Part shown: one piece after another, positions 1-64,000 of the stretch | Position numbering within the stretch: position 1 is the first letter of the stretch | Layout: every line of letters starts with the position of its first letter | Assembly (NCBI GenBank): GCA_949841465.1 | Contig: CATKZW010000006.1 | Coordinates: 1-64,000 of the forward strand | Direction of reading: 5' to 3' | Source: an uncultured Oscillospiraceae bacterium | Lineage (GTDB): Bacteria; Bacillota; Clostridia; Oscillospirales; Oscillospiraceae | Length of the DNA stretch: 64,000 bases | Position numbers and translations under genes: made by a program | Notes under the pieces: generated by a model | The model's database searches: none | Told to the model about the DNA's origin: nothing | What the model saw: the letters and a program-made list of their open reading frames with translations, nothing else

Positions 1-786
1 GGCCTGAACCACGAATACGATCTGGAAGGACAGGACCGTTCGGATATGAAACTGCCTTACGGACAGGACGAAGTAATAGAGGCGGTACTGGAAGCCAATC
101 CCGACACCATTATCGTAATGGCAGCCGGTTCCCCCGTGGAAATGGGCCGCTGGGAGAAAAAGGCAAAAGCCATTGTATGGAACTGGTATGCAGGAATGGA
201 AAGCGGCAATGCCCTGGCAGAAGTACTGTTGGGAGAGACAAATCCCTCCGGAAAACTCCCGGAGAGCTTTCCGTACACCCATAAAGACTGCAGCGCCCAC
301 TGCGTCGGGGATTTTGCCGAAGAGAAACTCTTGCGATACAGGGAAGGCATCTACGTAGGATACCGCTATTACGAAAAGCAAAAAGTACCCGTGCAGTACT
401 GCTTTGGACACGGACTCTCATACACGCAATTTGCTTACAGCGGCATAACGCTTGAAAAGCAGGAAAATGCATCAGAACTTCGCGTAAACGTAAGCTGCAC
501 CGTAAAAAATACGGGAAAATACTCTGGAAAAGAAACCGTCCAGCTCTATATCCGGGATAAAAATGACAAAGTGGATAAGCCCATAAAAGAACTAAAAGGC
601 TACGAAAAAGTGGAACTGGCAGCCGGCGAAAGCAAAAAAGTAAACTTTTGCCTGTCCGGGAAAGAGTTTGCATACTACGAGGAATCCGCAGGAGCATTCC
701 AAATAATACCAGGAGAATATGAAATTCTGCTGGGAGCCTCTTCACAGGATATAAGACTACAGGCAAGTATACACATAAAGGTCTGA
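1..786 (+). CDS. GH3 beta-glucosidase, C-terminal part (5' end outside window)
   Basis: The reading frame is open from base 1, so the true start lies upstream. The visible ~260 residues match the GH3 C-terminal alpha/beta sandwich (motifs LPYGQDE, AGSPVEM, WYAGMESGNALAEVLLGE, NPSGKLPESFP) followed by a fibronectin-III-like domain that begins after FGHGLSYTQF. The enzyme family removes non-reducing-end glucosyl or xylosyl residues; the N-terminal TIM barrel with the nucleophile is not in the window, so substrate cannot be guessed. Base composition is clearly lower in GC than everything after ~1.55 kb, like the following tmk part, so this gene probably belongs to the other side of the joint described for the next gene. 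A strong terminator follows. Confidence 0.9.
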   Translation, partial: GLNHEYDLEGQDRSDMKLPYGQDEVIEAVLEANPDTIIVMAAGSPVEMGRWEKKAKAIVWNWYAGMESGNALAEVLLGETNPSGKLPESFPYTHKDCSAHCVGDFAEEKLLRYREGIYVGYRYYEKQKVPVQYCFGHGLSYTQFAYSGITLEKQENASELRVNVSCTVKNTGKYSGKETVQLYIRDKNDKVDKPIKELKGYEKVELAAGESKKVNFCLSGKEFAYYEESAGAFQIIPGEYEILLGASSQDIRLQASIHIKV

Positions 787-798
787 CAAACAATAGAC

Positions 799-846
799 AA
801 GGTGTAAAGTTTTTAGTATTTCCAACAAACTTTGCACCTTCTTTTA
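799..846 (+). terminator. Rho-independent terminator after GH3 gene
   Basis: AAGGTGTAAAGTTT at 799-812 pairs with AAACTTTGCACCTT at 827-840 and is followed by CTTTTAT. It lies 13 bases after the GH3 stop codon. Confidence 0.85.
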
Positions 847-894
847 TGTGACGCAGGGAAATCCCCCCTGCATTCCGGCATGACAAACGCCCGG

Positions 895-923
895 TTGAAA
901 CGCGGAAAAGATAATGCTATAAT
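895..923 (+). promoter_or_regulatory. Sigma-A promoter for tmk
   Basis: TTGAAA (895-900), a 17-base spacer and TATAAT (918-923). Transcription would start near 930, too close to the ATG at 938 for a ribosome site, which supports the ATG at 965 as start of the next gene. Confidence 0.75.
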
Positions 924-964
924 CATAGTGGAATAAAATGGATAGAGAAAGCAGGACAGTAAGC

Positions 965-1927
965 ATGGAGAGGAACGGACAGCAGACAGAACAGGGGAGA
1001 AAAGGGAAGTTCATCGCATTGGAAGGGATTGACGGGAGCGGGAAGAGCACGCAGCTTCGGTTGCTGGCAGACAGACTGGAAAAAGAAAACGTGGATTATC
1101 ATATGACAATGGAACCGACGGAGGCGCCGATCGGCGCAATGCTCCGTCAGATCCTGAGGGGAAAGATGAAGGCAGATAACAGGGTAATAGCGGCATTGTT
1201 CGCGGCGGACCGGCTGGACCATCTGCTGAATGAGGAAAACGGAATTGCAGCGAAAGTTGAAAACGGCACGACGGTGATCACGGACCGGTATTACTTTTCT
1301 TCTTACGCCTATCACAGTGTCGATATGCCCATGGAGTGGGTGATACAGGTAAATGAGCAGAGTGCGCGGATTCTCAGGCCGACGGTTACGGTTTTCATAG
1401 ATGTGGATCCCGACACGGCAATGGAACGGATTCTAAGGAACCGGGAGCAGCAGGAACTGTATGAGAAAAGATCCAGACTGGAAGCGGTCAGGAAGAAATA
1501 CCTGGAAGCCTTTGACCGGCTGAAGGAGGTGGAACGGGTGGTCCTTTTGCGGGCGGTAGACCAGGAGTGGATGGACCATATCGACGCTATGGAGCAGCTG
1601 CAGGAGGGCATCCGCCTGCGGGCCTATGCCCAGCATGACCCGGTTGTGGAATACCGCTTAGAGGGCTTTGACATGTTTGACAGCATGATCGCGGCCATAC
1701 GGGAGACCACGGCTAAATTGATCCTCACGGTGCGTCTGCGCCAGAAGGAGGCGCCCAAGCGGGAGCAGGTGGCCAAGGAGACCAGCGCCGGCACCGCCGG
1801 GGACAAGACCGTGAAGAAGCAGCCGGTGAAGAAGGCGGCCAAGATCGGCCGCAACGACCCCTGCCCCTGCGGTTCCGGCCTGAAATGGAAAAAATGTACC
1901 TGCGCGGAATATCATAAGGACTCGTAA
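965..1927 (+). CDS. Chimeric ORF: thymidylate kinase N-part fused in frame to SecA C-terminus
   Basis: Residues 1 to ~188 are a dTMP kinase: P-loop GIDGSGKST at 21-29, DR(Y) motif in ITDRYYFSSYAY, and the usual C-terminal helices up to KKYLEAFDRLKEVE. From ~189 the sequence becomes the SecA C-terminus: helical scaffold motif VVLLRAVDQEWMDHIDAM, LRAYAQHDPVVEYR, then a lysine-rich linker and the zinc-binding SEC-C motif GRNDPCPCGSG..KKC. The change falls around 1525-1545, where both families can read V-E-R-V-V, and GC content jumps there too. Tmk lacks its last ~20-30 residues and SecA lacks its motor. A functional fusion is very unlikely; a misassembly or recombination joint between two genomes fits best. 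ATG 965 is preceded by AGGA eight bases upstream; ATG 938 is the alternative. Confidence 0.85.
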   Translation: MERNGQQTEQGRKGKFIALEGIDGSGKSTQLRLLADRLEKENVDYHMTMEPTEAPIGAMLRQILRGKMKADNRVIAALFAADRLDHLLNEENGIAAKVENGTTVITDRYYFSSYAYHSVDMPMEWVIQVNEQSARILRPTVTVFIDVDPDTAMERILRNREQQELYEKRSRLEAVRKKYLEAFDRLKEVERVVLLRAVDQEWMDHIDAMEQLQEGIRLRAYAQHDPVVEYRLEGFDMFDSMIAAIRETTAKLILTVRLRQKEAPKREQVAKETSAGTAGDKTVKKQPVKKAAKIGRNDPCPCGSGLKWKKCTCAEYHKDS

Positions 1928-1967
1928 AAAAGCTCCCCAACAACCGTAATTTGTAAAGGATCAGCCT

Positions 1968-2780
1968 ATGAATATTGTTGAGCAGAACAAAAACGGCGTC
2001 ACCTTCTTCCGCTCCGACGGCTTTGAAGCCGCCGGAGGGGTGCGCCACGGCTTTTCCACCCGGCTGGGCGGCGTGTCCCAGGGGATGTGGGAATCCCTCA
2101 ACCTGGGGGTGAGCCGGGGGGACGACCCCGACCACGTCCGGGAGAACTACCGCCGGTTCCTCACCGCCATCGGGGCGGAGGGGGGGCGGATGGCCATGAC
2201 CAACCAGGTCCACGGCGGGCTGGTGCGCTGCGTCACCACCGCCGACCTGCACGGCGACCCCTACGACAAGGTGGGCTATGACGCGGACGGGCTCATGACC
2301 GACCTGCCGGGGGTGACGCTGATCATCTATTCCGCCGACTGCATCCCCGTGCTGTTCTACGACCCGGTGCGCAGGGTTGCCGCCGCCGTCCACGCGGGCT
2401 GGCGCGGCACCGCCGCGGGCGTTGCCACGGCCGCCGTGGCGCGCATGGGAGATGTGTATGGCTGCCGCCCGGCGGATATCCTGGCCGCCATCGGCCCCGG
2501 CATCGGCCCCGACTGCTTCGAGACCCACGAGGACGTGCCCAACGCCATGACCGCCGCCCTGTCCACCGCCGTGCTCCGCCACATCAAGATCAAGGAGAAC
2601 GGCAAGTTTGCCGTGGACCTGAAGAGCATCAACGCCATGCGCCTGGAGCAGGCCGGGCTGGACCCGGACCACATTGCCGTCAGCTCCCTGTGCACCTCCT
2701 GCCATCCCGAGATGTTCTGGAGCCACCGGAAGCTGGGCACCAACCGGGGCTCCATGGCCGCCGCCATCCAGCTGACATGA
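1968..2780 (+). CDS. pgeF: Peptidoglycan editing factor / multicopper-oxidase-like laccase-domain protein
   Basis: A 270-residue YfiH/PgeF family protein (Cu-oxidase_4). Family hallmarks are visible: RHGFSTRLGGVS near the N-terminus, NQVHG, the YSADCIPVLFYD motif with its conserved Asp-Cys, AAVHAGWRGTAAG and the C-terminal SSLCTSCHPEMFWSHR. Members bind zinc through His/Cys and are reported to remove L-Ser wrongly put in place of L-Ala in muropeptides or to act as purine nucleoside phosphorylase-like enzymes. It lies 40 bases after the SecA tail and overlaps the next gene by four bases (ATGA), so the two are co-translated. Confidence 0.9.
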   Translation: MNIVEQNKNGVTFFRSDGFEAAGGVRHGFSTRLGGVSQGMWESLNLGVSRGDDPDHVRENYRRFLTAIGAEGGRMAMTNQVHGGLVRCVTTADLHGDPYDKVGYDADGLMTDLPGVTLIIYSADCIPVLFYDPVRRVAAAVHAGWRGTAAGVATAAVARMGDVYGCRPADILAAIGPGIGPDCFETHEDVPNAMTAALSTAVLRHIKIKENGKFAVDLKSINAMRLEQAGLDPDHIAVSSLCTSCHPEMFWSHRKLGTNRGSMAAAIQLT

Positions 2781-4327
2781 GGCGCTGGCCGGCCCTTCTG
2801 ACGGCGGTGTGCCTGGGGCTGTCCCTGCTGGGGTGCGGGCCGGTGGAGGACCCCCAGCCCTCCCCCGACCACACCCCCTCCCCCGTCCCCACCCGGTCGG
2901 CGGAGACGGCGCGGTTCAGCCTGGGCTACGACCCCGCCGCCACCCTCCACCCCATCACCGGCGACAGCCAGGTGAACCAGGACCTGACGGGGCTGGTGTA
3001 CCAGGGGCTGTACGAGCTGGACAACACCTTCACCCCCCGGCCGGTGCTGGCCGCCTCCGGCGCGCCCAGCGAGGACGGGTACAGCTGGACCTTCACCATG
3101 GCCCCGGGGGCGGTGTTCTCCGACGGCACTCCCGTCGCCGCCCAGCACGCCGCCGCGTCGCTGAACGCGGCACGCAGCTCGGCGCTGTACGCCGCCCGGC
3201 TGGCCGGGGTCACCGGGGCGACGGCGGCGGATGAGTCCACCCTGGTGGTCTACCTGTCCGCCCCCAACGGAAATCTGCCCGCCCTGCTGGACGTGCCCGT
3301 GGTGCTGGAGCAGGGGGACGGCTCCGCCCCCCTGGGGACGGGGTATTACCAATATGAGCTGGCGGGGGAGCGGCTGTACCTCCAGGCAAACCCCGGTCAC
3401 GCCGGGTCCTCCGCCCTGCCCTACACTACTATTCCGCTGACGGCGGTGTCCGACGCCAACGAGCGCATCGCCGCCTTCGACAGCGGGGACATCACCGCCG
3501 TCACCACCGAGTTCTCCGCCCCCTATGCGCTGGGGTACTCCAGCAGCTACGAGACCTGCGACTACCCCACCACCGCCCTGCTGTACGTGGGCTTCAAGAC
3601 CACCGGGGGGGCGTGTCAGTCCAATCTGGTGCGGCGGGCGTTCTCCAAAGCCTTTGACCGGGAAACCCTGGCGCAGGTCCAGTTCTCCGGCCACGCCGAC
3701 CCGGCCTGCCTGCCCATCTCCCCCGTCTGCGGGGAGTACGAGGAGGAGAGCGCCGCGCCGCTGGGCTATGACCCGGCGGGGGCGGCAGAGCTGCTGGCCC
3801 AGGCGGGGTATGAGCGGGGCGAGGAGGACGGGCTGCTGTACCGCCGGAAGACGCCGCTGGAGGTCACCCTGCTGGTGAACAGCGACAACGAGTCCCGTCA
3901 AGCGGTGGCGGGTGCGCTGGCTCAGGCCCTGGGGGAGCTGGGGGTGAGCGTCACCCTGAGCACCCTGCCCTGGAAGGACTACGCCGCCGCGCTGTCGGCG
4001 GGGCGGTTCGATTTATACATCGGTGAGGTGCGGCTCACCGGGGATTTTGACCCCTCCGCCCTGCTCACCGGGCCGCTGAACTACGGAGGTTATGAAAACT
4101 GGGCGCTGACCCAGGCCCTGGGGAGCTGGAAGGCCGCCCAGGGGGAGGCCCGCGGGGAGGCCGCCAAGGTTCTGTGGGACCAGTTCGCCCAGGACGCGCC
4201 CATCGCCCCGCTGTGCTTCAAGCGGGGGTCGCTGCTGGTGCGGTGGGGGATGGTGTCCAACCTCCAGCCCACCAGGGCCAACCCCTTCTATCGGATGGAG
4301 GAGTGGACCATCAGCTCAAGCCGTTGA
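2777..4327 (+). CDS. Extracellular solute-binding lipoprotein, peptide/nickel family 5
   Basis: A 516-residue SBP_bac_5-type receptor for ABC importers. The start chosen is the ATG that overlaps the pgeF stop codon; it gives a clean lipoprotein signal with lipobox LLGC (Cys20), and then a Pro/Ser/Thr-rich tether. The mature part shows family motifs: LTGLVYQGLYELD, SWTFTMAPGAVFSDGTPV, LVRRAFSKAFDRETLAQ, LGYDPAGAAELLAQAGY and DLYIGEVRLTGDFDP. No permease or ATPase genes are adjacent, so it is an orphan receptor or has a non-transport role. A longer ORF starting at 2690 inside pgeF is not a better start because it would bury the signal peptide. Confidence 0.85.
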   Translation: MRRWPALLTAVCLGLSLLGCGPVEDPQPSPDHTPSPVPTRSAETARFSLGYDPAATLHPITGDSQVNQDLTGLVYQGLYELDNTFTPRPVLAASGAPSEDGYSWTFTMAPGAVFSDGTPVAAQHAAASLNAARSSALYAARLAGVTGATAADESTLVVYLSAPNGNLPALLDVPVVLEQGDGSAPLGTGYYQYELAGERLYLQANPGHAGSSALPYTTIPLTAVSDANERIAAFDSGDITAVTTEFSAPYALGYSSSYETCDYPTTALLYVGFKTTGGACQSNLVRRAFSKAFDRETLAQVQFSGHADPACLPISPVCGEYEEESAAPLGYDPAGAAELLAQAGYERGEEDGLLYRRKTPLEVTLLVNSDNESRQAVAGALAQALGELGVSVTLSTLPWKDYAAALSAGRFDLYIGEVRLTGDFDPSALLTGPLNYGGYENWALTQALGSWKAAQGEARGEAAKVLWDQFAQDAPIAPLCFKRGSLLVRWGMVSNLQPTRANPFYRMEEWTISSSR

Positions 4328-4388
4328 TTTTTCGGGCATTGTCCGCCCGTTTGGCGGAGGGTTCCGCCCAGAGAAGGAGATATAAACC

Positions 4389-7300
4389 ATGAAAAGCCAA
4401 GTGTTTCGCTGCTATGTCTACAAGCGCCCAGGCTTCAATGTGGAGGCCCAGGGGGTGTGCCGGGACCTGCGGGAGCAGCTGGGGATCAGCGGCCTGGAGG
4501 CCGTCACAATCCTGAATCGCTACGACGTGGAGGGGGTGGACGCCGGCGTCTATGAGCAGGCCAAGGGCGCGGTGTTTGCCGAGCCCCAGGTGGACGGGGT
4601 GTACGACGAGGACTTCCCCCGTCCGGCGGGCGCCTGCCACGTGCTGGCGGTGGAGGCCCTGCCGGGGCAGTTCGACCAGCGGGCGGACTCCGCCGCCCAG
4701 TGCGTCCAGCTCATGACCGGCGGGGAGCGGCCCCTGACAGCCTACGCCAAGGTATACGTGCTGGAGGGGGAGCTGTCCGCGCCGGAGCTGGACAAAATCA
4801 AGGGCTACCTGATCAACCCGGTGGAGTGCCGGGAGGCCTCCATGGACAAACGGGCCACGCTGGCCCAAAGCTATGACATACCCGATCAGGTGGCCGTGCT
4901 GGACGGCTTCACCGGGCTGGATGAGGCGGGGCTGTCCGCTGAGCTGGACCGGCTTGGGCTGGCCATGGATCTGGACGATTTGAAGTTCCTGCAGAATTAC
5001 TTCCGGGACTGGGAGCGCCGGGACCCCACCATCACCGAGGTGCGGGTGGTGGACACCTACTGGTCCGATCACTGCCGCCACACCACCTTCTCCACCCATC
5101 TGAAAAACGTGGAGATCAACGACCCTGCCGTCCAGGCCGCCTATGAGCGCTATCTTGCCGCCCGTGTGGAGGTGTATGGCGAGGAGAAGGCGAAGAAGCG
5201 CCCCCAGACCCTGATGGACCTTGCCACCATCGGCGCGAAGGTGCTCAAGAAGCGGGGAGAGCTGCCCGAGCTGGACGAGAGCGAGGAGATCAACGCCTGC
5301 TCCATCCATGTCCCCGCCGTGGTGGACGGGGAGGAGCAGGACTGGCTGCTCATGTTCAAGAACGAGACCCACAACCACCCCACCGAAATCGAGCCCTTCG
5401 GCGGCGCGGCCACCTGCATCGGCGGCTGCATCCGGGACCCCCTGTCCGGCCGGGCCTACGTCCACCAGGCCATGCGGGTCACCGGCGGCGGCGACCCCAC
5501 CGTCCCGCTGAGCGACACGCTGGAGGGCAAGCTGCCCCAGCGGAAGATTGCCCAGACCGCCGCGGCGGGCTACTCCTCCTACGGCAACCAGATCGGCCTG
5601 GCCACCGGCCACGTGGCCGAGCTGTACCACCCCGGCTACATCGCCAAGCGGCTGGAGTGCGGCGCGGTGGTGGCCGCCGCCCCCGCCGGCCATGTGCGCC
5701 GGGAGCGCCCCGCCCCCGGGGACGTGGTGATCCTGCTGGGGGGCCGCACCGGACGGGACGGCATCGGCGGGGCCACCGGGTCCTCCAAGAGCCACAACAA
5801 AAAGTCGCTGGCCACCATGGCCAGCGAGGTGCAAAAGGGCAACGCCCCTGAGGAGCGCAAGCTCCAGCGGCTGTTCCGGGACGAGAACGTCACCCGGATG
5901 ATCAAGCGGTGCAACGACTTTGGCGCGGGCGGCGTGTCGGTGGCCATCGGTGAGCTGGCCGATGGGCTGGAGATCGACCTGGACGCGGTGCGCAGGAAGT
6001 ACGAGGGCCTGGACGGCACCGAGCTTGCCATCTCCGAGAGCCAGGAGCGCATGGCGGTTGTTATTGCCCAGGAGGACGAGGAGCAGTTCATTGCTATGGC
6101 GGAGGCGGAGAACCTGGAGGCCTACCGGGTGGCGGTGGTCACGGAATCGCCCCGGATGGTGATGACCTGGAAGGGCCAGACCATCGCCAGCCTGAGCCGG
6201 GAGTTTTTGAACACCAACGGCGCGGTGAAGCAGGCCAGGGCGTCTGTGCCGGAGTATGTGGGACACGGTGTGGAACGCCCCTCCACCCTGCGGGAGATGG
6301 CGGCCAGCCTGAAGTGCGCCAGCCGCCGGGGGCTGGTGGAGCGGTTCGACGGCTCCATCGGCACGGGCTCCGTGCTGATGCCCTTCGGCGGCAAGTACCA
6401 GACCACCCCCGCTCAGGCCATGGCGGCGCTGCTGCCCACCATGCCGGGGGAGGAGACGGATCAGGCCAGCGTCATGGCCTATGGTTGCGACCCGGAGGCT
6501 ATGTCCGCCAGTCCCTACTGGGGTGCTTATGACGCGGTGACTGCCTCTATTGCCAAGCTGGTGGCGGCGGGCGCGGATTATAAGGACGCTTACCTCACCT
6601 TGCAGGAGTTCTTTGAGAAGCTGAGAAACGAGCCGGAGCGCTGGGGCAAACCCTTTGCCGCTTTGCTGGGGGCGCTGGACGCCCAGCTTGACTACGGTGC
6701 GGCGGCCATCGGCGGCAAGGATTCCATGTCCGGCTCCTTCCTGGATCTGGACGTGCCCCCCACCCTCATTTCCTTCGCCATCGCCCCCGTCAAGGCCGGG
6801 GACGTGCTCTCCCCCGAGTTCAAGGAGGCGGGGCATCCGGTGTACCTATTTGCCCCCAATGACGACACGGCAGAGGGCCGGAAAGCCTCTTGGGAGGCGT
6901 TCCACCAGTTGGCGCAGGAGGGCAAAGTAAAGGCCGCCTGGGTCGCGGAGAACGGCATGGCCGACGCAGTGATGAAGATGTCCTTTGGCAACCGCGTGGG
7001 CTTCCAGACCGACGATGATATGACCAACTGGTACGGAATTGGTTCCGCCGCTATCGTGGCCGAACTGACGGAGGACGTTGACTGCCCCTATGCCCGGCGT
7101 GTTGGAGTTACTACCGCCGAGCCTGCCGTCACCATCGGAAACGACTCCACCCCCATCGACGAGCTGCTGAGGCTTAACGAGGGGACGCTGGAGGAGGTTT
7201 ACCCCACCCGCGTCGGGACCTCTGAGCCGGTGGAGACAATCACCTGGGAGCGCCGCTCCCCCGCTGTGTTCGACGGCGAGATCGCCCGTCCCCGGGTAGT

Positions 7301-8084
7301 CATCCCCGTGTTCCCCGGAACCAACTGTGAGTACGACTCCGTCCGGGCCTGCCTGCGGGCGGGCATGGACGCGGAGACGGTGGTGATCCGCAACCTGACC
7401 CCCGACGGGCTGGCCGCCTCCGCCCTGGAGCTGGAAAAGGCCATCAAGAACGCCCAGATCGTGTTCCTGCCCGGCGGCTTCTCCGGCGGCGACGAGCCGG
7501 AGGGCTCCGCCAAGCTGATCGTGTCCTTCTTCCGCAACCCCCGCCTCACCGACGCGGTGCACGACCTCTTGAAGCACCGGGACGGCCTGATGCTGGGCAT
7601 CTGCAACGGCTTCCAGGCCCTGCTGAAGCTGGGCCTGCTGCCACGGGGGGAGATTTCCCCCGTGGACGAGAACAGCCCCACCCTGACCTACAACCTCATC
7701 GGGCGGCACCAGAGCCGATACGTCACCACCCGGGTGGCCTCCGTAAAGTCCCCCTGGATGACACTCAGCCACGTGGGCGACCTCCACGCCATTCCCGTGT
7801 CCCACGGCGAGGGCCGCTTTGTGGCCCCCCAGGCGGTCATCGACCAGCTCATCGCCAACGGTCAGGCGGCCACCCAGTATGTGGACGCCTCCGGCGTGCC
7901 GTCCATGGACATCTCGGTAAACCCCAACGGCTCTATGTGCGCCATCGAGGGCATCTTCTCCCCCGACGGCCGGGTGTTCGGCAAGATGGGCCACAGCGAA
8001 CGGCGGGGTGAGTTCGTGGCGAAAAACATTCCAGGCGAGAAGCTGCAGCCGATTTTTGATTCCGGCGCGTTGTATTTCAGATAA
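4389..8084 (+). CDS. purL: Phosphoribosylformylglycinamidine synthase, single-chain
   Basis: 1231 residues, the long one-chain FGAM synthase found in many Clostridia. It carries out the fourth step of purine synthesis, converting FGAR to FGAM with glutamine and ATP. Seen: the synthetase part (SDHCRHTTFSTHL, FKNETHNHPTEIEPFGGAATCIGG, NDFGAGGVSVAIGELADGLEIDLD), the repeat half, and a C-terminal class-I glutaminase with FPGTNCEYDS, PGGFSGGDEPEGSAK, the catalytic-Cys motif GICNGFQALLKLG and HGEGRF. An AGGAG ribosome site lies before ATG 4389. No other pur genes are next to it. A strong bidirectional terminator follows. Confidence 0.95.
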   Translation: MKSQVFRCYVYKRPGFNVEAQGVCRDLREQLGISGLEAVTILNRYDVEGVDAGVYEQAKGAVFAEPQVDGVYDEDFPRPAGACHVLAVEALPGQFDQRADSAAQCVQLMTGGERPLTAYAKVYVLEGELSAPELDKIKGYLINPVECREASMDKRATLAQSYDIPDQVAVLDGFTGLDEAGLSAELDRLGLAMDLDDLKFLQNYFRDWERRDPTITEVRVVDTYWSDHCRHTTFSTHLKNVEINDPAVQAAYERYLAARVEVYGEEKAKKRPQTLMDLATIGAKVLKKRGELPELDESEEINACSIHVPAVVDGEEQDWLLMFKNETHNHPTEIEPFGGAATCIGGCIRDPLSGRAYVHQAMRVTGGGDPTVPLSDTLEGKLPQRKIAQTAAAGYSSYGNQIGLATGHVAELYHPGYIAKRLECGAVVAAAPAGHVRRERPAPGDVVILLGGRTGRDGIGGATGSSKSHNKKSLATMASEVQKGNAPEERKLQRLFRDENVTRMIKRCNDFGAGGVSVAIGELADGLEIDLDAVRRKYEGLDGTELAISESQERMAVVIAQEDEEQFIAMAEAENLEAYRVAVVTESPRMVMTWKGQTIASLSREFLNTNGAVKQARASVPEYVGHGVERPSTLREMAASLKCASRRGLVERFDGSIGTGSVLMPFGGKYQTTPAQAMAALLPTMPGEETDQASVMAYGCDPEAMSASPYWGAYDAVTASIAKLVAAGADYKDAYLTLQEFFEKLRNEPERWGKPFAALLGALDAQLDYGAAAIGGKDSMSGSFLDLDVPPTLISFAIAPVKAGDVLSPEFKEAGHPVYLFAPNDDTAEGRKASWEAFHQLAQEGKVKAAWVAENGMADAVMKMSFGNRVGFQTDDDMTNWYGIGSAAIVAELTEDVDCPYARRVGVTTAEPAVTIGNDSTPIDELLRLNEGTLEEVYPTRVGTSEPVETITWERRSPAVFDGEIARPRVVIPVFPGTNCEYDSVRACLRAGMDAETVVIRNLTPDGLAASALELEKAIKNAQIVFLPGGFSGGDEPEGSAKLIVSFFRNPRLTDAVHDLLKHRDGLMLGICNGFQALLKLGLLPRGEISPVDENSPTLTYNLIGRHQSRYVTTRVASVKSPWMTLSHVGDLHAIPVSHGEGRFVAPQAVIDQLIANGQAATQYVDASGVPSMDISVNPNGSMCAIEGIFSPDGRVFGKMGHSERRGEFVAKNIPGEKLQPIFDSGALYFR

Positions 8085-8115
8085 TCAATGACGTGGAGGC
8101 ATCTTTGCCAAGCAT

Positions 8116-8160
8116 AAAAAGCAGCCTGTTTCCCCATAAATGGGAAACAGGCTGCTTTTT
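8116..8160. terminator. Bidirectional terminator between purL and the convergent gene
   Basis: A perfect 19-bp inverted repeat with A-run/T-run ends: AAAAAGCAGCCTGTTTCCC (8116-8134), a seven-base loop, and its complement to 8160. It serves purL on the plus strand and the gene ending at 8197 on the minus strand. Confidence 0.9.
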
Positions 8161-8196
8161 ATTTACGGTTGACCACAAGGCGTGGAAGCCCCGCTG

Positions 8197-9009
8197 TCAC
8201 GCACCGGATATCTCCTCCAGCCGGTCCGCGGCCCAGGCGGCGTACCAGGTTTTGCCGCCCTCGCTACGCAGGCGCTCCAGCAGCGCGACCGCCTCCCTCC
8301 GCCGCTGGCGGCGCAGGGCGTCCTGGGCCAGGAGCTGGAGGGCGTCCAGCCGGCGCAGCTTGTAGGGGGCCTGCTGGGCCTGCGCCTCCAGCCATGCCCG
8401 CTCCACCGGGCGGCCGTCCAGGCAGGCCAGCCGCGCCTTTAAAAAGGCGGCCGTACCGCCCAGGTTCTGGGCCAGCTTGTCCTGCTTCCCGGCGCACCCG
8501 GCAATGAGCTCCTCCAGCCGGGCCAGGGCCTGGGCCCCCTCCTCCCGGTCCCCCCTGCCCAGATGGTAACTGCACAGGTTTTGGAGGTACAGCCCCTGCA
8601 GGGCGGCGCTTTCCCCCAGCCCGGCCCGCTCCGGCGGGCACAGGGCGGCCAGGGCCGCGTCAAAGTCCCCCTTGGCAGCATAGCCGTCGGCCAGGTAGGC
8701 GGACGCCACCACGTAATCCCGGCTGTCCGGCTTCAAAAGCCCGGGCACCTGGGCGTAGTCCCTGAGGAACGCCTCCGGGTCCAGCTCCACGTGGAGCCGC
8801 CCCAGCAGACCGGTGCTGCAGCTGTCCGCCACCAGGTTGCCCGCCAGCCGGCCCGCAAAAATCCCCAGCAGCACCAAAAGAACGGAGGCGATGAGGGGGA
8901 TGTGCACGGGCAGGTCCCGGTCCCGGACCCAGACCAGCGCCGCCAGCACCACCGACGCCGCAAAGACCCCAATGACAGTCAGCCTGCTCTGGCGAAACGC
9001 CCGGACCAT
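8197..9009 (-). CDS. Membrane-anchored TPR-like protein of unknown function
   Basis: 270 residues from the ATG at 9009, which has AGGAG ten bases upstream; the open frame continues further upstream but without protein-like sequence. Two transmembrane helices lie near the N-terminus (VIGVFAASVVLAALVWV and IPLIASVLLVLLGIFAG). The rest is Ala/Leu/Arg-rich helical repeats (DYVVASAYLADGYAAKGDFDAALAAL, EEGAQALARLEELIAG, RREAVALLERLRSE) that look like degenerate TPRs, presumably cytoplasmic. I do not recognise a specific family. Single gene, divergent from the metallo-beta-lactamase gene. Confidence 0.7.
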   Translation of the reverse strand: MVRAFRQSRLTVIGVFAASVVLAALVWVRDRDLPVHIPLIASVLLVLLGIFAGRLAGNLVADSCSTGLLGRLHVELDPEAFLRDYAQVPGLLKPDSRDYVVASAYLADGYAAKGDFDAALAALCPPERAGLGESAALQGLYLQNLCSYHLGRGDREEGAQALARLEELIAGCAGKQDKLAQNLGGTAAFLKARLACLDGRPVERAWLEAQAQQAPYKLRRLDALQLLAQDALRRQRRREAVALLERLRSEGGKTWYAAWAADRLEEISGA

Positions 9010-9166
9010 ATGCACCACGCTCCTATTATCTGATATGAAGCCATTATAACTGCCGGAACCCCTTTCCCGCAAGCGCACAGGGCGGAAATTGCAAATTTTT
9101 AGCCGCCAGCACAAAAGCGCTTCTGGAAGAAACACTTGTTTTGTGATTGATACCAAAAGATTTTTG

Positions 9167-9195
9167 TTCCATTTTCCCAAATCTTCGGTTATAAT
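9167..9195 (+). promoter_or_regulatory. Promoter for the glycerate operon
   Basis: TTCCAT (9167-9172), 17-base spacer, TATAAT (9190-9195), in the AT-rich 9010-9280 divergent intergenic region. The -35 box is weak, consistent with an activated promoter. Confidence 0.5.
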
Positions 9196-9280
9196 GATTA
9201 TACCGAAAAGAAAAAAGAGATATAAACTATTCATATTATACAAAATATACTGGCGGTCCAGAAATCGGGTGGGGATAGAA

Positions 9281-10120
9281 ATGGTACGTATCACAGCACT
9301 GATGGATAACAACGCCTCGGAGCACAAGGCGCTGATCAGCGAGCACGGCCTGTCCTATCTGGTGGAGGGGCGGAATTTCCGCTTTCTGTTCGACTGCGGC
9401 AGCGGCCCCCACCCCTGGGACAACGCCCACCGGCTGGGGCTGGACGTGGGAACGCTGGACGCGGTGGTGCTCAGCCACAGCCACTACGACCACGCCGCCG
9501 GCTGCCGGGACCTGCTGGAGCGGGGGCTGGGCGGCAGCGTCCTCTACACCGGCCCCCACTTCTTCGAGCCCAAGTTCGCCCGGGACGGACTGCGCTTCAC
9601 CGACCTGTCCGCCGGATTCGGGGCGGATTTTCTGTCCGCCCACGGGGTGGAGCACCGGGTGGTGGAGGGGCTGGCCCAGCCGGTCCCCGGCGTCTGGCTG
9701 GTGGGAGGGTTCCCCCGGACCCACGATTTTGAAACCATTCCCCCGCGCTTTGTCCGCCAAACGCCGGAGGGCTTTGTACAGGACGATTTCTGTGACGAGA
9801 TCTGCATGGCCATCGACACCCCGGAGGGGCTGGCCGTGCTGGTGGGGTGCTCTCACCCCGGCATACTGAACATGATCGAGCATGTCTGCGACGTGCTGGG
9901 CCGCCCGGTGATGGGGGTGTTCGGCGGCACCCACCTGGTGGAGGCCGACGAGGCCCGCATTGAGGCCACCATCGGCGCCCTGCAGGCCCGCGGCCTGAAG
10001 GTGCTGGGCCTGAGCCACTGCTCCGGGCGGGACGCGGAGTGCGCCGCCGGCCGCCGGGACGGGGTCCAAAGCTGCCACCTGGCGGTGGGCGACAGTGTAT
10101 TCCTGGAGGTCGACGGCTGA
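9281..10120 (+). CDS. Metallo-beta-lactamase fold hydrolase
   Basis: 279 residues from ATG 9281 (GGTGGGGAT ribosome site; the open frame extends upstream across the promoter and is not coding). The metal ligands H66-x-H68-x-D70-H71 sit in LSHSHYDHAAG, with later GCSHPGILNMIEH and FGGTHL motifs. This pattern belongs to the MBL subgroup often annotated as 7,8-dihydropterin-6-methyl-4-(beta-D-ribofuranosyl)aminobenzene-5'-phosphate synthase-like; the true substrate is unknown. Its stop overlaps the start of the CdaR-type regulator (TGATG), so it is the first gene of the glycerate operon. A role as a lactonase-like or phosphodiester hydrolase in sugar-acid use is only inference. Confidence 0.85.
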   Translation: MVRITALMDNNASEHKALISEHGLSYLVEGRNFRFLFDCGSGPHPWDNAHRLGLDVGTLDAVVLSHSHYDHAAGCRDLLERGLGGSVLYTGPHFFEPKFARDGLRFTDLSAGFGADFLSAHGVEHRVVEGLAQPVPGVWLVGGFPRTHDFETIPPRFVRQTPEGFVQDDFCDEICMAIDTPEGLAVLVGCSHPGILNMIEHVCDVLGRPVMGVFGGTHLVEADEARIEATIGALQARGLKVLGLSHCSGRDAECAAGRRDGVQSCHLAVGDSVFLEVDG

Positions 10121-11262
10121 TGCTGCTGGAGCCGTTGGCGAAGGAAATGGTGGAGGCGGTCTCCGGCCTGGTGGAGGGGCGCACCATCAATATCATGGAC
10201 ACCGATGGGGTCATCGTGGCCTCCAGCGACCCCGATCGGGTGGGCTCCTTCCACCAGGGGGCCATGGAGGCGGTGCGCACGGGCAAAATGGTGAACATCA
10301 CCAAGGAACAGGCCCCCGCCTATTCCGGCACCAGGGAGGGCTGCAACATGCCCCTCCGGGTGGACGGCACCATCATCGGCGTGGTGGGCATCCGGGGCAA
10401 CCCGTCGGAGATCCAGGCTATGGCCCACCTGCTGGAGGTCTATGCCGCCAAATATTTTCAGCTGGAGGCCATGGCCAGCCCCCGGCTGGCGGAGGGTGAG
10501 CTGAGGGGCCGGGTGCTCCGGGCCCTGCTGGCCCCCACCGACCGATCCATGACGGACGCGCAGGTGCTGATGGATAATCTGGGCGTCCGGCTGGAATTTC
10601 CCCTCCAGGTGGCGGTCTTTTCCGACCGGGCCGGGGCGGTGCAGTCGGAGCGGCAGAAGCGGCTGCTGAACTTCCTGTCGCTCCAGGGCTGGCTGAGGCC
10701 GGAGCGGGAGCTGTGGGGCACGGTGGACGACCGGCTGGTGCTGCTGTGCGGCTGCGCCAACCGCTCCGTCTCGGCGCTGTACCACAGGGACGCCGCCCAG
10801 GACCGGGTGCTGGCCGACTACCGCATGTGCATTGGGGACGTGTGCCGGACGGCCTGGGACATCGCGGCCGCCTATCAGCAGGCGGTCACCCTGGCCGCCA
10901 TCTCCGACCGGGCGGTGAGCGACATCCGCGACGCCGCCACCCGCTGCGATTACATCCTCTACAGCGCCGCCATCCGGGAGGCCGATTTCCTGGAGAGGCT
11001 CAGCGCCAGGCTGACGGACACCGTCCGGGAGGAGGAATGGCTGCTGCTGCTGAAAACGGCGGAGTGCTATTACCGCTATGGGCGCAGCGTCACCCAGGCG
11101 GCGTCGGAGCTGTTTATCCACAAAAACACCCTGCAGTACCGGATGCGCCGCCTTCTGGACGCCCTCCGGCTGGAGCGGTGCGCCTCCTTTCAGGAGGAAT
11201 TTCTGGTCCGGCTGCTGCTGGAGCACCACAAGCGTAAACAAGGCCGACAGGCTTTGGAATAA
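10120..11262 (+). CDS. CdaR/PucR-family sugar-diacid type transcriptional regulator
   Basis: 380 residues from ATG 10120, one base shared with the upstream stop and with GGAGG at a suitable distance. The N-terminal diacid-recognition domain has the MDTDGVIVASSDPDRVGSFHQGA motif and the NMPLRVDGTIIGVVGIRGNPSEI segment. The C-terminal PucR-type helix-turn-helix is YYRYGRSVTQAASELFIHKNTLQYRMRRL, shown here in its two halves (VTQAASELFIHKNTLQYR). Homologues such as E. coli CdaR activate glucarate/galactarate/glycerate genes in response to glycerate. Lying between the MBL gene and gntP-glycerate kinase, it most likely activates this operon. Confidence 0.9.
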   Translation: MLLEPLAKEMVEAVSGLVEGRTINIMDTDGVIVASSDPDRVGSFHQGAMEAVRTGKMVNITKEQAPAYSGTREGCNMPLRVDGTIIGVVGIRGNPSEIQAMAHLLEVYAAKYFQLEAMASPRLAEGELRGRVLRALLAPTDRSMTDAQVLMDNLGVRLEFPLQVAVFSDRAGAVQSERQKRLLNFLSLQGWLRPERELWGTVDDRLVLLCGCANRSVSALYHRDAAQDRVLADYRMCIGDVCRTAWDIAAAYQQAVTLAAISDRAVSDIRDAATRCDYILYSAAIREADFLERLSARLTDTVREEEWLLLLKTAECYYRYGRSVTQAASELFIHKNTLQYRMRRLLDALRLERCASFQEEFLVRLLLEHHKRKQGRQALE

Positions 11263-11282
11263 AAAAAGGAGGAAGAGAGAGT

Positions 11283-12638
11283 ATGCAAACCGCTATTATG
11301 TTCCTGCTCATCATCGCGTCCGTCGTCCTCATGGTCCTGGCCATCTCCAAGCTGAAGATGCATCCGTTCATCGTCATGCTGGTGATCGCCATGCTGCTGG
11401 GCCTGGTTTGGGGCATTGTGGACCCCGAGTCCGGCCTGACGCCCGTTGAGGTGGTGAACACCATCAAGAGCGGCTTCGGCGGCATCATGACCAGCATCGG
11501 CATCGTCATCCTGTGCGGCACCATCATCGGCACCATCCTGGAGAAGACCGGCGCCGCCCTGACCATGGCCAACACCATCCTGAACATTGTGGGCAAGAAA
11601 AACAGTGTGGTCGCCATGGGCGCCATGGGCTACGTCACCGGCATCCCCGTGTTCTGCGACTCCGGCTTCGTGGTCCTCTCCCCCATCAGCCGCGCCCTGG
11701 CCCAGCAGTCCAACATCTCCCTGGCCGTCATGGGCACCGCCCTGTCCGGCGGCCTGTACGCCACCCACTGCCTGGTGCCCCCCACCCCCGGCCCCATCGC
11801 CATGGCCGGTACCCTGGAGGCCGACCTGGGCCTGACCATCCTGGTGGGCCTGCTCATCTCCATCCCCGCCGTCATCGTGGCCATCCTCTACGCCAAGCTG
11901 GTGGCCAGCAAGATCGACATCCCCGCCAACTCCGAGTACACCTATGAGCAGCTCCAGACCAAGTACGGCAAGCTCCCCGGCGCGCTGCAGAGCTTCGCCC
12001 CCATCCTGCTGCCCATCATCCTCATCGCCGTCGCCTCCATCTGCGACTTCCCCGCCAAGCCCTTCGGCACCGGCGCGGCCTATCAGGTCATCATGTTCAT
12101 CGGCAACCCCGTGGTTGCCCTGCTGCTGGGCGTGTTCCTGTCCATGACCCTCATCCCCGAGAGTGAGAAGGAAAACACCCTGAAGTGGGTCACCCAGGGC
12201 GTGACCGACTCCGCCGGCATCCTGGCCATCACCTGCGCGGGCGGCTCCTTCGGCGCCATCCTGAAGTGCCTGCCCATCGCCGACTCCGTGGGCACCCTGA
12301 CCAGCACCGGCATCGGCGTGCTGATCCCCTTCATCATCGCCGCCATCCTCAAGATCGCCATGGGCGCGTCCACCGTCGCCATGATCACCACCGCCGGCAT
12401 GATGGCCCCCCTGATGGCCACCATGGGCTTCACCTCTCCCCTGGCCAAGGTGCTGGTCGTCATGGCCATCGGCGCTGGCTCCATGTTCGTGTCCCACGCC
12501 AACGACTCCTACTTCTGGGTCGTGTCCCAGTTCTCCGATATGAAGACTGACGAGGCCTACAAGTGCCAGACCGGCATGACCGGCGTCATGGGCATCACCG
12601 TCATCATCATTGTCTTCATCATCTCCCTGTTCGTGTAA
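11283..12638 (+). CDS. GntP-family gluconate/glycerate:H+ symporter
   Basis: 451 residues, about 12-13 hydrophobic segments, typical length for GntP permeases. Family motifs: PFIVMLVIAMLLGL, GFGGIMTSIGIVILCGTIIG, TGIPVFCDSGFVVLSPI, HCLVPPTPGPIAMAGTL and HANDSYFWVVSQFSDM. Family members import gluconate, glycerate or related hydroxy acids. The neighbours (glycerate 2-kinase, tartronate semialdehyde reductase) favour glycerate or another short hydroxy acid. An AAGGAGG site lies before the ATG. Confidence 0.92.
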   Translation: MQTAIMFLLIIASVVLMVLAISKLKMHPFIVMLVIAMLLGLVWGIVDPESGLTPVEVVNTIKSGFGGIMTSIGIVILCGTIIGTILEKTGAALTMANTILNIVGKKNSVVAMGAMGYVTGIPVFCDSGFVVLSPISRALAQQSNISLAVMGTALSGGLYATHCLVPPTPGPIAMAGTLEADLGLTILVGLLISIPAVIVAILYAKLVASKIDIPANSEYTYEQLQTKYGKLPGALQSFAPILLPIILIAVASICDFPAKPFGTGAAYQVIMFIGNPVVALLLGVFLSMTLIPESEKENTLKWVTQGVTDSAGILAITCAGGSFGAILKCLPIADSVGTLTSTGIGVLIPFIIAAILKIAMGASTVAMITTAGMMAPLMATMGFTSPLAKVLVVMAIGAGSMFVSHANDSYFWVVSQFSDMKTDEAYKCQTGMTGVMGITVIIIVFIISLFV

Positions 12639-12652
12639 CACCAACCCATTGC

Positions 12653-12686
12653 GGCCGCCGCCGGGGCAAAGGGCCTGGCGGCGGCC
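12653..12686 (+). promoter_or_regulatory. Intercistronic hairpin between permease and kinase
   Basis: GGCCGCCGCC (12653-12662) pairs exactly with GGCGGCGGCC (12677-12686). It is followed by CAATTT rather than a clean T-run, so it may be a leaky terminator or an mRNA-stabilising stem that lowers kinase relative to permease. Confidence 0.6.
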
Positions 12687-12718
12687 CAATTTCTATCTTG
12701 GAAAGGAGGAAGCAGATT

Positions 12719-13951
12719 TTGTCTCTGCGCAAAGACGTTGACCAAATCGTGAGCGCCGCCCTCCGGGCCGCCCAGCCGGACACGGCAGTGGCCAAGGCCC
12801 TGGCCGACGCCCGGTTCGGGCCGGGGCGGCTGGTGCTGGTGGCCGCGGGCAAGGCCGCGTGGCAGATGGCCTCCGCCGCCCTGGAGCAGCTGGGGGATCG
12901 GGTGGATTCCGGCGTGGTGGTGACGAAATACGGCCACAGCAAGGGCCCCCTGGCCGGGCTGGACATCTATGAGGCCGGGCACCCCGTGCCCGACCAGAAC
13001 TCCTTCCTGGCCACCCAGGCCGCGCTGGACGCGGTTTCCGGGCTGACGGAGGAGGACACGGTGCTGTTCCTGCTCTCGGGCGGGGGCTCCGCCCTGTTTG
13101 AAAAGCCCCTGGTTTCAGGGGAAACCCTCCAGGATGTCACCCGGCAGCTGCTGGCCTGCGGCGCGGACATTGTGGAAATGAACACCATCCGCAAGCGCCT
13201 CTCCGCCGTGAAAGGCGGGCGGTTTGCCCAGGCCTGCCGTCCGGCCCAGGTGTTCTCCATCGTGCTCAGCGATATTCTGGGCGACCCCCTGGACATGATC
13301 GCCAGCGGGCCCGCCTATCCCGATTCCTCCACCAGCGGGCAGGCCGTCGCCATCGCGAAGAAGCATAATCTCAGCCTGACGGACGAAGTATGGGCCCTGC
13401 TGGAGCAGGAGACCCCCAAGGCGCTGGACAATGTGACCACCCAGATCACCGGGTCCGTCCGGGAGCTGTGCGCGGCGGCGGCCCGGGAGTGCGAGGACCT
13501 GGGCTACGTGCCGGTGCTGCTTACCGACCAGCTGTGCTGTGAGGCCCGGGAGGCGGGCAGCTTTTTGGCCAGCATCCTGAAAACCCACGCGGGGGACGGG
13601 AAGTCCCTGGCGTTCATCGCGGGGGGTGAGACCGTCGTGCACCTGACCGGCAAGGGAAAGGGCGGGCGCAACCAGGAGCTGGCCCTGGCCGCCGCAGCCG
13701 GGATCAGCGGCCTGGAGGGCGCGGCCGTGTTCTCCGTGGGCAGCGACGGCACCGACGGTCCCACCGACGCCGCCGGCGGCTATGTGGACGGCCAGACCCT
13801 GTCGGCGCTGTCCGGCCACGGCCTGGACCTGTTCGCGGTGCTGGCGGACAACGACGCCTACCACGCGCTGGAGGCGGTGGACGGCCTCATTGTCACGGGG
13901 CCCACGGGCACCAACGTCAACGACGTGGCGGCAGCCCTTCTCCGGCGATAG
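12719..13951 (+). CDS. Glycerate 2-kinase (MOFRL family)
   Basis: 410 residues from a TTG start at 12719; it is chosen because AAGGAGGA sits about eight bases upstream and family similarity begins at LRKDVDQIVSAAL. The ORF could be read further upstream but there it overlaps gntP out of frame. Family motifs: VAAGKAAWQMA, LFLLSGGGSALFEKP, MNTIRKRLSAVKGGRFA, VLSDILGDPLDMIASGP, GGETVVHLTGKGKGGRNQE and the MOFRL motif GSDGTDGPTDAAGG. These enzymes phosphorylate D-glycerate to 2-phosphoglycerate, feeding lower glycolysis. Partners: GntP permease upstream and tartronate semialdehyde reductase downstream. Confidence 0.92.
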   Translation: MSLRKDVDQIVSAALRAAQPDTAVAKALADARFGPGRLVLVAAGKAAWQMASAALEQLGDRVDSGVVVTKYGHSKGPLAGLDIYEAGHPVPDQNSFLATQAALDAVSGLTEEDTVLFLLSGGGSALFEKPLVSGETLQDVTRQLLACGADIVEMNTIRKRLSAVKGGRFAQACRPAQVFSIVLSDILGDPLDMIASGPAYPDSSTSGQAVAIAKKHNLSLTDEVWALLEQETPKALDNVTTQITGSVRELCAAAARECEDLGYVPVLLTDQLCCEAREAGSFLASILKTHAGDGKSLAFIAGGETVVHLTGKGKGGRNQELALAAAAGISGLEGAAVFSVGSDGTDGPTDAAGGYVDGQTLSALSGHGLDLFAVLADNDAYHALEAVDGLIVTGPTGTNVNDVAAALLRR

Positions 13952-14014
13952 TCCGCCGAACGGGTTGAAAAGAAGTATCCGCTTCTTTTCAGCCGCGTCA
14001 GCGATAAACAAGAT

Positions 14015-14044
14015 AGCAGGGCCGGCGCTTCCGCCGGCCCTGCT
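14015..14044 (+). promoter_or_regulatory. Strong intercistronic hairpin upstream of reductase
   Basis: AGCAGGGCCGGC (14015-14026) pairs with GCCGGCCCTGCT (14033-14044) around a six-base loop. No T-run follows. A second, weaker stem (GAAAAGAAG with CTTCTTTTC, 13967-13990) lies just before it. Both occupy the 114-base gap between glycerate kinase and reductase. Confidence 0.6.
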
Positions 14045-14065
14045 CCCTGTAAGGAGGAATCGATT

Positions 14066-14965
14066 GTGAAAGTTGGATTGATCGGTCTGGGGATTATGGG
14101 CCGGCCCATGGCGGCCAACCTGGTCCGGGCCGGCCATGAGGTCTGGGTCAACAGCCGCAGCCAGGCGCCCATGGAAGCACTGGCCGCCCAGGGCGCCCAC
14201 GCCGCCTCCCGCCGGGAGCTGGCGGAGCACTGCGAGGCGGTCCTGACCATGCTCCCCAACGGCCCCCAGGTGAAGGAGGTCATGCTGGGTGAGGATGGGG
14301 TGGCCGCCTTTATGCGTCCGGGCCAGGTGTTTATTGACATGAGCTCCATCAGCCCTGTGGTCAGCCGGGAGATTGCGGTGGCGCTGGGGGAAAAGGGGGT
14401 CGAAATGCTGGACGCCCCCGTGTCCGGCGGGGAGCCCAAGGCCATCGACGGGACGCTGAGCTTCATGGTGGGGGGCAAACCGGAGGTGTTTGAGCGGTGC
14501 AGGGAGCTGTTTGACGCCATGGGGGCCAGCGCCGTGCTGTGCGGCGGCGTCGGCGCGGGAAACACGGTGAAGCTGGCAAACCAGATCATCGTGGCCGCCA
14601 ACATCGCCGCTGTGGCGGAGGGATTCACGCTGGCAAGGCAGGCGGGGGTGGACCCCGCCGTCGTCCTGGAGGCGATCCGGGGCGGGCTGGCCGGCAGCAC
14701 CGTATTGGAGGCCAAGGGACCCATGATGCTGGCAAACAGCTTTACGCCCGGCTTTAAAATCGATCTGCACATCAAGGACCTGGACAACGCTGTGAATACC
14801 GCTGAGACGGTGGGCGCACCCCTTCCCCTGACCACGGTTGTGATGGAAATGCTGCAATATCTTCACGCAAACCAAATGGGGGAATGGGACCACAGCGCGT
14901 TGGCAAAATTTTATGAGCATCTGGTCCGTACGGACGCCGGGAAGCCCAGTGAATTGAGTGAATGA
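14066..14965 (+). CDS. 2-hydroxy-3-oxopropionate (tartronate semialdehyde) reductase
   Basis: 299 residues from a GTG start with AAGGAGG eight bases upstream. Beta-hydroxyacid dehydrogenase family: Rossmann motif GLGIMGRPMAANL at the N-terminus, FIDMSSISP, substrate motif DAPVSGGEPKA, and the catalytic lysine in GAGNTVKLANQ. It interconverts tartronate semialdehyde and D-glycerate using NAD(P)H. Position after glycerate 2-kinase completes a route from tartronate semialdehyde or glycerate to 2-phosphoglycerate. Related 3-hydroxyisobutyrate dehydrogenases look alike, so substrate rests on context. Confidence 0.88.
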   Translation: MKVGLIGLGIMGRPMAANLVRAGHEVWVNSRSQAPMEALAAQGAHAASRRELAEHCEAVLTMLPNGPQVKEVMLGEDGVAAFMRPGQVFIDMSSISPVVSREIAVALGEKGVEMLDAPVSGGEPKAIDGTLSFMVGGKPEVFERCRELFDAMGASAVLCGGVGAGNTVKLANQIIVAANIAAVAEGFTLARQAGVDPAVVLEAIRGGLAGSTVLEAKGPMMLANSFTPGFKIDLHIKDLDNAVNTAETVGAPLPLTTVVMEMLQYLHANQMGEWDHSALAKFYEHLVRTDAGKPSELSE

Positions 14966-14997
14966 CGCCTGCGCCCAGGGCGTTTCCCCAGAAAGCT

Positions 14998-15033
14998 CAG
15001 GCGGGAAGGATCATGTCCTTCCCGCCTGTTTTT
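14998..15033 (+). terminator. Terminator of the glycerate operon
   Basis: CAGGCGGGAAGGA pairs with TCCTTCCCGCCTG around a five-base loop and is followed by TTTTT. It lies 32 bases after the reductase stop. Confidence 0.9.
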
Positions 15034-15080
15034 GCGTGTTATAGTCCCGCAGAGGCCGCGAAGCGGCCATGCGGTAGACT

Positions 15081-17483
15081 TCATAGGCAACGCACCCCGC
15101 ACGGGATATCAACGGTGTGCGGACCGCTTTCGTCCGTGACCGTGACCCGCACCGGGCCGGTCCCGTCCGCCCGGACGACGGCCATGGCCTCGCCGTAATA
15201 GGTAGGGGTGACATCCTGGGCGTAGTTGCCCTCCGCGTAGGCGTTGGCGCTGCCCAGGCCCGCCAGCGTCCCGTTTTTCACCGCTACCTTCAGGGTGTGC
15301 TTTTCCATGGGCTTCCACACCCCCGCTCCGTCGGTGTACTGAAACGGGATGAACACCAGGCCGTGGGGCTTCACCGCCTGCACCTCCGGCGTGATGCGCA
15401 GCTCCGTGTCCTCTCCGGCGGTGGTCAGGGTGCAGCGCCCGAGCTCCTTCCCGGCGCTGTCGTAGGAGACGGCGGTGAGCTCCCCGTCCTCATAGGTGGT
15501 CTTGAACACCGCTCGGCAGGTGTTTTTCAGCCGCTTCCGGCCCACGGATTTTCCGTTCAGCAATAATTCCACCTCATATGCCCGCGCGTATACCTCCACC
15601 GAGGCGGGCATGCCGGCGCACCCCCGCCAGGACCAGCTCTCCAGCGCCTTGGTGAGCTGCCAGCCGGTGAGCTGGAGTTTTTCGGTCTGGTACACCGGCG
15701 TGACGGCAAGATACGGCCCCGCCTCCCGCTCAAAGGCCACCCGGGTGTAGGCCGCCTCCGCCCGGGGCTTGCCCAGCAGGTCCACCCGGCCGTTGCCGCC
15801 GGTCATGCGGCGGCAGGGCTCGCCGTCGAACTTATAGTCGGAGTACTCCGCGCAGCCATCCCCCGTCTCACCGATGTAATCCATCCCGGCCCAGACAAAA
15901 TCGCCTACAATGCGGGGGTTCTCCTTGGCCAGCTCCCAGAACCGATAGGCGTCCTTGCAGAAGGTCTCGCTGCCCAGGATCAGCCGCTCCGGGTACTTTT
16001 TCAGGTCGCGCTTATAGCGGAAGATGCCGTAGTTGTACCCGGCGATGTCCATGTTGGCATAGGCCCCGCGGGTTTTCCAGTCGCAGGGCGGCAGGGTGGC
16101 CCCGGTCTTCATGAACCAGTCCCCCATGAGACAGGCCAGGGTGTTGTAAAACTCGCTGCCCACCGGCTTCTTCTTTGGGTCCTTCTTGGGCTTCCCGGCG
16201 GGTGGGGCGGCCTTCTCCGCTTTGTCGTCGCTGTACACCCCCAGGCCGATGGAGCTGAGGAAGTTGAAGAAGATGTTGATGCCGCAGGTGACGGGCCGGG
16301 TGCCGTCCAGCTGGTGGAGATACCGGGTCATCTCCCCGGTGAGGGCAATGCCCTTCTCCTGGGCCGTCTCCGCCACCTCGTTGCCGGTGGAGTACATAAT
16401 CACGCAGGGGTGGTTGTAATCCTTGTCCGCCATGTCCTTCAGATCCTGCTTCCACCAGTCCATGAAATAGTTCACGTAATCGTACTTGGTCTTGTGAATA
16501 TACCAATGGTCCACATACTCGTCCATCATCAGCATCCCCAGCCGGTCGCAGGCGTCCAGCAGGGCCTTGGAACAGGGGTAGTGGGAGGAGCGCAGGGCGT
16601 TGTAGCCGTTCTCCTTGAGGATGCGCACCCGGCGTTCCTCCGCCTCCGGGAAGGAGCAGGCCCCCAAAAGCCCGTTGTCGTGGTGGATGCAGGCCCCCCG
16701 GAGGATGACCCGCCGGCCGTTAAGGGTCAGGCCGTCCTTTCCCCAGGCCAGGGTGCGCACGCCGAAGGTCTCCTCCGCCGTGTCCTCCCCGAAGATGGCG
16801 CGGCAGGTGTAGAGATCGGGGTGGTCACAGTCCCACAGCTTCACATTGGGGATGGTGAGGGAGAACACCGCCTGACCGCCCTGGGACATTCCCTCGGCGG
16901 AAACCGCCGGATTGCAGTCATTCTCCCCCCCGATTTCCACGCGCACCGCCCCAGGCCGGGAGGTGCGGACGGACACCTCCACCGCTCCGGTGCGGTGGTC
17001 AACGGTGCGCACCCGCAGGCCGTTGACGGGGATGTGGTCCTCCCCGCCCAGGTACAGCCACACCGGGCGGTAGATCCCCGTCCCCGAATACCAGCGGCTG
17101 TTGGGCTGGTCGGCGTTGCGGGCGATCACCCGCAGTTCATTTTCTTCCCCATAGCGCAGAAAAGGGGCGGCGTCCACATAAAAGTTGGTGTAGCCGTAGG
17201 GCCGGAAGGCCGCCTGCTTCCCGTTGAGCCAGACCTCGGCGTTGCGGTACACGCCCTCGAACTCCAGCAAAACGCATTGCCCCTGGTATTCTTCCGGCAC
17301 TGTAAAACGCTTTGTATACTCGTAATCCCCGCCCAGATACCAGCCGGTGTTCCCCTCCCCGGCGCTGTCGTTGGTCCGGGGCTCCGAGCGCATGGCGTCG
17401 TGGGGCAGGGTGACGGCATATGCCTCCCCCTCCCGGGTCAGGCCCCGGCAGAGCCAGCCTTGGTTAAAATCCAGTTTCCTCAT
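15081..17483 (-). CDS. Glycoside hydrolase family 2 (beta-galactosidase/beta-glucuronidase-like)
   Basis: 800 residues from the ATG at 17483, preceded by GAGGGGG. No signal peptide, so cytoplasmic. N-terminal jelly roll (LPHDAMRSEP, WYLGGDYEYTKRF, GVYRNAEVWLNGK, RWYSGTGIYRPVWL), an Ig-like domain, then the TIM barrel (LNGRRVILRGACIHHDNG, NALRSSHYPCS) with acid/base Glu369 in STGNEVAE and nucleophile Glu506 in LGSETF; FVWAGMDYIGE follows. C-terminal Ig-like domains end the protein. Residues 420-440 form a Lys/Pro-rich insert. It is the last gene of a minus-strand group after the sugar symporter and the O-acylation genes, which suggests it trims an imported or surface-related galactoside or glucuronide. 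Confidence 0.9.
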   Translation of the reverse strand: MRKLDFNQGWLCRGLTREGEAYAVTLPHDAMRSEPRTNDSAGEGNTGWYLGGDYEYTKRFTVPEEYQGQCVLLEFEGVYRNAEVWLNGKQAAFRPYGYTNFYVDAAPFLRYGEENELRVIARNADQPNSRWYSGTGIYRPVWLYLGGEDHIPVNGLRVRTVDHRTGAVEVSVRTSRPGAVRVEIGGENDCNPAVSAEGMSQGGQAVFSLTIPNVKLWDCDHPDLYTCRAIFGEDTAEETFGVRTLAWGKDGLTLNGRRVILRGACIHHDNGLLGACSFPEAEERRVRILKENGYNALRSSHYPCSKALLDACDRLGMLMMDEYVDHWYIHKTKYDYVNYFMDWWKQDLKDMADKDYNHPCVIMYSTGNEVAETAQEKGIALTGEMTRYLHQLDGTRPVTCGINIFFNFLSSIGLGVYSDDKAEKAAPPAGKPKKDPKKKPVGSEFYNTLACLMGDWFMKTGATLPPCDWKTRGAYANMDIAGYNYGIFRYKRDLKKYPERLILGSETFCKDAYRFWELAKENPRIVGDFVWAGMDYIGETGDGCAEYSDYKFDGEPCRRMTGGNGRVDLLGKPRAEAAYTRVAFEREAGPYLAVTPVYQTEKLQLTGWQLTKALESWSWRGCAGMPASVEVYARAYEVELLLNGKSVGRKRLKNTCRAVFKTTYEDGELTAVSYDSAGKELGRCTLTTAGEDTELRITPEVQAVKPHGLVFIPFQYTDGAGVWKPMEKHTLKVAVKNGTLAGLGSANAYAEGNYAQDVTPTYYGEAMAVVRADGTGPVRVTVTDESGPHTVDIPCGVRCL

Positions 17484-17499
17484 GACGATCCCCCTCATG

Positions 17500-20427
17500 T
17501 TATGTCTGGAGCACGGCCTGAAGGTCGGCAATCACCTGCCGGGTCCGCAGGGCTGCGCCCTCGCTGCTCAAGTGGCTGTCGATCAGGTAGAAATATACGC
17601 CGGAGAACAGATAATCCTCCAACTCTGAAATCACAGGGACGCACAGCGACTGCGTCAAATATTGGTGGAGGGCCTGACGGGCCGCCGGGGTGCTCTCCTC
17701 CGTCAGAGAGGAGCGGTTTCGGGGCGTATAGGTGAAGTAGACGGCGATCCCCCTTTCCAGGAACTTTTGATAAACCTGGTTCAGGCTGTCCACGTAGGCC
17801 GGGGGGATGTTGTCCACCGTGTAATCGGCGATGTTGTGCCGCAGGCGCTGGTCCCGGTCCCCGTTGGGCCGGGGGAGGATCAGGTCGCCGTGCTGATTAT
17901 AGGTGGGGAAGGCATAGCGGTTCCCGTCATCGTCGTAGCTGGACGGGCTCTCGCCATAGTTCCGGCCCGCCATGCCGCTGCGGTTGGCCTGATATTGGCC
18001 GAAGCTGTCGAACACGCCGGTGTATTCCATCAGATCCAGCTCCGCCGCCGCGTCATAATTGGACTCCATCATGGCCCAGAAGGAGGCGTCCAGCCGGTTG
18101 GAGGCGCAGAACTGCTCCGCCGCCGCGTCGAATTCCGGGGCGGACAGGAGGATATCCCCCGTGTCCATCAGGGCCCGGATCAGGTCCAGCTGGGGCAGGG
18201 CACTGGTGTAGGCGTATACCCCCATATTGACCACCTGATAGTCCGGGAAGGCCGCCTGGATGGCGGGGCTGTCGTACCCGTACCGCCCGGAGGAGCCGGA
18301 GAAGAGGACGAGCTTCCGCTGGTCCCGGATGGACAGCAGCCGGTCGTATTTGTCGGAAAAGGTGTCGAAATAGCTGCCGCTGTACACCGGGCTGACCGCG
18401 GCGTTGACGTGAAGGGTGCGCAGGCCCCGGCAGTTGGAAAAGCTATCGTCCCCGATTTCCCGGATGGCGTCATACAGCCGGATTTCCTCTATGGCACAGT
18501 CAAGAAAGGCCCCCGGCTCCACCACGGTCAGGGCGGAGGGCAGAACCAGCTGGTCCAGCTCGACGCCGCGGAAGGCCCCGGCGCAGATTCTCCGCACACT
18601 CAGCCCCCCAATAGTCTCCGGCACCACGCACTGCGGGGACTTTCCCCGGTACTCGATAATCCAGACCTGGTCCCCCTGGACCTCGGTCAGAAAGGCCCCC
18701 TCCGGCGACGCTTTGGCCCACTGGGCGTAGAGCGTCAGCCCCTCCTGACGCTCCACCCGGCTGCCCAGGCCGACGGGCCGGCCGCTGCCGTCGGGGGCGG
18801 TGTTCCAGCCGGTGAGGACATATCCCTCCCGCCGGAAGTACCGGGTGCCCTGGGCGGTGTTCACCCGCAGGTGGGCGTTGTCCATGGGAAGGTCGATGGC
18901 GTCCCCCGCCCAGCTTTTCAGCGTGCCGCCGTTCCCCTCATAGCGGATGGCCGGGCCGGAGCGCACCGGCGCGGGGGCGGGCTGGTCCGGGGCGCTGTCC
19001 CCGGATGGGGCGGCCTCCCGGATGCGGGAGGCGTGGACGGCCCAGAAGTAGTTGGTGCGGTAGGCGCTCAGCCTGCCCTGGGGCACGCAGATCAGGGCGT
19101 CCGTGCCGGTGAGCAGCCCTGCGCCCACCGGGCAGTCCCCCGGGGCGGGGTTTTCCAGCGTCAGCCGCTCCAGGGCGGTACAGCCGTCAAAGGAGCCGTC
19201 CTCTATGCCGCGGATATTGCTCTGAATGGTGATTTCCCGGATGCGGGTGTTCCCGGCAAAGACCTGGGGTTCAAAGCCGACGACAGGGAGGCCGCCATGC
19301 TGAACGGGAACCACCAGCCGTTCCCGTCCTGCCCCCTCCGCCGTCAGCCCCGCCAGGCGCAGGCTGTCCCCCTCGATTTCGTAGAGGAAGCAGTCCTCAT
19401 CGCTGTTGTCGCCCCGGACCGGCTCCGCCTCCGCCATGGGCGGCAGCTCGGGCAGAGGGATGTCCACCGGGGCGGGGTCCCCCAGCGCCGCCTTCAGCTC
19501 GGCGGCAAGGATGGCGGTATTCACCACCGCCCCGGCGCTGTTCAGGTGAAAATTGGTGTCAAAAAACCATCCGGGGTCCATCACCGCCTGGGAGGGGCGG
19601 CCCAAGATATCACAGTCCAGCCGGTCCTGGAGGCAGGCGAGGTATTCCTCCAGCCGCTCCAGCTCCTCCGCCGGGACGGCCGCGGCGTTCATGGGGCAAA
19701 AGCGGTAGTATACGGTGACGCCCTTCTCCCTGCATATTGCTGTAAAGGAATTTACCTTGTCAAAGAAATCCTCCGAGGGCAGGGCCGGATCAAAGGAGAC
19801 CGTCAGGTTGGGATCACAGCCGCCGGGCATCCCGTTTCGCTCCCGGCCGGGACAGTCGATGTCCCCATAGGCGTTGAAGGACGAGCGGGCGTACACCCCC
19901 TCCCCCGCCGGGGCGCTGCCGTCCCGGAACAGCTGGGCCTTGGCCCCGGCAAAGGCGGGAAAGCTCCCCGCCAGCGCCCCCAGATAGTCCGGCCCCAGGG
20001 CCCGGAGCAGCTCCGGCCTGCCGTCGGCGGCCTGCCACATGGCCTGGGCGCTGAAATAGGTGGACAGGGTTTGGGCGCTCTGCTCCGGGGAGAAGACGAC
20101 AATGTCCCCCGCCCGCAGCAGGGGCTGGGCCAGGTCCAGCATGACGGTGGTGCCCAGCCCGGCGTACAGGCCGAAATTCACCGCCGAATAGCCCGGCAGG
20201 GCCTCCTCCAGCAGGTCGCACCGCAGGCCGAAGGCCGCCCCGCTGCCCCCGGCCACCACGATGCGCCGTCCCTCCGCCCCGGCCAGCGCGTCCCGCTTGT
20301 CCCCCAGAGTGGCCAGATAGGTCTGGCCGTACTGAGCGGGCAGGCCGAAGGCGAAGACCATCAGAGCGGCGGGGACCGCCAGGATCACCGCCAGACAGGC
20401 CAGTATCCGCGCCGTGAGCGACCGCAT
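17500..20427 (-). CDS. Double-SGNH protein with LRR_5 and InlB-type repeats (acyltransferase partner)
   Basis: 975 residues with an N-terminal membrane anchor (7-29). Two SGNH-hydrolase-like halves flank a repeat core. First half: GGSG at ~60-63, NFGLYAGLG at ~84, and Asp-x-x-x-His in FDTNFHLN (D290, H294). Core from ~350: BspA-type LRR_5 repeats (REITIQSNIRGIEDGSF), an InlB/Flg_new repeat ending in LTLYAQW, then more LRR_5. Second half: LFSGSSGRYG, NMGVYAY, and LIDSHLS (D950, H952). The layout of each half resembles DltD/AlgX-type proteins that transfer acyl groups to cell-wall or exopolysaccharide. The MBOAT gene directly upstream supports this. I know of no described protein with this duplicated architecture; function is inferred. 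Confidence 0.75.
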   Translation of the reverse strand: MRSLTARILACLAVILAVPAALMVFAFGLPAQYGQTYLATLGDKRDALAGAEGRRIVVAGGSGAAFGLRCDLLEEALPGYSAVNFGLYAGLGTTVMLDLAQPLLRAGDIVVFSPEQSAQTLSTYFSAQAMWQAADGRPELLRALGPDYLGALAGSFPAFAGAKAQLFRDGSAPAGEGVYARSSFNAYGDIDCPGRERNGMPGGCDPNLTVSFDPALPSEDFFDKVNSFTAICREKGVTVYYRFCPMNAAAVPAEELERLEEYLACLQDRLDCDILGRPSQAVMDPGWFFDTNFHLNSAGAVVNTAILAAELKAALGDPAPVDIPLPELPPMAEAEPVRGDNSDEDCFLYEIEGDSLRLAGLTAEGAGRERLVVPVQHGGLPVVGFEPQVFAGNTRIREITIQSNIRGIEDGSFDGCTALERLTLENPAPGDCPVGAGLLTGTDALICVPQGRLSAYRTNYFWAVHASRIREAAPSGDSAPDQPAPAPVRSGPAIRYEGNGGTLKSWAGDAIDLPMDNAHLRVNTAQGTRYFRREGYVLTGWNTAPDGSGRPVGLGSRVERQEGLTLYAQWAKASPEGAFLTEVQGDQVWIIEYRGKSPQCVVPETIGGLSVRRICAGAFRGVELDQLVLPSALTVVEPGAFLDCAIEEIRLYDAIREIGDDSFSNCRGLRTLHVNAAVSPVYSGSYFDTFSDKYDRLLSIRDQRKLVLFSGSSGRYGYDSPAIQAAFPDYQVVNMGVYAYTSALPQLDLIRALMDTGDILLSAPEFDAAAEQFCASNRLDASFWAMMESNYDAAAELDLMEYTGVFDSFGQYQANRSGMAGRNYGESPSSYDDDGNRYAFPTYNQHGDLILPRPNGDRDQRLRHNIADYTVDNIPPAYVDSLNQVYQKFLERGIAVYFTYTPRNRSSLTEESTPAARQALHQYLTQSLCVPVISELEDYLFSGVYFYLIDSHLSSEGAALRTRQVIADLQAVLQT

Positions 20428-20445
20428 GGCGCCCCACTCCCCTCG

Positions 20446-21837
20446 TCAGAATTGGAAATAGATGAACGTCCCGGCCCCGCTCTGCCCCAGCCGGATGAGC
20501 CAGGCAATGGCGGTGGACAGGAAGCAGTACACGCAGGTCATGTCCCCCACTGTCTCCTCCTCCCGGCTCAGGCGGTGCAGGGTGGAGGTGAGGGCCAGGA
20601 TGAGGGCCAGCCGGAGGCCGTCCAGGGGCCCCGCCCCCAGGCAGGTCAGCCCTGCGCCCAGGTCCCAGGGGGTGAACAGCCGCCTGATCAGCGCGGCCGC
20701 GTGGTCCAGGCTGTCCGCCCGAAAGAAGATCCACGCAAAGGAGACGGCGGCAAAGGTGAGCGCCCACCGGGCCGTCCTCCCCGCCCTGGTGCGGGGCGGG
20801 CCAAGCCCCGCACGCTCCCCCAGCAGCTCCAGCGCCAGATATCCCCCGTGGAGCAGGCCCCAGACCACAAAGGTCCAGTCGGCCCCGTGCCACAGGCCGC
20901 TGACGGCAAACACCGCCAGGGTGGCCGCCAGCTGCCGCCCCAGCCCCCGGCGGCTCCCGCCCAGGGGGATGTACAGGTAGTCGGTGAACCAGCGGCCCAG
21001 GCTGATGTGCCACCGCCGCCAGAACTCCCGCAGGGAGCGGGAGAGGTAGGGCCGGTCAAAGTTCCGCATGAGCCGGACGCCCAGCAGCCGAGCGCTGCCC
21101 GCCGCAATCTCCGAGTAGCCGGAGAAGTCGCAGTAGATTTGCAGGGCGAACAGCAGCGTCCCGGCCAGGACGGCGCTGCCGTCCGGCCGCTCGGCGGCGT
21201 ACACCGCGTCCACAAACCGGCCGCAGAAATCCGCGATCACCACCTTGCGGAAAAACCCGCTGAGCAGCAGGCGAAGCCCCTGCCGCAGGTCGGACCGGTC
21301 AGGGCGGCGGGCCTGCCGGAGCTGGGGCAGCAGGTCCCCCGCCCGCTCAATGGGCCCCGCCACCAGCTGGGGGAAGAAGCAGATGTACAGGGCGTAGTAC
21401 CCGAAGTGCCGCTCCGCCGGCAGGTTTCCCCGGTAGACGTCGATGACGTAGGAGAGGGCCTGAAAGGTGTAGAAGGAGCAGCCCACCGGCAGGATGATGT
21501 CCCAGGGGTCCCAGGCCCGGCCCAGCAGCCCGGACAGGGCCTGGGCCAGGAAGTTGAAATATTTGAAATAGCCCAGCAGCCCCAGGCACAGGCCCAGCGC
21601 CAGGGCCAGGATGAGCCGCCGGAGGCCGGGACGCGCCGTCCGCGCCAGGGCCAGCCCCGCCAGCCAGGACGACCCGGCCGCCGCCAGCAGCAGCAGGGTC
21701 AGGGGGATGTTCCAGCTCATGTAGAACAGGCAGCTTGCCGCCAGCAGCACCACCCACCGCCCTCGGGCGGGGAACAGCCGGTGCGCCGCGCACACCAGGG
21801 GGAGGAACGCCAAATAGGCGGCCGAGTCGAAGCTCAT
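20446..21837 (-). CDS. MBOAT family membrane-bound O-acyltransferase (AlgI/DltB-like)
   Basis: 463 residues from the ATG at 21837, overlapping the upstream stop (ATGA). Polytopic membrane protein with AlgI-type motifs: LGYFKYFNF, PVGCSFYTFQALSYVIDVYRG, FFPQLVAGPIERA, QIYCDFSGYSEIA, RSLREFWRRWHISLGRWF (His277), DYLYIPLGGSRRG and the catalytic histidine in SGLWHGADW (His317). Such proteins pass acyl groups, usually acetyl, from a cytoplasmic donor across the membrane to an SGNH partner, which modifies alginate, teichoic acid or another glycan. The double-SGNH protein is the next gene in the operon. Confidence 0.93.
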   Translation of the reverse strand: MSFDSAAYLAFLPLVCAAHRLFPARGRWVVLLAASCLFYMSWNIPLTLLLLAAAGSSWLAGLALARTARPGLRRLILALALGLCLGLLGYFKYFNFLAQALSGLLGRAWDPWDIILPVGCSFYTFQALSYVIDVYRGNLPAERHFGYYALYICFFPQLVAGPIERAGDLLPQLRQARRPDRSDLRQGLRLLLSGFFRKVVIADFCGRFVDAVYAAERPDGSAVLAGTLLFALQIYCDFSGYSEIAAGSARLLGVRLMRNFDRPYLSRSLREFWRRWHISLGRWFTDYLYIPLGGSRRGLGRQLAATLAVFAVSGLWHGADWTFVVWGLLHGGYLALELLGERAGLGPPRTRAGRTARWALTFAAVSFAWIFFRADSLDHAAALIRRLFTPWDLGAGLTCLGAGPLDGLRLALILALTSTLHRLSREEETVGDMTCVYCFLSTAIAWLIRLGQSGAGTFIYFQF

Positions 21838-22067
21838 CGTCCCGCCCCCCTCCAAAAGCCGGTGGAGGCCAGCAGCAGCGCCAGGGTGACGATGAGCACC
21901 TCGTCGAGCGCCGCGCCCTCCACCAGGGCGGACACCGTCCCCGCCGCCCAGCACAGCCCGCCCAGAAAGGACAGGATATGGCCCCGTTTCAAGCTCGCCC
22001 CGCACACGCTCAGCACCGCCGCCGCCAGCAGCGGCAGCGCCGTCAGGGGGGATTGAAAAATCGTCAT
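21834..22067 (-). CDS. Small membrane protein in the O-acylation operon
   Basis: 77 residues with about three hydrophobic segments (LTALPLLAAAVLSVCGA, ILSFLGGLCWAAGTVSALV, VLIVTLALLLASTGF). No family recognised. It lies 19 bases after the sugar symporter and overlaps the MBOAT start by four bases, so it is translationally coupled to MBOAT. DltX-like small subunits accompany some DltB proteins, but this one is larger and shows no clear DltX motif. Confidence 0.6.
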   Translation of the reverse strand: MTIFQSPLTALPLLAAAVLSVCGASLKRGHILSFLGGLCWAAGTVSALVEGAALDEVLIVTLALLLASTGFWRGAGR

Positions 22068-22086
22068 ACCCTGTCCTCCGGTCTGC

Positions 22087-23565
22087 TTATTTCTCCTGCG
22101 CCCTCCGGGCCTGGATGGCCTTTTGCTCCTCGGGGAGGTTTTTCTCCACCGTCCACAGCAGCATCAGCGCCGCGCACACGGCGTAGGCGATGGTCTCGAT
22201 CCAGATGTAGCCGGCCGTGATGGCCCCCTGGGCGGCGGCGGTCTGGGTCATGGCGGCGGCCGCGGCGGCGTCCTCCGGGGGGGCCACGTAGCCGGATGTG
22301 CCCAGCATGGCCATGAAAATGGCGTTGCACACGGGGGTGGCGGCCACCATGATGGAGCTGTAGATGGACATGGTCAGCCCGTCGGTGCGCAGGCCGCTTT
22401 TGAACTCCACGTGGTCGATGACGTCGGCCAGCATGGCAAGGATCAGGTAGGCGGCGGGGGCGGAGCCCAGGCATTTCAGGGCCACGCCCACGGCCACGGG
22501 GACGATCTGCCCATGGCCCAGCCCGGCGATGACGCCCCCCGCCACGCCGACCACCATGCCCGCCAGGGTGACGGCGCGCTTGCCCAGCCTGTTGGACAGG
22601 GGCACCACGACGGCCGCCGCGGCCGCCATGGGGATGGCTCCCAGCACGGCCAGCACCCCCTGGGCCGCGCCCCAGTCGCCGCCAAAGGCGGAGCTGTCCA
22701 TCACCCACTGGCAGAAGTAGCTCATGGAGCCGTTTTTCATGGCGCCGCTGCACTGGAAAGCCAGATAGAACAGGATGGTGATCCACCACCACTTCTCGCT
22801 GGTGACCGCCTTCAGCTGCTCCCCGATGGAGGCGGTTTTTGCCTGGGCGGCGCGGTGGGATGCGCCCATGCTCTCCTCCGTGACCCGCTCCCGGGTGAAC
22901 CGGAACTGGAGGTAGATGGTCAGCCCGGAGAAAACGGCCACCCCCAGCATCACCAGGAACCACATATTCTGGTCTTCCTTCATCACGTTGGACACCAGCA
23001 TGGGGAAGATCATGGAGCCCACCCCCATGACCCCCAGCCCCGCCACGTTGGTGAAGGAGGCCAGCACCCCCCGCTGCTGGCTGCTGCGGGTGGACACGGG
23101 GATAAGGGTGGAGTTTGCGGTGTTGTAGATGGGGTAGGCCACGGCGTAGTACAGGTTGTAGGCGATGGCGATCCACACCATCTTTGCCGCGCCCTCAAAG
23201 GGGACGATGAACATCAGCACGCTGGACACGCTGAGGGTCAGGGCGGACAGCAGCACCCAGGGCCGGGCCTTGCCCGCCAGGGCCTTTGTGCGCTCGATGA
23301 GCTGGCCCACGATGAGGTTGGCCGCCACGATGAGCAGGGTGGATACCAGCTGCAGGGCGGAGAGGAAGCCTGTGTCCAGCCGCAGCACGTCGGTGAGGTA
23401 CTTGTTCAAAAAGCTGGTGAAGATGCCGGAGGACAGCAGCGCCCCGAAGGGGCCGATAAAATAGCCGAACAGCATCTCCGGCAGCTTCACGTCTGGGGAT
23501 TTTACCAGGGAGCGGGTCACTGGGGTGCTCCAGAAATCGGGTCCCTTCCCGTTGCTCATAAACAT
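22087..23565 (-). CDS. GPH-family glycoside:cation symporter (MFS_2)
   Basis: 492 residues from the ATG at 23565 (AAAGGA seven bases upstream). About 12 transmembrane helices. Family marks of the glycoside-pentoside-hexuronide group: FGALLSSGIFTSFLNKYL near the start, the loop KARPWVLL after helix 3-4, AYPIYNTANSTLIPVSTRSSQQRG, and LADVIDHVEFKSGLRTDGLTMSIYSS. Probably imports an oligosaccharide or glycoside together with Na+ or H+; the GH2 enzyme at the end of the same gene row is a likely processing partner. Between RBS and upstream gene sits an imperfect inverted repeat (see repeat at 23581). Confidence 0.9.
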   Translation of the reverse strand: MFMSNGKGPDFWSTPVTRSLVKSPDVKLPEMLFGYFIGPFGALLSSGIFTSFLNKYLTDVLRLDTGFLSALQLVSTLLIVAANLIVGQLIERTKALAGKARPWVLLSALTLSVSSVLMFIVPFEGAAKMVWIAIAYNLYYAVAYPIYNTANSTLIPVSTRSSQQRGVLASFTNVAGLGVMGVGSMIFPMLVSNVMKEDQNMWFLVMLGVAVFSGLTIYLQFRFTRERVTEESMGASHRAAQAKTASIGEQLKAVTSEKWWWITILFYLAFQCSGAMKNGSMSYFCQWVMDSSAFGGDWGAAQGVLAVLGAIPMAAAAAVVVPLSNRLGKRAVTLAGMVVGVAGGVIAGLGHGQIVPVAVGVALKCLGSAPAAYLILAMLADVIDHVEFKSGLRTDGLTMSIYSSIMVAATPVCNAIFMAMLGTSGYVAPPEDAAAAAAMTQTAAAQGAITAGYIWIETIAYAVCAALMLLWTVEKNLPEEQKAIQARRAQEK

Positions 23566-23580
23566 CGTCGTCCTTTCTTC

Positions 23581-23643
23581 CTTAGGGAAGCACTGAATCA
23601 ATGCGCCTGCGGCGCTTTGCGGATTTAATCAGTCCTTCCTTAG
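23581..23643. repeat. 63-bp imperfect inverted repeat (MITE-like)
   Basis: CTTAGGGAAGCACTGAATCA at the left is mirrored by GATTTAATCAGTCCTTCCTTAG at the right (the two 10-base outer arms differ at a few positions), with a GCGC-rich centre. It lies in the 5' leader of the GPH symporter, just upstream of its ribosome site, and could fold in the mRNA. Confidence 0.6.
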
Positions 23644-23758
23644 ATGCCCGGCAGGGGGAGCCTGCGCATTTTATCATAACCCATCCTGCCCCGGGATGCA
23701 AGCCGGCGGCCAGGAGGACGCGGGTTTGTCCTCCTGACCGCCGGTACTGTTTACAGGC

Positions 23759-24238
23759 TTACGCGCCCTTTTTCCTTGTGCTGCAGAACGCGCCCACCAG
23801 ACCGGCCAGGGTGGCGGCGCCAAGGCAGGCCATATTGGCGATGGAGCCGCTGGCGGAGGCCAGATTGGCGGGGGTCTGCACCTCCAGGATCACGTCCGCG
23901 TTGGAGAAGTAGATGAAGCCCAGCCCCTCCGCCCGGGCCGCGATCAGGTTGATGAGGCACAGGGCCAGCAGCACGGGGGCGGCGACCTGCATCGCGCCGG
24001 CGGCCAGCTCCACCGCGGTGGCCGCGGAGCCGGAGAGCTTCAGCTGGCCCAGGGCGACGGCGCCCGCGAACAGGACTATGGCCAGCACGGCATAGACGGT
24101 AAGGTTGGAGACGGAAGCGTTTTGGAAATAGCCCTCGCTGCTGATGTTCACCGTATAGAGGATGACGGACACCAGCGACAGGACGGCGGCGACAAGGGCG
24201 ATCCACGCGCCCACAGACAGCTTTTTGACTGCGTTCAT
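23759..24238 (-). CDS. Small four-helix membrane protein partnered with the GH3 gene
   Basis: 159 residues from the ATG at 24238 (AGGAGG nine bases upstream), two bases after the stop of the permuted GH3 gene. Four hydrophobic segments: WIALVAAVLSLVSVILYTV, YAVLAIVLFAGAVALGQL, AGAMQVAAPVLLALCLINLI, MACLGAATLAGLVGAFCS, ending in a basic RKKG tail. The spacing between helices 1 and 2 and the SSEGYFQN extracellular loop look like a small accessory membrane protein. Similar small proteins are found beside membrane-anchored GH3 enzymes in Clostridia (from memory, not verified). An inverted repeat (CAGGAGGAC/GTCCTCCTG) follows the gene at ~23713-23737. Confidence 0.65.
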   Translation of the reverse strand: MNAVKKLSVGAWIALVAAVLSLVSVILYTVNISSEGYFQNASVSNLTVYAVLAIVLFAGAVALGQLKLSGSAATAVELAAGAMQVAAPVLLALCLINLIAARAEGLGFIYFSNADVILEVQTPANLASASGSIANMACLGAATLAGLVGAFCSTRKKGA

Positions 24239-24240
24239 GG

Positions 24241-27200
24241 TCAAACCTCCTTTTTCTTGTCCGGAAGCACGGTCAGCACAACCCAGGCCGCGGCGGCGGC
24301 GGCGCACAGCGCGCCGCTGATATAGGTGGTGTTCCTCAGCGCGTTGTCCCACCAGGTGGCCACCTTTTCGGTGGACACATTCATGATGGCGCTGTTGGCA
24401 AAGGTGTAGAGCTGGTACTTCAGGTTCTGCCGGGCCTGCTCCACCAGGGCGGAGTCGTTCTTCACCGTGTCAACGGAGATATAGCCCCAGGTCTTGTCCA
24501 CGCCGCCCTCGCCCTGGTTGATGTGGTTGTCCTCGGTGGCGAAGTCGGCCACCTGGGTGATGCCCGCCATGACCATGGACTCGGCGTTGAAGTAGTACAG
24601 GTTGTTCATCATGTCGGTGGAGATCAGGCCGGTGTAGGCCCACTCGTCCCGCAGGATGGACTGGAGCATCCCCACATGGTGGGAGGCGTTGGTGGCGCCG
24701 ATGCGGTTGAAGGCGATCATGACGGCCATGCCGTCCGCGTCCTCCAGGCCGCCCTGGAAGCCCCGAAGGTCGGTTTCACGGAACTTCTGCTCGTTCATAT
24801 AGGCGGAGACGCCGCCGCGGTTGTGCTCCTGGTCGTTGAAGCCCATGTGCTTGGGGCCGTTCAGGATGCCCTTGTCCGCGCAGCCCTGGAGGATGCCGTA
24901 GCCCATCCGGTTGGTGAGCATGGGGTCCTCGGAGATATACTCGTAGTTGCGGCCGTTGTAGGGGGTGCGGCGCTGGGTCAGGCCGGTGCCCCACAGGTGG
25001 AACCGCTGGAGCCACAGGCCGGAGTTGCCCTCAATAAGGCCCCACTCATAGGCCAGATCCGGGTTAAAGGAGGAGGCCAGCAGGGTTTGGGAGTGGACGT
25101 TGAAGCGGTAGTTTTTGCCGGTGGCCTCGTCGGTGTAGGTGGCGGTAAAGCCGCTGACGCCCTCGTTCTGGATGACCACGGGGTTGTCCACGTTGGTGAG
25201 CACGTCGGAGCGGCTGCCGCCGTGGATGACCGCGCCCACCGCCTCGTCGATGGTGATGGAGGACACCAGGGTGTCCCAGAAGGGGTCGTTCACATCGGCC
25301 AGCTGGTCGTACTGGATGTTGGCGGTGTCGAAGCGCACGCCCTTGTCGCCCCCCTCGGCGGCGGGGCTGCCGTCCTGGATGGTGTAGGTCTGGCCCCGGA
25401 GCTGGGCGATCCACTCATCCTTCTTGGGGCTGTCGGCCAGCTTGATCTGCACGTCGGTGTTGTAGTTGATGGGGTAGGTGCCCTCCCAGTCCTGGCGGGA
25501 GAGGTAGGTGACGGTCTGTTCGCCGGTCCAGTAGTTCAGGTCGGCGGTGTCGGCCACGTTGGTGACCTTAGTGCCGTTCTCCACGGAGAAGGTGTCCTTA
25601 TCCAGGCTGCCCAGGGTCCAGGTGAGCACCGCGCCGCTGGCGTCGGCGTCCATGCCGTCGGCGGTGGTCTTGCCCTGGTGGGCCAGGAAGTTGTTCACCG
25701 CGGCGTGGGAGCCGGGGGCGGCGGTGAAGAGGTAGTCGCCCGCGTCCAGGATATAGGTCTTGGCGTTGGTGTAGTCATAGCTGGCCAGGTACTTGGAGGG
25801 CACGGTGATGGTGACCTCGGCGGTGCCCCCGGCCTTTACCTGCGCCTTGCCGGAGTTGAGGAACATGACGGCGGACTTCTCCACATTGTTCTGCCGGTCA
25901 TAGTCGGTGTAGGGCTGCTGCACGTACAGCTGGGCCAGGAAATAGCCGTCCTGACTGCTGTTGTTTTTGATCTCCACCACGGCGGTGACGTTCCCCTCGG
26001 GGGTCTTGTCCACGTCCACGCTCTTCAGGGTCTGGGTGTAGTCCAGGTAGGACAGGCCGTGGCCGAAGGAGTAGAGCACCTCCTGAGTGTAGTCCCAGGA
26101 GGAGCCCTGGGTGGCGCCCTTGCCGGAGGCGGCGTTGTAGGAGAGGTTCATCACGCAGTCGTAGTACCGGGTCTCGAAGTACTTGTAGCCCACGTAGATG
26201 CCCTCGGCCTCCACGATGAAGTGGCCGCCGTTGTAGGTGTTGCTGCCGCCGAAGGAGCTGGCCTCGGTGTTGGCGATGTCCACGCCGGGATAGCGGGGAT
26301 CGGTGCCGTTCTGGCCCACGATCTCATAGTCGGCGTAGTAGCCGCCGCCGAAGTTCATCACGGCGGGGATGGAGGCGTTGTCCGCCACATAGGTGTCGGG
26401 GAGCGCGCCGGTGGCGTTTACCGCGCCGGTGAGCACCTTGACGATGCCGGTGCACTGGTAGTCGTTGATCACGCCGATGTAGGCGATGCCGTCCACCTCG
26501 TGGGCGCCGCCCTTGGCGATGTCCTTCAGCACCATGGTATTGCCGGAGTTGATGAGCACCACCACCTTGGAGCAGGTCTCCTTGGCCGCGTCGATGACGG
26601 CCAGCTCATCGTCGGACAGGGCCAGGGGGTCCTTGCCGGTGGCGCTGCCGTCGAAGTCCAGGGCGGAGCCGGGGGCGTAAGTATTGCCCTCGCCCGCGCC
26701 CCGGGCGAACACGCAGACGGCGGTGGTGTTTTCCTTGTCGATCCGGGACTTCCAGTCGGCGGGAGCGCCGTATTCGGTGTACCGCTCGGGGGGCACTTCC
26801 ACGATCTGGTACTCGGCCATGTCGCCGGGGGAGGCCACGTAGATGTTGTCGTAGGCCACCGTTTCCTGCATCTCGCCGGTCCACATATTGGGAACCATCT
26901 CGGTGTGCTTGTTCAGGATGCCGTTGAGGTAAAAGTCGCGGACGGTCTCGTTGACCGTTACCCCGGCCTCGGTGAAAGCCTGGAGCAGGTCCACGGCGTC
27001 CTCGTTGCCCGCCTTCAGGTCGCCGGAGGTGTAGGGATAGGGGGCGTAGGCGGCCAGGCCAAACAGGGCCACGGCGCCATTGGAGGCCAGGGGCAGCGCG
27101 TTGTTGTCGTTCTTCATGACGACGACGCCCTCCTCGCCCTCCTTCACGGCCAGGGCCTTTGCGGCGGCGGCCATGTCCTCGATGGTGGCGTAGTCGCTCT

Positions 27201-27378
27201 TGAAGCGGGCCGCGTCCTCATCGGTGCTGGTGACGAAGCTGGTGGTGCCCAGGAAGCTGTCCAGCGCCGAGCGGTAGCTGTCCGCCAGGCCCGTGCCCAC
27301 CACGGACAGGACCAGCAGGCAGGCCATGACGGCGGAGATGCCCCTCATGACAGGTGCGAAATTTTTTGCTCTCATCAT
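24241..27378 (-). CDS. Membrane-anchored GH3 enzyme with permuted domain order
   Basis: 1045 residues from the ATG at 27378 (a second in-frame ATG follows directly; GGAGG fits either). A hydrophobic N-terminal segment (GISAVMACLLVLSVVGTGLA) and a C-terminal helix plus KKK tail (GALCAAAAAAWVVLTVLPDKKK) anchor it outside the cell. Order: the GH3 'C-terminal' sandwich comes first (EEGVVVMKNDNNALPL, VVVLINSGNTMVLK, GIYVGYKYFETRYYD, EVLYSFGHGLSYLDY), then a FnIII-like domain, a long unique insert, and last the TIM-barrel part (GILNGPKHMGFNDQEHNRGG; the nucleophile Asp is probably in GLISTDMM). This reversed layout exists in some Ruminococcus and Clostridium GH3 enzymes. Substrate is unknown. Confidence 0.85.
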   Translation of the reverse strand: MMRAKNFAPVMRGISAVMACLLVLSVVGTGLADSYRSALDSFLGTTSFVTSTDEDAARFKSDYATIEDMAAAAKALAVKEGEEGVVVMKNDNNALPLASNGAVALFGLAAYAPYPYTSGDLKAGNEDAVDLLQAFTEAGVTVNETVRDFYLNGILNKHTEMVPNMWTGEMQETVAYDNIYVASPGDMAEYQIVEVPPERYTEYGAPADWKSRIDKENTTAVCVFARGAGEGNTYAPGSALDFDGSATGKDPLALSDDELAVIDAAKETCSKVVVLINSGNTMVLKDIAKGGAHEVDGIAYIGVINDYQCTGIVKVLTGAVNATGALPDTYVADNASIPAVMNFGGGYYADYEIVGQNGTDPRYPGVDIANTEASSFGGSNTYNGGHFIVEAEGIYVGYKYFETRYYDCVMNLSYNAASGKGATQGSSWDYTQEVLYSFGHGLSYLDYTQTLKSVDVDKTPEGNVTAVVEIKNNSSQDGYFLAQLYVQQPYTDYDRQNNVEKSAVMFLNSGKAQVKAGGTAEVTITVPSKYLASYDYTNAKTYILDAGDYLFTAAPGSHAAVNNFLAHQGKTTADGMDADASGAVLTWTLGSLDKDTFSVENGTKVTNVADTADLNYWTGEQTVTYLSRQDWEGTYPINYNTDVQIKLADSPKKDEWIAQLRGQTYTIQDGSPAAEGGDKGVRFDTANIQYDQLADVNDPFWDTLVSSITIDEAVGAVIHGGSRSDVLTNVDNPVVIQNEGVSGFTATYTDEATGKNYRFNVHSQTLLASSFNPDLAYEWGLIEGNSGLWLQRFHLWGTGLTQRRTPYNGRNYEYISEDPMLTNRMGYGILQGCADKGILNGPKHMGFNDQEHNRGGVSAYMNEQKFRETDLRGFQGGLEDADGMAVMIAFNRIGATNASHHVGMLQSILRDEWAYTGLISTDMMNNLYYFNAESMVMAGITQVADFATEDNHINQGEGGVDKTWGYISVDTVKNDSALVEQARQNLKYQLYTFANSAIMNVSTEKVATWWDNALRNTTYISGALCAAAAAAWVVLTVLPDKKKEV

Positions 27379-27693
27379 TTTTCCTCCCTTAACGATTGCT
27401 GGATTCCGAGATTCGCCCATCCGCGGCAATCGCCGCGGGCGGGGTGATGGGGACAGTATATCATGCCGGACCGGGGAAAAACCATTTTTCTCGTGAACGG
27501 TCGCGGAAAGCCCGTATTCGGTAAAATGACCCAAAGCCCACCCCTGCTCCGCCGGCTTTTATGCAATGTTGACGTTGAAAAAATCGGCGGCTGGGAAAAT
27601 GCACAGAAACTATTTCTTTTTTTCGTGCCGTCTGGTATACTATTCCCGGAAACCGAATTTTGGCACAGCAGATATGCTGGGGGTGTGTAAGCT
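27379..27693. promoter_or_regulatory. Divergent regulatory region between GH3 and two-component genes
   Basis: 315 bases without a gene. Minus strand: an extended -10 TGATATACT (TATACT at 27455-27460) and, in the GH3 leader, a perfect hairpin CCGCGGC/GCCGCGG (27421-27438). Plus strand: extended -10 TGGTATACT (27633-27641) about 50 bases before the response-regulator start; its -35 is poor. A shared regulator-binding region is plausible because the response regulator is encoded on one side. Confidence 0.5.
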
Positions 27694-28404
27694 ATGGTCC
27701 GAATTGCGCTGGTGGAGGACGACGCTGAGTACCGCAGGGAGCTGACGGAATTTTTGAAGCGCTACGGCAGGGAGAGCGGGGAGCATTTCGCGGTCTCCGT
27801 CTTTTCCGACGGCGCGGAGATCGCCGAGGACTATAAGGCGGACTATGACATCATCCTGATGGACATCGCCATGCAGTATATGGACGGGATGCGCACCGCC
27901 GAGGCCATCCGCCAGGTGGACGACGAGGTGGTGATCATCTTTATCACCAACATGCCCCAGTTCGTCATGAAGGGCTATGAGGTGAGCGCGCTGGACTATG
28001 TGCTCAAGCCTATCTCCTACTTTGCCTTTTCCCAGCGGATGCAGCGGGCCCTGTCCCGCATGAGGAAACGCACCCGGCGGTATATCCCCATCCCCTTCAA
28101 GGGCGGGATGCGGAAGCTGGCGGTGTCCCAGATCACCTACGTGGAGGTGCGGGACCACGACCTCACCTACCACACCGTCTCCGAGGTGCTCCCCGCCAAG
28201 GGCACCCTCTCCGAGGCGGAGGCCCTGCTGGGCCCGGACGCCTTCTTCCGCTGCAACAAGTGCTATCTGGTGAGTTTGGAGCACATCGACAGCGTGGACA
28301 GCAGCGGCATCCTCATCGGCGGGGAACGCATCCAGGTGAGCCGGGCCCGGAAAAAGGCGCTGATGGACGCCCTCAACGATTATATCAACGAGGTGAGCAA
28401 ATGA
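27694..28404 (+). CDS. LytTR-family response regulator
   Basis: 236 residues. Receiver domain with acidic pocket VEDD at 7-10, phospho-acceptor Asp57 in IILMDIAMQYMDG, and the conserved Lys in LDYVLKPISYFAF. The C-terminal LytTR DNA-binding domain starts near 130 (YIPIPFKGGMRKLAVSQITYVEVRDHDLTYHT, FFRCNKCYLVSLEHIDSVDS). It belongs to the AgrA/LytR type. Its stop overlaps the start of the GHKL kinase (ATGA). No AgrB/AgrD-like peptide genes are near, so the signal is unlikely to be a locally made peptide; target candidates are the neighbouring glycosidase genes. Confidence 0.93.
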   Translation: MVRIALVEDDAEYRRELTEFLKRYGRESGEHFAVSVFSDGAEIAEDYKADYDIILMDIAMQYMDGMRTAEAIRQVDDEVVIIFITNMPQFVMKGYEVSALDYVLKPISYFAFSQRMQRALSRMRKRTRRYIPIPFKGGMRKLAVSQITYVEVRDHDLTYHTVSEVLPAKGTLSEAEALLGPDAFFRCNKCYLVSLEHIDSVDSSGILIGGERIQVSRARKKALMDALNDYINEVSK

Positions 28405-29756
28405 TCCCCCCCGACCTGTCCCACACCCCGGGGATCTACTACGCCCTGGCCTATTGGCTCAGCTGCACCTTTTATATCATGCGCAACCCCAGAAGGCTGT
28501 CGAAGGGGCGGCTGTGGGGGGTGCAGGCCGCCTTTTTCCTGGCCATCGCATCCTTCATGGCGGCCACAGATGGGGCGCCCTCCATCTGGTTCACCCCCTG
28601 CGTGTGCTTTTATGTCCTGCTTATGCTGCTGGACATCCGGATCTGCTGCGGCATGGACTGGCCGAGGACCGGCTACACCTGCATCCGGGCCTTTCTGCTG
28701 GGGGAATTCGCCGCCGCGCTGGAGTGGCAGCTGTTCTATTTCGGCCTCACCGCGCTGGGGCTCCCCCTGAGTATGCCGGTGAACCTGTGCTTCCTGGTGC
28801 TGTCCCACGGCCTCGTGTTCGGCGCCATGTCCCTGCTGGAGCGCGGGCGGCTGCCGGAAAACGAGCTGCCCGGCCTCACCTGGCGGGAGTTCGGCGGGGC
28901 CATGGTCATCTGCCTGTCTGCCTTTGTGGCCAGCAATCTCAGCTATGTCTCCCAGATGACCCCGTTCAGCAGCAGCTTTACCTCGGAAATCTTTATCATC
29001 CGGACCCTGGTGGACCTGGGCGGCCTGGCCATGCTCCATGCCCACCACGTCCAGCTCCAGGAGGTGAGCACCAAGCTGGAGATGGCCTACCTGCAGAATA
29101 TGCTGCAGATGCAGTACAACAACTACCGGGTCTCGGAGGAGAGCATCGCCCTGGTGAATCAGAAGTACCACGACCTGAAGCACCACATCGCCCTGCTGCG
29201 CTCCCAGGTCAGCTCCGGGGAGAAGCTGGCGTATCTGGACCGGATGGAGGAGGAGATCCGCACCTATGAGACCCAGAACAAGACGGGCAACCAGGTGCTG
29301 GACACCATCCTGACGGCCAAGAGCGCCCAGGGCCAGCGGGAGGGCGTCAGCCTCACCTGCGTGGCGGACGGGCAGGCGCTGGACTTCATGCACCCCATGG
29401 ACGTCAGCGCCCTGTTCGGCAACGCCCTGGACAACGCCATTGAGAGCGTAAAAAAGCTGGCGGACCCAGAAAAGCGGCTGATCCACGTGTCGGTGGCCCG
29501 GCAGAAGAATTTCCTCCGCATCCGGGTGGAAAACTGCTATGAGGGAGAGCTGCTCTTTGACCAGGGGATGCCCGCCACCACGAAAGAGGACGGCCGCTAT
29601 CACGGCTTTGGCCTGAAAAGCATCCAGAGCACCGCGGCCAAATACGACGGCTCCATGACCATCGCCGCCAAGGACGGATGGTTTGAGCTGCGGATTTTGA
29701 TCCCGCTGGCGCCGCCGGAATCAAAGGAGGAGACCGCTGATGGCGATCACGAATAA
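28401..29756 (+). CDS. GHKL-type sensor histidine kinase (AgrC-like)
   Basis: 451 residues from ATG 28401. Six or seven membrane helices fill residues 1-215, followed by a coiled-coil linker (LQEVSTKLEMAYLQNMLQMQ). The H-box is YHDLKHHIALL (His257), the N-box LFGNALDNAIESV, and the G-box GFGLKSIQ: features of the HPK10/GHKL group that pairs with LytTR regulators. The gene overlaps the regulator by four bases and the first GH78 gene by 17 bases, an arrangement that ties sensing and glycan enzymes into one transcript. Confidence 0.92.
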   Translation: MIPPDLSHTPGIYYALAYWLSCTFYIMRNPRRLSKGRLWGVQAAFFLAIASFMAATDGAPSIWFTPCVCFYVLLMLLDIRICCGMDWPRTGYTCIRAFLLGEFAAALEWQLFYFGLTALGLPLSMPVNLCFLVLSHGLVFGAMSLLERGRLPENELPGLTWREFGGAMVICLSAFVASNLSYVSQMTPFSSSFTSEIFIIRTLVDLGGLAMLHAHHVQLQEVSTKLEMAYLQNMLQMQYNNYRVSEESIALVNQKYHDLKHHIALLRSQVSSGEKLAYLDRMEEEIRTYETQNKTGNQVLDTILTAKSAQGQREGVSLTCVADGQALDFMHPMDVSALFGNALDNAIESVKKLADPEKRLIHVSVARQKNFLRIRVENCYEGELLFDQGMPATTKEDGRYHGFGLKSIQSTAAKYDGSMTIAAKDGWFELRILIPLAPPESKEETADGDHE

Positions 29757-31305
29757 AATTGAGAACTTTCATATGGAGGTAAACGGCGCGTTTGCAGACA
29801 AGGCCCAGGCGCTGACGCCCACCCTGCTGGAGCGCACGGTCAGCCCCGTGGGCACGGTGGAGATAACGCCCCGGGGCCCGGACTACGCCGCCGCCCCGGC
29901 GGAGCGGGGCTTTGACCGCTCCCTCCCGCTGGGGAGGGGCGGACGGGTGTGCCTGGATTTCGGGGACCATCAGGTGGGCTATGTGTCCTTCACCCTGACC
30001 CCCGTGGGCAGCCCCCCGGACGCCCCCGTCTTCCTCCGGCTGAAATTCGGCGAGATTCCCTATGAGATCGCCGCCGACCTGTCCGGCTATGAGGGGGAGG
30101 TCAGCCGCTCCTGGATTCAGGAGGAGCTGCTCCATATCGACGTGGTGCCCGCCGTGGTCCGCCTGCCCCGGCGGTATGCGTTCCGCTATCTGGAGGTGAC
30201 GGTGATTGACACCTCCCCCAAGTACAAGGTGGTGCTCAGCGGCGTGACCTGCACCGCCGTCACCTCCGCCGACCGGTCCGCCCTCACCCCGCTGAAAACC
30301 GCCGACCCGGAGCTGATTCAGCTGGACCGGGTGTCCCTCAAGACCATGGAGGACTGCATGCAGACGGTGTTCGAGGACGGCCCCAAGCGGGACCGGCGGC
30401 TGTGGCTGGGCGACCTGCGCCTCCAGGCCCAGACCAACTATATGACGTTCCGAAATAACGGCCTGGTGAAGCGGTGCCTGTACCTGTTTGCCGGGCTGAC
30501 CCAGAACGAGGGCCGGGTGGGGGCCTGCCTCTTCCTGGAGCCCGCGCCCCAGGTGGATGACACCGCCCTGTTCGACTACTCCCTGTTTTTTGTCTCCTGC
30601 CTCCATGATTACTATGAGGCCACCGGCGACCGGGAGACGCTGGCGGAGCTGGCCCCCACCGCCCGGCGGCAGATTGAGCTGGCCCTGAGGGAGCTGGACG
30701 GGCGGGGGATCGTCGCCGACAGGGACACCTGGTGGTGCTTCCTGGACTGGGGGGACGGGCTGAACAAGCAGGCCGGGGCCCAGGCCGTCCTCATCTACGC
30801 CCTGAAACAGGCCGGACAGCTGGCCGCGTGGCTGGAGGACCCGGCCTGGGGGGAGCAGTGCCGGGGGCACATTGACCGGCTCACCCGGGCGGCCGTCGAG
30901 CACCTGTGGGACGAGGAGCGGGGCTTCTTCGTCAGCGGAGCGGAGCGGCAGGTGTCCTGGGCCTCCCAGGTCTGGTTTGTGCTGGCGGGGGTGTTCGGCC
31001 GGAAGGAGAACGTCCGCCTGCTGGAACGGCTGATGGAGGAGGACCCCGGCGTGCCCATGGTGACGCCCTACATGTACCACCACTTCATCCAGGCCCTGAT
31101 GGACAGCGGCCTGAAAGAAAGGGCTGTGGAATATTTGAAGGAGTACTGGGGCGGGATGCTCCGGGACGGGGCGGACACCTTCTGGGAGCTGTACGACCCC
31201 AGGGACCGGTACGCCTCCCCCTACGGCTCCCGGGCGGTGAACAGCTTCTGCCACGCCTGGAGCAGCACGCCCGCCTACTTCATCCGCAGATACCTGGACA
31301 GCTGA
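29740..31305 (+). CDS. Alpha-L-rhamnosidase-like GH78 protein (short form)
   Basis: 521 residues, no signal peptide. A short N-terminal beta-sandwich (FGDHQVGYVSFTLTPVG, LRLKFGEIPYEIA, RYAFRYLEVTVID) leads into an (alpha/alpha)6 barrel with GH78-type motifs: FEDGPKRDRRLWLGDLRLQAQ, WWCFLDWGDGLNKQAG, YHHFIQALMDSG, EYWGGMLRDGADTFWELYDP and the end NSFCHAWSSTPAYFIRRYL. It is shorter than classical GH78 enzymes, which carry extra beta domains. The start has AAAGGAGG and lies inside the kinase gene. Predicted to remove rhamnosyl (or related) residues from imported oligosaccharides. Confidence 0.8.
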   Translation: MAITNKIENFHMEVNGAFADKAQALTPTLLERTVSPVGTVEITPRGPDYAAAPAERGFDRSLPLGRGGRVCLDFGDHQVGYVSFTLTPVGSPPDAPVFLRLKFGEIPYEIAADLSGYEGEVSRSWIQEELLHIDVVPAVVRLPRRYAFRYLEVTVIDTSPKYKVVLSGVTCTAVTSADRSALTPLKTADPELIQLDRVSLKTMEDCMQTVFEDGPKRDRRLWLGDLRLQAQTNYMTFRNNGLVKRCLYLFAGLTQNEGRVGACLFLEPAPQVDDTALFDYSLFFVSCLHDYYEATGDRETLAELAPTARRQIELALRELDGRGIVADRDTWWCFLDWGDGLNKQAGAQAVLIYALKQAGQLAAWLEDPAWGEQCRGHIDRLTRAAVEHLWDEERGFFVSGAERQVSWASQVWFVLAGVFGRKENVRLLERLMEEDPGVPMVTPYMYHHFIQALMDSGLKERAVEYLKEYWGGMLRDGADTFWELYDPRDRYASPYGSRAVNSFCHAWSSTPAYFIRRYLDS

Positions 31306-31318
31306 GCGGCCGCTGCGG

Positions 31319-31391
31319 TTTGCGCAGGTAAAACGACCGATTGCGCAAAACGCTTGATTTCCGATTCCTCCAATGCTATAGTTTGTGCAAA
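31319..31391 (+). promoter_or_regulatory. Promoter for GH43-GH78 genes with repeated TTTGYGCA motif
   Basis: TTGATT (31354-31359), 17-base spacer and TATAGT (31377-31382) form a good promoter. Around it a motif recurs: TTTGCGCA (31319-31326), the palindrome TTGCGCAA followed by AA (31341-31350), and TTTGTGCAAA (31382-31391), at centre distances of about 22 and 42 bases. This is a candidate operator array. Confidence 0.6.
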
Positions 31392-31411
31392 ATGGACTAG
31401 GAGGAATCCAC

Positions 31412-32878
31412 ATGAAAACCAAGCAGGCTTTCAACCCCTATCTGCCCAGCTGGGAGTATATCCCCGACGCGGAGCCCCACATTGTGGACGGCCGGGTGTA
31501 CGTCTACGGTTCCCACGACCTGTTCAACGGCGTCAACTTCTGCTTGGGGGACTATATGTGCTGGTCCGCCCCGGTGGACGACCTGGGGAACTGGACCTGT
31601 CACGGCTGCATCTTCAAGCGGGAGCAGGACCCCGCCGCCCCCAGAATCCGGGTGACCAACGGCCTGGCCGCGCCGGACATGGTGGCGGGCCCGGACGGGC
31701 GGTACTATCTCTATTACTTCATGGGCGGCACCAAGATGATCTCGGTGGCGGTGTGCGACGAGCCCGCGGGCAAATATGAGTTCTACGGCTATGTGAAATA
31801 CAAGGACGGCACCCCCATCGGCAAGCGGGGCGAGCCCTTCCAGTTCGACCCCGGCTGCCTCATGGACGAGGACGGGCGGCTGTACCTGTACACCGGCTTC
31901 GCCTTCGGCGGCAACCCCATTCTGCTGGACGGCTCCAAGCCCACCACGGAGGGGCCCATGTGGTTCGAACTGGACCCCGGCGACATGCTCACCGTCATCT
32001 CCGGCGACGAACTGAACTACCTGGACGTGCTCACCGGGGAGAAGGCCAAGGGCACCCCCTATGAGGCCCAGCCCTTCGGCGAGGCCAGCTCCATGCGGAA
32101 GTTCGGCGGGAAGTATTATTTCATCTACTCCTCCCTGAACAGCCACAACCTCTGCTACGCCGTCAGCGACCGGCCCACGGGGGGCTTTGCCTACGGCGGC
32201 GTGCTGGTGAGCTGCGGCGACGTGGGCCTGCCGGGGGCGCCCGACGTGGACCACGCCCGGATGTGCACCGGCAACACCCACGGCAGCCTCATTGAGATCG
32301 GCGGGAGGCACTACGTGTTCTACCACCGCCACTCCAACCGGAAGCAGTCCTCCCGGCAGGGCTGCGCGGAGCAGATCCGGTTTGAGGACGGGAGGTTTTA
32401 TCAGGCGGAGATGACCTCCTGCGGCCTGAACGGGGGGCCACTGAAGGGCGTGGGGCACTACCCGGCCTACATCGCCTGCAGCGTCTACGGCAAAAACGGC
32501 ACCCGGTTCATGTCCATGGTGAAGTACCGCAAGGGCGACAATCCTTTCCTTACCCAGAGGGGCGGCGACCGGGAGGAGGGGCCCGACCAGTATGTGTCCA
32601 ACTTCTGCACCGGCTGCACCGTGGGCTTCAAATACTTCGACCTGCGGGAGACCAGGGAGGTCACCGTCAACCTCCAGGGCTATGGAAACGGCTGCGCCGT
32701 GACGGTCCGCCGGGAGGAGCACGGAGAGGTTATCTGCCGCATCCCGGTGGAGACCTGCACCGCCCAGAGGGGATTCACCGGCAGGCTCCCGGAGGGCCTG
32801 GGGGAGAGGGAAGCCCTGTACTTCAGCGTGGAGGGCAAGGGCGGCACCTTTGACTTCGTGTCTTTTGACTTGAAATAA
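31412..32878 (+). CDS. Glycoside hydrolase family 43 protein
   Basis: 488 residues from ATG 31412 (AGGAGG seven bases upstream). N-terminal five-bladed beta-propeller of the GH43 type: NPYLPSWEYIPDAEPHIVDGR (split around Asp), VYVYGSHDLFNG, APDMVAGPDGRYYLYYF, FDPGCLMDEDGRLYLYTGF, FGEASSMRKFGGKYYFIYS and NTHGSLIEIGGRHYVFYHRHS. The C-terminal ~120 residues form a beta-sandwich, probably carbohydrate binding. No signal peptide. Family activities include arabinofuranosidase, xylosidase and galactosidase; beside two GH78 proteins a pectin or rhamnogalacturonan side-chain role is likely. Confidence 0.85.
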   Translation: MKTKQAFNPYLPSWEYIPDAEPHIVDGRVYVYGSHDLFNGVNFCLGDYMCWSAPVDDLGNWTCHGCIFKREQDPAAPRIRVTNGLAAPDMVAGPDGRYYLYYFMGGTKMISVAVCDEPAGKYEFYGYVKYKDGTPIGKRGEPFQFDPGCLMDEDGRLYLYTGFAFGGNPILLDGSKPTTEGPMWFELDPGDMLTVISGDELNYLDVLTGEKAKGTPYEAQPFGEASSMRKFGGKYYFIYSSLNSHNLCYAVSDRPTGGFAYGGVLVSCGDVGLPGAPDVDHARMCTGNTHGSLIEIGGRHYVFYHRHSNRKQSSRQGCAEQIRFEDGRFYQAEMTSCGLNGGPLKGVGHYPAYIACSVYGKNGTRFMSMVKYRKGDNPFLTQRGGDREEGPDQYVSNFCTGCTVGFKYFDLRETREVTVNLQGYGNGCAVTVRREEHGEVICRIPVETCTAQRGFTGRLPEGLGEREALYFSVEGKGGTFDFVSFDLK

Positions 32879-32936
32879 CGATAAGGCGGGGAGGGCGGCG
32901 CCCTTCCCGTCTGAGTCTTTAAAGGAGTGTGCAGAC

Positions 32937-34898
32937 ATGACGAACGGTTATTGGCTTTGGTATCCCGGCGACTTCGAGCTCTATCACAGGATGCGGCAGG
33001 ACTTCAGCCGGGTGGAGCGGGGCTTCGGCTGGCCCGCCTTCTGGAAAAGCGAGGGGTTCCGAAACAGGGTGGCGTTCCGCCGGAAATACGCGCTGGCGCG
33101 GGAGACGCGGTTCTGCGTTCACAGCAGGGCGGTGGGCCATGTGCTGGTGGGGGAGAAAAAGTATCCCTTCGGGCAGGTGATCTGCTGTCCGGCGGGGGAG
33201 GTCTCCATCTCGGTCCACGCCGCCCAAATCGAGGCGTTCCCCTGCGTGTATATCGAGGGGGAGGCGGTGCGCTCCGATGAGGGCTGGTACGTGGAGGATT
33301 ACGCCCAGCCCCCCGTCCCCGCTGGGTGCAGCCGGTATTTCACCAGCCCCGCCCAGGACCCCGCCCGCTGGGACTACAGCGAGAAGACCTGTCTTCCCGT
33401 GAAAACGGAGCGGGTGGACGGCGGCGTGCTCTACCAGTTCGAGACGGAGCTCACCGCCGTGCTGTGGGCCAGGTGCGGCCGGGAACGCCTGGAGGGGATG
33501 GTCATTTACTGCGGGGAGTCCCGGGAGGAGGCGCTGGACCGGGAGCACTGCTACTACAGCTGGAGGCCGGACCCGGACACCGGCAAAACGCCCCGGTGCG
33601 CCGTGCGCTTTGCCTTCATCCCCGGCGGGGAGGTGGAGCTGGCCGCCGTCCACCAGTATGTGGACATCCCCGTGCGGGCCAAATTTGCCTGCGGCGACCC
33701 GGTGCTGGACAAAATCTGGTCGGTGGCGGAGCACACCTTCCGGCTGTGCAGCGGGATCTTCTTCATCGACGGGGTGAAGCGGGACCGGTGGATCTGGTCC
33801 GGGGACGCCTATCAGAGCCTGTTTGTCAACCGCTATCTCATGGCCGACCCGGATATTGAGCGGCGCACCCTGCTGGCCCTCCGGGGAAACGACCCCATGA
33901 CAAGGCACATCAACACCATCATGGACTACTCCCTGCTGTGGGTGCTGGGGGTGAAGGAGCACTTCGACGATTACGGGGACCGGGACTTTTTGGAGCTGGT
34001 CTATCCCAAGGTGTGCTCCCTGCTGGAGTTCTGCGGGAAGAGCCTGGACGGCCGGGGCTTTCTCACCCCCCGGGAGGGGGACTGGGTGTTCATCGACTGG
34101 GCGGACCTGGACAAGGACGGGCCGCTGGGCGCGGAGCAGATGCTGCTGTGCGCCTGCTGGGAGGCCGCGGCGCGGCTGTCCCAGGCGCTGGGGCGGGACG
34201 GCTCCCCGTACCGTGCCCGACGGGAGCGGCTGGCGGAACAGATTGAGCGCTGTTATTGGGACGGGGAGCTGGGGGCCTATGTGGACTCCTTCACGTCGGG
34301 GCGGCGGCACGTCTCCCGGCAGACCAACCTGCTGGCCGTCCGCTGCGGCGTGGCGGACGCCGCCAAAACGGAGCTGATCCTGAAAAACGTCATCGACAAC
34401 CCGGCGGTGCCCCCCATCACCACGCCCTACTTCAACTTCTTCCAGCTGGACGTGCTGGCGGCCTGCGGGCGGCTGGACCAGGTGATGGAGGCGCTGCGCG
34501 GCTACTGGGGCGGCATGCTGGACCGGGGGGCGGTCACCTTCTGGGAGGAGTTCGACCCCGCCGTCACGGGTCCGGAGCAGTACGACATGTACGGCGACAA
34601 ATTCGGCAAGAGCCTGTGCCACGCCTGGGCGGCCAGCCCCATCTACCTGCTGGGGCGGTACTTCGCGGGCCTGCGCCGGAGCGGGGAGGGCTTCGTGCTG
34701 GAGCCCCGGCTGGAGTATCTGCCCCGCCTGGACTGCACCCTTCCCATCGGCGCGGGGGACGGCTTTGTTCATATACGCTGGGACGGCGGGACGCTACGGG
34801 TGGAGACCAACCGGGAGGGCGGAGTGCTGCTGGCCGGCGGCAGGCGGTACGATCTGCCCGCCGGAAAGGCTTTGGTCCTCGGGGAGGCGGAGCTTTGA
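32937..34898 (+). CDS. Alpha-L-rhamnosidase, GH78 family
   Basis: 653 residues, cytoplasmic. N-terminal beta-domain binds the barrel (FCVHSRAVGHVLVGEKKYPFG split, SISVHAAQIEAFPCVYIEG), then the (alpha/alpha)6 barrel with DGVKRDRWIWSGDAYQS, DYSLLWVLGVKEHFDDYGD, DWVFIDWADLDKDGPLGAEQ, QTNLLAVRCGV, TTPYFNFFQLDVLA, YWGGMLDRGAVTFWEEFDP and SLCHAWAASPIYLLGRYF; a C-terminal beta sandwich ends the protein. AAAGGAG precedes the ATG, and a hairpin (GGGAGGGCG/CGCCCTTCCC, ~32888-32909) lies between it and GH43. Related to the 521-residue protein two genes upstream but with full accessory domains. Confidence 0.9.
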   Translation: MTNGYWLWYPGDFELYHRMRQDFSRVERGFGWPAFWKSEGFRNRVAFRRKYALARETRFCVHSRAVGHVLVGEKKYPFGQVICCPAGEVSISVHAAQIEAFPCVYIEGEAVRSDEGWYVEDYAQPPVPAGCSRYFTSPAQDPARWDYSEKTCLPVKTERVDGGVLYQFETELTAVLWARCGRERLEGMVIYCGESREEALDREHCYYSWRPDPDTGKTPRCAVRFAFIPGGEVELAAVHQYVDIPVRAKFACGDPVLDKIWSVAEHTFRLCSGIFFIDGVKRDRWIWSGDAYQSLFVNRYLMADPDIERRTLLALRGNDPMTRHINTIMDYSLLWVLGVKEHFDDYGDRDFLELVYPKVCSLLEFCGKSLDGRGFLTPREGDWVFIDWADLDKDGPLGAEQMLLCACWEAAARLSQALGRDGSPYRARRERLAEQIERCYWDGELGAYVDSFTSGRRHVSRQTNLLAVRCGVADAAKTELILKNVIDNPAVPPITTPYFNFFQLDVLAACGRLDQVMEALRGYWGGMLDRGAVTFWEEFDPAVTGPEQYDMYGDKFGKSLCHAWAASPIYLLGRYFAGLRRSGEGFVLEPRLEYLPRLDCTLPIGAGDGFVHIRWDGGTLRVETNREGGVLLAGGRRYDLPAGKALVLGEAEL

Positions 34899-34920
34899 GT
34901 CCGGGAGCCGATTTGCCCGC

Positions 34921-34949
34921 TTGACTGCCGGCTGCCGATGGGATATAAT
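34921..34949 (+). promoter_or_regulatory. Strong promoter of the TerB/ATPase/helicase cassette
   Basis: TTGACT (34921-34926), 17-base spacer, TATAAT (34944-34949). Transcription would start near 34956, about 30 bases before the TerB gene. Confidence 0.85.
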
Positions 34950-34984
34950 GATGCCGAACATTTGAACGAAAAGGGGGGAGGAGC

Positions 34985-36559
34985 ATGGACCCGATGAAAG
35001 CCGCCGCGGAATGGCTCTACAACACGGTGTTCAAGGAGGAGCCCATCCAGCCCAGGCCCCCCCGGAGCACCGGTCGGGCGCCCGCCGTGATCCGCGCCGC
35101 CCGCTCCCTGGAAACCGGGGTCCATCAGAGCTGGCAGTCGCGGGAAGCCCTGTTTATGAAGCAGGGGAAGCTGCTGGCAAACTACGAGGACGATTACGGA
35201 GACTGCGGCAGCGTCACGTGCTACTACCCCACCTATCAGGCCCTGACAGACCGGCAGCTGCGGAGCTACTTCTCCTGGCGGACCAAACTGCGCCGCGGGG
35301 ACGTCCGCAAGACCGCCCTGTCCTTCGCGTTCCTGTATATCTATGAGCTGATTAACCAGATCGGCGTGACAGACCCCATGGACGGCTATCATAAGCTGGA
35401 GCATTTCCGGGACGCCTACAGTCAGGCGGACGTGAGCATCCTTCCGTATCTGAGGCGGTGGATGCCGGACTATGTGGTCTATTACGGGCTTGACGCGGAA
35501 TTGCTGTCCGATACCCCCCAGGTGGTCCAGGACCGGTGCGTCGCCGTGCTGGAGCACGTCCGGGAGCAGGAGCCCGCGAAAATCATCTGGGCGGTGAAAC
35601 AGCTCTCCAAATGGCCGGGGCGGTCCAAGTTCTACGGGGCATACCGGGAGGACATGGACCAGGTGACCGTCCGGGTGCTGCGGCGGATGTCCGCCCACTA
35701 CGCCGCCCGGTGCAAAAAGACCATGGTGGATCAATACTTCGGCAGCATGGGTCAGAGCCAGGTGCGCCTGTTCGACGCCGCCGTCTTCTGCAACCCGCTG
35801 AAGCGGCGCAGCTATGAATACGCTGTGGACGAGCAGCGGGTCTATGATTGCAAAAACGGCATCTGGTCCGTCCGGGCGCGGACAAGCCCTCCGGGCTCCG
35901 GCGGGAAGCTGGACGGCCTGCTGAAAACCATCGATTCCGTCATGCGCCGGGAGTTTGACTACCCCCATCCGGTCAAACCCGAACTGGACACCAAGTGGAT
36001 TCTCCAGCTTATCCAGGAGGAAGCCAGGGGCCTTTTGTCGCAGAAAAAGGCCGCCGAGGAGAAAAAGATCACCATTGACTACACGCAGCTTGCCCAAATC
36101 CGCCGGGACGCCGCTGCCACCCAGGAGAAGCTGGCCGTGGAGGAGGATGCGGACCTGCCGTCGAGGCCCGCTCCCTGGGCGCTGGAGCAGGAGCAGCTCA
36201 CCCTGGCCGTGCAGCCGGACGCGGACCTGCCGGAGGAGCCCGCACCGCCGGAGCGGGAACAGGACCGGCCCACCCCGCCGGAGGCGCCCCAGGAGCCGGA
36301 GCAGATGCGGCTCTTCCCAGCCGTACAGCCGGACGCCGCCGGGGAGTGTCCGCTGGACCCCGCGGAACACCGCCTGCTGCAATGCCTGCTGTACGGCGGG
36401 GACACCGGCTGGGTACAGGGGGAGGGCCACCTGCTGTCCGTGCTGGTAGACGGCATCAACGAAAAGCTGTATGATACGTTTGCGGACTGCGTCCTGGACG
36501 ATACCCCCCAGGTGATTGAAGACTATACCGACGATTTGAAAGAGATGGTACGCCCATGA
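34985..36559 (+). CDS. TerB-N/TerB-C domain protein of a predicted DNA-processing cassette
   Basis: 524 residues. The N-terminal ~250 residues (VHQSWQSREALFMKQGKLLA, YYPTYQALTDRQLRSYFSWRT, RKTALSFAFLYIYELINQIG, YHKLEHFRDAY) match the TerB_N type; the C-terminal ~120 residues (CLLYGGDTGWVQ, LSVLVDGINEKLYDTF, PQVIEDYTDDLKEM) fit TerB_C. Between them lies an acidic, Glu/Pro-rich linker (~390-440). Such TerB proteins are known to occur with SF2 helicases and ATPases in predicted stress or phage-response loci. Its stop overlaps the ATPase start (ATGA). No enzyme motif seen; probably a scaffold or sensor. Confidence 0.8.
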   Translation: MDPMKAAAEWLYNTVFKEEPIQPRPPRSTGRAPAVIRAARSLETGVHQSWQSREALFMKQGKLLANYEDDYGDCGSVTCYYPTYQALTDRQLRSYFSWRTKLRRGDVRKTALSFAFLYIYELINQIGVTDPMDGYHKLEHFRDAYSQADVSILPYLRRWMPDYVVYYGLDAELLSDTPQVVQDRCVAVLEHVREQEPAKIIWAVKQLSKWPGRSKFYGAYREDMDQVTVRVLRRMSAHYAARCKKTMVDQYFGSMGQSQVRLFDAAVFCNPLKRRSYEYAVDEQRVYDCKNGIWSVRARTSPPGSGGKLDGLLKTIDSVMRREFDYPHPVKPELDTKWILQLIQEEARGLLSQKKAAEEKKITIDYTQLAQIRRDAAATQEKLAVEEDADLPSRPAPWALEQEQLTLAVQPDADLPEEPAPPEREQDRPTPPEAPQEPEQMRLFPAVQPDAAGECPLDPAEHRLLQCLLYGGDTGWVQGEGHLLSVLVDGINEKLYDTFADCVLDDTPQVIEDYTDDLKEMVRP

Positions 36560-37869
36560 AAATACCCAGACGAATTGCCCAAACCCTGGTGAACTCCCTG
36601 AAAGGAGGCGTTGTACCCAGAGTGGGCCTGCCCTATGTCACCGTGGGCCGGAAGGCGGAGATCGACGCTCTCCTCCACGACGTGGACATCATTGCCGACG
36701 GCGGCGCGTCCTTCCGCTTCATCGTGGGCAGGTACGGCAGCGGCAAGAGCTTTCTGCTGCAAACCATCCGCAACTACGTGATGGCGAAGAATTTCGTGGT
36801 GGTGGACGCGGACCTCTCCCCGGAGCGCCGGCTCCAGGGCACCCGGGGCCAGGGGCTGGCCACCTATAAGGAACTGGTGCGCAACATGTCCACCAAAACC
36901 CGCCCGGAGGGCGGGGCGCTGTCCCTGATTCTGGACCGCTGGATCAGCGGCGTGCAGCAGGAGGCCATGGCCGCTGCCAACCTGAGCGTCACCGACCCGC
37001 AGCTGGCCCCATTGGTGGAAAAGCGGATTATGGCCGTGATCGGCTCGCTGAACGAGATGGTCCACGGCTTTGACTTTGCCCGCCTGCTGACCCTGTACTA
37101 CCGCTCCCACCTCTCCGGCGACGACGAGACGAAGGCCAAGGTGCTCAAGTGGTTCCGGGGGGAATACGCCACCAAGACCGAGGCCCGGCAGGAACTGGGT
37201 GTGAACATCGTCATCACCGACGACGACTGGTACGAGTATTTGAAGCTATTCGCCTGTTTCCTGAAGCAGGCGGGCTACGCCGGTATGCTCATCCTCATCG
37301 ACGAGCTGGTAAACATCTATAAAATCCCCAACGCCGTCACCCGGCAGTACAATTATGAGAAAATCCTCACCATGTACAACGACACCATGCAGGGCAAGGC
37401 CCAGCACCTGGGCATCATCCTGTGCGGCACCCCCCAGTGCATGGAGGACCCCCGCCGGGGGGTGTACAGCTACGAGGCCCTGCGCTCCCGGCTGGCGGAG
37501 GGGCGGTTCTCCGGTCAGCATAAGGACCTGCTGTCCCCGGTGATCCGCCTCCAACCCCTCACCCCGGAGGAGATGCTGATTTTGGTGGAAAAGCTGGCGG
37601 ATATCCATGCGGGGCTGTACGAGTACCAACAAATCGTCACCCAGCAGGACATGGCGGACTTCATCGAGATCGAGTTCGGCCGCATCGGCGCGGACGAGCA
37701 CATCACCCCCCGGGAGGTCATCCGGGACTTTATCGAGGTGCTGGACATCGTGTACCAGAACCCGGACGTGAAGGTGCGGGAGCTGCTGGGCAGCGGGGAC
37801 TTTGCCTACGCCCAAAACGCGGTGCAGGAGGCGGCTACGGAGGAGCAGTTCGCGGAGTTTGAGCTGTAG
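36556..37869 (+). CDS. BrxD-like P-loop ATPase (DUF2791)
   Basis: 437 residues. Walker A GRYGSGKS at 58-65 (FIVGRYGSGKSFLLQTIRN), Walker B in GMLILIDELVNIY, and sensor-like LGIILCGTPQCMEDPRRGVYSYEALRSRL split over two strands, all typical of the DUF2791/BrxD ATPases of BREX type 2-like systems. The C-terminal helical part (TPREVIRDFIEVLDIVYQNP) is also conserved in this family. Overlaps the TerB gene by four bases. Together with the downstream Lhr-like helicase this repeats the brxD-brxHI pair, but pglX methylase and pglZ are absent from the window. Confidence 0.85.
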   Translation: MKIPRRIAQTLVNSLKGGVVPRVGLPYVTVGRKAEIDALLHDVDIIADGGASFRFIVGRYGSGKSFLLQTIRNYVMAKNFVVVDADLSPERRLQGTRGQGLATYKELVRNMSTKTRPEGGALSLILDRWISGVQQEAMAAANLSVTDPQLAPLVEKRIMAVIGSLNEMVHGFDFARLLTLYYRSHLSGDDETKAKVLKWFRGEYATKTEARQELGVNIVITDDDWYEYLKLFACFLKQAGYAGMLILIDELVNIYKIPNAVTRQYNYEKILTMYNDTMQGKAQHLGIILCGTPQCMEDPRRGVYSYEALRSRLAEGRFSGQHKDLLSPVIRLQPLTPEEMLILVEKLADIHAGLYEYQQIVTQQDMADFIEIEFGRIGADEHITPREVIRDFIEVLDIVYQNPDVKVRELLGSGDFAYAQNAVQEAATEEQFAEFEL

Positions 37870-37928
37870 CTGTTTGGGTGCGGAGAGATAAAACCGGATT
37901 TGTTGTGATGAAAGGGAGAAAACATGCT

Positions 37929-38486
37929 GTGAATAAGACGATCGACATAAATGGGATTATTTTGCATACAGAACGTCTCGTCTTACGGCCCTGGAAAGAA
38001 TCTGACTTAGAAGATCTCTTCGAGTACGCAAGTGCTGACGGCGTTGGACAGATGGCGGGATGGCCGCCTCATAAAAGTATCGAGGAATCCCGTAAAAGAC
38101 TGGATCGGTTTATCTCAAATAAGAAGACCTTCGCGCTGGAATATCAGGGTAAGGTTATTGGCTCCTGCGGGCTGGTGAATTATAATGAAGAGCACTATCC
38201 TGAGTTGGCCTTGCTCAACGGCAGAGAGATCGGTTATGTCCTGTCAAAGGACTACTGGGGCCAGGGTCTTATGCCCGAAGCGGTAAAGGCTGTGATTCAA
38301 TACCTGTTTGAAGTTGAAAACCTTGATTTTATCATTGCGGGACATTTTGAGAGAAACAAGCAATCGGCAAGGGTGATTCAAAAATGTGGATTTGAATATA
38401 TCAAAACCATTCCCTACGAAACACAGTATGGCACAATGGAAACATCCATAGAGAACATTTTGTATCATCCGCGCAACAACAGATAA
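37929..38486 (+). CDS. RimJ/RimL-type GNAT N-acetyltransferase (inserted, low GC)
   Basis: 185 residues from GTG 37929 (AAAGGGAG ten bases upstream); ATG at 37908 or 37878 are alternatives. Motifs: LHTERLVLRPWKESDLEDLFEY, IGYVLSKDYWGQGLMPEAVKAVIQYLF (acetyl-CoA loop WGQGLM) and ERNKQSARVIQKCGFEY, each shown here only in part. Family members acetylate protein N-termini or small molecules. Base composition from ~37870 to 38525 is far lower in GC than the genes on both sides, and codon choice is AT-rich. It interrupts the cassette between ATPase and helicase, so it looks like a later arrival rather than a component. Confidence 0.85.
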   Translation: MNKTIDINGIILHTERLVLRPWKESDLEDLFEYASADGVGQMAGWPPHKSIEESRKRLDRFISNKKTFALEYQGKVIGSCGLVNYNEEHYPELALLNGREIGYVLSKDYWGQGLMPEAVKAVIQYLFEVENLDFIIAGHFERNKQSARVIQKCGFEYIKTIPYETQYGTMETSIENILYHPRNNR

Positions 38487-38525
38487 CTTCCAGCATTATC
38501 GAAAGATCACCGTTAGGAGCACCTT

Positions 38526-40775
38526 ATGAACATCTTTGACCGCTACGCCCCCTTTGTGCAGGAGTACATCTACCGCAACGGCTGGGAAAGCCTGCGGGCC
38601 ATCCAGGTGGCCGCCGCCAACGCCATCTTCAACACCGACGACCACGTGCTCCTCACCGCCTCCACCGCCTCCGGCAAGACCGAGGCGGCTTTTTTCCCCA
38701 TCATCACCCTGTTCTCCGAAGACCCGCCCGCCTCCGTGGGCTGTGTCTACATCGGCCCGCTGAAGGCCCTCATCAACGACCAGTTCGCCCGCCTCAACGA
38801 CCTGTGCGCGGAGGCGGGCATACCCGTCTGGCACTGGCACGGCGACGTGGCCCAGAGCCACAAGGCCCGGCTGATGAAGCGCCCTTCCGGCATCCTCCAG
38901 ATCACCCCGGAATCCCTGGAGGCCATGCTGCTGCACAAGCACTCCGCCGTCCCCGCGCTGTTCGGCGACCTGCGGTTCGTGGTCATCGACGAGGTCCACT
39001 CCCTCCTGCGGGGGGACCGGGGCGGGCAGACCCTGTGCCTCATCGAGCGGCTGAGCCGGCTGGCGGGGGTGCAGCCCCGACGGATCGGGCTGTCCGCCAC
39101 CATCGGCGACCCGGAGCGGACGGGGGAGTTCCTGGCCCTGGGCACCGGACGGAGGACCATCATCCCCAAAATCGAGGCCAAGGGCCAGACCTGGCGGCTG
39201 AGCATGGAGCACTTCTACGTGAAGGACGTGCAGGCCGGGGCCGACCGGACGGACATCGACGCCCTGCCCGCGCTGGATGAAAAGACCGACCAGGCCCCCG
39301 CCAACGCAGACCCCGGCCTGGGCTACATCTTTGAGCACACCCGGGGAAAGAAGTGCCTGGTTTTTGTCAACTCCCGGGAGGAGTGCGAGACGGTGACCAC
39401 CACCCTGCGGCAGTACTGTGAGCGGAACCGTGAGCCGGACCGCTTCCTGATCCACCACGGCAACCTGTCCGCCTCCTACCGGGAGACGGCGGAGGAGCTG
39501 ATGAAGGATGAGTCCCAGTGCATGACCACCGTCACCACCGCCACCCTGGAGCTGGGCATCGACATCGGGCGGCTGGAGCGGGCCTTCCAGATCGATGCGC
39601 CCTGGACGGTATCCTCCTTTTTGCAGCGCATGGGCCGCACCGGGCGGCGGGAGCTGCCGCCGGAGATGTGGTTCGTCATGCGGGAGGACGAGCCGGAGGC
39701 CCGCGCCATGCTGCCCGCCACCATCCCCTGGAAGCTGCTCCAGGGCGTGGCTCTGGTGCAGCTCTACCTGGAGGAGCGCTGGGTGGAGCCGCCCCGGCTG
39801 GACCGACTGCCCTATAGTTTGCTGTACCACCAGACCATGTCCACCCTGGCCTCCTGCGGGGAGCTGTCCCCCCGGGCGCTGGCCGACCAGGTGCTGCGGC
39901 TGCGGTACTTCCACCGGATATCCCAGGAGGACTACAAGGCGCTGCTGCGCCACCTCATCCAGACCGACCACATCCAGCGCACCGAGCAGGGCGGGCTGAT
40001 TGTGGGCCTGGCCGGGGAGCGGGTGGTAAACTCCTACAAATTCTACGGCGTGTTCCAGGAGAACGAGGAGTACACCGTCCGCAGCGAGGCCCAGGAGCTG
40101 GGCACGGTGGTGCTGCCGCCCCCGGTGGGGGAGAAGCTGGCCATCGCTGGCCATGTCTGGGTGGTGCTGGACATCGACCGCAAGCGGCATCTGGTGTACT
40201 GCGAGCAGGTGAAGGGCAGCATCCCGGCCTACTTCGGGCAGTGCCCCGGCGACCTTCACACGAAAATCCTGCAAAGGATGCGCCGGGTGCTGCAAGAGGA
40301 GAGGCAGTACCCCTATCTGATGAAAAACGCGGCCGTCCGCCTGGAAAACGCCCGGCTCACCGCAAGCCGCTCCGAGACGGCGGAAAAGCCCCTGCTCAAC
40401 CTGGGGGGGAACATGTGGTGCCTGCTCCCCTGGGTGGGGACCTATACCTTTCTCGCCATGGAGCGGTTCCTGAAAATCAAGTGCGGGGACCGGCTGGGGC
40501 TGAGGAACCTGGACTCCGCCCGGCCCTATTACATGCAGTTTACCATGAAGGCGGACCGGCGGACGTTTTTCCAGGTGGTGTCCGAGGAGATCCGCAAGCC
40601 CATCGACCCGCTGGAGCTGGTCTACCCCAAGGAGCTGCCCCTGTTCGACAAGTACGACGAATTCCTTCCGGAGGAGCTGGTGAAAAAGGGCTTTGCCTGC
40701 GGTGTGCTGGACCTGGACGGGCTGCGGGAGACCATCCTGGGCTGGACCGCGGAAGTCCCCCGGGACGCGCCATAA
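38526..40775 (+). CDS. Lhr-like DEAD/DEAH superfamily-2 helicase (BrxHI-like)
   Basis: 749 residues. Walker A ASTASGKTEA at ~45-54, motif Ib TPESLEAML, DEVH box in VVIDEVHSLLRGDRGGQT, SAT motif GLSATIGDPE, motif V TTATLELGIDIG, motif VI QRMGRTGRR; the region after ~400 follows the Lhr winged-helix and core arrangement but lacks the long Lhr C-terminal extension. An ATP-dependent 3'-5' DNA or hybrid translocase is expected. Third element of the TerB/BrxD/helicase cassette. No terminator is seen before the yerC promoter. Confidence 0.9.
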   Translation: MNIFDRYAPFVQEYIYRNGWESLRAIQVAAANAIFNTDDHVLLTASTASGKTEAAFFPIITLFSEDPPASVGCVYIGPLKALINDQFARLNDLCAEAGIPVWHWHGDVAQSHKARLMKRPSGILQITPESLEAMLLHKHSAVPALFGDLRFVVIDEVHSLLRGDRGGQTLCLIERLSRLAGVQPRRIGLSATIGDPERTGEFLALGTGRRTIIPKIEAKGQTWRLSMEHFYVKDVQAGADRTDIDALPALDEKTDQAPANADPGLGYIFEHTRGKKCLVFVNSREECETVTTTLRQYCERNREPDRFLIHHGNLSASYRETAEELMKDESQCMTTVTTATLELGIDIGRLERAFQIDAPWTVSSFLQRMGRTGRRELPPEMWFVMREDEPEARAMLPATIPWKLLQGVALVQLYLEERWVEPPRLDRLPYSLLYHQTMSTLASCGELSPRALADQVLRLRYFHRISQEDYKALLRHLIQTDHIQRTEQGGLIVGLAGERVVNSYKFYGVFQENEEYTVRSEAQELGTVVLPPPVGEKLAIAGHVWVVLDIDRKRHLVYCEQVKGSIPAYFGQCPGDLHTKILQRMRRVLQEERQYPYLMKNAAVRLENARLTASRSETAEKPLLNLGGNMWCLLPWVGTYTFLAMERFLKIKCGDRLGLRNLDSARPYYMQFTMKADRRTFFQVVSEEIRKPIDPLELVYPKELPLFDKYDEFLPEELVKKGFACGVLDLDGLRETILGWTAEVPRDAP

Positions 40776-40783
40776 AATTGGTG

Positions 40784-40812
40784 TTTACTTTATTCCTTTT
40801 ATCTGTTAAAAT
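40784..40812 (+). promoter_or_regulatory. Promoter for yerC
   Basis: TTTACT (40784-40789), 17-base spacer, TAAAAT (40807-40812) in an AT-rich gap only 8 bases after the helicase stop. Confidence 0.75.
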
Positions 40813-40845
40813 GTAGGAAAATGTTGAGGAGTGGAGGAATAGACG

Positions 40846-41142
40846 ATGCCAAAAACCACCAATAAAGAACGCAGCATGGCGCTTTATGAGACGATCCTGC
40901 AGTTAAACTCGCTGGAAGAGTGCATTGCCTTCTTTGACGACCTGTGCACCGTGGGCGAGCTGCGGGCCATGGAGCAGCGCTTCGACGTGGCCACACTGCT
41001 GGACAACGGGCTGGTATACACCGAGATTTTGGAAAAAACGGGGGCCAGCTCCGCCACCATCAGCCGGGTGAACCGGATCTTCTCCTTCGGCGCCGGGGGC
41101 TTCCGGACGATGATCGAGCGGAGGAAGAAACAGACCCAGTGA
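40846..41142 (+). CDS. yerC: YerC/YecD-family TrpR-like DNA-binding protein
   Basis: 98 residues. The TrpR-like helix-turn-helix is visible in LCTVGELRAMEQRFDVATLLDNG and TGASSATISRVNRIF, with the conserved FFDDLCT start. The family is widespread in Firmicutes; members are thought to be transcription regulators, sometimes next to mismatch-repair helicase pcrA genes. Monocistronic: own promoter and a terminator right after the stop. No evident target here. Confidence 0.88.
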   Translation: MPKTTNKERSMALYETILQLNSLEECIAFFDDLCTVGELRAMEQRFDVATLLDNGLVYTEILEKTGASSATISRVNRIFSFGAGGFRTMIERRKKQTQ

Positions 41143-41145
41143 CCC

Positions 41146-41184
41146 AAAACCGCGTCCGGGAGGAGCCCTGGGCGCGGTTTTTTC
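41146..41184 (+). terminator. Terminator after yerC
   Basis: AAAACCGCG (41146-41154) pairs with CGCGGTTTT (41173-41181), plus further inner pairs, and the T-run continues to 41183. Confidence 0.8.
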
Positions 41185-41231
41185 TGCGCCCGCGGGTGGA
41201 CGGCGGGGCGGAGTTTTTTCAAAATCGGCGG

Positions 41232-41268
41232 AAAAGCCCGCCCCCACCTGCTGGGGACGGGCTTTTGT
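41232..41268 (-). terminator. Terminator of the SLH-GH25 gene
   Basis: Read on the minus strand: AAAAGCCCGTCCCC, a short loop, GGGGCGGGCTTTT. It lies just 3' of the stop codon at 41272. Confidence 0.8.
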
Positions 41269-41271
41269 GCG

Positions 41272-42702
41272 TCACGGCGCCAGCGGCTCCATGGGGAGAT
41301 AGCTGGTGGGCTCGGGGGACGGCTCGGGAGGGGTCTCCGGGGTCACGCCGGGCCAGCGGGTGACGTTGGGATAGGGCACGAAGCACAGGTCCATATCCAC
41401 GTCGGAGCTGATGCCCGCCACCTTGCCCTCGGAGGAATACTGCCACATCTGGAAGTTGTACATGCTGGCGGGGACGTCGGCGTACTCGGCGAACCAGAAC
41501 TGGTACTGGGTGAGCTTGCTCAGGTCGAACTTTACGTAGCCGCAGTATTCGTTGAAGTAGAACATGGGCTGATACCCGGCCTCCTGCACCCGCTGGCAGA
41601 AGGCGGCCACGCATTCGGTGATGACCTTTGCGTCCACGCCGTAGGCCCGGGACTGGGAGCCGCCCAGGTACTCCCAGTCGCACACCACGGGATAGGTGAT
41701 ATGCTCCCGGTAGGGCTCCAGCTTGGAGATGAGCAGGTCGGCCTCCTCCAGCGCCTCCTCCACCGTGATGGCGTTGGAGAAGAGGTAGGCCCCCACGTCC
41801 AGCCCGGCGGCAATGGCCCCCTGCATGTAGGTGTCGAACCAGGAGTCCTCGCAGAGGGCTCCGGAGCCGTCCCTGCCGTAGAGCCGGTTGCCCGCCCGGA
41901 TGATGGCGAAGTCGATGCCGTCATAGGCCACCGCCTGCCAGTCGATCTCGCCCTTGTGGCCGGACACGTCGATGCCCCGGGTGAAGTAGCCGCCGGAGTA
42001 GACCAGCCGGCCCTTATCATCCCTGCTGAACTGCTCCCCGGTGAAGGTGGTGAGGGGGACGGTGTCCAGCACGTCCAGCCAGTAGTTGTTATAGCGGAGC
42101 ATCCCGGCGGTGACGTCCACGTTCATCATCCGCCACACCACAGCGGCGATCTCCTCGCGGGTAATGAGCTGGTCGGGGTGGAAGCGGCGCACGCCGTCAC
42201 CCTCCAGGGTGCCGTCCATAATGCCCTTTTCATACAGCTCCACCACATAGCCGTCGTCGCAGTCCTCATAGGGGCTCTCGCCGGAGATATCGGTCAGGTC
42301 CAGGGCACGGGCGGTCATGCGGGCCACGTCCAGCCGGGTGGGGCAGGCGTCCAGATAGGCGTCGTCAAAGGAGTAGAGCAGGCGGTTGGAAATGGCGGGC
42401 TGCACATAGGGGAAGGCCCAGTGCTGGCCCAGCTCCCGTTCGGGTATCTCCTCCTCGCCGATGGCCCCCAGGATCAGCTTAAAGGTTTCGCCCCAGGTGA
42501 CGTTGTTCTGCCGCTGGAAGGTGCCGTCGGGGTAGCCGCCCACCACGCCCTCGCTGTACAGGTCGTACACGTAGGGGAAGGACCAGTGATCCATGGGCAG
42601 ATCGGCAAAGGGGGAGCCCCGGTCTTCGGCGGCCATGGCCGCAGGGCTGAGAGTGACCGCCAGGAAGGCGGCCAGAAGCAGGACTGCGATGCGTTTTTTC
42701 AT
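41272..42702 (-). CDS. Secreted SLH-domain GH25 lysozyme
   Basis: 476 residues from the ATG at 42702 (AAAGGAG upstream). Signal peptide MKKRIAVLLLAAFLAVTLSP with cleavage after AMA. Three SLH domains fill ~31-210 (FADLPMDHWSFPYVYDLYSEG in part, GYPDGTFQRQNNVTWGE, RFHPDQLITREEIAAVVWRM) and bind the cell wall. The GH25 barrel starts at ~242 (RGIDVSGHKGEIDWQAV, FAIIRAGNRLYG) and includes the DWEY catalytic motif and FWFAEYADVP. It ends with a Pro-rich tail. GH25 enzymes cut the beta-1,4 bond between MurNAc and GlcNAc; here it probably remodels the cell's own wall. Confidence 0.92.
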   Translation of the reverse strand: MKKRIAVLLLAAFLAVTLSPAAMAAEDRGSPFADLPMDHWSFPYVYDLYSEGVVGGYPDGTFQRQNNVTWGETFKLILGAIGEEEIPERELGQHWAFPYVQPAISNRLLYSFDDAYLDACPTRLDVARMTARALDLTDISGESPYEDCDDGYVVELYEKGIMDGTLEGDGVRRFHPDQLITREEIAAVVWRMMNVDVTAGMLRYNNYWLDVLDTVPLTTFTGEQFSRDDKGRLVYSGGYFTRGIDVSGHKGEIDWQAVAYDGIDFAIIRAGNRLYGRDGSGALCEDSWFDTYMQGAIAAGLDVGAYLFSNAITVEEALEEADLLISKLEPYREHITYPVVCDWEYLGGSQSRAYGVDAKVITECVAAFCQRVQEAGYQPMFYFNEYCGYVKFDLSKLTQYQFWFAEYADVPASMYNFQMWQYSSEGKVAGISSDVDMDLCFVPYPNVTRWPGVTPETPPEPSPEPTSYLPMEPLAP

Positions 42703-42814
42703 GGGTTCTCCTTTCCTCTCGGGGGTTGATAGCGTCATATTTCCTATTTTACATAATTCGACACGGTCTGACAAGCCCCCGGAAAAAAGTTTACAGTTTT
42801 GATGGGAAAGGGGG

Positions 42815-42910
42815 TTGACAGCCGGATGCAGGTGTGCTATCCTATGGGTGACAAACAAAGTTGTCAAAATGACAAGGTAAATAGTCAGAACGACAAAGGA
42901 ACCTGTCAGA
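42815..42910 (+). promoter_or_regulatory. Promoter and TGACAA-repeat operator of the XRE/DUF3169 pair
   Basis: TTGACA (42815-42820), 17-base spacer, TATCCT (42838-42843). Downstream lie TGACAA (42849-42854), TTGTCA (42861-42866) and TGACAA (42870-42875): the last two form the palindrome TTGTCAAAATGACAA. Diverged copies follow (GTCAGAACGACAA at 42884-42896 and CTGTCAG at 42903-42909). The placement between start of transcription and the ribosome site suits autorepression by the XRE protein. Confidence 0.7.
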
Positions 42911-42924
42911 AAGGAGGTGGGGCG

Positions 42925-43140
42925 GTGCTTCGCAGCCGCTTGAAGGAGCGCCGGGCGGCGCTGGGCGTCAACCAGCAGGAGCTGGGGCGCATGGCCGGGG
43001 TGTCCCGGCAGACCATCAGCCTCATCGAGCGGGGGGACTACTCGCCGTCGGTGACGCTGGCCCTCACCCTGGCAAAGATCTGCGGGGTGACGGTGGAGGA
43101 CATTTTCAGCCTGGAGGAGGAGAACGATGAAAAACAATAA
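42925..43140 (+). CDS. Small XRE-family (HTH_3) regulator
   Basis: 71 residues from GTG 42925, with AAGGAGG eight bases upstream; the ORF open from 42799 would translate through the promoter and operator. Typical Cro/C1 helix-turn-helix: RLKERRAALGVNQQELGRMAG, then VSRQTISLIERGDYSPSV and the end GVTVEDIFSLEEE (shown in pieces). Such minimal regulators often control the membrane protein gene next to them; here DUF3169 overlaps by 14 bases. Confidence 0.9.
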   Translation: MLRSRLKERRAALGVNQQELGRMAGVSRQTISLIERGDYSPSVTLALTLAKICGVTVEDIFSLEEENDEKQ

Positions 43141-43936
43141 TGATCCCATTAAACAGGAAAATAAGAAAGCCCTGCCAAGGTTTTTTCTGATCGTGGTGCT
43201 GAGCTTGGCCCTGGGGGGCGCGCTGGGGATTGCACTGGTGAATCTGGACCTGGAGGAGTTCGACGCCGCGCTGGCTGCGGGGGGGCTGTTCTTCACCAAC
43301 CACATAGCGCCGTGGCTGATCATCGCTCTGCCGGTGGCAGAGTTGGCCGTATGCCTGCCCATTTATTTCAGGGCGAAAAGGCAGCTTTCCGATTGGGATG
43401 GGGAGGACGAGTTGGTGAGCGGCGAGGTGGAAGCCAAGCTGTCGGTGTGCTTCTGGATCACTGGGCTGTGCACCGTGCTGGCGTTCTTTTTGCTGGCGGC
43501 CATGTTCGCGGGGTTCGTGGGTAACGCGGGCACGCCCCGGATGATGCCCGCTCCCATGTTTTTCGGCGGGCTGGCGGCTTTTCTGGTGGATCTGTTCGCG
43601 CCGATGGTGCTCCAGCAGAAACTGGTGGACCTGACCAAGCGGCTCAACCCGGAGAAAAAGGGCTCGGTGTACGACACCAAGTTCCAGAAAATGTGGTACG
43701 AGAGCTGCGACGAGGCGGAGCGGCTCATCATCGGCCAGTGTGCCTTCAAGGCGTATCAGGCCATGTGCCGGGTATGCATGGTGCTGTGGGTGGTGTTCGC
43801 TCTGGGAGGGATGTTTTTCAACTGGGGCTTTCTGCCCTCCATGGCGGTGTGTATCGTGTGGGGCGCGGGACAGACGGCGTATTCCGACTGGTGCCTCAAG
43901 TTGAGCAAGCCCGGCGGAACGGGCAGTCCACTGTAA
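43127..43936 (+). CDS. DUF3169 family membrane protein
   Basis: 269 residues with about six hydrophobic segments arranged in three pairs (FFLIVVLSLALGGALGIALV, WLIIALPVAELAVCLPIYF, VCFWITGLCTVLAFFLLAAMF, MFFGGLAAFLVDLFAPMVL, VCMVLWVVFALGGMFF, PSMAVCIVWGAGQTAY) and the cytosolic loop LVDLTKRLNPEKKGSVYDTKFQ (part) typical of DUF3169. The family is often coupled to an XRE regulator like the one just upstream; function is unknown. Confidence 0.85.
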   Translation: MKNNNDPIKQENKKALPRFFLIVVLSLALGGALGIALVNLDLEEFDAALAAGGLFFTNHIAPWLIIALPVAELAVCLPIYFRAKRQLSDWDGEDELVSGEVEAKLSVCFWITGLCTVLAFFLLAAMFAGFVGNAGTPRMMPAPMFFGGLAAFLVDLFAPMVLQQKLVDLTKRLNPEKKGSVYDTKFQKMWYESCDEAERLIIGQCAFKAYQAMCRVCMVLWVVFALGGMFFNWGFLPSMAVCIVWGAGQTAYSDWCLKLSKPGGTGSPL

Positions 43937-43988
43937 ACCAATGTGAAACGGGAGACCGGGGGAAATCACAACCAAGGAGGTCAAAATC

Positions 43989-44189
43989 ATGCGGAAATGT
44001 CTCAGGTGCGGCGCGGAGATGCAGGAGGGCTGCACGGTGAAGGTGGAGGGCGCGGGCTACGGCGTGGTGCTGTCCACGGAGGAAAATAAAATTTTCAGCG
44101 GGCGCATCGGAAAGCCCAGGGTGGCGGTCTGTCCCGTGTGCGGCGAGGTGTCCGTCTATCTGGAAGATGTGGAAAAGCTGAAGAATTGA
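43989..44189 (+). CDS. Small zinc-ribbon protein
   Basis: 66 residues. Two Cys pairs, CLRCG near the N-terminus and CPVCG near 47-51, enclose a beta-rich middle (VKVEGAGYGVVLSTEEN). This pattern suits a structural zinc ribbon of the nucleic-acid-binding 'PF20097-like' small proteins. AAGGAGG precedes the ATG by about ten bases. Follows the DUF3169 gene by 52 bases and precedes a terminator, so it may end that operon. Function unknown. Confidence 0.7.
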   Translation: MRKCLRCGAEMQEGCTVKVEGAGYGVVLSTEENKIFSGRIGKPRVAVCPVCGEVSVYLEDVEKLKN

Positions 44190-44198
44190 GCGGAAAAA

Positions 44199-44236
44199 CA
44201 ACCGCCCCGCCGGTTTTAGCGGGGCGGTTGATTTTT
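44199..44236 (+). terminator. Terminator after the zinc-ribbon gene
   Basis: CAACCGCCCCGC (44199-44210) pairs with GCGGGGCGGTTG (44219-44230), followed by ATTTTTT. Confidence 0.9.
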
Positions 44237-44268
44237 TGGCCGAAATCAGGTAGAATAGAGGGCCAGGG

Positions 44269-44443
44269 CCTTCCTCTTCTTTCTGGAGAAAGAAAAGGAA
44301 GGGAAAAGAAAGACTTTTAAACTATTTCTACATAAAGTCTCACTGTATATGGACGCAAAAATATACTGGTTTGCGCTCCTTTCGGCTGGAGCTGTCTAAA
44401 AGTTTCTTTTTGCCCCGCTTTTTCTTTTCAAAGAAAAAGCGGG
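44269..44443. repeat. Dispersed repeat copy A with inverted hairpin ends
   Basis: The left arm (44269-44322) is a hairpin followed by GAAAAGAAAGACTTTTAAAC. The right arm (44394-44443) is the reverse arrangement: GTCTAAAAGTTTCTTTTTGC followed by a perfect 14-bp hairpin CCCGCTTTTTCTTT/AAAGAAAAAGCGGG (44414-44443). The two arms are inverted relative to each other and match copy B at 52245-52514. The ~70-base core differs between copies. It ends 31 bases before the dnaD-like gene. Confidence 0.65.
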
Positions 44444-44474
44444 CCGCCGGAGGCAAACGGGGAGGAGGTGCGCC

Positions 44475-45440
44475 ATGTCCGCGCTGCTGATGCCAAACGA
44501 AATACTGTCCATGTCCGCCCAGGCCGCGCGGCTCATCGTGGAGTCCGGCGACGGCGACGGGGCGCTGCTCTACCTGGCCCTGCTGGAGTGCGGCGGGGAG
44601 GCTGAGCGCGCCGCCGCCCGCCTGCGCTGGGGGGAGGACCGGCTCCGCCCGGCCTGGGAGCGGCTGGCCGCCCTGGGGCTGGCCCGGCCCCGGGCTGAGA
44701 CGCCTCCCCCGCCCCCTCCCCAGGACGACCGGCCCCCCGAGTACAGCCGGGAGGAGATCACCGCCGCCCAGGAGCGGGAGCCGGTGTTCCAGGGGCTGCG
44801 CCGGGAGATGGAGAGCCGCCTGGGCCGGGTGCTCAGCGACAACGATTTGAAGTGCCTGTACACCATGTACGACCACCTGGGCCTGCCTGCCGAGGTGATC
44901 CTGCTGCTCACCGGCTGGTGCGTCCAGCGGGAGCGGCGGCAGAAAAATAACCCCGCGGCCTCTCCCCGGATGCCCGCCCTCCAGAAGGAGGCCTTCCGCT
45001 GGAAGCGGCTGGGGCTGGACACCCTGGAGCGGGCGGAGGAGTTCCTTCGCCGGGAGGAGGGGGTGGACGCGCGGGAGTGGGCCATCCTGTCTGCTGTGGG
45101 TGTGGCCGAGCGCCGCCCCGCCGTGGGCCGGGAGCGGGAGTTCATCGCCGCCTGGGTGGACATGGGCGTGAGCGATGAGCTGATCCGGCTGGCCTACGAG
45201 CGCACCGTGTACCAAAAGGGGGCCATGAACTGGCCCTATATGAACAAAATCCTGCAATCCTGGCGGAAGGCCGGATATCGGACCGCCGCCCAGGTGGAGG
45301 CCGGGGACAGGCCGCCCCAGAGGCAGGTCCGGCCCGGCAGGAATCAGCCCAGGGACTTCCAGCCCAGCCAGGAGCGCATCCGGGAGAGCGCCGACTGGCT
45401 GGACAAGTTCCTGGAGGAACAGAAGAAAGGCGGGGGATGA
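44475..45440 (+). CDS. DnaD-domain replication protein
   Basis: 321 residues. The N-terminal winged-helix-like part (LMPNEILSMSAQAARLIVES, LLYLALLECGGEAERAAARL) is followed by a Pro-rich linker (~75-85), then two DnaB_2/DnaD domains: the first around LRREMESRLGRVLSDNDLKCL (part) to LLTGWCVQRERRQ, the second FIAAWVDMGVSDELIRLAYER to KGAMNWPYMNKILQSWRKAG. DnaD proteins help recruit the replicative helicase at origins and restart sites. The next gene, three bases on, encodes the DnaI/DnaC-like loader, the usual Firmicutes pairing. Confidence 0.9.
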   Translation: MSALLMPNEILSMSAQAARLIVESGDGDGALLYLALLECGGEAERAAARLRWGEDRLRPAWERLAALGLARPRAETPPPPPPQDDRPPEYSREEITAAQEREPVFQGLRREMESRLGRVLSDNDLKCLYTMYDHLGLPAEVILLLTGWCVQRERRQKNNPAASPRMPALQKEAFRWKRLGLDTLERAEEFLRREEGVDAREWAILSAVGVAERRPAVGREREFIAAWVDMGVSDELIRLAYERTVYQKGAMNWPYMNKILQSWRKAGYRTAAQVEAGDRPPQRQVRPGRNQPRDFQPSQERIRESADWLDKFLEEQKKGGG

Positions 45441-45443
45441 CCC

Positions 45444-46448
45444 GTGTCCTATGAACCCACTGTCATGCGGAAGGCCCTGGCCCGTCTGGAGCGCAGGCGG
45501 GACAGCCGGGAGCGCCGCCGCTATGAGCTGGAGCGGGAGCTGTACGCCAGGCAGCCCCGGCTGCGGCAGATCGACGCCGACCTGCGGGGGACCATGGCGG
45601 ACCTGGCCCTGCTGGCCGCCGGGGGGCGGCCCATCCGGGCGGACGGCCCGGAGATCGCCGCCATCCGCCAGAGGAGCGAGGCGCTCCAGGCCGAGCGGGC
45701 CCGGCTGCTGGCGGAGCTGGGCTGCGGGCCGGAGGCGCTGGACGACGTGCCCGCCTGCCTCCGGTGCGGAGACCGGGGCTGGGGGGACGACGGGAAGATG
45801 TGCGCCTGTTTGAAGGAGCTGTGCGCCCAGGAGCAGATCAAGGCCCTCACCGCCCTGCTGAACCTCACCGACGAGCAGGACTTCGACAGGCTGCGGCTGG
45901 ATGTGTACAGCGACCAGCCCTGGAACGGGGAGCGTCCGCCTCGGGAGCACATGCGGCAGGTGGCGACGGTGTGCGAGGGCTACGCCCGGCAGTTCCCCAA
46001 CTACCCGCTGAAAAACCTGCTGCTGTCCGGGGGCACCGGGCTGGGCAAGACCTTTTTGTCCGGGTGCGTCGCCCGGGAGGTGTCCCGCCGGGGGTACTCC
46101 GTGGTGTACGACACCGCCGCCAGCGTGTTTGACAGCTTCGACGGCCGCCGCTTCCCCCGTGACCCGGAGCAGGGCCGTCAGGCCCGGGAGGACGCCCGGC
46201 GGTATCTGAGCTGCGACCTGATGATCCTGGACGACCTGGGCAGCGAGCAGAACCTGCCCTCCGCCAGGGCCAGCCTGTATGAGCTGGTGAACAGCCGCCT
46301 CCAGGCGGGGCGGCACACCATCATCTCCAGCAACCTGTCCACCAGGGAGATCGGGGCGGGGTACGGAGCTCAGCTGGCCTCCAGGCTGCAGGGGCTGTAC
46401 CGGGAGCTCACCTTCTATGGGGAGGACCTGCGGCTCAAGGGCTGGTAA
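45444..46448 (+). CDS. DnaC/DnaI-like helicase-loader ATPase
   Basis: 334 residues from a GTG start three bases after dnaD. An N-terminal coiled coil (residues ~8-100, rich in Arg/Glu/Leu) is followed by a Cys4 cluster CLRCGDRGWGDDGKMCACLK, a likely zinc site seen in DnaI-type loaders. AAA+ core: Walker A SGGTGLGKTFLSG, Walker B LMILDDLGSE, sensor 1 IISSNLSTREI and an Arg finger region ASRLQG. It loads the replicative helicase onto DNA together with DnaD. Confidence 0.93.
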   Translation: MSYEPTVMRKALARLERRRDSRERRRYELERELYARQPRLRQIDADLRGTMADLALLAAGGRPIRADGPEIAAIRQRSEALQAERARLLAELGCGPEALDDVPACLRCGDRGWGDDGKMCACLKELCAQEQIKALTALLNLTDEQDFDRLRLDVYSDQPWNGERPPREHMRQVATVCEGYARQFPNYPLKNLLLSGGTGLGKTFLSGCVAREVSRRGYSVVYDTAASVFDSFDGRRFPRDPEQGRQAREDARRYLSCDLMILDDLGSEQNLPSARASLYELVNSRLQAGRHTIISSNLSTREIGAGYGAQLASRLQGLYRELTFYGEDLRLKGW

Positions 46449-46451
46449 ACA

Positions 46452-46571
46452 GTGCTGCTGCGCCGGGAAAAGATCACCCGCGCCGAGTCCGCCGCCCTGG
46501 CTGTGAAGCCGTACAAGGGCCATGAGCGGACAAGCGGCTCCGCCCCCCGGCACTTCCCGGCTTCCTGCTGA
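46452..46571 (+). CDS. Possible 39-residue ORF after the helicase loader (uncertain)
   Basis: GTG at 46452, three bases after the loader stop, opens 39 codons (basic, with KPYKGHERTS) up to a TGA just before a terminator. No ribosome site of its own beyond coupling, and no similarity recognised; it may simply be the 3' untranslated part or remnant of a longer gene tail. Confidence 0.2.
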   Translation: MLLRREKITRAESAALAVKPYKGHERTSGSAPRHFPASC

Positions 46572-46577
46572 AGCATG

Positions 46578-46607
46578 AAAAAGCGCGGTCACCAACCGCG
46601 CTTTTTT
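46578..46607 (+). terminator. Terminator of the dnaD-loader operon
   Basis: AAAAAGCGCGGT pairs with ACCGCGCTTTTTT across a short loop. Confidence 0.9.
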
Positions 46608-46683
46608 CGTGCCCCCAAAGGGGGTTCAGCCATGCCGGAAGTCATTTTGTCAACAGGGCCATAATCTAATACGGCGAAAAGAC

Positions 46684-46713
46684 AGCCGCATGATGCTTCG
46701 GCATCATGCGGCT
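46684..46713 (-). terminator. Terminator of the large SLH surface-protein gene
   Basis: A perfect 13-bp stem AGCCGCATGATGC / GCATCATGCGGCT with a four-base loop; on the minus strand it is followed by GTCTTTT. The 46449-46814 stretch otherwise holds the preceding terminator, the doubtful small ORF and nothing else that I can recognise. Confidence 0.7.
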
Positions 46714-46814
46714 GCGTTCCGGATCTGAAAGCTTCTTCATCGGCCCTGCCCGAACCTGGGCGGGATTTCCGCGCCGCGGCGGCGGGCTGAGGAAGGACGC
46801 TGTCCCGCAGGGGT

Positions 46815-49800
46815 TTACCGCCGGACCACGCTGGTGATGAAGCGCGAGAGGACGATGTTTGCCTGCTCACAGGTCAGGTTGGCCTGGGGGGAGAGCGTGG
46901 TGGCCGAGGTGCCCGTCATCAGCCCGGTGGCACGGGCCCAGGACATGGCGTGCTGCGCGGCGGCCCGAATCTGGCTGTAGTCGGAATAACCGGCCAGGGA
47001 GGCGCGCTGGGAGGTGCCATAGCCCTTGTATTCGGCGTAGCAGTAGAGGATCATCACCGTCTGCTCCCGTGTGAGGGACTTATCGCTGCCCCAGAGCAGG
47101 CTGGAATAGACGTCGGGGACGATGCCGTTGCTGACCGCCCAGACCGCGGGCTCTTCGTGGCTGCTGCCGTCCAGGCTGTAGAGCACGGAGATGAGCATAT
47201 CCCGTGTGAGCGGCTGGGCGGAGGGCACGATGCCGCTGGTCCTGTGGTAGATGCTGCTGCCGCTGAAGTACCAGCCGGCAGACTGGTTGATGGTCTGGGG
47301 CGGGGTGATTGACGTGCTGCGGGTGAAGGTGACTGCCACTGATACGCTGCTGGCGGGCATGGTAAAGGCGTATACATTGGTGGATACCCTGCTGAGGGAC
47401 AGCTGACGGCCGGTGACGTAGTTGGTCACCGACAGCTGGTACAGCTGGTAGCCGCTCCAGGGGGTCAGGGTGATGGTGACGCGCTGACCCTCAGCGGCGG
47501 CGGTGTGGCTTATGTAGAAGCTGCCGCCGGAGGAGGCGCTGGGCGCGTAGACCTGGTACTGGACGCCGGAGGGGTTGGAAGGATTGGAGGGATTGGACGG
47601 GTCAGAGGGCTGGCTGGCCCCCTCCTTCCAGTGGGCGTAGACGGTGGTGTGCCCCTGGAACACGGTGTCCTTGGTGATCTGCGTGCCGCCGGACGGGGCG
47701 GTATACCACCCGTCAAAGGTGTAGCCGGTGCGGCTGGGCGCGTCGGGCAGGGCGGCCAGCTTGCCGTCGGTGCCGGTGGTCAGGGTGACGTTGCTGCCGC
47801 CGCCGTTGGCGTTGAAGGTGATGGTGTATGTCCTGGGCTTGCTGGGTGTGATGGCAACTGTCCAGTGGGCATAGACGGTGGCGCTCTCCGTAAATGTGGT
47901 GGAGGCGGTGACCAGCCGGCCGCCCTCCGCTTCGGTATACCAGCCGGCAAAGGTGTAGCCGGTGCGGCTGGGGTCCGCCGGGAACTCGGTGGGCTTGCCC
48001 TCCGTGTCGGTCTTTACTTCCGTAGTGTCCCCGCCGGAGGCGAAGGTGCCGCCGTTGGCGTGGAACTTAACGGTGGGCGGCGTTTTCGTCCAGCCCGCGT
48101 AGAGGGTGACGTCCGCGTTTATCTTATAGGCAAAGTCCCACGAATTCAGGCAGGCATCCTCTTTGTACCAGCCGCTGAAGTCAAAGTCTTTTTTCGTGGG
48201 GGCGAGGGGTGGCTTTGCCGGTTTGCCCTCGTCTACTGTTTGGACGGGGGGTTCCGGCTCGCCGCCCTTGCTGTCGAAGGTCACGGTATAGGTTTTCTGC
48301 CACTTGGCATAGAGGGTGATGTTTTCTGTCACGGTGTCGGTCTCAAATTTCCATGCAGTTTTAAAGTCTTTCTCCTTGAACCAGCCGTCAAGGCGATATC
48401 CGGTGCGGTCGGAGATCTTGGGGGGATCCACCTTGCTGCCCTCGTCTGCTGTTTGGGCAGGAGGTTCTGTTTTGCCGTCCGGGCCATTGAAGGTCACGGT
48501 ATAGGTCTTCTGCCACTTGGCGTAGAGGGTGATGTTTTCTGTCACGGTGTCGGTCTCAAATTTCCACGCAGTTTTAAAGTCTGTTTCCTTGAACCAGCCG
48601 TCAAAGCGATATCCATCAACACCGGTGGGGGGATTGGGCTCGTTTACCTTGCCGCCGGCAGCGACTGTTTCGGAGCTCACTTCCTTGCCGTTGCTCTTAA
48701 ATGTCACGGTATAGGGATCCAGCCACTTTGCGTAGATTGTAACGTCGCTGTTTATTTTGTAGTCGTCAAAATTCCAGGGAATTTTGTGAGTGTCCTCTTT
48801 GAACCAGCCGACGAAAGAGTGTTTGTCATCCCATGTGGGATCGTCAGGCTTCGGCACAACTGCCCCGGGAAGAACCTGGACAGGGGCTGTCTTATTTGGG
48901 CTCTTGCCGGTGTCAAATGTTACGTTCCAGAGGGCGATTGCCTTGCTGTCGGTTTTCACCGCCGCTTCCAGCTTGGAGTTTTTGCTCGTTAAAATGCCGC
49001 CCTCCTCTATGGTGATCTTCGGCGTGTTAGCGGAGCCGCCGTTTGCCTGAAACTCGCGAATCGCGTAACTGTTTTCACTCACCAGCTGTGCCCCGTTGCC
49101 GATGACAATGCTCATCTCGCCCGCGCGGCTGGAGTTATTCTCCACCAGGATGGCGGAACCGTCGCAATTGAAGCCGTTTTCGACGGCGGCAGGTTCCCGA
49201 TACGCACCATTGCCGTTTACCACAGTGCCGTTCCCAATGCTGAGCTTCCCGGACTTGGTCACAATTCCGCAAGCCCCGGAAATGCTGGAGCTGGTAATGG
49301 CGGTCTCTGCCATGCCGGCCAGATACAGACCGGCACCGGCGCTGTTGATGGTTGTTTTGGTCAGTTCCAGCTTGGTTTGCAGCGTTCCATCCTGGGGCTC
49401 TTCGCCGAGCATGATTCCCGCCCCGGCGTTGTTTAATGCCTGAATAGAAATGTCGCTGATCGTCAGGTCGCAGCCGCGCATGGCGACCACAGCGGCGGTA
49501 TCGCTTGAGCTTGTGATAGTGCCGCCCCCCATTGACTCGGTGAACTTGACCGTCGCGCCGCTGTCCACCTGGATATAGTAGCCGTCCGCATCAATTATAT
49601 GACTATTCAAATCAATTGTGGCGTCACAGCTGATTCGGAGAACCTCCGACAGGGTCACGTCGGCTTCCAGTGTAATCTTGCTTCCGCGCACTGTGGGCGC
49701 AGACCCCGCGCTGGGCGTCAAAGCCGCCGCCAGATCAGTAATCGACGTAATGCCCTGGTCGTCCTCCGCCGCCCACACGTTCACCGGCAGCAGCGACAGC

Positions 49801-49844
49801 GCCAAACACAGCGCCAGGCACGCGGATATGATTCGTTTTCTCAT
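46815..49844 (-). CDS. Secreted S-layer-anchored protein with beta-helix and six InlB-type repeats
   Basis: 1009 residues. Signal peptide with cleavage near VWA-AED (26-27). Residues ~35-300 form a right-handed beta-helix-like, Asn/Ser/Gly-rich domain (LEADVTLSEVLRISCDATID, IISDISIQALNNAGAGIML in part). From ~300 to ~745 come six InlB B/Flg_new repeats, each ending Y-A-[KGH]-W; a Ser/Pro/Asn linker (SDPSNPSNPSNPSG) follows, then a beta domain and two SLH modules (SAVWAVSNGIVPD region; HAMSWARATGLMTG) for cell-wall binding. Likely an adhesin or host/glycan-contact protein. Preceded by a consensus promoter and GGGGGAG ribosome site. Confidence 0.85.
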   Translation of the reverse strand: MRKRIISACLALCLALSLLPVNVWAAEDDQGITSITDLAAALTPSAGSAPTVRGSKITLEADVTLSEVLRISCDATIDLNSHIIDADGYYIQVDSGATVKFTESMGGGTITSSSDTAAVVAMRGCDLTISDISIQALNNAGAGIMLGEEPQDGTLQTKLELTKTTINSAGAGLYLAGMAETAITSSSISGACGIVTKSGKLSIGNGTVVNGNGAYREPAAVENGFNCDGSAILVENNSSRAGEMSIVIGNGAQLVSENSYAIREFQANGGSANTPKITIEEGGILTSKNSKLEAAVKTDSKAIALWNVTFDTGKSPNKTAPVQVLPGAVVPKPDDPTWDDKHSFVGWFKEDTHKIPWNFDDYKINSDVTIYAKWLDPYTVTFKSNGKEVSSETVAAGGKVNEPNPPTGVDGYRFDGWFKETDFKTAWKFETDTVTENITLYAKWQKTYTVTFNGPDGKTEPPAQTADEGSKVDPPKISDRTGYRLDGWFKEKDFKTAWKFETDTVTENITLYAKWQKTYTVTFDSKGGEPEPPVQTVDEGKPAKPPLAPTKKDFDFSGWYKEDACLNSWDFAYKINADVTLYAGWTKTPPTVKFHANGGTFASGGDTTEVKTDTEGKPTEFPADPSRTGYTFAGWYTEAEGGRLVTASTTFTESATVYAHWTVAITPSKPRTYTITFNANGGGSNVTLTTGTDGKLAALPDAPSRTGYTFDGWYTAPSGGTQITKDTVFQGHTTVYAHWKEGASQPSDPSNPSNPSNPSGVQYQVYAPSASSGGSFYISHTAAAEGQRVTITLTPWSGYQLYQLSVTNYVTGRQLSLSRVSTNVYAFTMPASSVSVAVTFTRSTSITPPQTINQSAGWYFSGSSIYHRTSGIVPSAQPLTRDMLISVLYSLDGSSHEEPAVWAVSNGIVPDVYSSLLWGSDKSLTREQTVMILYCYAEYKGYGTSQRASLAGYSDYSQIRAAAQHAMSWARATGLMTGTSATTLSPQANLTCEQANIVLSRFITSVVRR
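48279..48604. repeat. Near-identical tandem 213-bp repeats inside the surface-protein gene
   Basis: About 113 bases at 48279-48391 recur at 48492-48604 with only a handful of mismatches (a period of 213 bases, 71 codons). They encode repeats ending TENITLYAKW and beginning again with the WFKE..FKTAWKFETDTV segment. The nucleotide-level identity points to recent duplication or gene conversion. Confidence 0.8.
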
Positions 49845-49922
49845 AACAAGCTCCCCCTGATCCAGTTTTCCGCATATGGTCCTAATATGCTATACTTGAT
49901 TCACCCATAAAGATACGAAATA

Positions 49923-49951
49923 ATTATACCGCCCAACGCCGCCGCTGTCAA
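49923..49951 (-). promoter_or_regulatory. Consensus promoter of the surface-protein gene
   Basis: On the minus strand: TTGACA (49946-49951), 17-base spacer, TATAAT (49923-49928), a perfect sigma-A consensus. The leader is about 70 bases long. Confidence 0.9.
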
Positions 49952-50048
49952 CATTTGGAGCGGCGAAAAGAGGCGCGAAAAAGGGCGGTCCGGCCGCTGA
50001 CGCCCGCTTTGCAAAAAATTCCGCGTCTGTGAAAGAATGATCCGGGAC

Positions 50049-50077
50049 TTGTCTTTTCCCGGGAAAAGGACTATAAT
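50049..50077 (+). promoter_or_regulatory. Promoter with palindromic operator in the spacer
   Basis: TTGTCT (50049-50054), 17-base spacer, TATAAT (50072-50077). The perfect 16-bp palindrome CTTTTCCCGGGAAAAG occupies 50053-50068, within the spacer. A protein bound there would block RNA polymerase; the downstream DauR-like regulator is the obvious candidate. Confidence 0.75.
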
Positions 50078-50120
50078 GTCGGCAGCTGTGAAGACCCTTC
50101 CCAAGGAGTGACTGCCCGCT

Positions 50121-50756
50121 ATGACGCGCGACGAAGCCTTTGAATTCCTGGACCGCACCGCCCGGGGAATCGCCGAGATGTTCGGCTCCTCTTGCGAGAC
50201 TTTAGTGCACGACATGGGCGTGCCCAACCACCCCATCCTGTCCATCTACAACGGCCACGTGTCCGGCCGGGAGGTGGGCTCCACCATGGACATCATGGGC
50301 ATCGGCCTGGAGCTGGACGAGCAGGCCGCCACCACCGACCAGGTGAACCTGGCCGCCGTCACCCCTGACGGGCGGCAGACCAAGTCGTCCACCTTCCACA
50401 TGATCGGGGAGGACTACAACCTGGCCCTGGGCATCAACTTCGACTACACCTCTTTGGTGTACGCCAACCGCATCCTGGTGGACCTGATGAGCGCCCAGTC
50501 CGACCTGCGCTCCGCGCTGTGGCAGCCGGGGGACTCCAAGCAGCTGGGGGACCTGTTCGACCAGTGCGTGGCCGCCCTGGGCAAGCCCCTGGAGGTGCTG
50601 ACCAAAAGGGACCGCTTAAAGGTCATCGCCCTGCTGCGGGAGCGCAGCGCCTTCTCCTACCGCAAGTCGGTGCCCTACGTGGCCGGGCGGCTGGGGGTGT
50701 CCCGGTACACCATCTACAAGTACCTGGAGGAGGTCGGGGAGGGCCAGGGCGAATGA
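50121..50756 (+). CDS. YheO/DauR-like PAS-HTH transcriptional regulator
   Basis: 211 residues. N-terminal YheO-like PAS domain (AEMFGSSCETLVHDMG, HPILSIYNGHVSGREVGS, IGEDYNLALGINFDYTSL) and a C-terminal DauR-like helix-turn-helix (DRLKVIALLRERSAFSYRKS, AGRLGVSRYTIYKYLEEV). The family includes D-arginine regulator DauR and YheO; the PAS domain probably binds an amino-acid-like or other small ligand. The PepV-like dipeptidase gene follows 87 bases later, so it may be a target. Confidence 0.88.
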   Translation: MTRDEAFEFLDRTARGIAEMFGSSCETLVHDMGVPNHPILSIYNGHVSGREVGSTMDIMGIGLELDEQAATTDQVNLAAVTPDGRQTKSSTFHMIGEDYNLALGINFDYTSLVYANRILVDLMSAQSDLRSALWQPGDSKQLGDLFDQCVAALGKPLEVLTKRDRLKVIALLRERSAFSYRKSVPYVAGRLGVSRYTIYKYLEEVGEGQGE

Positions 50757-50843
50757 GCCCCCCCGTTTCCCTTGCAATCGACCGGGGGATGGGATAAAAT
50801 GGAGAAAGCCCTTGACCCAGCAATGCGACGAGGAGTGTTACAT

Positions 50844-52244
50844 ATGACAAGAGAACAGATTGAAGCCTATTTCGCCGACAAGGAGAAGCTGCTGGTGGAG
50901 GCGGTGAGCCGCCTGGTGTCCATCGACAGCGTGGAGGGCAAACCCGCCCCCGGCGCGCCCTTCGGCCCCGGCCCCGCCGCCGCGCTGGACGAGGCGCTGG
51001 CCATCGCCCGGGAGTGGGGCCTGACGGCGGAAAACCACGAGGGCTACGTGGGCACCGCCGACCTGAACGACGGCGAGGACGCGCTGCACATACTGGGCCA
51101 CCTGGACGTGGTGGCCCCCGGCGAGGGCTGGACGGTGACCCAGCCCTATGCCCCCAAGCTGGTGGACGGTCTGCTGTACGGCCGGGGCACCGACGACGAC
51201 AAGGGGCCGGTGGCGGCCTCCCTGCTGGCCATGAAGGCGGTGAAGGACCTGGGCGTGCCCCTCACGCGCAACTGCAAGGTCATCATGGGCACCAACGAGG
51301 AGAGCGGCTCGGGGGATATCGCCTGGTACTTCGCCCGGCACCCCTACGCCCCAGCCACCTTCTCGCCGGACGCGGGCTTCCCCGTCATCAACACGGAGAA
51401 GGGCGGCTTCCGGCCCACCTTCACGCGGGAGTGGCCCGCCCAGGAGGAGCTGCCCCGTGTGAACTGGCTCCACGGCGGCATCCGGGGGAACATCCTGCCG
51501 GGGGAGGCCTCCGCAGGGGTGGAGGGTCTGTCCATGTACGACATCCAGCCCGTGGCCCGGAACATCACCGCCCGCACCGGCATCAAGTTCACCTTTGCCA
51601 ACGAGAACGGCGTCACCGCCATCAGGGCCAAGGGGGAGAACTCCCACGCCGCCTACCCCGAGGGAGGCAACAATGCCATCACAGGGCTGATCGCCCTGCT
51701 GTGCGCCCTGCCCCTGGCGGACGGCGGCTGCAAGGACGCATTGCACGACCTCAGCGCCCTGATCCCCCACGGGGATTACAAGGGGCGGGCCCTGGGCATT
51801 GCCCAGGAGGAACCCATCGCCGGGCCGCTGACGGTGGCCTTCTCCCTGCTGGAGGTCACCAGGACCGGGCTGAAGGGCTATTTTGACAGCCGGGTCCCCC
51901 TGTGCGCCACCGAGGAGAATTGCCTGAACGTGGCCCGCGCCGCCTTTGAGGGCAGGGGCATCACCTTTGAGGGCGCCCAGGGCGCGCCCCACCATGTCCC
52001 CGCCAACAGCCCCTTCATCAAAACCCTGTTGAAGCGGTATGAGGAGTACACCGGCCTGAAAGGGGAGTGCCTGTCCACCGGCGGCGGCACCTATGTCCAT
52101 GATATCCCCGGCGGCGTGGCTTTCGGCTGCTCTCTGCCCGGCTTCGACAGCCACCTCCACGGCGCGGACGAGCGGGCCCGGGTCAGCGACTTGATGCTGT
52201 CCGCCAAGCTGTTCGCCCACATCATCGTGGACATGTGCCAGTGA
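50844..52244 (+). CDS. M20-family dipeptidase (PepV/Sapep-like)
   Basis: 466 residues from ATG 50844 (GAGGAG at a good distance). Zinc peptidase M20A motifs: HILGHLDVVAPGEGWTV with the first metal His and catalytic Asp, YGRGTDDDKGPVAASLLAMK (part), the catalytic and bridging Glu pair in GTNEESGSGD, SPDAGFPVINTEKG, GENSHAAYPEGGNNA and HLHGADERARVS near the end. The length and insert region match PepV-type dipeptidases, which release N-terminal residues from dipeptides in the cytoplasm. Stop codon is directly followed by repeat copy B. Confidence 0.92.
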   Translation: MTREQIEAYFADKEKLLVEAVSRLVSIDSVEGKPAPGAPFGPGPAAALDEALAIAREWGLTAENHEGYVGTADLNDGEDALHILGHLDVVAPGEGWTVTQPYAPKLVDGLLYGRGTDDDKGPVAASLLAMKAVKDLGVPLTRNCKVIMGTNEESGSGDIAWYFARHPYAPATFSPDAGFPVINTEKGGFRPTFTREWPAQEELPRVNWLHGGIRGNILPGEASAGVEGLSMYDIQPVARNITARTGIKFTFANENGVTAIRAKGENSHAAYPEGGNNAITGLIALLCALPLADGGCKDALHDLSALIPHGDYKGRALGIAQEEPIAGPLTVAFSLLEVTRTGLKGYFDSRVPLCATEENCLNVARAAFEGRGITFEGAQGAPHHVPANSPFIKTLLKRYEEYTGLKGECLSTGGGTYVHDIPGGVAFGCSLPGFDSHLHGADERARVSDLMLSAKLFAHIIVDMCQ

Positions 52245-52514
52245 GTTCCTTTTTCTTGAAAGAAAAAGGAACCGAAAAAGAACTTTTAGCTCGTTGCCAC
52301 CCGATCTAATCCCGCAGCGTACTGCGACGGCCACGGGAGACACAGCATATCCGGAAAAACAAATCAAAACAAAAGGAAACCGCCCTGTGTACGCACAGGG
52401 CGGTCTTTTTTGCTCCACGAAGGTGGTCGAGCAACAGCTTTTCCATATCAGACTGGAGCGTAACGGACCAAAAGTTTCTTTTTGCTTACTTTTTCTTTAC
52501 AAAGAAAAAGTAAG
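52245..52514. repeat. Dispersed repeat copy B filling the gap between convergent genes
   Basis: Left arm: perfect 13-bp hairpin GTTCCTTTTTCTT/AAGAAAAAGGAAC (52245-52272) then CGAAAAAGAACTTTTAG (52273-52289). Right arm: CCAAAAGTTTCTTTTTG (52469-52484) then perfect 14-bp hairpin CTTACTTTTTCTTT/AAAGAAAAAGTAAG (52485-52514). The arms are inverted copies of one another and of copy A (44269-44443). The element begins right after one stop codon and ends right before the other, and the hairpins probably end transcription of both genes. Confidence 0.75.
52377..52411 (+). terminator. Terminator inside repeat copy B
   Basis: ACCGCCCTGTG (52379-52389), loop TACG, CACAGGGCGGT (52394-52404), then CTTTTTT. 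Confidence 0.85.
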
Positions 52515-53891
52515 TTACGGATGGATGCCGCGGTTCTGGTCGCCGGACTGGTTGGCGCCGAACTCGTAATCGTTGCCGGGGAGGATGGCGTTGAGGACAA
52601 TGCCGGCGATGGCGGCGATGGCCAGGGAGGTAAGGGTCACGGCAGCCCCGCCCACCTGGAAGGTCAGCCCGCCGGAGAAGCCCAGGCCGCACACCAGAAT
52701 CACGGCGGCAATGATGAGGTTGCGGGAGTTGGTGAAGTCCACCTTGTTCTCCACGATGTTGCGCACGCCGATGGCGGAGATCATGCCGTAGAGCATAAAG
52801 CTGACCCCGCCCACGATGGCGGCGGGCATGGAGCCGATGACCTCGGCCATCTTAGGGATAAAGCCCAGCACTATGGCATAGATGGCGGCCAGCCGGATGA
52901 CCTTGGGGTCGTACACCCGGGACAGCACCAGCACGCCGGTGTTCTCGCCGTAGGTGGTGTTGGCGGGGCCGCCGAACATGGCGGACAGGGAGGTGGCGAT
53001 GCCGTCGCCGATGAGGGTGCGGTGCAGGCCGGGGTCCTGGAGGAAGTTGTCCCCCACGGTGGCGGAGATGGCGGACATATCGCCGATGTGCTCCATCATG
53101 GCGGCGATGGCGATGGGGGCCATGACCAGGATGGCGGACAGGTCAAACTTGGCGATCTGGAAGGGGGGCAGGCCCACCCAGCCCGCTTGGGCCACGGCGG
53201 CGAAGTTCAGCAGAGGGGAGCCGTCGGCGGCGGTGACGCCGCAGGCGTTCATGATGAGGGCGGCAATGTAGGAGACCACCACGCCCAGCAGGATGGGGAT
53301 GATTTTCAGCATCCCCTTGCCCCAGATGTTAAAGACGATAATCACCGCCAGGGCAATGAGGGCCAGGGGCCAGCAGGTGGCGGCGTTGTTGACGGCGGAG
53401 GGGGCCAGGTTCAGGCCGATGCAGATGATGATGGGGCCGGTGACCACGGGGGGGAGGAAGCGCATGACCTTCTTCACGCCCACTACCTTCACCAGCAGGG
53501 CCAGCACCAGGTACAGCAGGCCGGCCGCCACGATGCCGCCGCAGGCGTACTGGAGCTTTTCCGCCTGGGACATCCCGGCGTAGATGCCCTCCTTCATCCC
53601 GCCCATGGCGGCAAAGCCGCCCAGGAAGGCGAAGGACGAGCCCAGGAAGGCGGGGACCTTCAGCTTTGAGCAGAGGTGGAAAAACAGGGTGCCGATGCCG
53701 GCGAAGAACAGGGTGGTCTGGATGCTCAGCGGCATCCCGATGGGCTCGCCGGAGGCGCTCACCTGGCTGTTCACCAAGATGGGCACCAGGATGGTGGCCC
53801 CAAACATGGCGAACATGTGCTGGAGACCCAGGACCAGCATTTTGGGCAGGCCCAGGGTGCGGGCGTCGCGGATGGGTTCTTGGTTGTTCAT
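52515..53891 (-). CDS. Uracil-xanthine permease family transporter (UraA/PyrP-like)
   Basis: 458 residues from the ATG at 53891 (GGGAGAG ribosome site), 14 membrane helices typical of NCS2 transporters. Motifs: GLQHMFAMFGATILVPILV, SSFAFLGGFAAM, GLLYLVLALLVKVVGVKKVM (part), LPPVVTGPIIICIGLNLAPSA (part), MMEHIGDMSAISATVGDNF with the transport Glu, GPANTTYGENTGVLVLS and VRNIVENKVDF. The sequence GENTGVLVLSRVYDP favours uracil over xanthine. Preceded by an attenuator-like leader encoding a short peptide (see 53934-54088), which itself points to pyrimidine control. Confidence 0.9.
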   Translation of the reverse strand: MNNQEPIRDARTLGLPKMLVLGLQHMFAMFGATILVPILVNSQVSASGEPIGMPLSIQTTLFFAGIGTLFFHLCSKLKVPAFLGSSFAFLGGFAAMGGMKEGIYAGMSQAEKLQYACGGIVAAGLLYLVLALLVKVVGVKKVMRFLPPVVTGPIIICIGLNLAPSAVNNAATCWPLALIALAVIIVFNIWGKGMLKIIPILLGVVVSYIAALIMNACGVTAADGSPLLNFAAVAQAGWVGLPPFQIAKFDLSAILVMAPIAIAAMMEHIGDMSAISATVGDNFLQDPGLHRTLIGDGIATSLSAMFGGPANTTYGENTGVLVLSRVYDPKVIRLAAIYAIVLGFIPKMAEVIGSMPAAIVGGVSFMLYGMISAIGVRNIVENKVDFTNSRNLIIAAVILVCGLGFSGGLTFQVGGAAVTLTSLAIAAIAGIVLNAILPGNDYEFGANQSGDQNRGIHP

Positions 53892-53933
53892 ACTCTTCTC
53901 TCCCTTTTCATTGGTGTGGAAGGACACAGGCGC

Positions 53934-53966
53934 AAAAAAAGAGGCAACCGCCCAACGGCGACTGCC
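53934..53966 (-). terminator. Leader terminator (attenuator) of the uracil permease gene
   Basis: On the minus strand: GGCAGTCGCC, loop GTTG, GGCGGTTGCC (10-bp stem with two G-U pairs), then TCTTTTTTTG. It lies inside the ~165-base leader, about 45 bases before the permease start, and its 5' arm begins three bases after the leader-peptide stop. Confidence 0.85.
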
Positions 53967-53969
53967 CGA

Positions 53970-54032
53970 CTAAGAAAAATAGAAACGATACGCCCGCTGA
54001 AAAAATGTCCCGGCAAACAGCGGCTTGCGCAT
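53970..54032 (-). CDS. 20-residue leader peptide of the uracil permease gene
   Basis: On the minus strand GGAGGGG stands five bases before ATG (54032). The ORF reads MRKPLFAGTFF-QRAYRFYFS and stops with TAG at 53970-53972. The last codons (CGTTTCTATTTTTCTTAG) form a U-rich tract in the RNA immediately before the terminator stem. Too short for normal gene finders. The reading frame, ribosome site and position relative to the terminator together support real translation; function as an attenuation peptide is inferred. Confidence 0.65.
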   Translation of the reverse strand: MRKPLFAGTFFQRAYRFYFS

Positions 54033-54059
54033 ATCGTCCCCTCCTTTTGCGTTCGGTCT

Positions 54060-54088
54060 ATGATACCAGAAGATGGCTTTGATTGCAA
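54060..54088 (-). promoter_or_regulatory. Promoter of the uracil permease leader
   Basis: On the minus strand TTGCAA (54083-54088), 17-base spacer ending TGG, TATCAT (54060-54065): a promoter with an extended -10. Transcription would begin near 54053, leaving room for leader peptide and attenuator. Confidence 0.75.
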
Positions 54089-54103
54089 GCTGGGATTCTG
54101 CAC

Positions 54104-54133
54104 AAAAACCGCCCGGGGAAACCGGGCGGTTTT
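54104..54133 (-). terminator. Terminator of the amino-acid ABC transporter operon
   Basis: On the minus strand AAAACCGCCCGG, loop TTTCC, CCGGGCGGTTTTT. Confidence 0.85.
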
Positions 54134-54202
54134 CACAAAAGCTGGTGCTGACGTCGTCGCGCTGCGGAGCGGTCAGGGGGTGCAGTCCGTTTCTCCGCGC
54201 TT

Positions 54203-54925
54203 CTACAGCACCTTGGAGAGGAATTCGATGGTGCGGGGCTCCTTAGGGTGGGCGAAGAAGGCGTGGGGCTCGTCCTCCTCCAGGATTTTCCCGCCGTCCA
54301 TGAACAGCACACGGGTGCCCACCTCCCGGGCGAAGCCCATCTCGTGGGTGACCACCACCATGGTCATGCCCTCGTCGGCCAGCTCCTTCATGACGGCCAG
54401 CACCTCGCCCACCATCTCCGGGTCCAGGGCGGAGGTAGGCTCGTCAAACAGCATCAGCTTGGGCTTCATGGCCAGGGCCCGGACGATGGCAATGCGCTGC
54501 TTCTGCCCGCCGGACAGCTGGGCGGGGTAGGCGTCCGCCTTCTCCTCCAGGTTGACCCGGCGCAGCAGGGCGGTGGCGGCGTCGTCCGCCTCCGCCTGGC
54601 TCATCAGCCTGGTCTGCACCGGGGCCAGGGTGATGTTTTTTCGGATGGTCATGTTGGGGAACAGGTTGAAGTGCTGGAACACCATGCCCATCTGACGGCG
54701 CACGGCGTTGATGTCCGCCTTTGGGTCGGTGATCTCCTGGCCCTGGAAGGTGATGGAGCCGGAGGTGGGGGTCTCCAGCAGGTTGAGACAGCGCAGGAAG
54801 GTGGACTTACCGGAGCCGGAGGGCCCGATGACCACCACCTTTTCGCCGGGGTGGATGTGCTGGTCGATGTGGTCCAGCACCAGGTGGTTCCCAAAGGACT
54901 TGGTCAGGCCTTTAACGTCGATCAC
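54203..54925 (-). CDS. Polar amino-acid ABC transporter ATPase (GlnQ/HisP-like)
   Basis: 240 residues, the usual length. Walker [15 protein letters not shown]-loop [12 protein letters not shown], signature [17 protein letters not shown], Walker [19 protein letters not shown] and H-loop [13 protein letters not shown] are all intact. It powers import with the permease whose gene overlaps by 14 bases and the binding lipoprotein further upstream. Confidence 0.95.
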
Positions 54926-55694
54926 TTTGACGCAGCCTCCTTTCCAGGATGCCCTGGAGCCAGCTGAAGATCATGACCAGGACTAAGTAGATGACGGCGC
55001 TGCCGATGAGGGGGAACATGGCGTCGTAGGTGCGGTTGATGATGTCGCGGGCGGCCTTGATGAGCTCCTGGCCGCCGATGACGGAGATCATGGAGGTGTC
55101 CTTGAGCAGCACGATGAACTCGTTGCCCAGGGAGGGGAGGATGGCCTTGAACGCCTGGGGTATGACGATAAAGCGCATGGTGTCGAAATAACCCAGGCCC
55201 AGGGACCGCCCCGCCTCCATTTGGCCGGGGTCCAGGGACATGAGGCCGCCGCGGATGATCTCCGCCACATAGGCCCCCGAGTTGATGCCCAGGGTCAGTG
55301 CGCCCACCATGGTGTAATTCCGGCTGCTGGAGAAGATGACCATGCCCATGATGAGGATTTGGACCATCATGGGGGTGCCCCGGATGATGGTCACGTACAC
55401 CCTGCACACAAAGTTGACCGCGCCCAGCAGGACATTCCGCCGTCCGGGCCGCTGCTGGTCGTGGGCGGTGCGGACGACGGCCACCAGCACCCCCAGCACC
55501 ACGCCGATGCACAGGGCAATGGCGGTGACGCACAGGGTGGTGCCCACCCCGCGCAGGTACTGCTGCCAGCGGTCATTTTCCAAAAACGCCTGATAGAACC
55601 GGACAAAAAACACCTGCCACCACTCGGCGGCGACGGCCGGGTCCTTGGACAGCATCATGCCCCGCCACAGCTCATAGTAATAGGCCAGATCCAT
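54912..55694 (-). CDS. Polar amino-acid ABC transporter permease (HisM/GlnP-like)
   Basis: 260 residues with about five membrane helices. The EAA loop motif [23 protein letters not shown] (part) is typical of the HisMQ/GlnP family, followed by [22 protein letters not shown]. The N-terminal ~45 residues (Tyr/Trp-rich, before [18 protein letters not shown]) are a little longer than usual. It most likely forms a homodimer, since only one permease gene is present. Confidence 0.93.
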
Positions 55695-55720
55695 TGCTCT
55701 CCCTCTCTTTCCCGCTTATA

Positions 55721-55753
55721 GCGCAAAGGAGCGGCCCGGGCCGCTCCTCTGCG
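55721..55753 (-). promoter_or_regulatory. Intercistronic stem-loop between binding protein and permease
   Basis: AGGAGCGGCCC pairs with GGGCCGCTCCT, extended by outer GCGC/TGCG bases, without a T-run. It lies between the substrate-binding gene and the permease; such stems commonly keep the binding-protein mRNA more abundant than the downstream part. Confidence 0.65.
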
Positions 55754-55772
55754 AAGCTGTTTGGTGCGTGGA

Positions 55773-56663
55773 TTACTCGGCGGTGATATACTGATCGATG
55801 ATCTTCTGGACGGTGCCGTCGGCGATCAGCTCATTCAGCGCGCCGTTGATGGCGTTGAGCAGAGCGGTGTTGCCCTCGTCCACGGCGGCGCAGTAGTTCT
55901 CAATGACGTACTCCGCCTCCAGGATCTCCAGGCCGGGGTTGTTCTTCACGTAAACCTCGGCGGGGCCTTTGTCGATGACCACGCAGTCCACCTGGCCGTT
56001 GATCAGCGCCTGGACGGCCACGGAGCCGTTATCCAGGGAGGTGACGTGGTCCGCGCCGTGGGCGTCCTGACAGAAGGCCTCGCCGGTGGTGCCGCGCTGC
56101 ACGCCGATCTGGATGTCCTCCAGCACATTGCCGTCGGCGCCCACCAGCTGGAGGTCGTCGTTGGTGCCGGCGATGCGGTCGTCGCCCTCGTTGACGATAA
56201 TGACCTGATAGCCGGTGGCATAGCTGTCGGTGAAGTCCAGCACCAGGTCCCGGTCCTCCCGGTAGGTCAGGCCGGCCAGGATCACGTCGTGGCGGTTCTC
56301 CTGCACGGAGATCAGGGCGGCGTCGAAGTCAATGTCGTCAATGACCAGCTCCAGGCCCAGCTTGTCGGCGATGGCCTGGGCGATCTCGGGGTCGATGCCG
56401 ATGATTTTGCCGCTGTCGTCGGTCATCTCATAGGGGGGGAAGGAGGCGTTGGTCACCATGAGCAGCTTGCCCGGCTCGATGGTGGTGAAGTCCGCCGTAC
56501 CGCCCTGGGCGGGCTCGGAAGGGGCGGCGGAGGGTTCGCCGGCCTGAGAGGGGGCGGCGGTGGGGGTGGGCGTGCCGCCCTCGCCGGAGCAGGCGGCCAG
56601 GGCAGAGACCATGGTCAGCGCCAGCAGCAGGGCTGCAAGTTTCTTCATTGCTTTCATTTTCAT
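55773..56663 (-). CDS. Polar amino-acid-binding lipoprotein (SBP family 3)
   Basis: 296 residues. N-terminal MKMKAMKKLAALLLALTMVS, lipobox LAAC (Cys25) and a Gly/Thr/Pro/Ser tether to ~55. The mature part is SBP_bac_3: TNASFPPYEMTDDSGKIIGID (part), IAQAIADKLGLELVIDDIDF, QENRHDVILAGLTYREDRD, QRGTTGEAFCQD and DGTVQKIIDQYI. Two in-frame ATG codons lie close together at the start; AGGAG is nearest the first. Cognate amino acid unknown; ARG-box-like palindromes upstream hint at arginine or ornithine. Confidence 0.92.
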   Translation of the reverse strand: MKMKAMKKLAALLLALTMVSALAACSGEGGTPTPTAAPSQAGEPSAAPSEPAQGGTADFTTIEPGKLLMVTNASFPPYEMTDDSGKIIGIDPEIAQAIADKLGLELVIDDIDFDAALISVQENRHDVILAGLTYREDRDLVLDFTDSYATGYQVIIVNEGDDRIAGTNDDLQLVGADGNVLEDIQIGVQRGTTGEAFCQDAHGADHVTSLDNGSVAVQALINGQVDCVVIDKGPAEVYVKNNPGLEILEAEYVIENYCAAVDEGNTALLNAINGALNELIADGTVQKIIDQYITAE

Positions 56664-56702
56664 TCATCTCCTAAATCGTTGCGGACCGGGGAGCCGGAGC
56701 TT

Positions 56703-56749
56703 GCGCACCCCGCGGCTCCCTGCGGGGCGAAAAAGGGATATCCCTTTTT
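56703..56749 (-). promoter_or_regulatory. Two leader stem-loops before the amino-acid-binding lipoprotein
   Basis: The perfect 20-bp palindrome AAAAAGGGATATCCCTTTTT lies at 56730-56749, just after the promoter. Read downstream on the minus strand it is followed by CGCCCCGC/GCGGGGTGCG (56703-56729). The first may act as a weak terminator or pause site, the second as a stabiliser. Confidence 0.55.
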
Positions 56750-56759
56750 CATGAAGCCG

Positions 56760-56788
56760 ATTATAAACGTTATGCAAAAGAAATGCAA
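56760..56788 (-). promoter_or_regulatory. Promoter of the amino-acid ABC transporter operon
   Basis: On the minus strand TTGCAT (56783-56788), 17-base spacer, TATAAT (56760-56765). Confidence 0.85.
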
Positions 56789-56815
56789 GGGGAATCGTCT
56801 GAAAACCCCTTGCAT
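56783..56815 (-). terminator. Inverted repeat: terminator of the DUF2156 gene, sharing the next promoter's -35 box
   Basis: ATGCAAGGGG (minus strand, starting at 56815) pairs with CCCCTTGCAT (ending at 56783) over a 13-base loop and is followed by TTCTTTTG. The last six bases of the stem are the -35 box of the promoter at 56760-56788. Confidence 0.65.
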
Positions 56816-56848
56816 TCCCTGCTTTTCATCGTTTTGACGGACAGAGCG

Positions 56849-56885
56849 TGCATAAGTATACATTTTTATGCAAATTTATTTGCAT
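56849..56885. promoter_or_regulatory. Overlapping AT-rich palindromes, ARG-box-like
   Basis: TGCATAA...TTATGCA spans 56849-56872, and ATGCAAATTTATTTGCAT (56868-56885) is a perfect 18-bp palindrome overlapping it. The TGCATAAAAAT-type half-sites read on the minus strand resemble ArgR boxes. They lie about 60 bases upstream of the -35 box and 11 bases from the DUF2156 stop codon. Confidence 0.45.
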
Positions 56886-56895
56886 ATCCACTCTG

Positions 56896-57810
56896 TCAGC
56901 CCTGAACCGTCCGGGCGGTGTATTTGGTCAGGAGGATATCCGGGTAATAGGACAGCTTGGCCCGGCGCAGGCCCTCCAGCCCCAGGTCGTCCTCCCGGTT
57001 GAGCCACTTCACCTGGGGGTGGCGGGCGCGGATGAGCCGGGCCATCTCCCGGTTGATGGCGGGGTAGGCCCCCTGGACGTCGCCGAAGGACTTCTCGAAG
57101 TTTACGTCAAAGACCTCCGGCGTGATGAAGCCCCCCAGGGAGAAGGCGATGGGGCTGCCGTCCGCCCGGATCAGCGCCCCCTCCAGCCCCAGCTTGTCCA
57201 TGTGGTACAGCGCCTCGATGACGGCCACCGTCTCCTCCGATACGGTGTTGATGTCCTCCCCCGCCTCCTCCTGGCGGATGGCGGCCCACTGGCGCTCCAA
57301 CTCCACGCACTCGGGGACGTTGGCGGGGGTGATGTCCTCCAGCAGCCAGTCGGGGAACTGCTCGTCAAAGCGGTGGATGTGGTTGCGCTTGGCGTGGAGC
57401 TTCTTGCCGGGCAGATCGGCCAGGCGGTTGACATCGTAGAGGTAGTCAAAGCCGTTCCGGTCCTCCTCAAAGGTGAAGCGCCCCGGACAGGCCGCCTCCA
57501 GCGCCTCCTTCTGCGTTTCAGTGACGCACACCAGCACCAGGGGAGCGCCCTGGGCGGCGGCGTCCGCCTCCAGCGCGTCCACGGCGGGGGCCAGGGGGCC
57601 GCTCCCGGCGGGGTAGAGGCAGCTCAGCCCCAATGCCCCCTCGATGCGCACCAGCAGACGGTCCCCCGCCCGGGCGATCTTCTGGGGGTAGGCCCGGCTC
57701 CACAGGTAGATGTTGGTGAAGTTGTATTCGCAGCCCAGGCTGCCCTCCGCCGCCAGCAGGGACTGGACCCATTGGCGGTCCTCAAACTGAGGGCTTTCAA
57801 AGGTGATCAT
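56896..57810 (-). CDS. DUF2156 protein (LPG-synthase C-terminal domain-like)
   Basis: 304 residues from the ATG at 57810; AAAGGA stands nine bases upstream, which excludes the longer frames. Two GNAT-like folds of the DUF2156 family: YNFTNIYLWSRAY, DYLYDVNRLADLPGKKLHAKRNHI (part), HRFDEQFPDW, GALIRADGSPIAFSLGGFI, VNFEKSFGDVQGAYPAINRE (part) and NREDDLGLEGLRRAKLSYYP (part) at the end. No membrane helices, so it is the soluble type, not a full MprF. The soluble family is probably an acyl- or aminoacyl-transferase; its substrate is unknown. Downstream of the HIT gene by 50 bases. Confidence 0.85.
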   Translation of the reverse strand: MITFESPQFEDRQWVQSLLAAEGSLGCEYNFTNIYLWSRAYPQKIARAGDRLLVRIEGALGLSCLYPAGSGPLAPAVDALEADAAAQGAPLVLVCVTETQKEALEAACPGRFTFEEDRNGFDYLYDVNRLADLPGKKLHAKRNHIHRFDEQFPDWLLEDITPANVPECVELERQWAAIRQEEAGEDINTVSEETVAVIEALYHMDKLGLEGALIRADGSPIAFSLGGFITPEVFDVNFEKSFGDVQGAYPAINREMARLIRARHPQVKWLNREDDLGLEGLRRAKLSYYPDILLTKYTARTVQG

Positions 57811-57860
57811 AAAATCCATTCCTTTTCTTGGTGTCGGGATATCACGGCGCGACGGGGGGT

Positions 57861-58325
57861 CTATAGAAGCTGATCCAGTTCTAACAGTAACGATTGCTTC
57901 ATATCCGACAATTCGCGCTCCGTAGGGCGTACATCGTCGCAATGCATCTTTTCCATTGGATACCACCAAACCGGGCCTTTGCCATTGTTGCCACAGGCCC
58001 CTATATCCCCGGCTACTCTTGGGAACAGGTGCCAATGAAGGTGGGCGTCCCCCATTCCGAGCAGCTCGTAATTCATTTTTTCCGCGCCAAAGGCCGCCGA
58101 GACAGCCTGAGCAACCACGGACATTTCCTCCAGAAACCTCGCCCTTTCGGCGGGAGGGAGGTGGAACAGCTCGGTCTTGTCCTCGTGCGACTTGTATAGG
58201 AACAGCGTATAGCCGCGAAAGTGCTGGTGATCTCCGATCACGACATAGCCCGTGTCAAGCTCTTTTACAAAATACGGGTTTTCTCCCCGTTTGATCTGCT
58301 CAATCCTGTCGCATATCAGACACAT
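57861..58325 (-). CDS. HIT-family nucleotide hydrolase/transferase
   Basis: 154 residues. The HIT motif is HLHWHLFP near residue 97-104, preceded by NYELLGMGDA; the N-terminal CLICDRIEQIKRGENPYFV and RGYTLFLYKSHE segments also match diadenosine-tetraphosphate hydrolase-like HIT proteins. The stretch 57840-58380 is lower in GC than its surroundings. It is probably a nucleotide-scavenging hydrolase; precise substrate not deducible. Confidence 0.88.
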   Translation of the reverse strand: MCLICDRIEQIKRGENPYFVKELDTGYVVIGDHQHFRGYTLFLYKSHEDKTELFHLPPAERARFLEEMSVVAQAVSAAFGAEKMNYELLGMGDAHLHWHLFPRVAGDIGACGNNGKGPVWWYPMEKMHCDDVRPTERELSDMKQSLLLELDQLL

Positions 58326-58412
58326 TAAAAAAGCCTCCTGATGCTTCCAATTTGGATTTGGCGTGTATCAGCATATCACAGCCCCAGGAAAAACGCAACG
58401 GGAAAACGCATG

Positions 58413-58446
58413 AAAAGGCAGGAGGCCGGGCGGCCTCCTGCCTTTT
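58413..58446. terminator. Terminator after the dha operon (bidirectional)
   Basis: AAAAGGCAGGAGGCC pairs with GGCCTCCTGCCTTTT around a four-base loop. It lies between dhaM (ends 58522) and the start of the HIT gene (58325), both on the minus strand. Confidence 0.8.
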
Positions 58447-58521
58447 GTGTTAGGCTTGGCTGTGAGGGGTGTGCGTCTTGACCCGTGCCCGGCCTCCGGC
58501 GGAGGGGGAGCGCCGTCCGCG

Positions 58522-58902
58522 TTACAGCTTTTTCTGGGTTCCGACCTGCTCCAGGTCCGCCAAAATCTCCTCCAAGTCGGACCCCGCCTCGGAGCCCACG
58601 GCGGCGGTCACCGCGCCCTCGGCCACCGGGCAGTCCGCCAGGACGATTTTCCGGTCCTCCATGGACTCCATGACCATTTCGGCGGTCATCACCGCGCTGC
58701 CCATGTCCATGAGGATGAGCACGCCGTCGTCGGAATAGACCTCGTCCACGGCGTTGGAAATCTTCTCGAAGCTGGTGCCGAAGGAGCCGTCCTCCAGCCC
58801 ACCCGCCGCGGCGATGGGGGCGGTCTTGGCCATCATCCGGGCCAGATCCACCACGCCCTCCGCCAGCTTAGCGCTGTGGGACACAATTACGATGCCGACC
58901 AT
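58522..58902 (-). CDS. dhaM: Dihydroxyacetone kinase phosphotransfer subunit DhaM
   Basis: 126 residues from the ATG at 58902 (GAGG nine bases upstream), one base after the dhaL stop. This is the single-domain Gram-positive form: EIIA-mannose fold with the phospho-His in IVIVSHSAKLAEGV (His9), GGLEDGSFGTSFEKI and GVLILMDMGSAVMTAEMV. It takes phosphate from HPr/EI and passes it to the ADP bound in DhaL. The long E. coli DhaM with HPr and EI domains is not present. Confidence 0.93.
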   Translation of the reverse strand: MVGIVIVSHSAKLAEGVVDLARMMAKTAPIAAAGGLEDGSFGTSFEKISNAVDEVYSDDGVLILMDMGSAVMTAEMVMESMEDRKIVLADCPVAEGAVTAAVGSEAGSDLEEILADLEQVGTQKKL

Positions 58903-58903
58903 A

Positions 58904-59524
58904 TCACACCTCGCCTGCCACGATCTCCAGCAGCATAGTGAAGGAGGTGGCTCCGGGGTCCTGGTGGCCGATGGACCGCTCGCCCAGGTAGCTGGCCCGG
59001 CCCTTGGTGGCGGCGATGGTTTTGGTGAATTCCACGCCCTCCCAGGCGGCGGCCACGCCGGCGGCGAAGGCGGCTTTCGCGTCCTGGCTCTCGTTCCACT
59101 TGGCCTCAATGGCCTCCTTGGCGGGGATCATGGCGTCCAGCATGGTCTTCTCGCCCTTGGTGGAGCGGCCCCGCTGCATGATGCCCTCGATGGCGACCTG
59201 AAGGCCCTCCAGGAAGTCGGGGACGGCGACGTCGGCCTTGCCCTTGAAGGCCGCGCCCATCTTCATGAAGCCGGTGCCGTACAGGGGGCCGGAGGCCCCG
59301 CCCACGGTGGATACCAGGGTCATGCCCACGGTCTTGAGCACATCGCCGGGCTCCTTATCCTTCAGCCCGTCCAGCTTCTTTTCCACCTCGCCGAAGCCCC
59401 GGGCCAGGTTGATGCCGTGGTCGCCGTCGCCGATGACGTTGTCCAGCTCGGTGAGGAAGGCCTTTTCCGCCTCGATTTTAGTGCCGATCTTTTGGATAAC
59501 CGCGATCAGTTTTTCTGTGTTCAT
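58904..59524 (-). CDS. dhaL: Dihydroxyacetone kinase ADP-binding subunit DhaL
   Basis: 206 residues. Mg-ADP site in NVIGDGDHGINLARGF (the three Asp/His ligands), SGPLYGTGFMKMG phosphate loop, GAKTMLDA-like segment GEKTMLDAMIPA, and the C-terminal YLGERSIGHQDPGATS. It uses tightly bound ADP, rephosphorylated by DhaM, to phosphorylate dihydroxyacetone held by DhaK. Gene order on this strand is dhaK-dhaL-dhaM. Confidence 0.95.
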   Translation of the reverse strand: MNTEKLIAVIQKIGTKIEAEKAFLTELDNVIGDGDHGINLARGFGEVEKKLDGLKDKEPGDVLKTVGMTLVSTVGGASGPLYGTGFMKMGAAFKGKADVAVPDFLEGLQVAIEGIMQRGRSTKGEKTMLDAMIPAKEAIEAKWNESQDAKAAFAAGVAAAWEGVEFTKTIAATKGRASYLGERSIGHQDPGATSFTMLLEIVAGEV

Positions 59525-59552
59525 ATGGTTCCTGCCCGCTTTCCCGAAAAAT

Positions 59553-60542
59553 TTACGCCTTGAAGCCCGGGGTGTCCGCCTTGGCGTCCAGCAGCTGCTT
59601 GAGCTGGTCGTCCAGCTTCAGCAGGGAGATGGAGAAGCCCGCCATCTCAATGGAGGTCATATACTCGCCCACGAAGGTCTTGTACACCTTGACGCCCTTT
59701 TCCGCCAGCACATCGGCCACCCGGTTGTTGATGATGAACAGCTCCATCAGCGGGGTGGCGCCGGAGGAGTTGATCATCACCGCCACCTCGCTGCCGGTGT
59801 AGTCGATGTCCGCCAGGATCTGGGCCAGCAGCTTGTCGGTGATCTCATCGGCGGTGAGGATCTTCTCCCGGTGGGTGCCCGGCTCGCCGTGTATGCCGAT
59901 GCCGACCTCCATCTCGTCCTCGCTGAGCTCGAAGCCGGGCTTGCCCGCGGCGGGGACGGTGCAGGGCTCGATGGCCGCGCCCATGGTGCGCACGTTGTCG
60001 ATGACCTTCTGGGCCACGGCCTGGACGGCGTCCAGATCGGCGCCGGTCTCCGCCATGGCGCCGGCGATCTTGTGGACGAACACAGTGCCCGCCACACCCC
60101 GGCGGCCCACGGTGTACAGGCTGTCCTTCACGGCCACGTCGTCGTTGACCACCACCTGGGCCACCTTGATGCCCTCGTCCCGGGCCATGTCGGCGGCCAT
60201 CTCGAAGTTCATCACGTCGCCGGTGTAGTTTTTGATGACCATCAGCACGCCCGCGTCGGTGGCGATGGCCTTGATGCCCTCATAGACCTGGTCGGGGGTG
60301 GGGGAGGTGAACACCGCGCCGGCCACCGCCGCGTCCAGCATGCCCTCGCCCACATAGCCGCCGTGGGCGGGCTCGTGGCCGCTGCCGCCGCCGCTGATCA
60401 GGGCCACCTTGCCCTCCTTTTTGCTGGCGCGGACCACCACATTGCCGCAGTCCAGCTTGCGGATGTATTGGGGATAGGCCTTGACCATGCCCTGGATCAT
60501 CTGATCCTCTACCTTGTCGACCGCGTTGATGAACTTCTTCAT
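59553..60542 (-). CDS. dhaK: Dihydroxyacetone kinase substrate-binding subunit DhaK
   Basis: 329 residues, the usual size. GGGSGHEPAHGGYVGEGML (His56 region) and the covalent substrate histidine in GIGIHGEPG (His218) are intact, as is VIKNYTGDVMNFEMA. DhaK holds dihydroxyacetone as a hemiaminal for phosphorylation to DHAP. First gene of the minus-strand operon, divergent from glpP. AAAAGGAG precedes the ATG. Confidence 0.95.
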   Translation of the reverse strand: MKKFINAVDKVEDQMIQGMVKAYPQYIRKLDCGNVVVRASKKEGKVALISGGGSGHEPAHGGYVGEGMLDAAVAGAVFTSPTPDQVYEGIKAIATDAGVLMVIKNYTGDVMNFEMAADMARDEGIKVAQVVVNDDVAVKDSLYTVGRRGVAGTVFVHKIAGAMAETGADLDAVQAVAQKVIDNVRTMGAAIEPCTVPAAGKPGFELSEDEMEVGIGIHGEPGTHREKILTADEITDKLLAQILADIDYTGSEVAVMINSSGATPLMELFIINNRVADVLAEKGVKVYKTFVGEYMTSIEMAGFSISLLKLDDQLKQLLDAKADTPGFKA

Positions 60543-60612
60543 GTTGACACGCTCCTTTTATAAATATGGGGAAAAATGACAAAAATTTTGGCGTAATGGG
60601 CGGGAAAATACG

Positions 60613-60641
60613 TTGCGCTGGGGCCCTCAAGGAGATATAAT
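60613..60641 (+). promoter_or_regulatory. Promoter of glpP
   Basis: TTGCGC (60613-60618), 17-base spacer, TATAAT (60636-60641). Transcription would begin close to 60648, after the ATG at 60645, which rules that ATG out as the glpP start. Confidence 0.7.
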
Positions 60642-60698
60642 TCCATGTTGGTACAACGCCCGGGAAGCCGGGCCTTAAAAACGCGGGAGGGGATCATT

Positions 60699-61268
60699 TT
60701 GGACCAACGCTTTTACGACGCGGTGCTGGCCTCGCCGGTGATCGCCGCGGTGAAGGACATGGAGCAACTGGAGGAATGCCTGAGCCTGGACAACATCCAG
60801 GTGGTGTTCCTGCTGTTCGGTGATTTGTGCACCATCGCGGACATCGTGGCCAGGGCCAAGGACAAGGGGAAGATCGTCATGATCCACACCGACCTGGTCA
60901 GCGGTCTGTCCTCCAGCAAGGAGATCGCCGTGGACTTCCTCCGGGCCAGCACCCGGGCGGACGGCATCATCTCCACCAAGCCCAGCCTCATCCGCCGGGC
61001 CCGGGAGCTGAGGATGTTCACCGTCCTGCGGCTGTTCGTCATCGACTCCATGGCGCTGGCGGGCATTGACAAGCTGGAGGCGGTGCGCCCGGACTTCATC
61101 GAGGTGCTCCCCGGGGTCATGCCCAAGACCATCCGCAGGATCACCCAGACCACCCGCATCCCCCTGCTGGCCGGGGGGCTCATTCAGGACAAGGAGGACG
61201 TGATGGCCGCCCTGTCCGCCGGGGCCATGGCGGTGTCCGCCACCAGTCCGGAGGTTTGGCGGATGTGA
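60699..61268 (+). CDS. glpP: GlpP-type glycerol-3-phosphate responsive antiterminator
   Basis: 189 residues from TTG 60699, with GGGAGGGG at a good distance; the upstream ATG 60645 falls on the probable transcription start. TIM-barrel GlpP family: VVFLLFGDLCTIADIVARAK (part), VMIHTDLVSGLSSSKEIAVD (part), ISTKPSLIRRARELRMFTVL (part), DFIEVLPGVMPKTIRRI and LLAGGLIQDKEDVMAALSAG (part). GlpP binds glycerol-3-phosphate and then stops termination in leaders of glycerol genes. Divergent to dhaKLM, tying this region to glycerol/DHA use. Confidence 0.92.
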   Translation: MDQRFYDAVLASPVIAAVKDMEQLEECLSLDNIQVVFLLFGDLCTIADIVARAKDKGKIVMIHTDLVSGLSSSKEIAVDFLRASTRADGIISTKPSLIRRARELRMFTVLRLFVIDSMALAGIDKLEAVRPDFIEVLPGVMPKTIRRITQTTRIPLLAGGLIQDKEDVMAALSAGAMAVSATSPEVWRM

Positions 61269-61388
61269 AACCCGCCGGAGGCCGGGATGAAGAAAGCCGC
61301 ACAGGCGCGGGAGGGACTCCCGCTGTCCCGGAGGGATGGCAGGGCCTTTCCGTGCCTGTACGGCCGTTTGGAGACGGGCGTTTGGGCG

Positions 61389-61601
61389 TTACTTGCCCTC
61401 GCAGTTCATGTCGTCCAGGCTGCAGCTGGTGTCCTCGTCCTTGGTGACGGCGTTCATGTCGGTGATGGAGAAGGACTGCTCCTCCTGGCCCTCCAGACAG
61501 TTCATGTCGTTCAGGGCGCAGGTGCGGTCGTCGTCGGAGCTGATGCCGTTCATGTTGGTGATGCCAAGACCGCTTTTAATCTTGCTCTTCTTGTCTTCCA
61601 T
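61389..61601 (-). CDS. 70-residue acidic microprotein with four exact 16-residue repeats
   Basis: The ATG at 61601 has AAGGAGG eight bases upstream and its own promoter (61730-61758). The word Met-Asn recurs at residues 17, 33, 49 and 65, an exact 16-residue (48-base) period. Repeats alternate: 1 and 3 read I-T-[ND]-M-N-[GA]-[IV], 2 and 4 read C-[AS]-L-[ND]-D-M-N-C. So there are two C-x6-C units (Cys28/35, Cys60/67) separated by acidic spacers rich in Asp/Glu, after a basic leader MEDKKSKIKSG. No family recognised and no modifying enzyme is adjacent. Could be a repeated-core peptide precursor, a metal or thiol-binding peptide, or a structural repeat. Divergent from ahpC. Confidence 0.7.
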   Translation of the reverse strand: MEDKKSKIKSGLGITNMNGISSDDDRTCALNDMNCLEGQEEQSFSITDMNAVTKDEDTSCSLDDMNCEGK

Positions 61602-61729
61602 AGTCGGTTCCTCCTTCTCGGTGTCGTCGTTGACGGGCACGGCAAAACCGCCGGCGGAAGAGGCTGTCCCCCTCGGCCGGGTGGATTTTAATAGTGTCAG
61701 CAATGCGAACGGATTGCTTTCAATTGTAA

Positions 61730-61758
61730 AGTATAACCCAAATCCCCCGAGAATACAA
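61730..61758 (-). promoter_or_regulatory. Promoter of the microprotein gene
   Basis: On the minus strand TTGTAT (61753-61758), 17-base spacer, TATACT (61730-61735), about 130 bases before the start codon. The leader 61602-61729 holds no ORF or hairpin that I can support. Confidence 0.75.
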
Positions 61759-61840
61759 GGGGTGCTCTTGTGGTTTTTGACAAACTGGGTGATTTGTTGA
61801 ACCGAGCTTGGCTGAAATGGGGGCTTTTTGTGAAAAGTGC

Positions 61841-61869
61841 TTGCAAAGCAGTTTGAAATCTGCTATCTT
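61841..61869 (+). promoter_or_regulatory. Promoter of ahpC
   Basis: TTGCAA (61841-61846), 17-base spacer, TATCTT (61864-61869), 67 bases before the ahpC start. Confidence 0.7.
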
Positions 61870-61935
61870 TTATCCTGAGATGGTAAGCAAAACCCAAAAG
61901 AGTTCCACATTAGAAACGATTTGGAGGAATGTTAT

Positions 61936-62502
61936 ATGGCGCATATGATCGGCAGGCAGCTGGAGCCCTTCTCCGTCATGGGCTATCATGAGGGGGATTT
62001 CCGCCCCTTCACCGAGAAGGACCTGCTGGGTCACTGGTCGGTGCTGTTCTTCTACCCCGCCGACTTCACCTTTGTGTGCCCCACCGAGCTGAAGGATCTG
62101 TCGGAGCAGTACGAGGGCTTCCAGGCGGAGGGGTGCGAGATCTACTCCGTCAGCGAGGACACCCACTTCGTCCACAAGGCCTGGGCGGACGCGTCCGACA
62201 CCATCAAGGCCATCAAGTACCCTATGCTGGGCGACCCCGCGGGGGTGCTGGCCCGTCAGCTCGGCGTGCTGGTGGAGGAGGACGGGCAGGCCCTGCGGGG
62301 CACCTTCCTGTTCAACCCGGAGGGCAGGATCGTGCTGTACGAGATCCATGACATGGGCATCGGCCGCAACGCGGAGGAGCTGCTGCGCAAGCTCCAGGCG
62401 GCCAAGTTTGTCCACGAGCACGGCGACCAGGTCTGCCCCGCCCACTGGCACCCCGGTGAGGACACCCTGACCCCCAGCCTGGATCTGGTGGGGCTGCTGT
62501 AA
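61936..62502 (+). CDS. ahpC: Alkyl hydroperoxide reductase C, typical 2-Cys peroxiredoxin
   Basis: 188 residues from ATG 61936 with GGAGG nine bases upstream. Peroxidatic Cys48 in FYPADFTFVCPTEL, resolving Cys167 in GDQVCPAHWHPGE, and the conserved YPMLGDPAGVLARQLGV segment. Reduces H2O2 and organic hydroperoxides using electrons from an AhpF-like or thioredoxin system. The next gene, 15 bases on, is its probable reductant. Confidence 0.95.
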   Translation: MAHMIGRQLEPFSVMGYHEGDFRPFTEKDLLGHWSVLFFYPADFTFVCPTELKDLSEQYEGFQAEGCEIYSVSEDTHFVHKAWADASDTIKAIKYPMLGDPAGVLARQLGVLVEEDGQALRGTFLFNPEGRIVLYEIHDMGIGRNAEELLRKLQAAKFVHEHGDQVCPAHWHPGEDTLTPSLDLVGLL

Positions 62503-62517
62503 GAGGGAGGAGTCATT

Positions 62518-63183
62518 ATGCCGCTCCAACCCGAAAATTACCCCGCCGAGAGCCCGCTGATTGCCCCCGAGCTGGAGGAGCAGCTTCAGCCGCTGCTGGA
62601 CAAGCTGGCTTCCCCCGTCACCCTGGTGTGCATTCTGGGAGAGGACGAGAAGAGCGGCGAGATGGCCGCCTTCCTCAACCACATGGCGGGGCTGTCCCCC
62701 CGGCTGTCCTGTCAGTTCCTGGCCCCCGGTGAGGACCCCGCCGTGGACGGGGCGCTGGACGCCTCCCTGCTGCCCGCCACCGGCGTCTATACCCAGGCGG
62801 GGTTTGGGCGGATGGTGTTCCACGGCGTCCCCGGCGGCAAGGAGATCACCGGCTTTGCCGGGGCCCTGCTCAACGCCGGCGGAGCCGCCAAGCCTTTGGA
62901 CAAGCCCACCCTGAAGGATATTGGGAAGATCAAAAAGCCGACGGATATCCGGGTGTGCGTGTCCCTGGCCTGCCACCACTGCGCCCAGCTGGTGATGAGC
63001 GCCCAGCGGGTGGCATGGGAGAACCCCCAGGTCACCGCCCATATGATCGACGCCAACCTCTACCCTGAGCTGGTGAAGAAGTACCAGATCCAGCGGGTGC
63101 CGCTGACGGTGCTTAACGGGGACAAGACCGTCCCCGGCGGCAAGACCATGGCGGAGCTCACCACCCTGCTGGCCAAGCTCTGA
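62518..63183 (+). CDS. Stand-alone AhpF N-terminal-like dithiol protein
   Basis: 221 residues resembling only the N-terminal domain of AhpF: two tandem thioredoxin folds, the second with active site C152-H-H-C155 in VSLACHHCAQLVM and cis-Pro in QIQRVPLTVLNGDK. The FAD/NADPH thioredoxin-reductase part of AhpF is missing and no flavoprotein gene follows, so electrons must come from a thioredoxin reductase elsewhere. Directly behind ahpC, before a terminator, so the two form one operon. Confidence 0.88.
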   Translation: MPLQPENYPAESPLIAPELEEQLQPLLDKLASPVTLVCILGEDEKSGEMAAFLNHMAGLSPRLSCQFLAPGEDPAVDGALDASLLPATGVYTQAGFGRMVFHGVPGGKEITGFAGALLNAGGAAKPLDKPTLKDIGKIKKPTDIRVCVSLACHHCAQLVMSAQRVAWENPQVTAHMIDANLYPELVKKYQIQRVPLTVLNGDKTVPGGKTMAELTTLLAKL

Positions 63184-63199
63184 ATTTCATATGAACAGA

Positions 63200-63243
63200 A
63201 AAGCTCCGCTGACAAAATTTTGCGTTTGCCGGCGGAGTTTTTT
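63200..63243 (+). terminator. Terminator of the ahpC operon
   Basis: AAAGCTCCGC pairs with GCGGAGTTTTTT over a long loop, about 17 bases after the stop codon. Confidence 0.75.
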
Positions 63244-63350
63244 GGCTAATCTTGCAAAAATTGGAGAGAGATTTTGTGGGAATCGGCGAAAATAACGGAT
63301 GGAGACCAAAAAATGTTGCTTTTCTTTTGCATATATGCTAAATTATGAAA

Positions 63351-63481
63351 TAGAATGTGGTAGAGAGCAGTTGCTTACGGCGCATTCTCTGCCGGGGAAC
63401 TGAATACGGGAACCTTTGAGACGAGCGCTGCAGGGGCGAGACAGTGGGAAACCGCTGACTTTAGTCCTGCGCTCTTTTTTT
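63351..63481 (+). ncRNA. Structured RNA of unassigned family between ahpC operon and TetR gene
   Basis: A promoter (TTGCTT 63316-63321, 17-base spacer, TAAATT 63339-63344) is followed by ~130 bases ending in a T-run (63475-63481). Stems: AGAATGTG/CGCATTCT (63352-63359 with 63381-63388); CAGTGG-GAAA-CCGCTG with a GNRA loop (63442-63457); and the terminator stem GAGCG..CAGG/CCTGCGCTC (63423-63434 with 63466-63474). AGAGAGCAG (63362-63370) can instead pair with CTGCGCTCT (63467-63475). I cannot assign it to a known RNA class; a free-standing small RNA such as a 6S-like RNA, or a regulatory leader, are both possible. Confidence 0.55.
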
Positions 63482-63581
63482 AATATCAGGGAGGGTGGGA
63501 CGTGCATTGGAACAAGACGGACCAGTCCGGCAGTCCCAGCCGGGCTTTGCCGCGGCCCAGATGAGGAGGAATATCATTATA

Positions 63582-64000
63582 ATGTGCCGTAACACAAAGC
63601 AGAAGATCGCCCAGGCGCTGCGTCAGCTGATGTGTGAGCGCCCCTTGAGCAAGATCACCGTGCAGGACCTGATGGAGCGTGCCCAGATGAAGCGGCAGAG
63701 CTTCTACTACCACTTTCAGGACATCTACGACGTGCTGGGGTGGATCTGCGAGGGGCAGCTGGGCGCTCCCCTCCGGGAGGAGCCGGAGCTGGACTTCGAG
63801 GAGTGGTGCCTGCGGCTGATCGACCTGATGGAGAAGGACCGGGCCTTCTACCGCCGGGTGTTCCTGGCGGGAAACCCGGAGGTGGTGCGGGACTTCTGCG
63901 AGGGGCTGGTGCGGCCCCGGATGGGCAGGCTGCTGTTTCAGGAGGACGACCTGTGCCGGCTGTCCCGGGAGCAGACCTTCGTGACCAACTTCTGCACCAG
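63582..64000 (+). CDS. TetR-family regulator, DhaS-like (3' end outside window)
   Basis: 139 codons visible from ATG 63582 (GAGGAGGA upstream), cut by the window end. N-terminal helix-turn-helix TKQKIAQALRQLMCERPLSK and ITVQDLMERAQMKRQSFYYHF, with the motif FYYHFQDIYDVLGWI seen in the 'dihydroxyacetone kinase regulator' (DhaS-like) subgroup with TetR_C_8-type C-terminus. dhaKLM lie 3-5 kb upstream, which makes a link to DHA metabolism possible but not shown. The 100-base gap behind the RNA holds a possible short GTG ORF but nothing firm. Confidence 0.85.
   Translation, partial: MCRNTKQKIAQALRQLMCERPLSKITVQDLMERAQMKRQSFYYHFQDIYDVLGWICEGQLGAPLREEPELDFEEWCLRLIDLMEKDRAFYRRVFLAGNPEVVRDFCEGLVRPRMGRLLFQEDDLCRLSREQTFVTNFCT

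What the first reader, a model, noticed from the sequence alone, without database searches (positions are those of the whole stretch)
61389..61601. Undescribed repetitive microprotein with two C-x6-C units
Four 16-residue repeats with a strict Met-Asn landmark, alternating between Cys-bracketed and Cys-free forms, in an acidic 70-residue product with its own promoter and perfect ribosome site. Tandem-core peptide precursors, metallothionein-like or redox-active peptides show such periodicity. It is divergent from the peroxide-defence operon.
Basis: partly seen in the sequence, partly recalled or inferred. Interest (0 to 1): 0.75.

Follow-up and report, generated by a model that had tools for sequence, protein, structure and literature searches.

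The report
Cysteine-paired repeat microprotein beside peroxiredoxin
Some gut Clostridia carry an undescribed, probably floppy 70-residue protein built of four copies of a 16-residue unit whose cysteines come and go only in pairs; it travels with one unusual thioredoxin-like protein and usually a peroxide-removing enzyme, which suggests that it is their redox partner.

Summary
On the minus strand, 61389-61601 encodes an acidic 70-aa protein of four 16-residue units, two bracketed by C-x6-C. It belongs to a real but rare family: 19 loci in genome contigs, frame kept, dN/dS about 0.2, no Pfam or NCBIfam family.

Cysteines behave as pairs: of 79 units in 20 proteins, 41 have both, 38 neither, none one (one spurious unit removed). 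Some relatives have three Cys units; one paralogue has one.

The gene tracks a stand-alone double-thioredoxin-fold protein (TrxL, AhpF-NTD-like). Of 199 relatives, the 11 with stand-alone TrxL are the 11 with the microprotein. TrxL's active site is C-x-H-C in 18 of 18 microprotein genomes examined, and in 1 of 29 others. AhpC is usually adjacent. A palindrome between the divergent promoters recurs upstream of glpK in 15 of 15 glycerol-cluster loci, suggesting shared control.

Best reading (inferred): a disordered thiol-disulfide partner of TrxL/AhpC that works like CP12. RiPP and metallothionein readings gain no support. Counter-cases: RUG14158 (two copies, no TrxL or AhpC nearby), G866 (no AhpC at the locus), G882 (TrxL and AhpC, no microprotein).

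The parts
61389..61601 (-). Microprotein CDS, 70 aa plus stop
   Evidence: homologues; dN/dS
61521..61568 (-). Unit R1 (residues 12-27), Cys-free
61473..61520 (-). Unit R2 (residues 28-43), C28-x6-C35
61425..61472 (-). Unit R3 (residues 44-59), Cys-free here, a C-x6-C unit in L035, L036, L071
61392..61424 (-). Unit R4 (residues 60-70), C60-x6-C67
61610..61617 (-). Ribosome-binding site of the microprotein (GAAGGAGG)
   Evidence: aligned in genus
61730..61758 (-). Promoter-like TTGTAT-17-TATACT of the microprotein
   Evidence: conserved in 10 genus sequences; similar elements in L027, L028, L029, L031, L071 (by eye)
61776..61801 (.). Imperfect palindrome with 8-base centre, operator-like, shared with the region upstream of glpK
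61841..61869 (+). Promoter-like TTGCAA-17-TATCTT of the AhpC gene
   Evidence: CTTGCAA element mostly kept in genus
61936..62502 (+). AhpC-type peroxiredoxin, 188 aa, divergent partner gene
   Evidence: TIGR03137 272.6 bits, cut-off 272; Pfam AhpC-TSA
62518..63183 (+). TrxL: stand-alone double-thioredoxin-fold protein, 221 aa, active site CHHC
   Evidence: TIGR03143 positions 346-553 of 555; PDB AhpF-NTD relatives; CHHC
63495..63998 (+). TetR/DhaS-like regulator, cut by the window end; candidate reader of the palindrome
   Evidence: TIGR02366 81.7 bits, below cut-off 129, on a truncated protein
60645..61268 (+). Glycerol-3-phosphate responsive antiterminator (GlpP type)
   Evidence: Pfam PF04309, 213.7 bits
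59553..60542 (-). Dihydroxyacetone kinase subunit DhaK
   Evidence: Pfam Dak1, 454.9 bits

Best explanation
A small, probably disordered redox protein (cytosolic: no signal peptide is apparent, inferred). Each C-x6-C unit is most likely a switchable dithiol/disulfide pair. Its main partner is the neighbouring stand-alone TrxL, whose C-x-H-C active site exchanges disulfides with it. AhpC supplies oxidising equivalents when peroxide appears, or receives electrons through TrxL. The Cys-free units keep the same landmark, so the repeat is probably a multivalent docking motif and the Cys pair a redox switch inside it. By sharing an operator with glpK it would tie thiol state to glycerol/dihydroxyacetone use. 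Shown: family, repeats, strict Cys pairing, linkage to TrxL and AhpC, active-site correlation, shared palindrome. Inferred: disulfides, TrxL as exchange partner, direction of electron flow, physiological role.
For: Cys come and go only as pairs: 41 units both, 38 neither, 0 single, no Cys elsewhere. Stand-alone TrxL and microprotein coincide: 11 and 11 genomes in 199 and 99 relatives of the window genome, the same 11; among relatives of G866, 3 of the 4 TrxL proteins that lack a fused or adjacent reductase. C-x-H-C in 18 of 18 microprotein genomes whose TrxL was read, 1 of 29 others. Linkage survives orientation change (L035, L036) and AhpC absence at the locus (L071). Close AhpC (85% or more) in the same 11 of 42 genus genomes. 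AlphaFold2 mean pLDDT 51, no secondary structure, as expected of a disordered chain, though a shallow alignment (16 rows) could also cause this. A paper on Clostridia proposes that differences in the CXXC motif may discriminate thioredoxin targets (PMC10880999, passages).
Against: No experiment. RUG14158 (L033) has two copies without TrxL or AhpC nearby, and no AhpC found in that genome (about 70% complete); TrxL was not searched there genome-wide. G882 has stand-alone TrxL and AhpC, no microprotein, with a CAFC site. G866 has no AhpC at the locus. The 11 genus genomes may be one clade, so the independent events are few. Low-confidence structure tells nothing of binding. Adjacency alone could produce the co-occurrence.
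Confidence: 0.45

Rival explanations
1. Docking/scaffold peptide: the repeated D-M-N landmark binds AhpC rings or TrxL at several sites, and the Cys pairs only staple loops.
For: The landmark is kept in Cys-free units too; N18, N34, N50, N66, M33, M49, M65 are invariant in 18 sequences.
Against: R2 Cys are kept in every protein and the partner's active-site motif co-varies, which points to chemistry rather than stapling alone.
Confidence: 0.2
2. Metal-binding peptide: the Cys pairs with Asp, Asn or Met bind or buffer a metal (metallothionein-like or chaperone).
For: Acidic, paired Cys, conserved Met next to Cys; C-x-H-C in TrxL could also bind metal (inference).
Against: No C-x-C or C-x2-C motif; only 2 to 6 Cys; no metal transporter or metal regulator recognised among neighbours.
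Confidence: 0.14
3. Sacrificial antioxidant: the Met and Cys soak up peroxide.
For: One Met per unit and Cys pairs beside AhpC.
Against: Sequence is far too specific for a mere sink (dN/dS 0.2, invariant Asn, Asp, Leu); R1 Met is replaceable.
Confidence: 0.07
4. RiPP or signal-peptide precursor with tandem cores.
For: Tandem units with conserved Cys; a LytTR response regulator and a GHKL kinase lie downstream in L035.
Against: No maturase, peptidase or exporter recognised at the loci read; half the units lack Cys; the regulator pair is seen only at L035 and L036.
Confidence: 0.07

Closest known systems
CP12 (redox-switch protein of photosynthetic organisms; PMC3906501 passages; PMC9406205 listing)
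   Same: About 80 residues, (conditionally) disordered, charged, two Cys pairs; CP12 pairs form intramolecular disulfides that thioredoxin reduces
   Different: No AWD_VEE core; four tandem 16-residue units instead; found in anaerobic Clostridia beside AhpC/TrxL, not with GAPDH/PRK; no experiment
AhpC-AhpF peroxide system (AhpF N-terminal double thioredoxin fold; PMC12288474 passages)
   Same: AhpC meets its family cut-off; TrxL matches the double-thioredoxin-fold part of AhpF-type proteins
   Different: TrxL is not fused to the flavin reductase, has C-x-H-C instead of mostly CTMC, and comes with the microprotein
Small twin-Cys substrates of Mia40/CHCHD4 (listing of PMC12114033; the rest recalled)
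   Same: Small proteins whose paired Cys are oxidised by a dedicated oxidoreductase
   Different: CX9C or CX3C helical hairpins of mitochondria (recalled); no sequence relation tested or expected
Metallothioneins (recalled)
   Same: Small, Cys-containing, repetitive
   Different: No C-x-C or C-x2-C; few Cys; metal binding untested

Membership tests
CP12 | AWD_VEE core motif (PMC3906501, passages) | tested here: not met
   Absent by reading of P0002 and of the relatives
CP12 | Two Cys pairs that form disulfides reducible by thioredoxin | not testable with these tools
   Pairs present; disulfides not measured
RiPP precursor | Modifying enzyme, peptidase or exporter encoded nearby | tested here: not met
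   None recognised at the loci read; not every neighbour was annotated, and a distant maturase is not excluded
Metallothionein | Clustered C-x-C or C-x2-C metal-binding motifs (recalled) | tested here: not met
   Only C-x6-C units; no other Cys
AhpF (for TrxL) | Flavin reductase domain fused to the double thioredoxin fold | tested here: not met
   221 aa; only positions 346-553 of TIGR03143 matched, 149.5 bits against cut-off 687.65
AhpC peroxiredoxin (neighbour gene) | Curated family cut-off | tested here: met
   TIGR03137 272.6 bits, cut-off 272
DhaS regulator (neighbour gene) | Curated family cut-off | tested here: inconclusive
   TIGR02366 81.7 bits against 129 on a protein cut by the window end

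The most novel reading that the evidence does not exclude
A bacterial cytosolic disulfide relay: peroxide oxidises AhpC, AhpC oxidises a C-x-H-C TrxL that has been freed from the AhpF reductase, and TrxL writes disulfides into a disordered multi-C-x6-C microprotein that then docks on, and switches, enzymes of glycerol/dihydroxyacetone catabolism: an independent counterpart, in strict anaerobes, of CP12 and of Mia40-type twin-Cys substrates.
Probability: 0.18. Interest if true: 0.82.

Novelty: new variant of a known kind. Interest (0 to 1): 0.6.

Why it matters
If right, gut anaerobes have a dedicated peptide that reads or carries thiol oxidation at a peroxiredoxin, a job known mainly from CP12 and eukaryotic relays. 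It offers a small, testable system: three adjacent genes, a diagnostic active-site motif, and a repeat whose Cys pairs vary naturally (one, two or three). It would also tie peroxide handling to glycerol/dihydroxyacetone use in these bacteria.

Tried and rejected
Phage or plasmid origin: no relative confirmed in viral contigs or found in plasmids. Phage records of INPHARED were not searched.

Spurious ORF in GC-rich DNA, or an opposite-strand frame as the real gene: the sense frame has the lowest dN/dS (0.20 against 0.47-3.6 in the other five) and a third-position excess.

Known family: best Pfam match DUF3079, 12.8 bits against cut-off 27; NCBIfam none. PHROGs and PADLOC were not searched.

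Structure: AlphaFold2 mean pLDDT 51, so no fold search was run.

Missing reductase: with the reductase part of a fused AhpF as query, 10 of the 19 microprotein genomes gave a match of 200 bits or more (in G855 the best is a second, fused AhpF; in G856 the match has one in-frame stop), 7 gave only partial matches of about 160-175 of 317 residues, and 2 (G857, G859) none at 1e-20. None lies next to AhpC-TrxL; the nearest seen is in G866, about 8 kb from TrxL. The electron source stays open.

Literature: ten searches listed nothing on this protein; only the listed part of long result lists was seen, and the library lacks most subscription papers. The operator of Lactococcus lactis DhaS (GGACACAT-N6-ATTTGTCC) and its likeness to the palindrome are recalled; no call showed it.

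An error of mine, mended: the matrix held one mistyped base in one of ten sites (L030). One search took the sites straight from the loci and added a permutation control; only one search is used for the operator counts.

Full report
OBSERVATION. The finding gives no strand; the coding frame is on the minus strand, 61389-61601, 70 aa. It has four units at a spacing of 16: R2 and R4 are bracketed by C-x6-C, R1 and R3 are Cys-free. The period is beyond chance: the sum of identities at lags 16 and 32 (27) was reached by 0 of 20,000 shuffles, and 14 identities at any lag 5-40 by 9 of 20,000. The ribosome site (61610-61617) and a TTGTAT-17-TATACT promoter are aligned in 10 genus sequences.

FAMILY. 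The genome search on 99 relatives found strong matches in 11 genomes, all among the 42 of the window's genus (its own included); every other match had E 0.039 or weaker. The own genome holds one copy. A pattern-based scan of genome contigs gave 19 loci, 49-100% identical over the matched stretch; L031 and L032 are two contigs of one genome, and L030 and L034 are probably the two ends of one gene at contig ends, so 17 genomes. Profile searches found it in 2 of 400 family genomes (own, and G262 with two tandem copies), 1 of 391 class and 1 of 398 phylum genomes (the own genome each time), and 3 of 195 relatives of G860, itself included. So in these samples it is rare and patchy. No relative was confirmed in viral contigs or found in plasmids. 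Pfam and NCBIfam have nothing.

CODING CONSTRAINT. In 10 genus sequences (45 pairs) mean dN was 0.062 and mean dS 0.266, median ratio 0.21; in the 9 ungapped ones the true frame gave 0.20 and the other five frames 0.47-3.6.

REPEAT ANATOMY. Twenty proteins (one truncated) hold 79 units; the script counted 80, one overlapping match in the second L033 copy being spurious. 41 have Cys at both ends, 38 at neither, none at one, and no Cys lies elsewhere. R3, Cys-free in most members, is a Cys unit in L035, L036 and L071; R4 of the second L033 copy has lost both Cys. At least two double changes, so the two Cys of a unit act as a pair (inference). In an 18-sequence alignment N18, N34, N50, N66, M33, M49, M65, D32, D48, L30, C28 and C35 are invariant. 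Met of R1 is Val or Leu in 5 of 20.

PARTNERS. Nineteen genomes carry the gene. In 14 (the window, L018-L025, L030, L027, L028, L029, L031/L032) it is divergent from an AhpC-TrxL pair within a glycerol/dihydroxyacetone cluster. In two (L035, L036) that cluster is absent and the gene follows AhpC-TrxL on the same strand. In G866 (L071) it is divergent from TrxL, the glycerol cluster follows, and no AhpC is at the locus; whether G866 has AhpC elsewhere was not searched. In G017 (L026) the contig ends; AhpC and TrxL lie on another contig. In L033 neither is near, and AhpC was not found in that genome, about 70% complete. So TrxL is the most constant neighbour.

OCCURRENCE. AhpC at 85% identity or more occurs in 11 of 42 genus genomes, the same 11; G003 and G035 have a 63% AhpC with a fused AhpF and no microprotein. 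G855 has, besides its microprotein locus, a second AhpC with a fused AhpF and no microprotein there. TrxL hits at 1e-25: 17 of 199 relatives of the window genome, 11 stand-alone (the same 11) and 6 in AhpF-type frames of 557-594 residues; 26 of 195 relatives of G866: G866, G860 and G861 stand-alone with the microprotein, G882 stand-alone without it, G1024 a split AhpF beside its reductase, 21 in AhpF-type frames of 544-587. For 27 of the 29 hits without the microprotein I take the genome to have been searched for it, partly from handle numbers, because those calls list only some misses; for G1068 and G1073 only flanks were checked. A profile scan of the flanks of all 29 found nothing (best E 3.4).

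ACTIVE SITE. CHHC in the 11 genus genomes and in G860, G861, G866; CQHC in L027, L028, L029; CAHC in L031: C-x-H-C in 18 of 18 (the nineteenth, RUG14158, has no TrxL read). In the 29 others: CTMC 22, CHLC 2, CNMC, CTLC, CAFC, CSIC 1 each, CPHC 1 (G1024). The genus 11 may be one clade, so independent events are few.

REGULATION. Between the divergent promoters lies an imperfect palindrome with an 8-base centre (61776-61801). A matrix of ten microprotein-side sites, scanned over 15 glycerol-cluster loci, put a site within 250 bp upstream of glpK at rank 1 or 2 in 14 of 15 and rank 3 in one; 13 of 15 beat the best of 20 shuffles. Of 200 motifs with permuted arm columns 1 did as well by rank and 0 by mean score (real 16.7, best permuted 10.0). 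The microprotein-side sites of L028 and L071 score low (8.5, 12.3, below shuffles). L035 and L036, without the cluster, have no site above shuffles, nor have L033 and G882. The 15 loci are related, so they are not independent. The TetR/DhaS-like neighbour is a natural candidate reader, but is below its family cut-off on a truncated protein.

MECHANISM. Shown: family, repeats, Cys pairing, linkage through rearrangement, active-site correlation, shared palindrome. Inferred: reversible disulfides, TrxL as exchange partner, AhpC as oxidant or acceptor, a link to glycerol metabolism. No reductase was seen beside AhpC-TrxL at these loci, and TrxB-like matches elsewhere are uneven, so electrons could run either way; His in the second middle position resembles DsbA and PDI (recalled), which favours oxidation. 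AlphaFold2 gave no fold (pLDDT 51). The closest working analogue is CP12 (passages); membership fails on the AWD_VEE core. Metallothionein and RiPP features were not met.

VERDICT. A real, undescribed microprotein family with a plausible redox role; function untested. Interest 0.6.

Noticed in passing
L033:5229-5733: Two tandem microprotein genes in RUG14158; the second keeps Cys only in R2, having lost both Cys of R4. No AhpC was found in this genome (about 70% complete).
   Followed up: partly
window 61776-61801 and L072:6213-6238: Palindrome with an 8-base centre shared by the microprotein/AhpC gap and the region upstream of glpK; resembles a recalled DhaS operator.
   Followed up: partly
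L119:6425-7682: G882 has a stand-alone TrxL (CAFC) next to AhpC without a microprotein: a counter-case to strict coupling.
   Followed up: partly
L067 (G855:C128:5319-5882): The AhpC gene of this microprotein locus has one in-frame TAG; decay, error or recoding not decided.
   Followed up: no
L035:6286-8746: A LytTR response regulator and a GHKL kinase lie directly downstream of the microprotein, on the same strand.
   Followed up: partly
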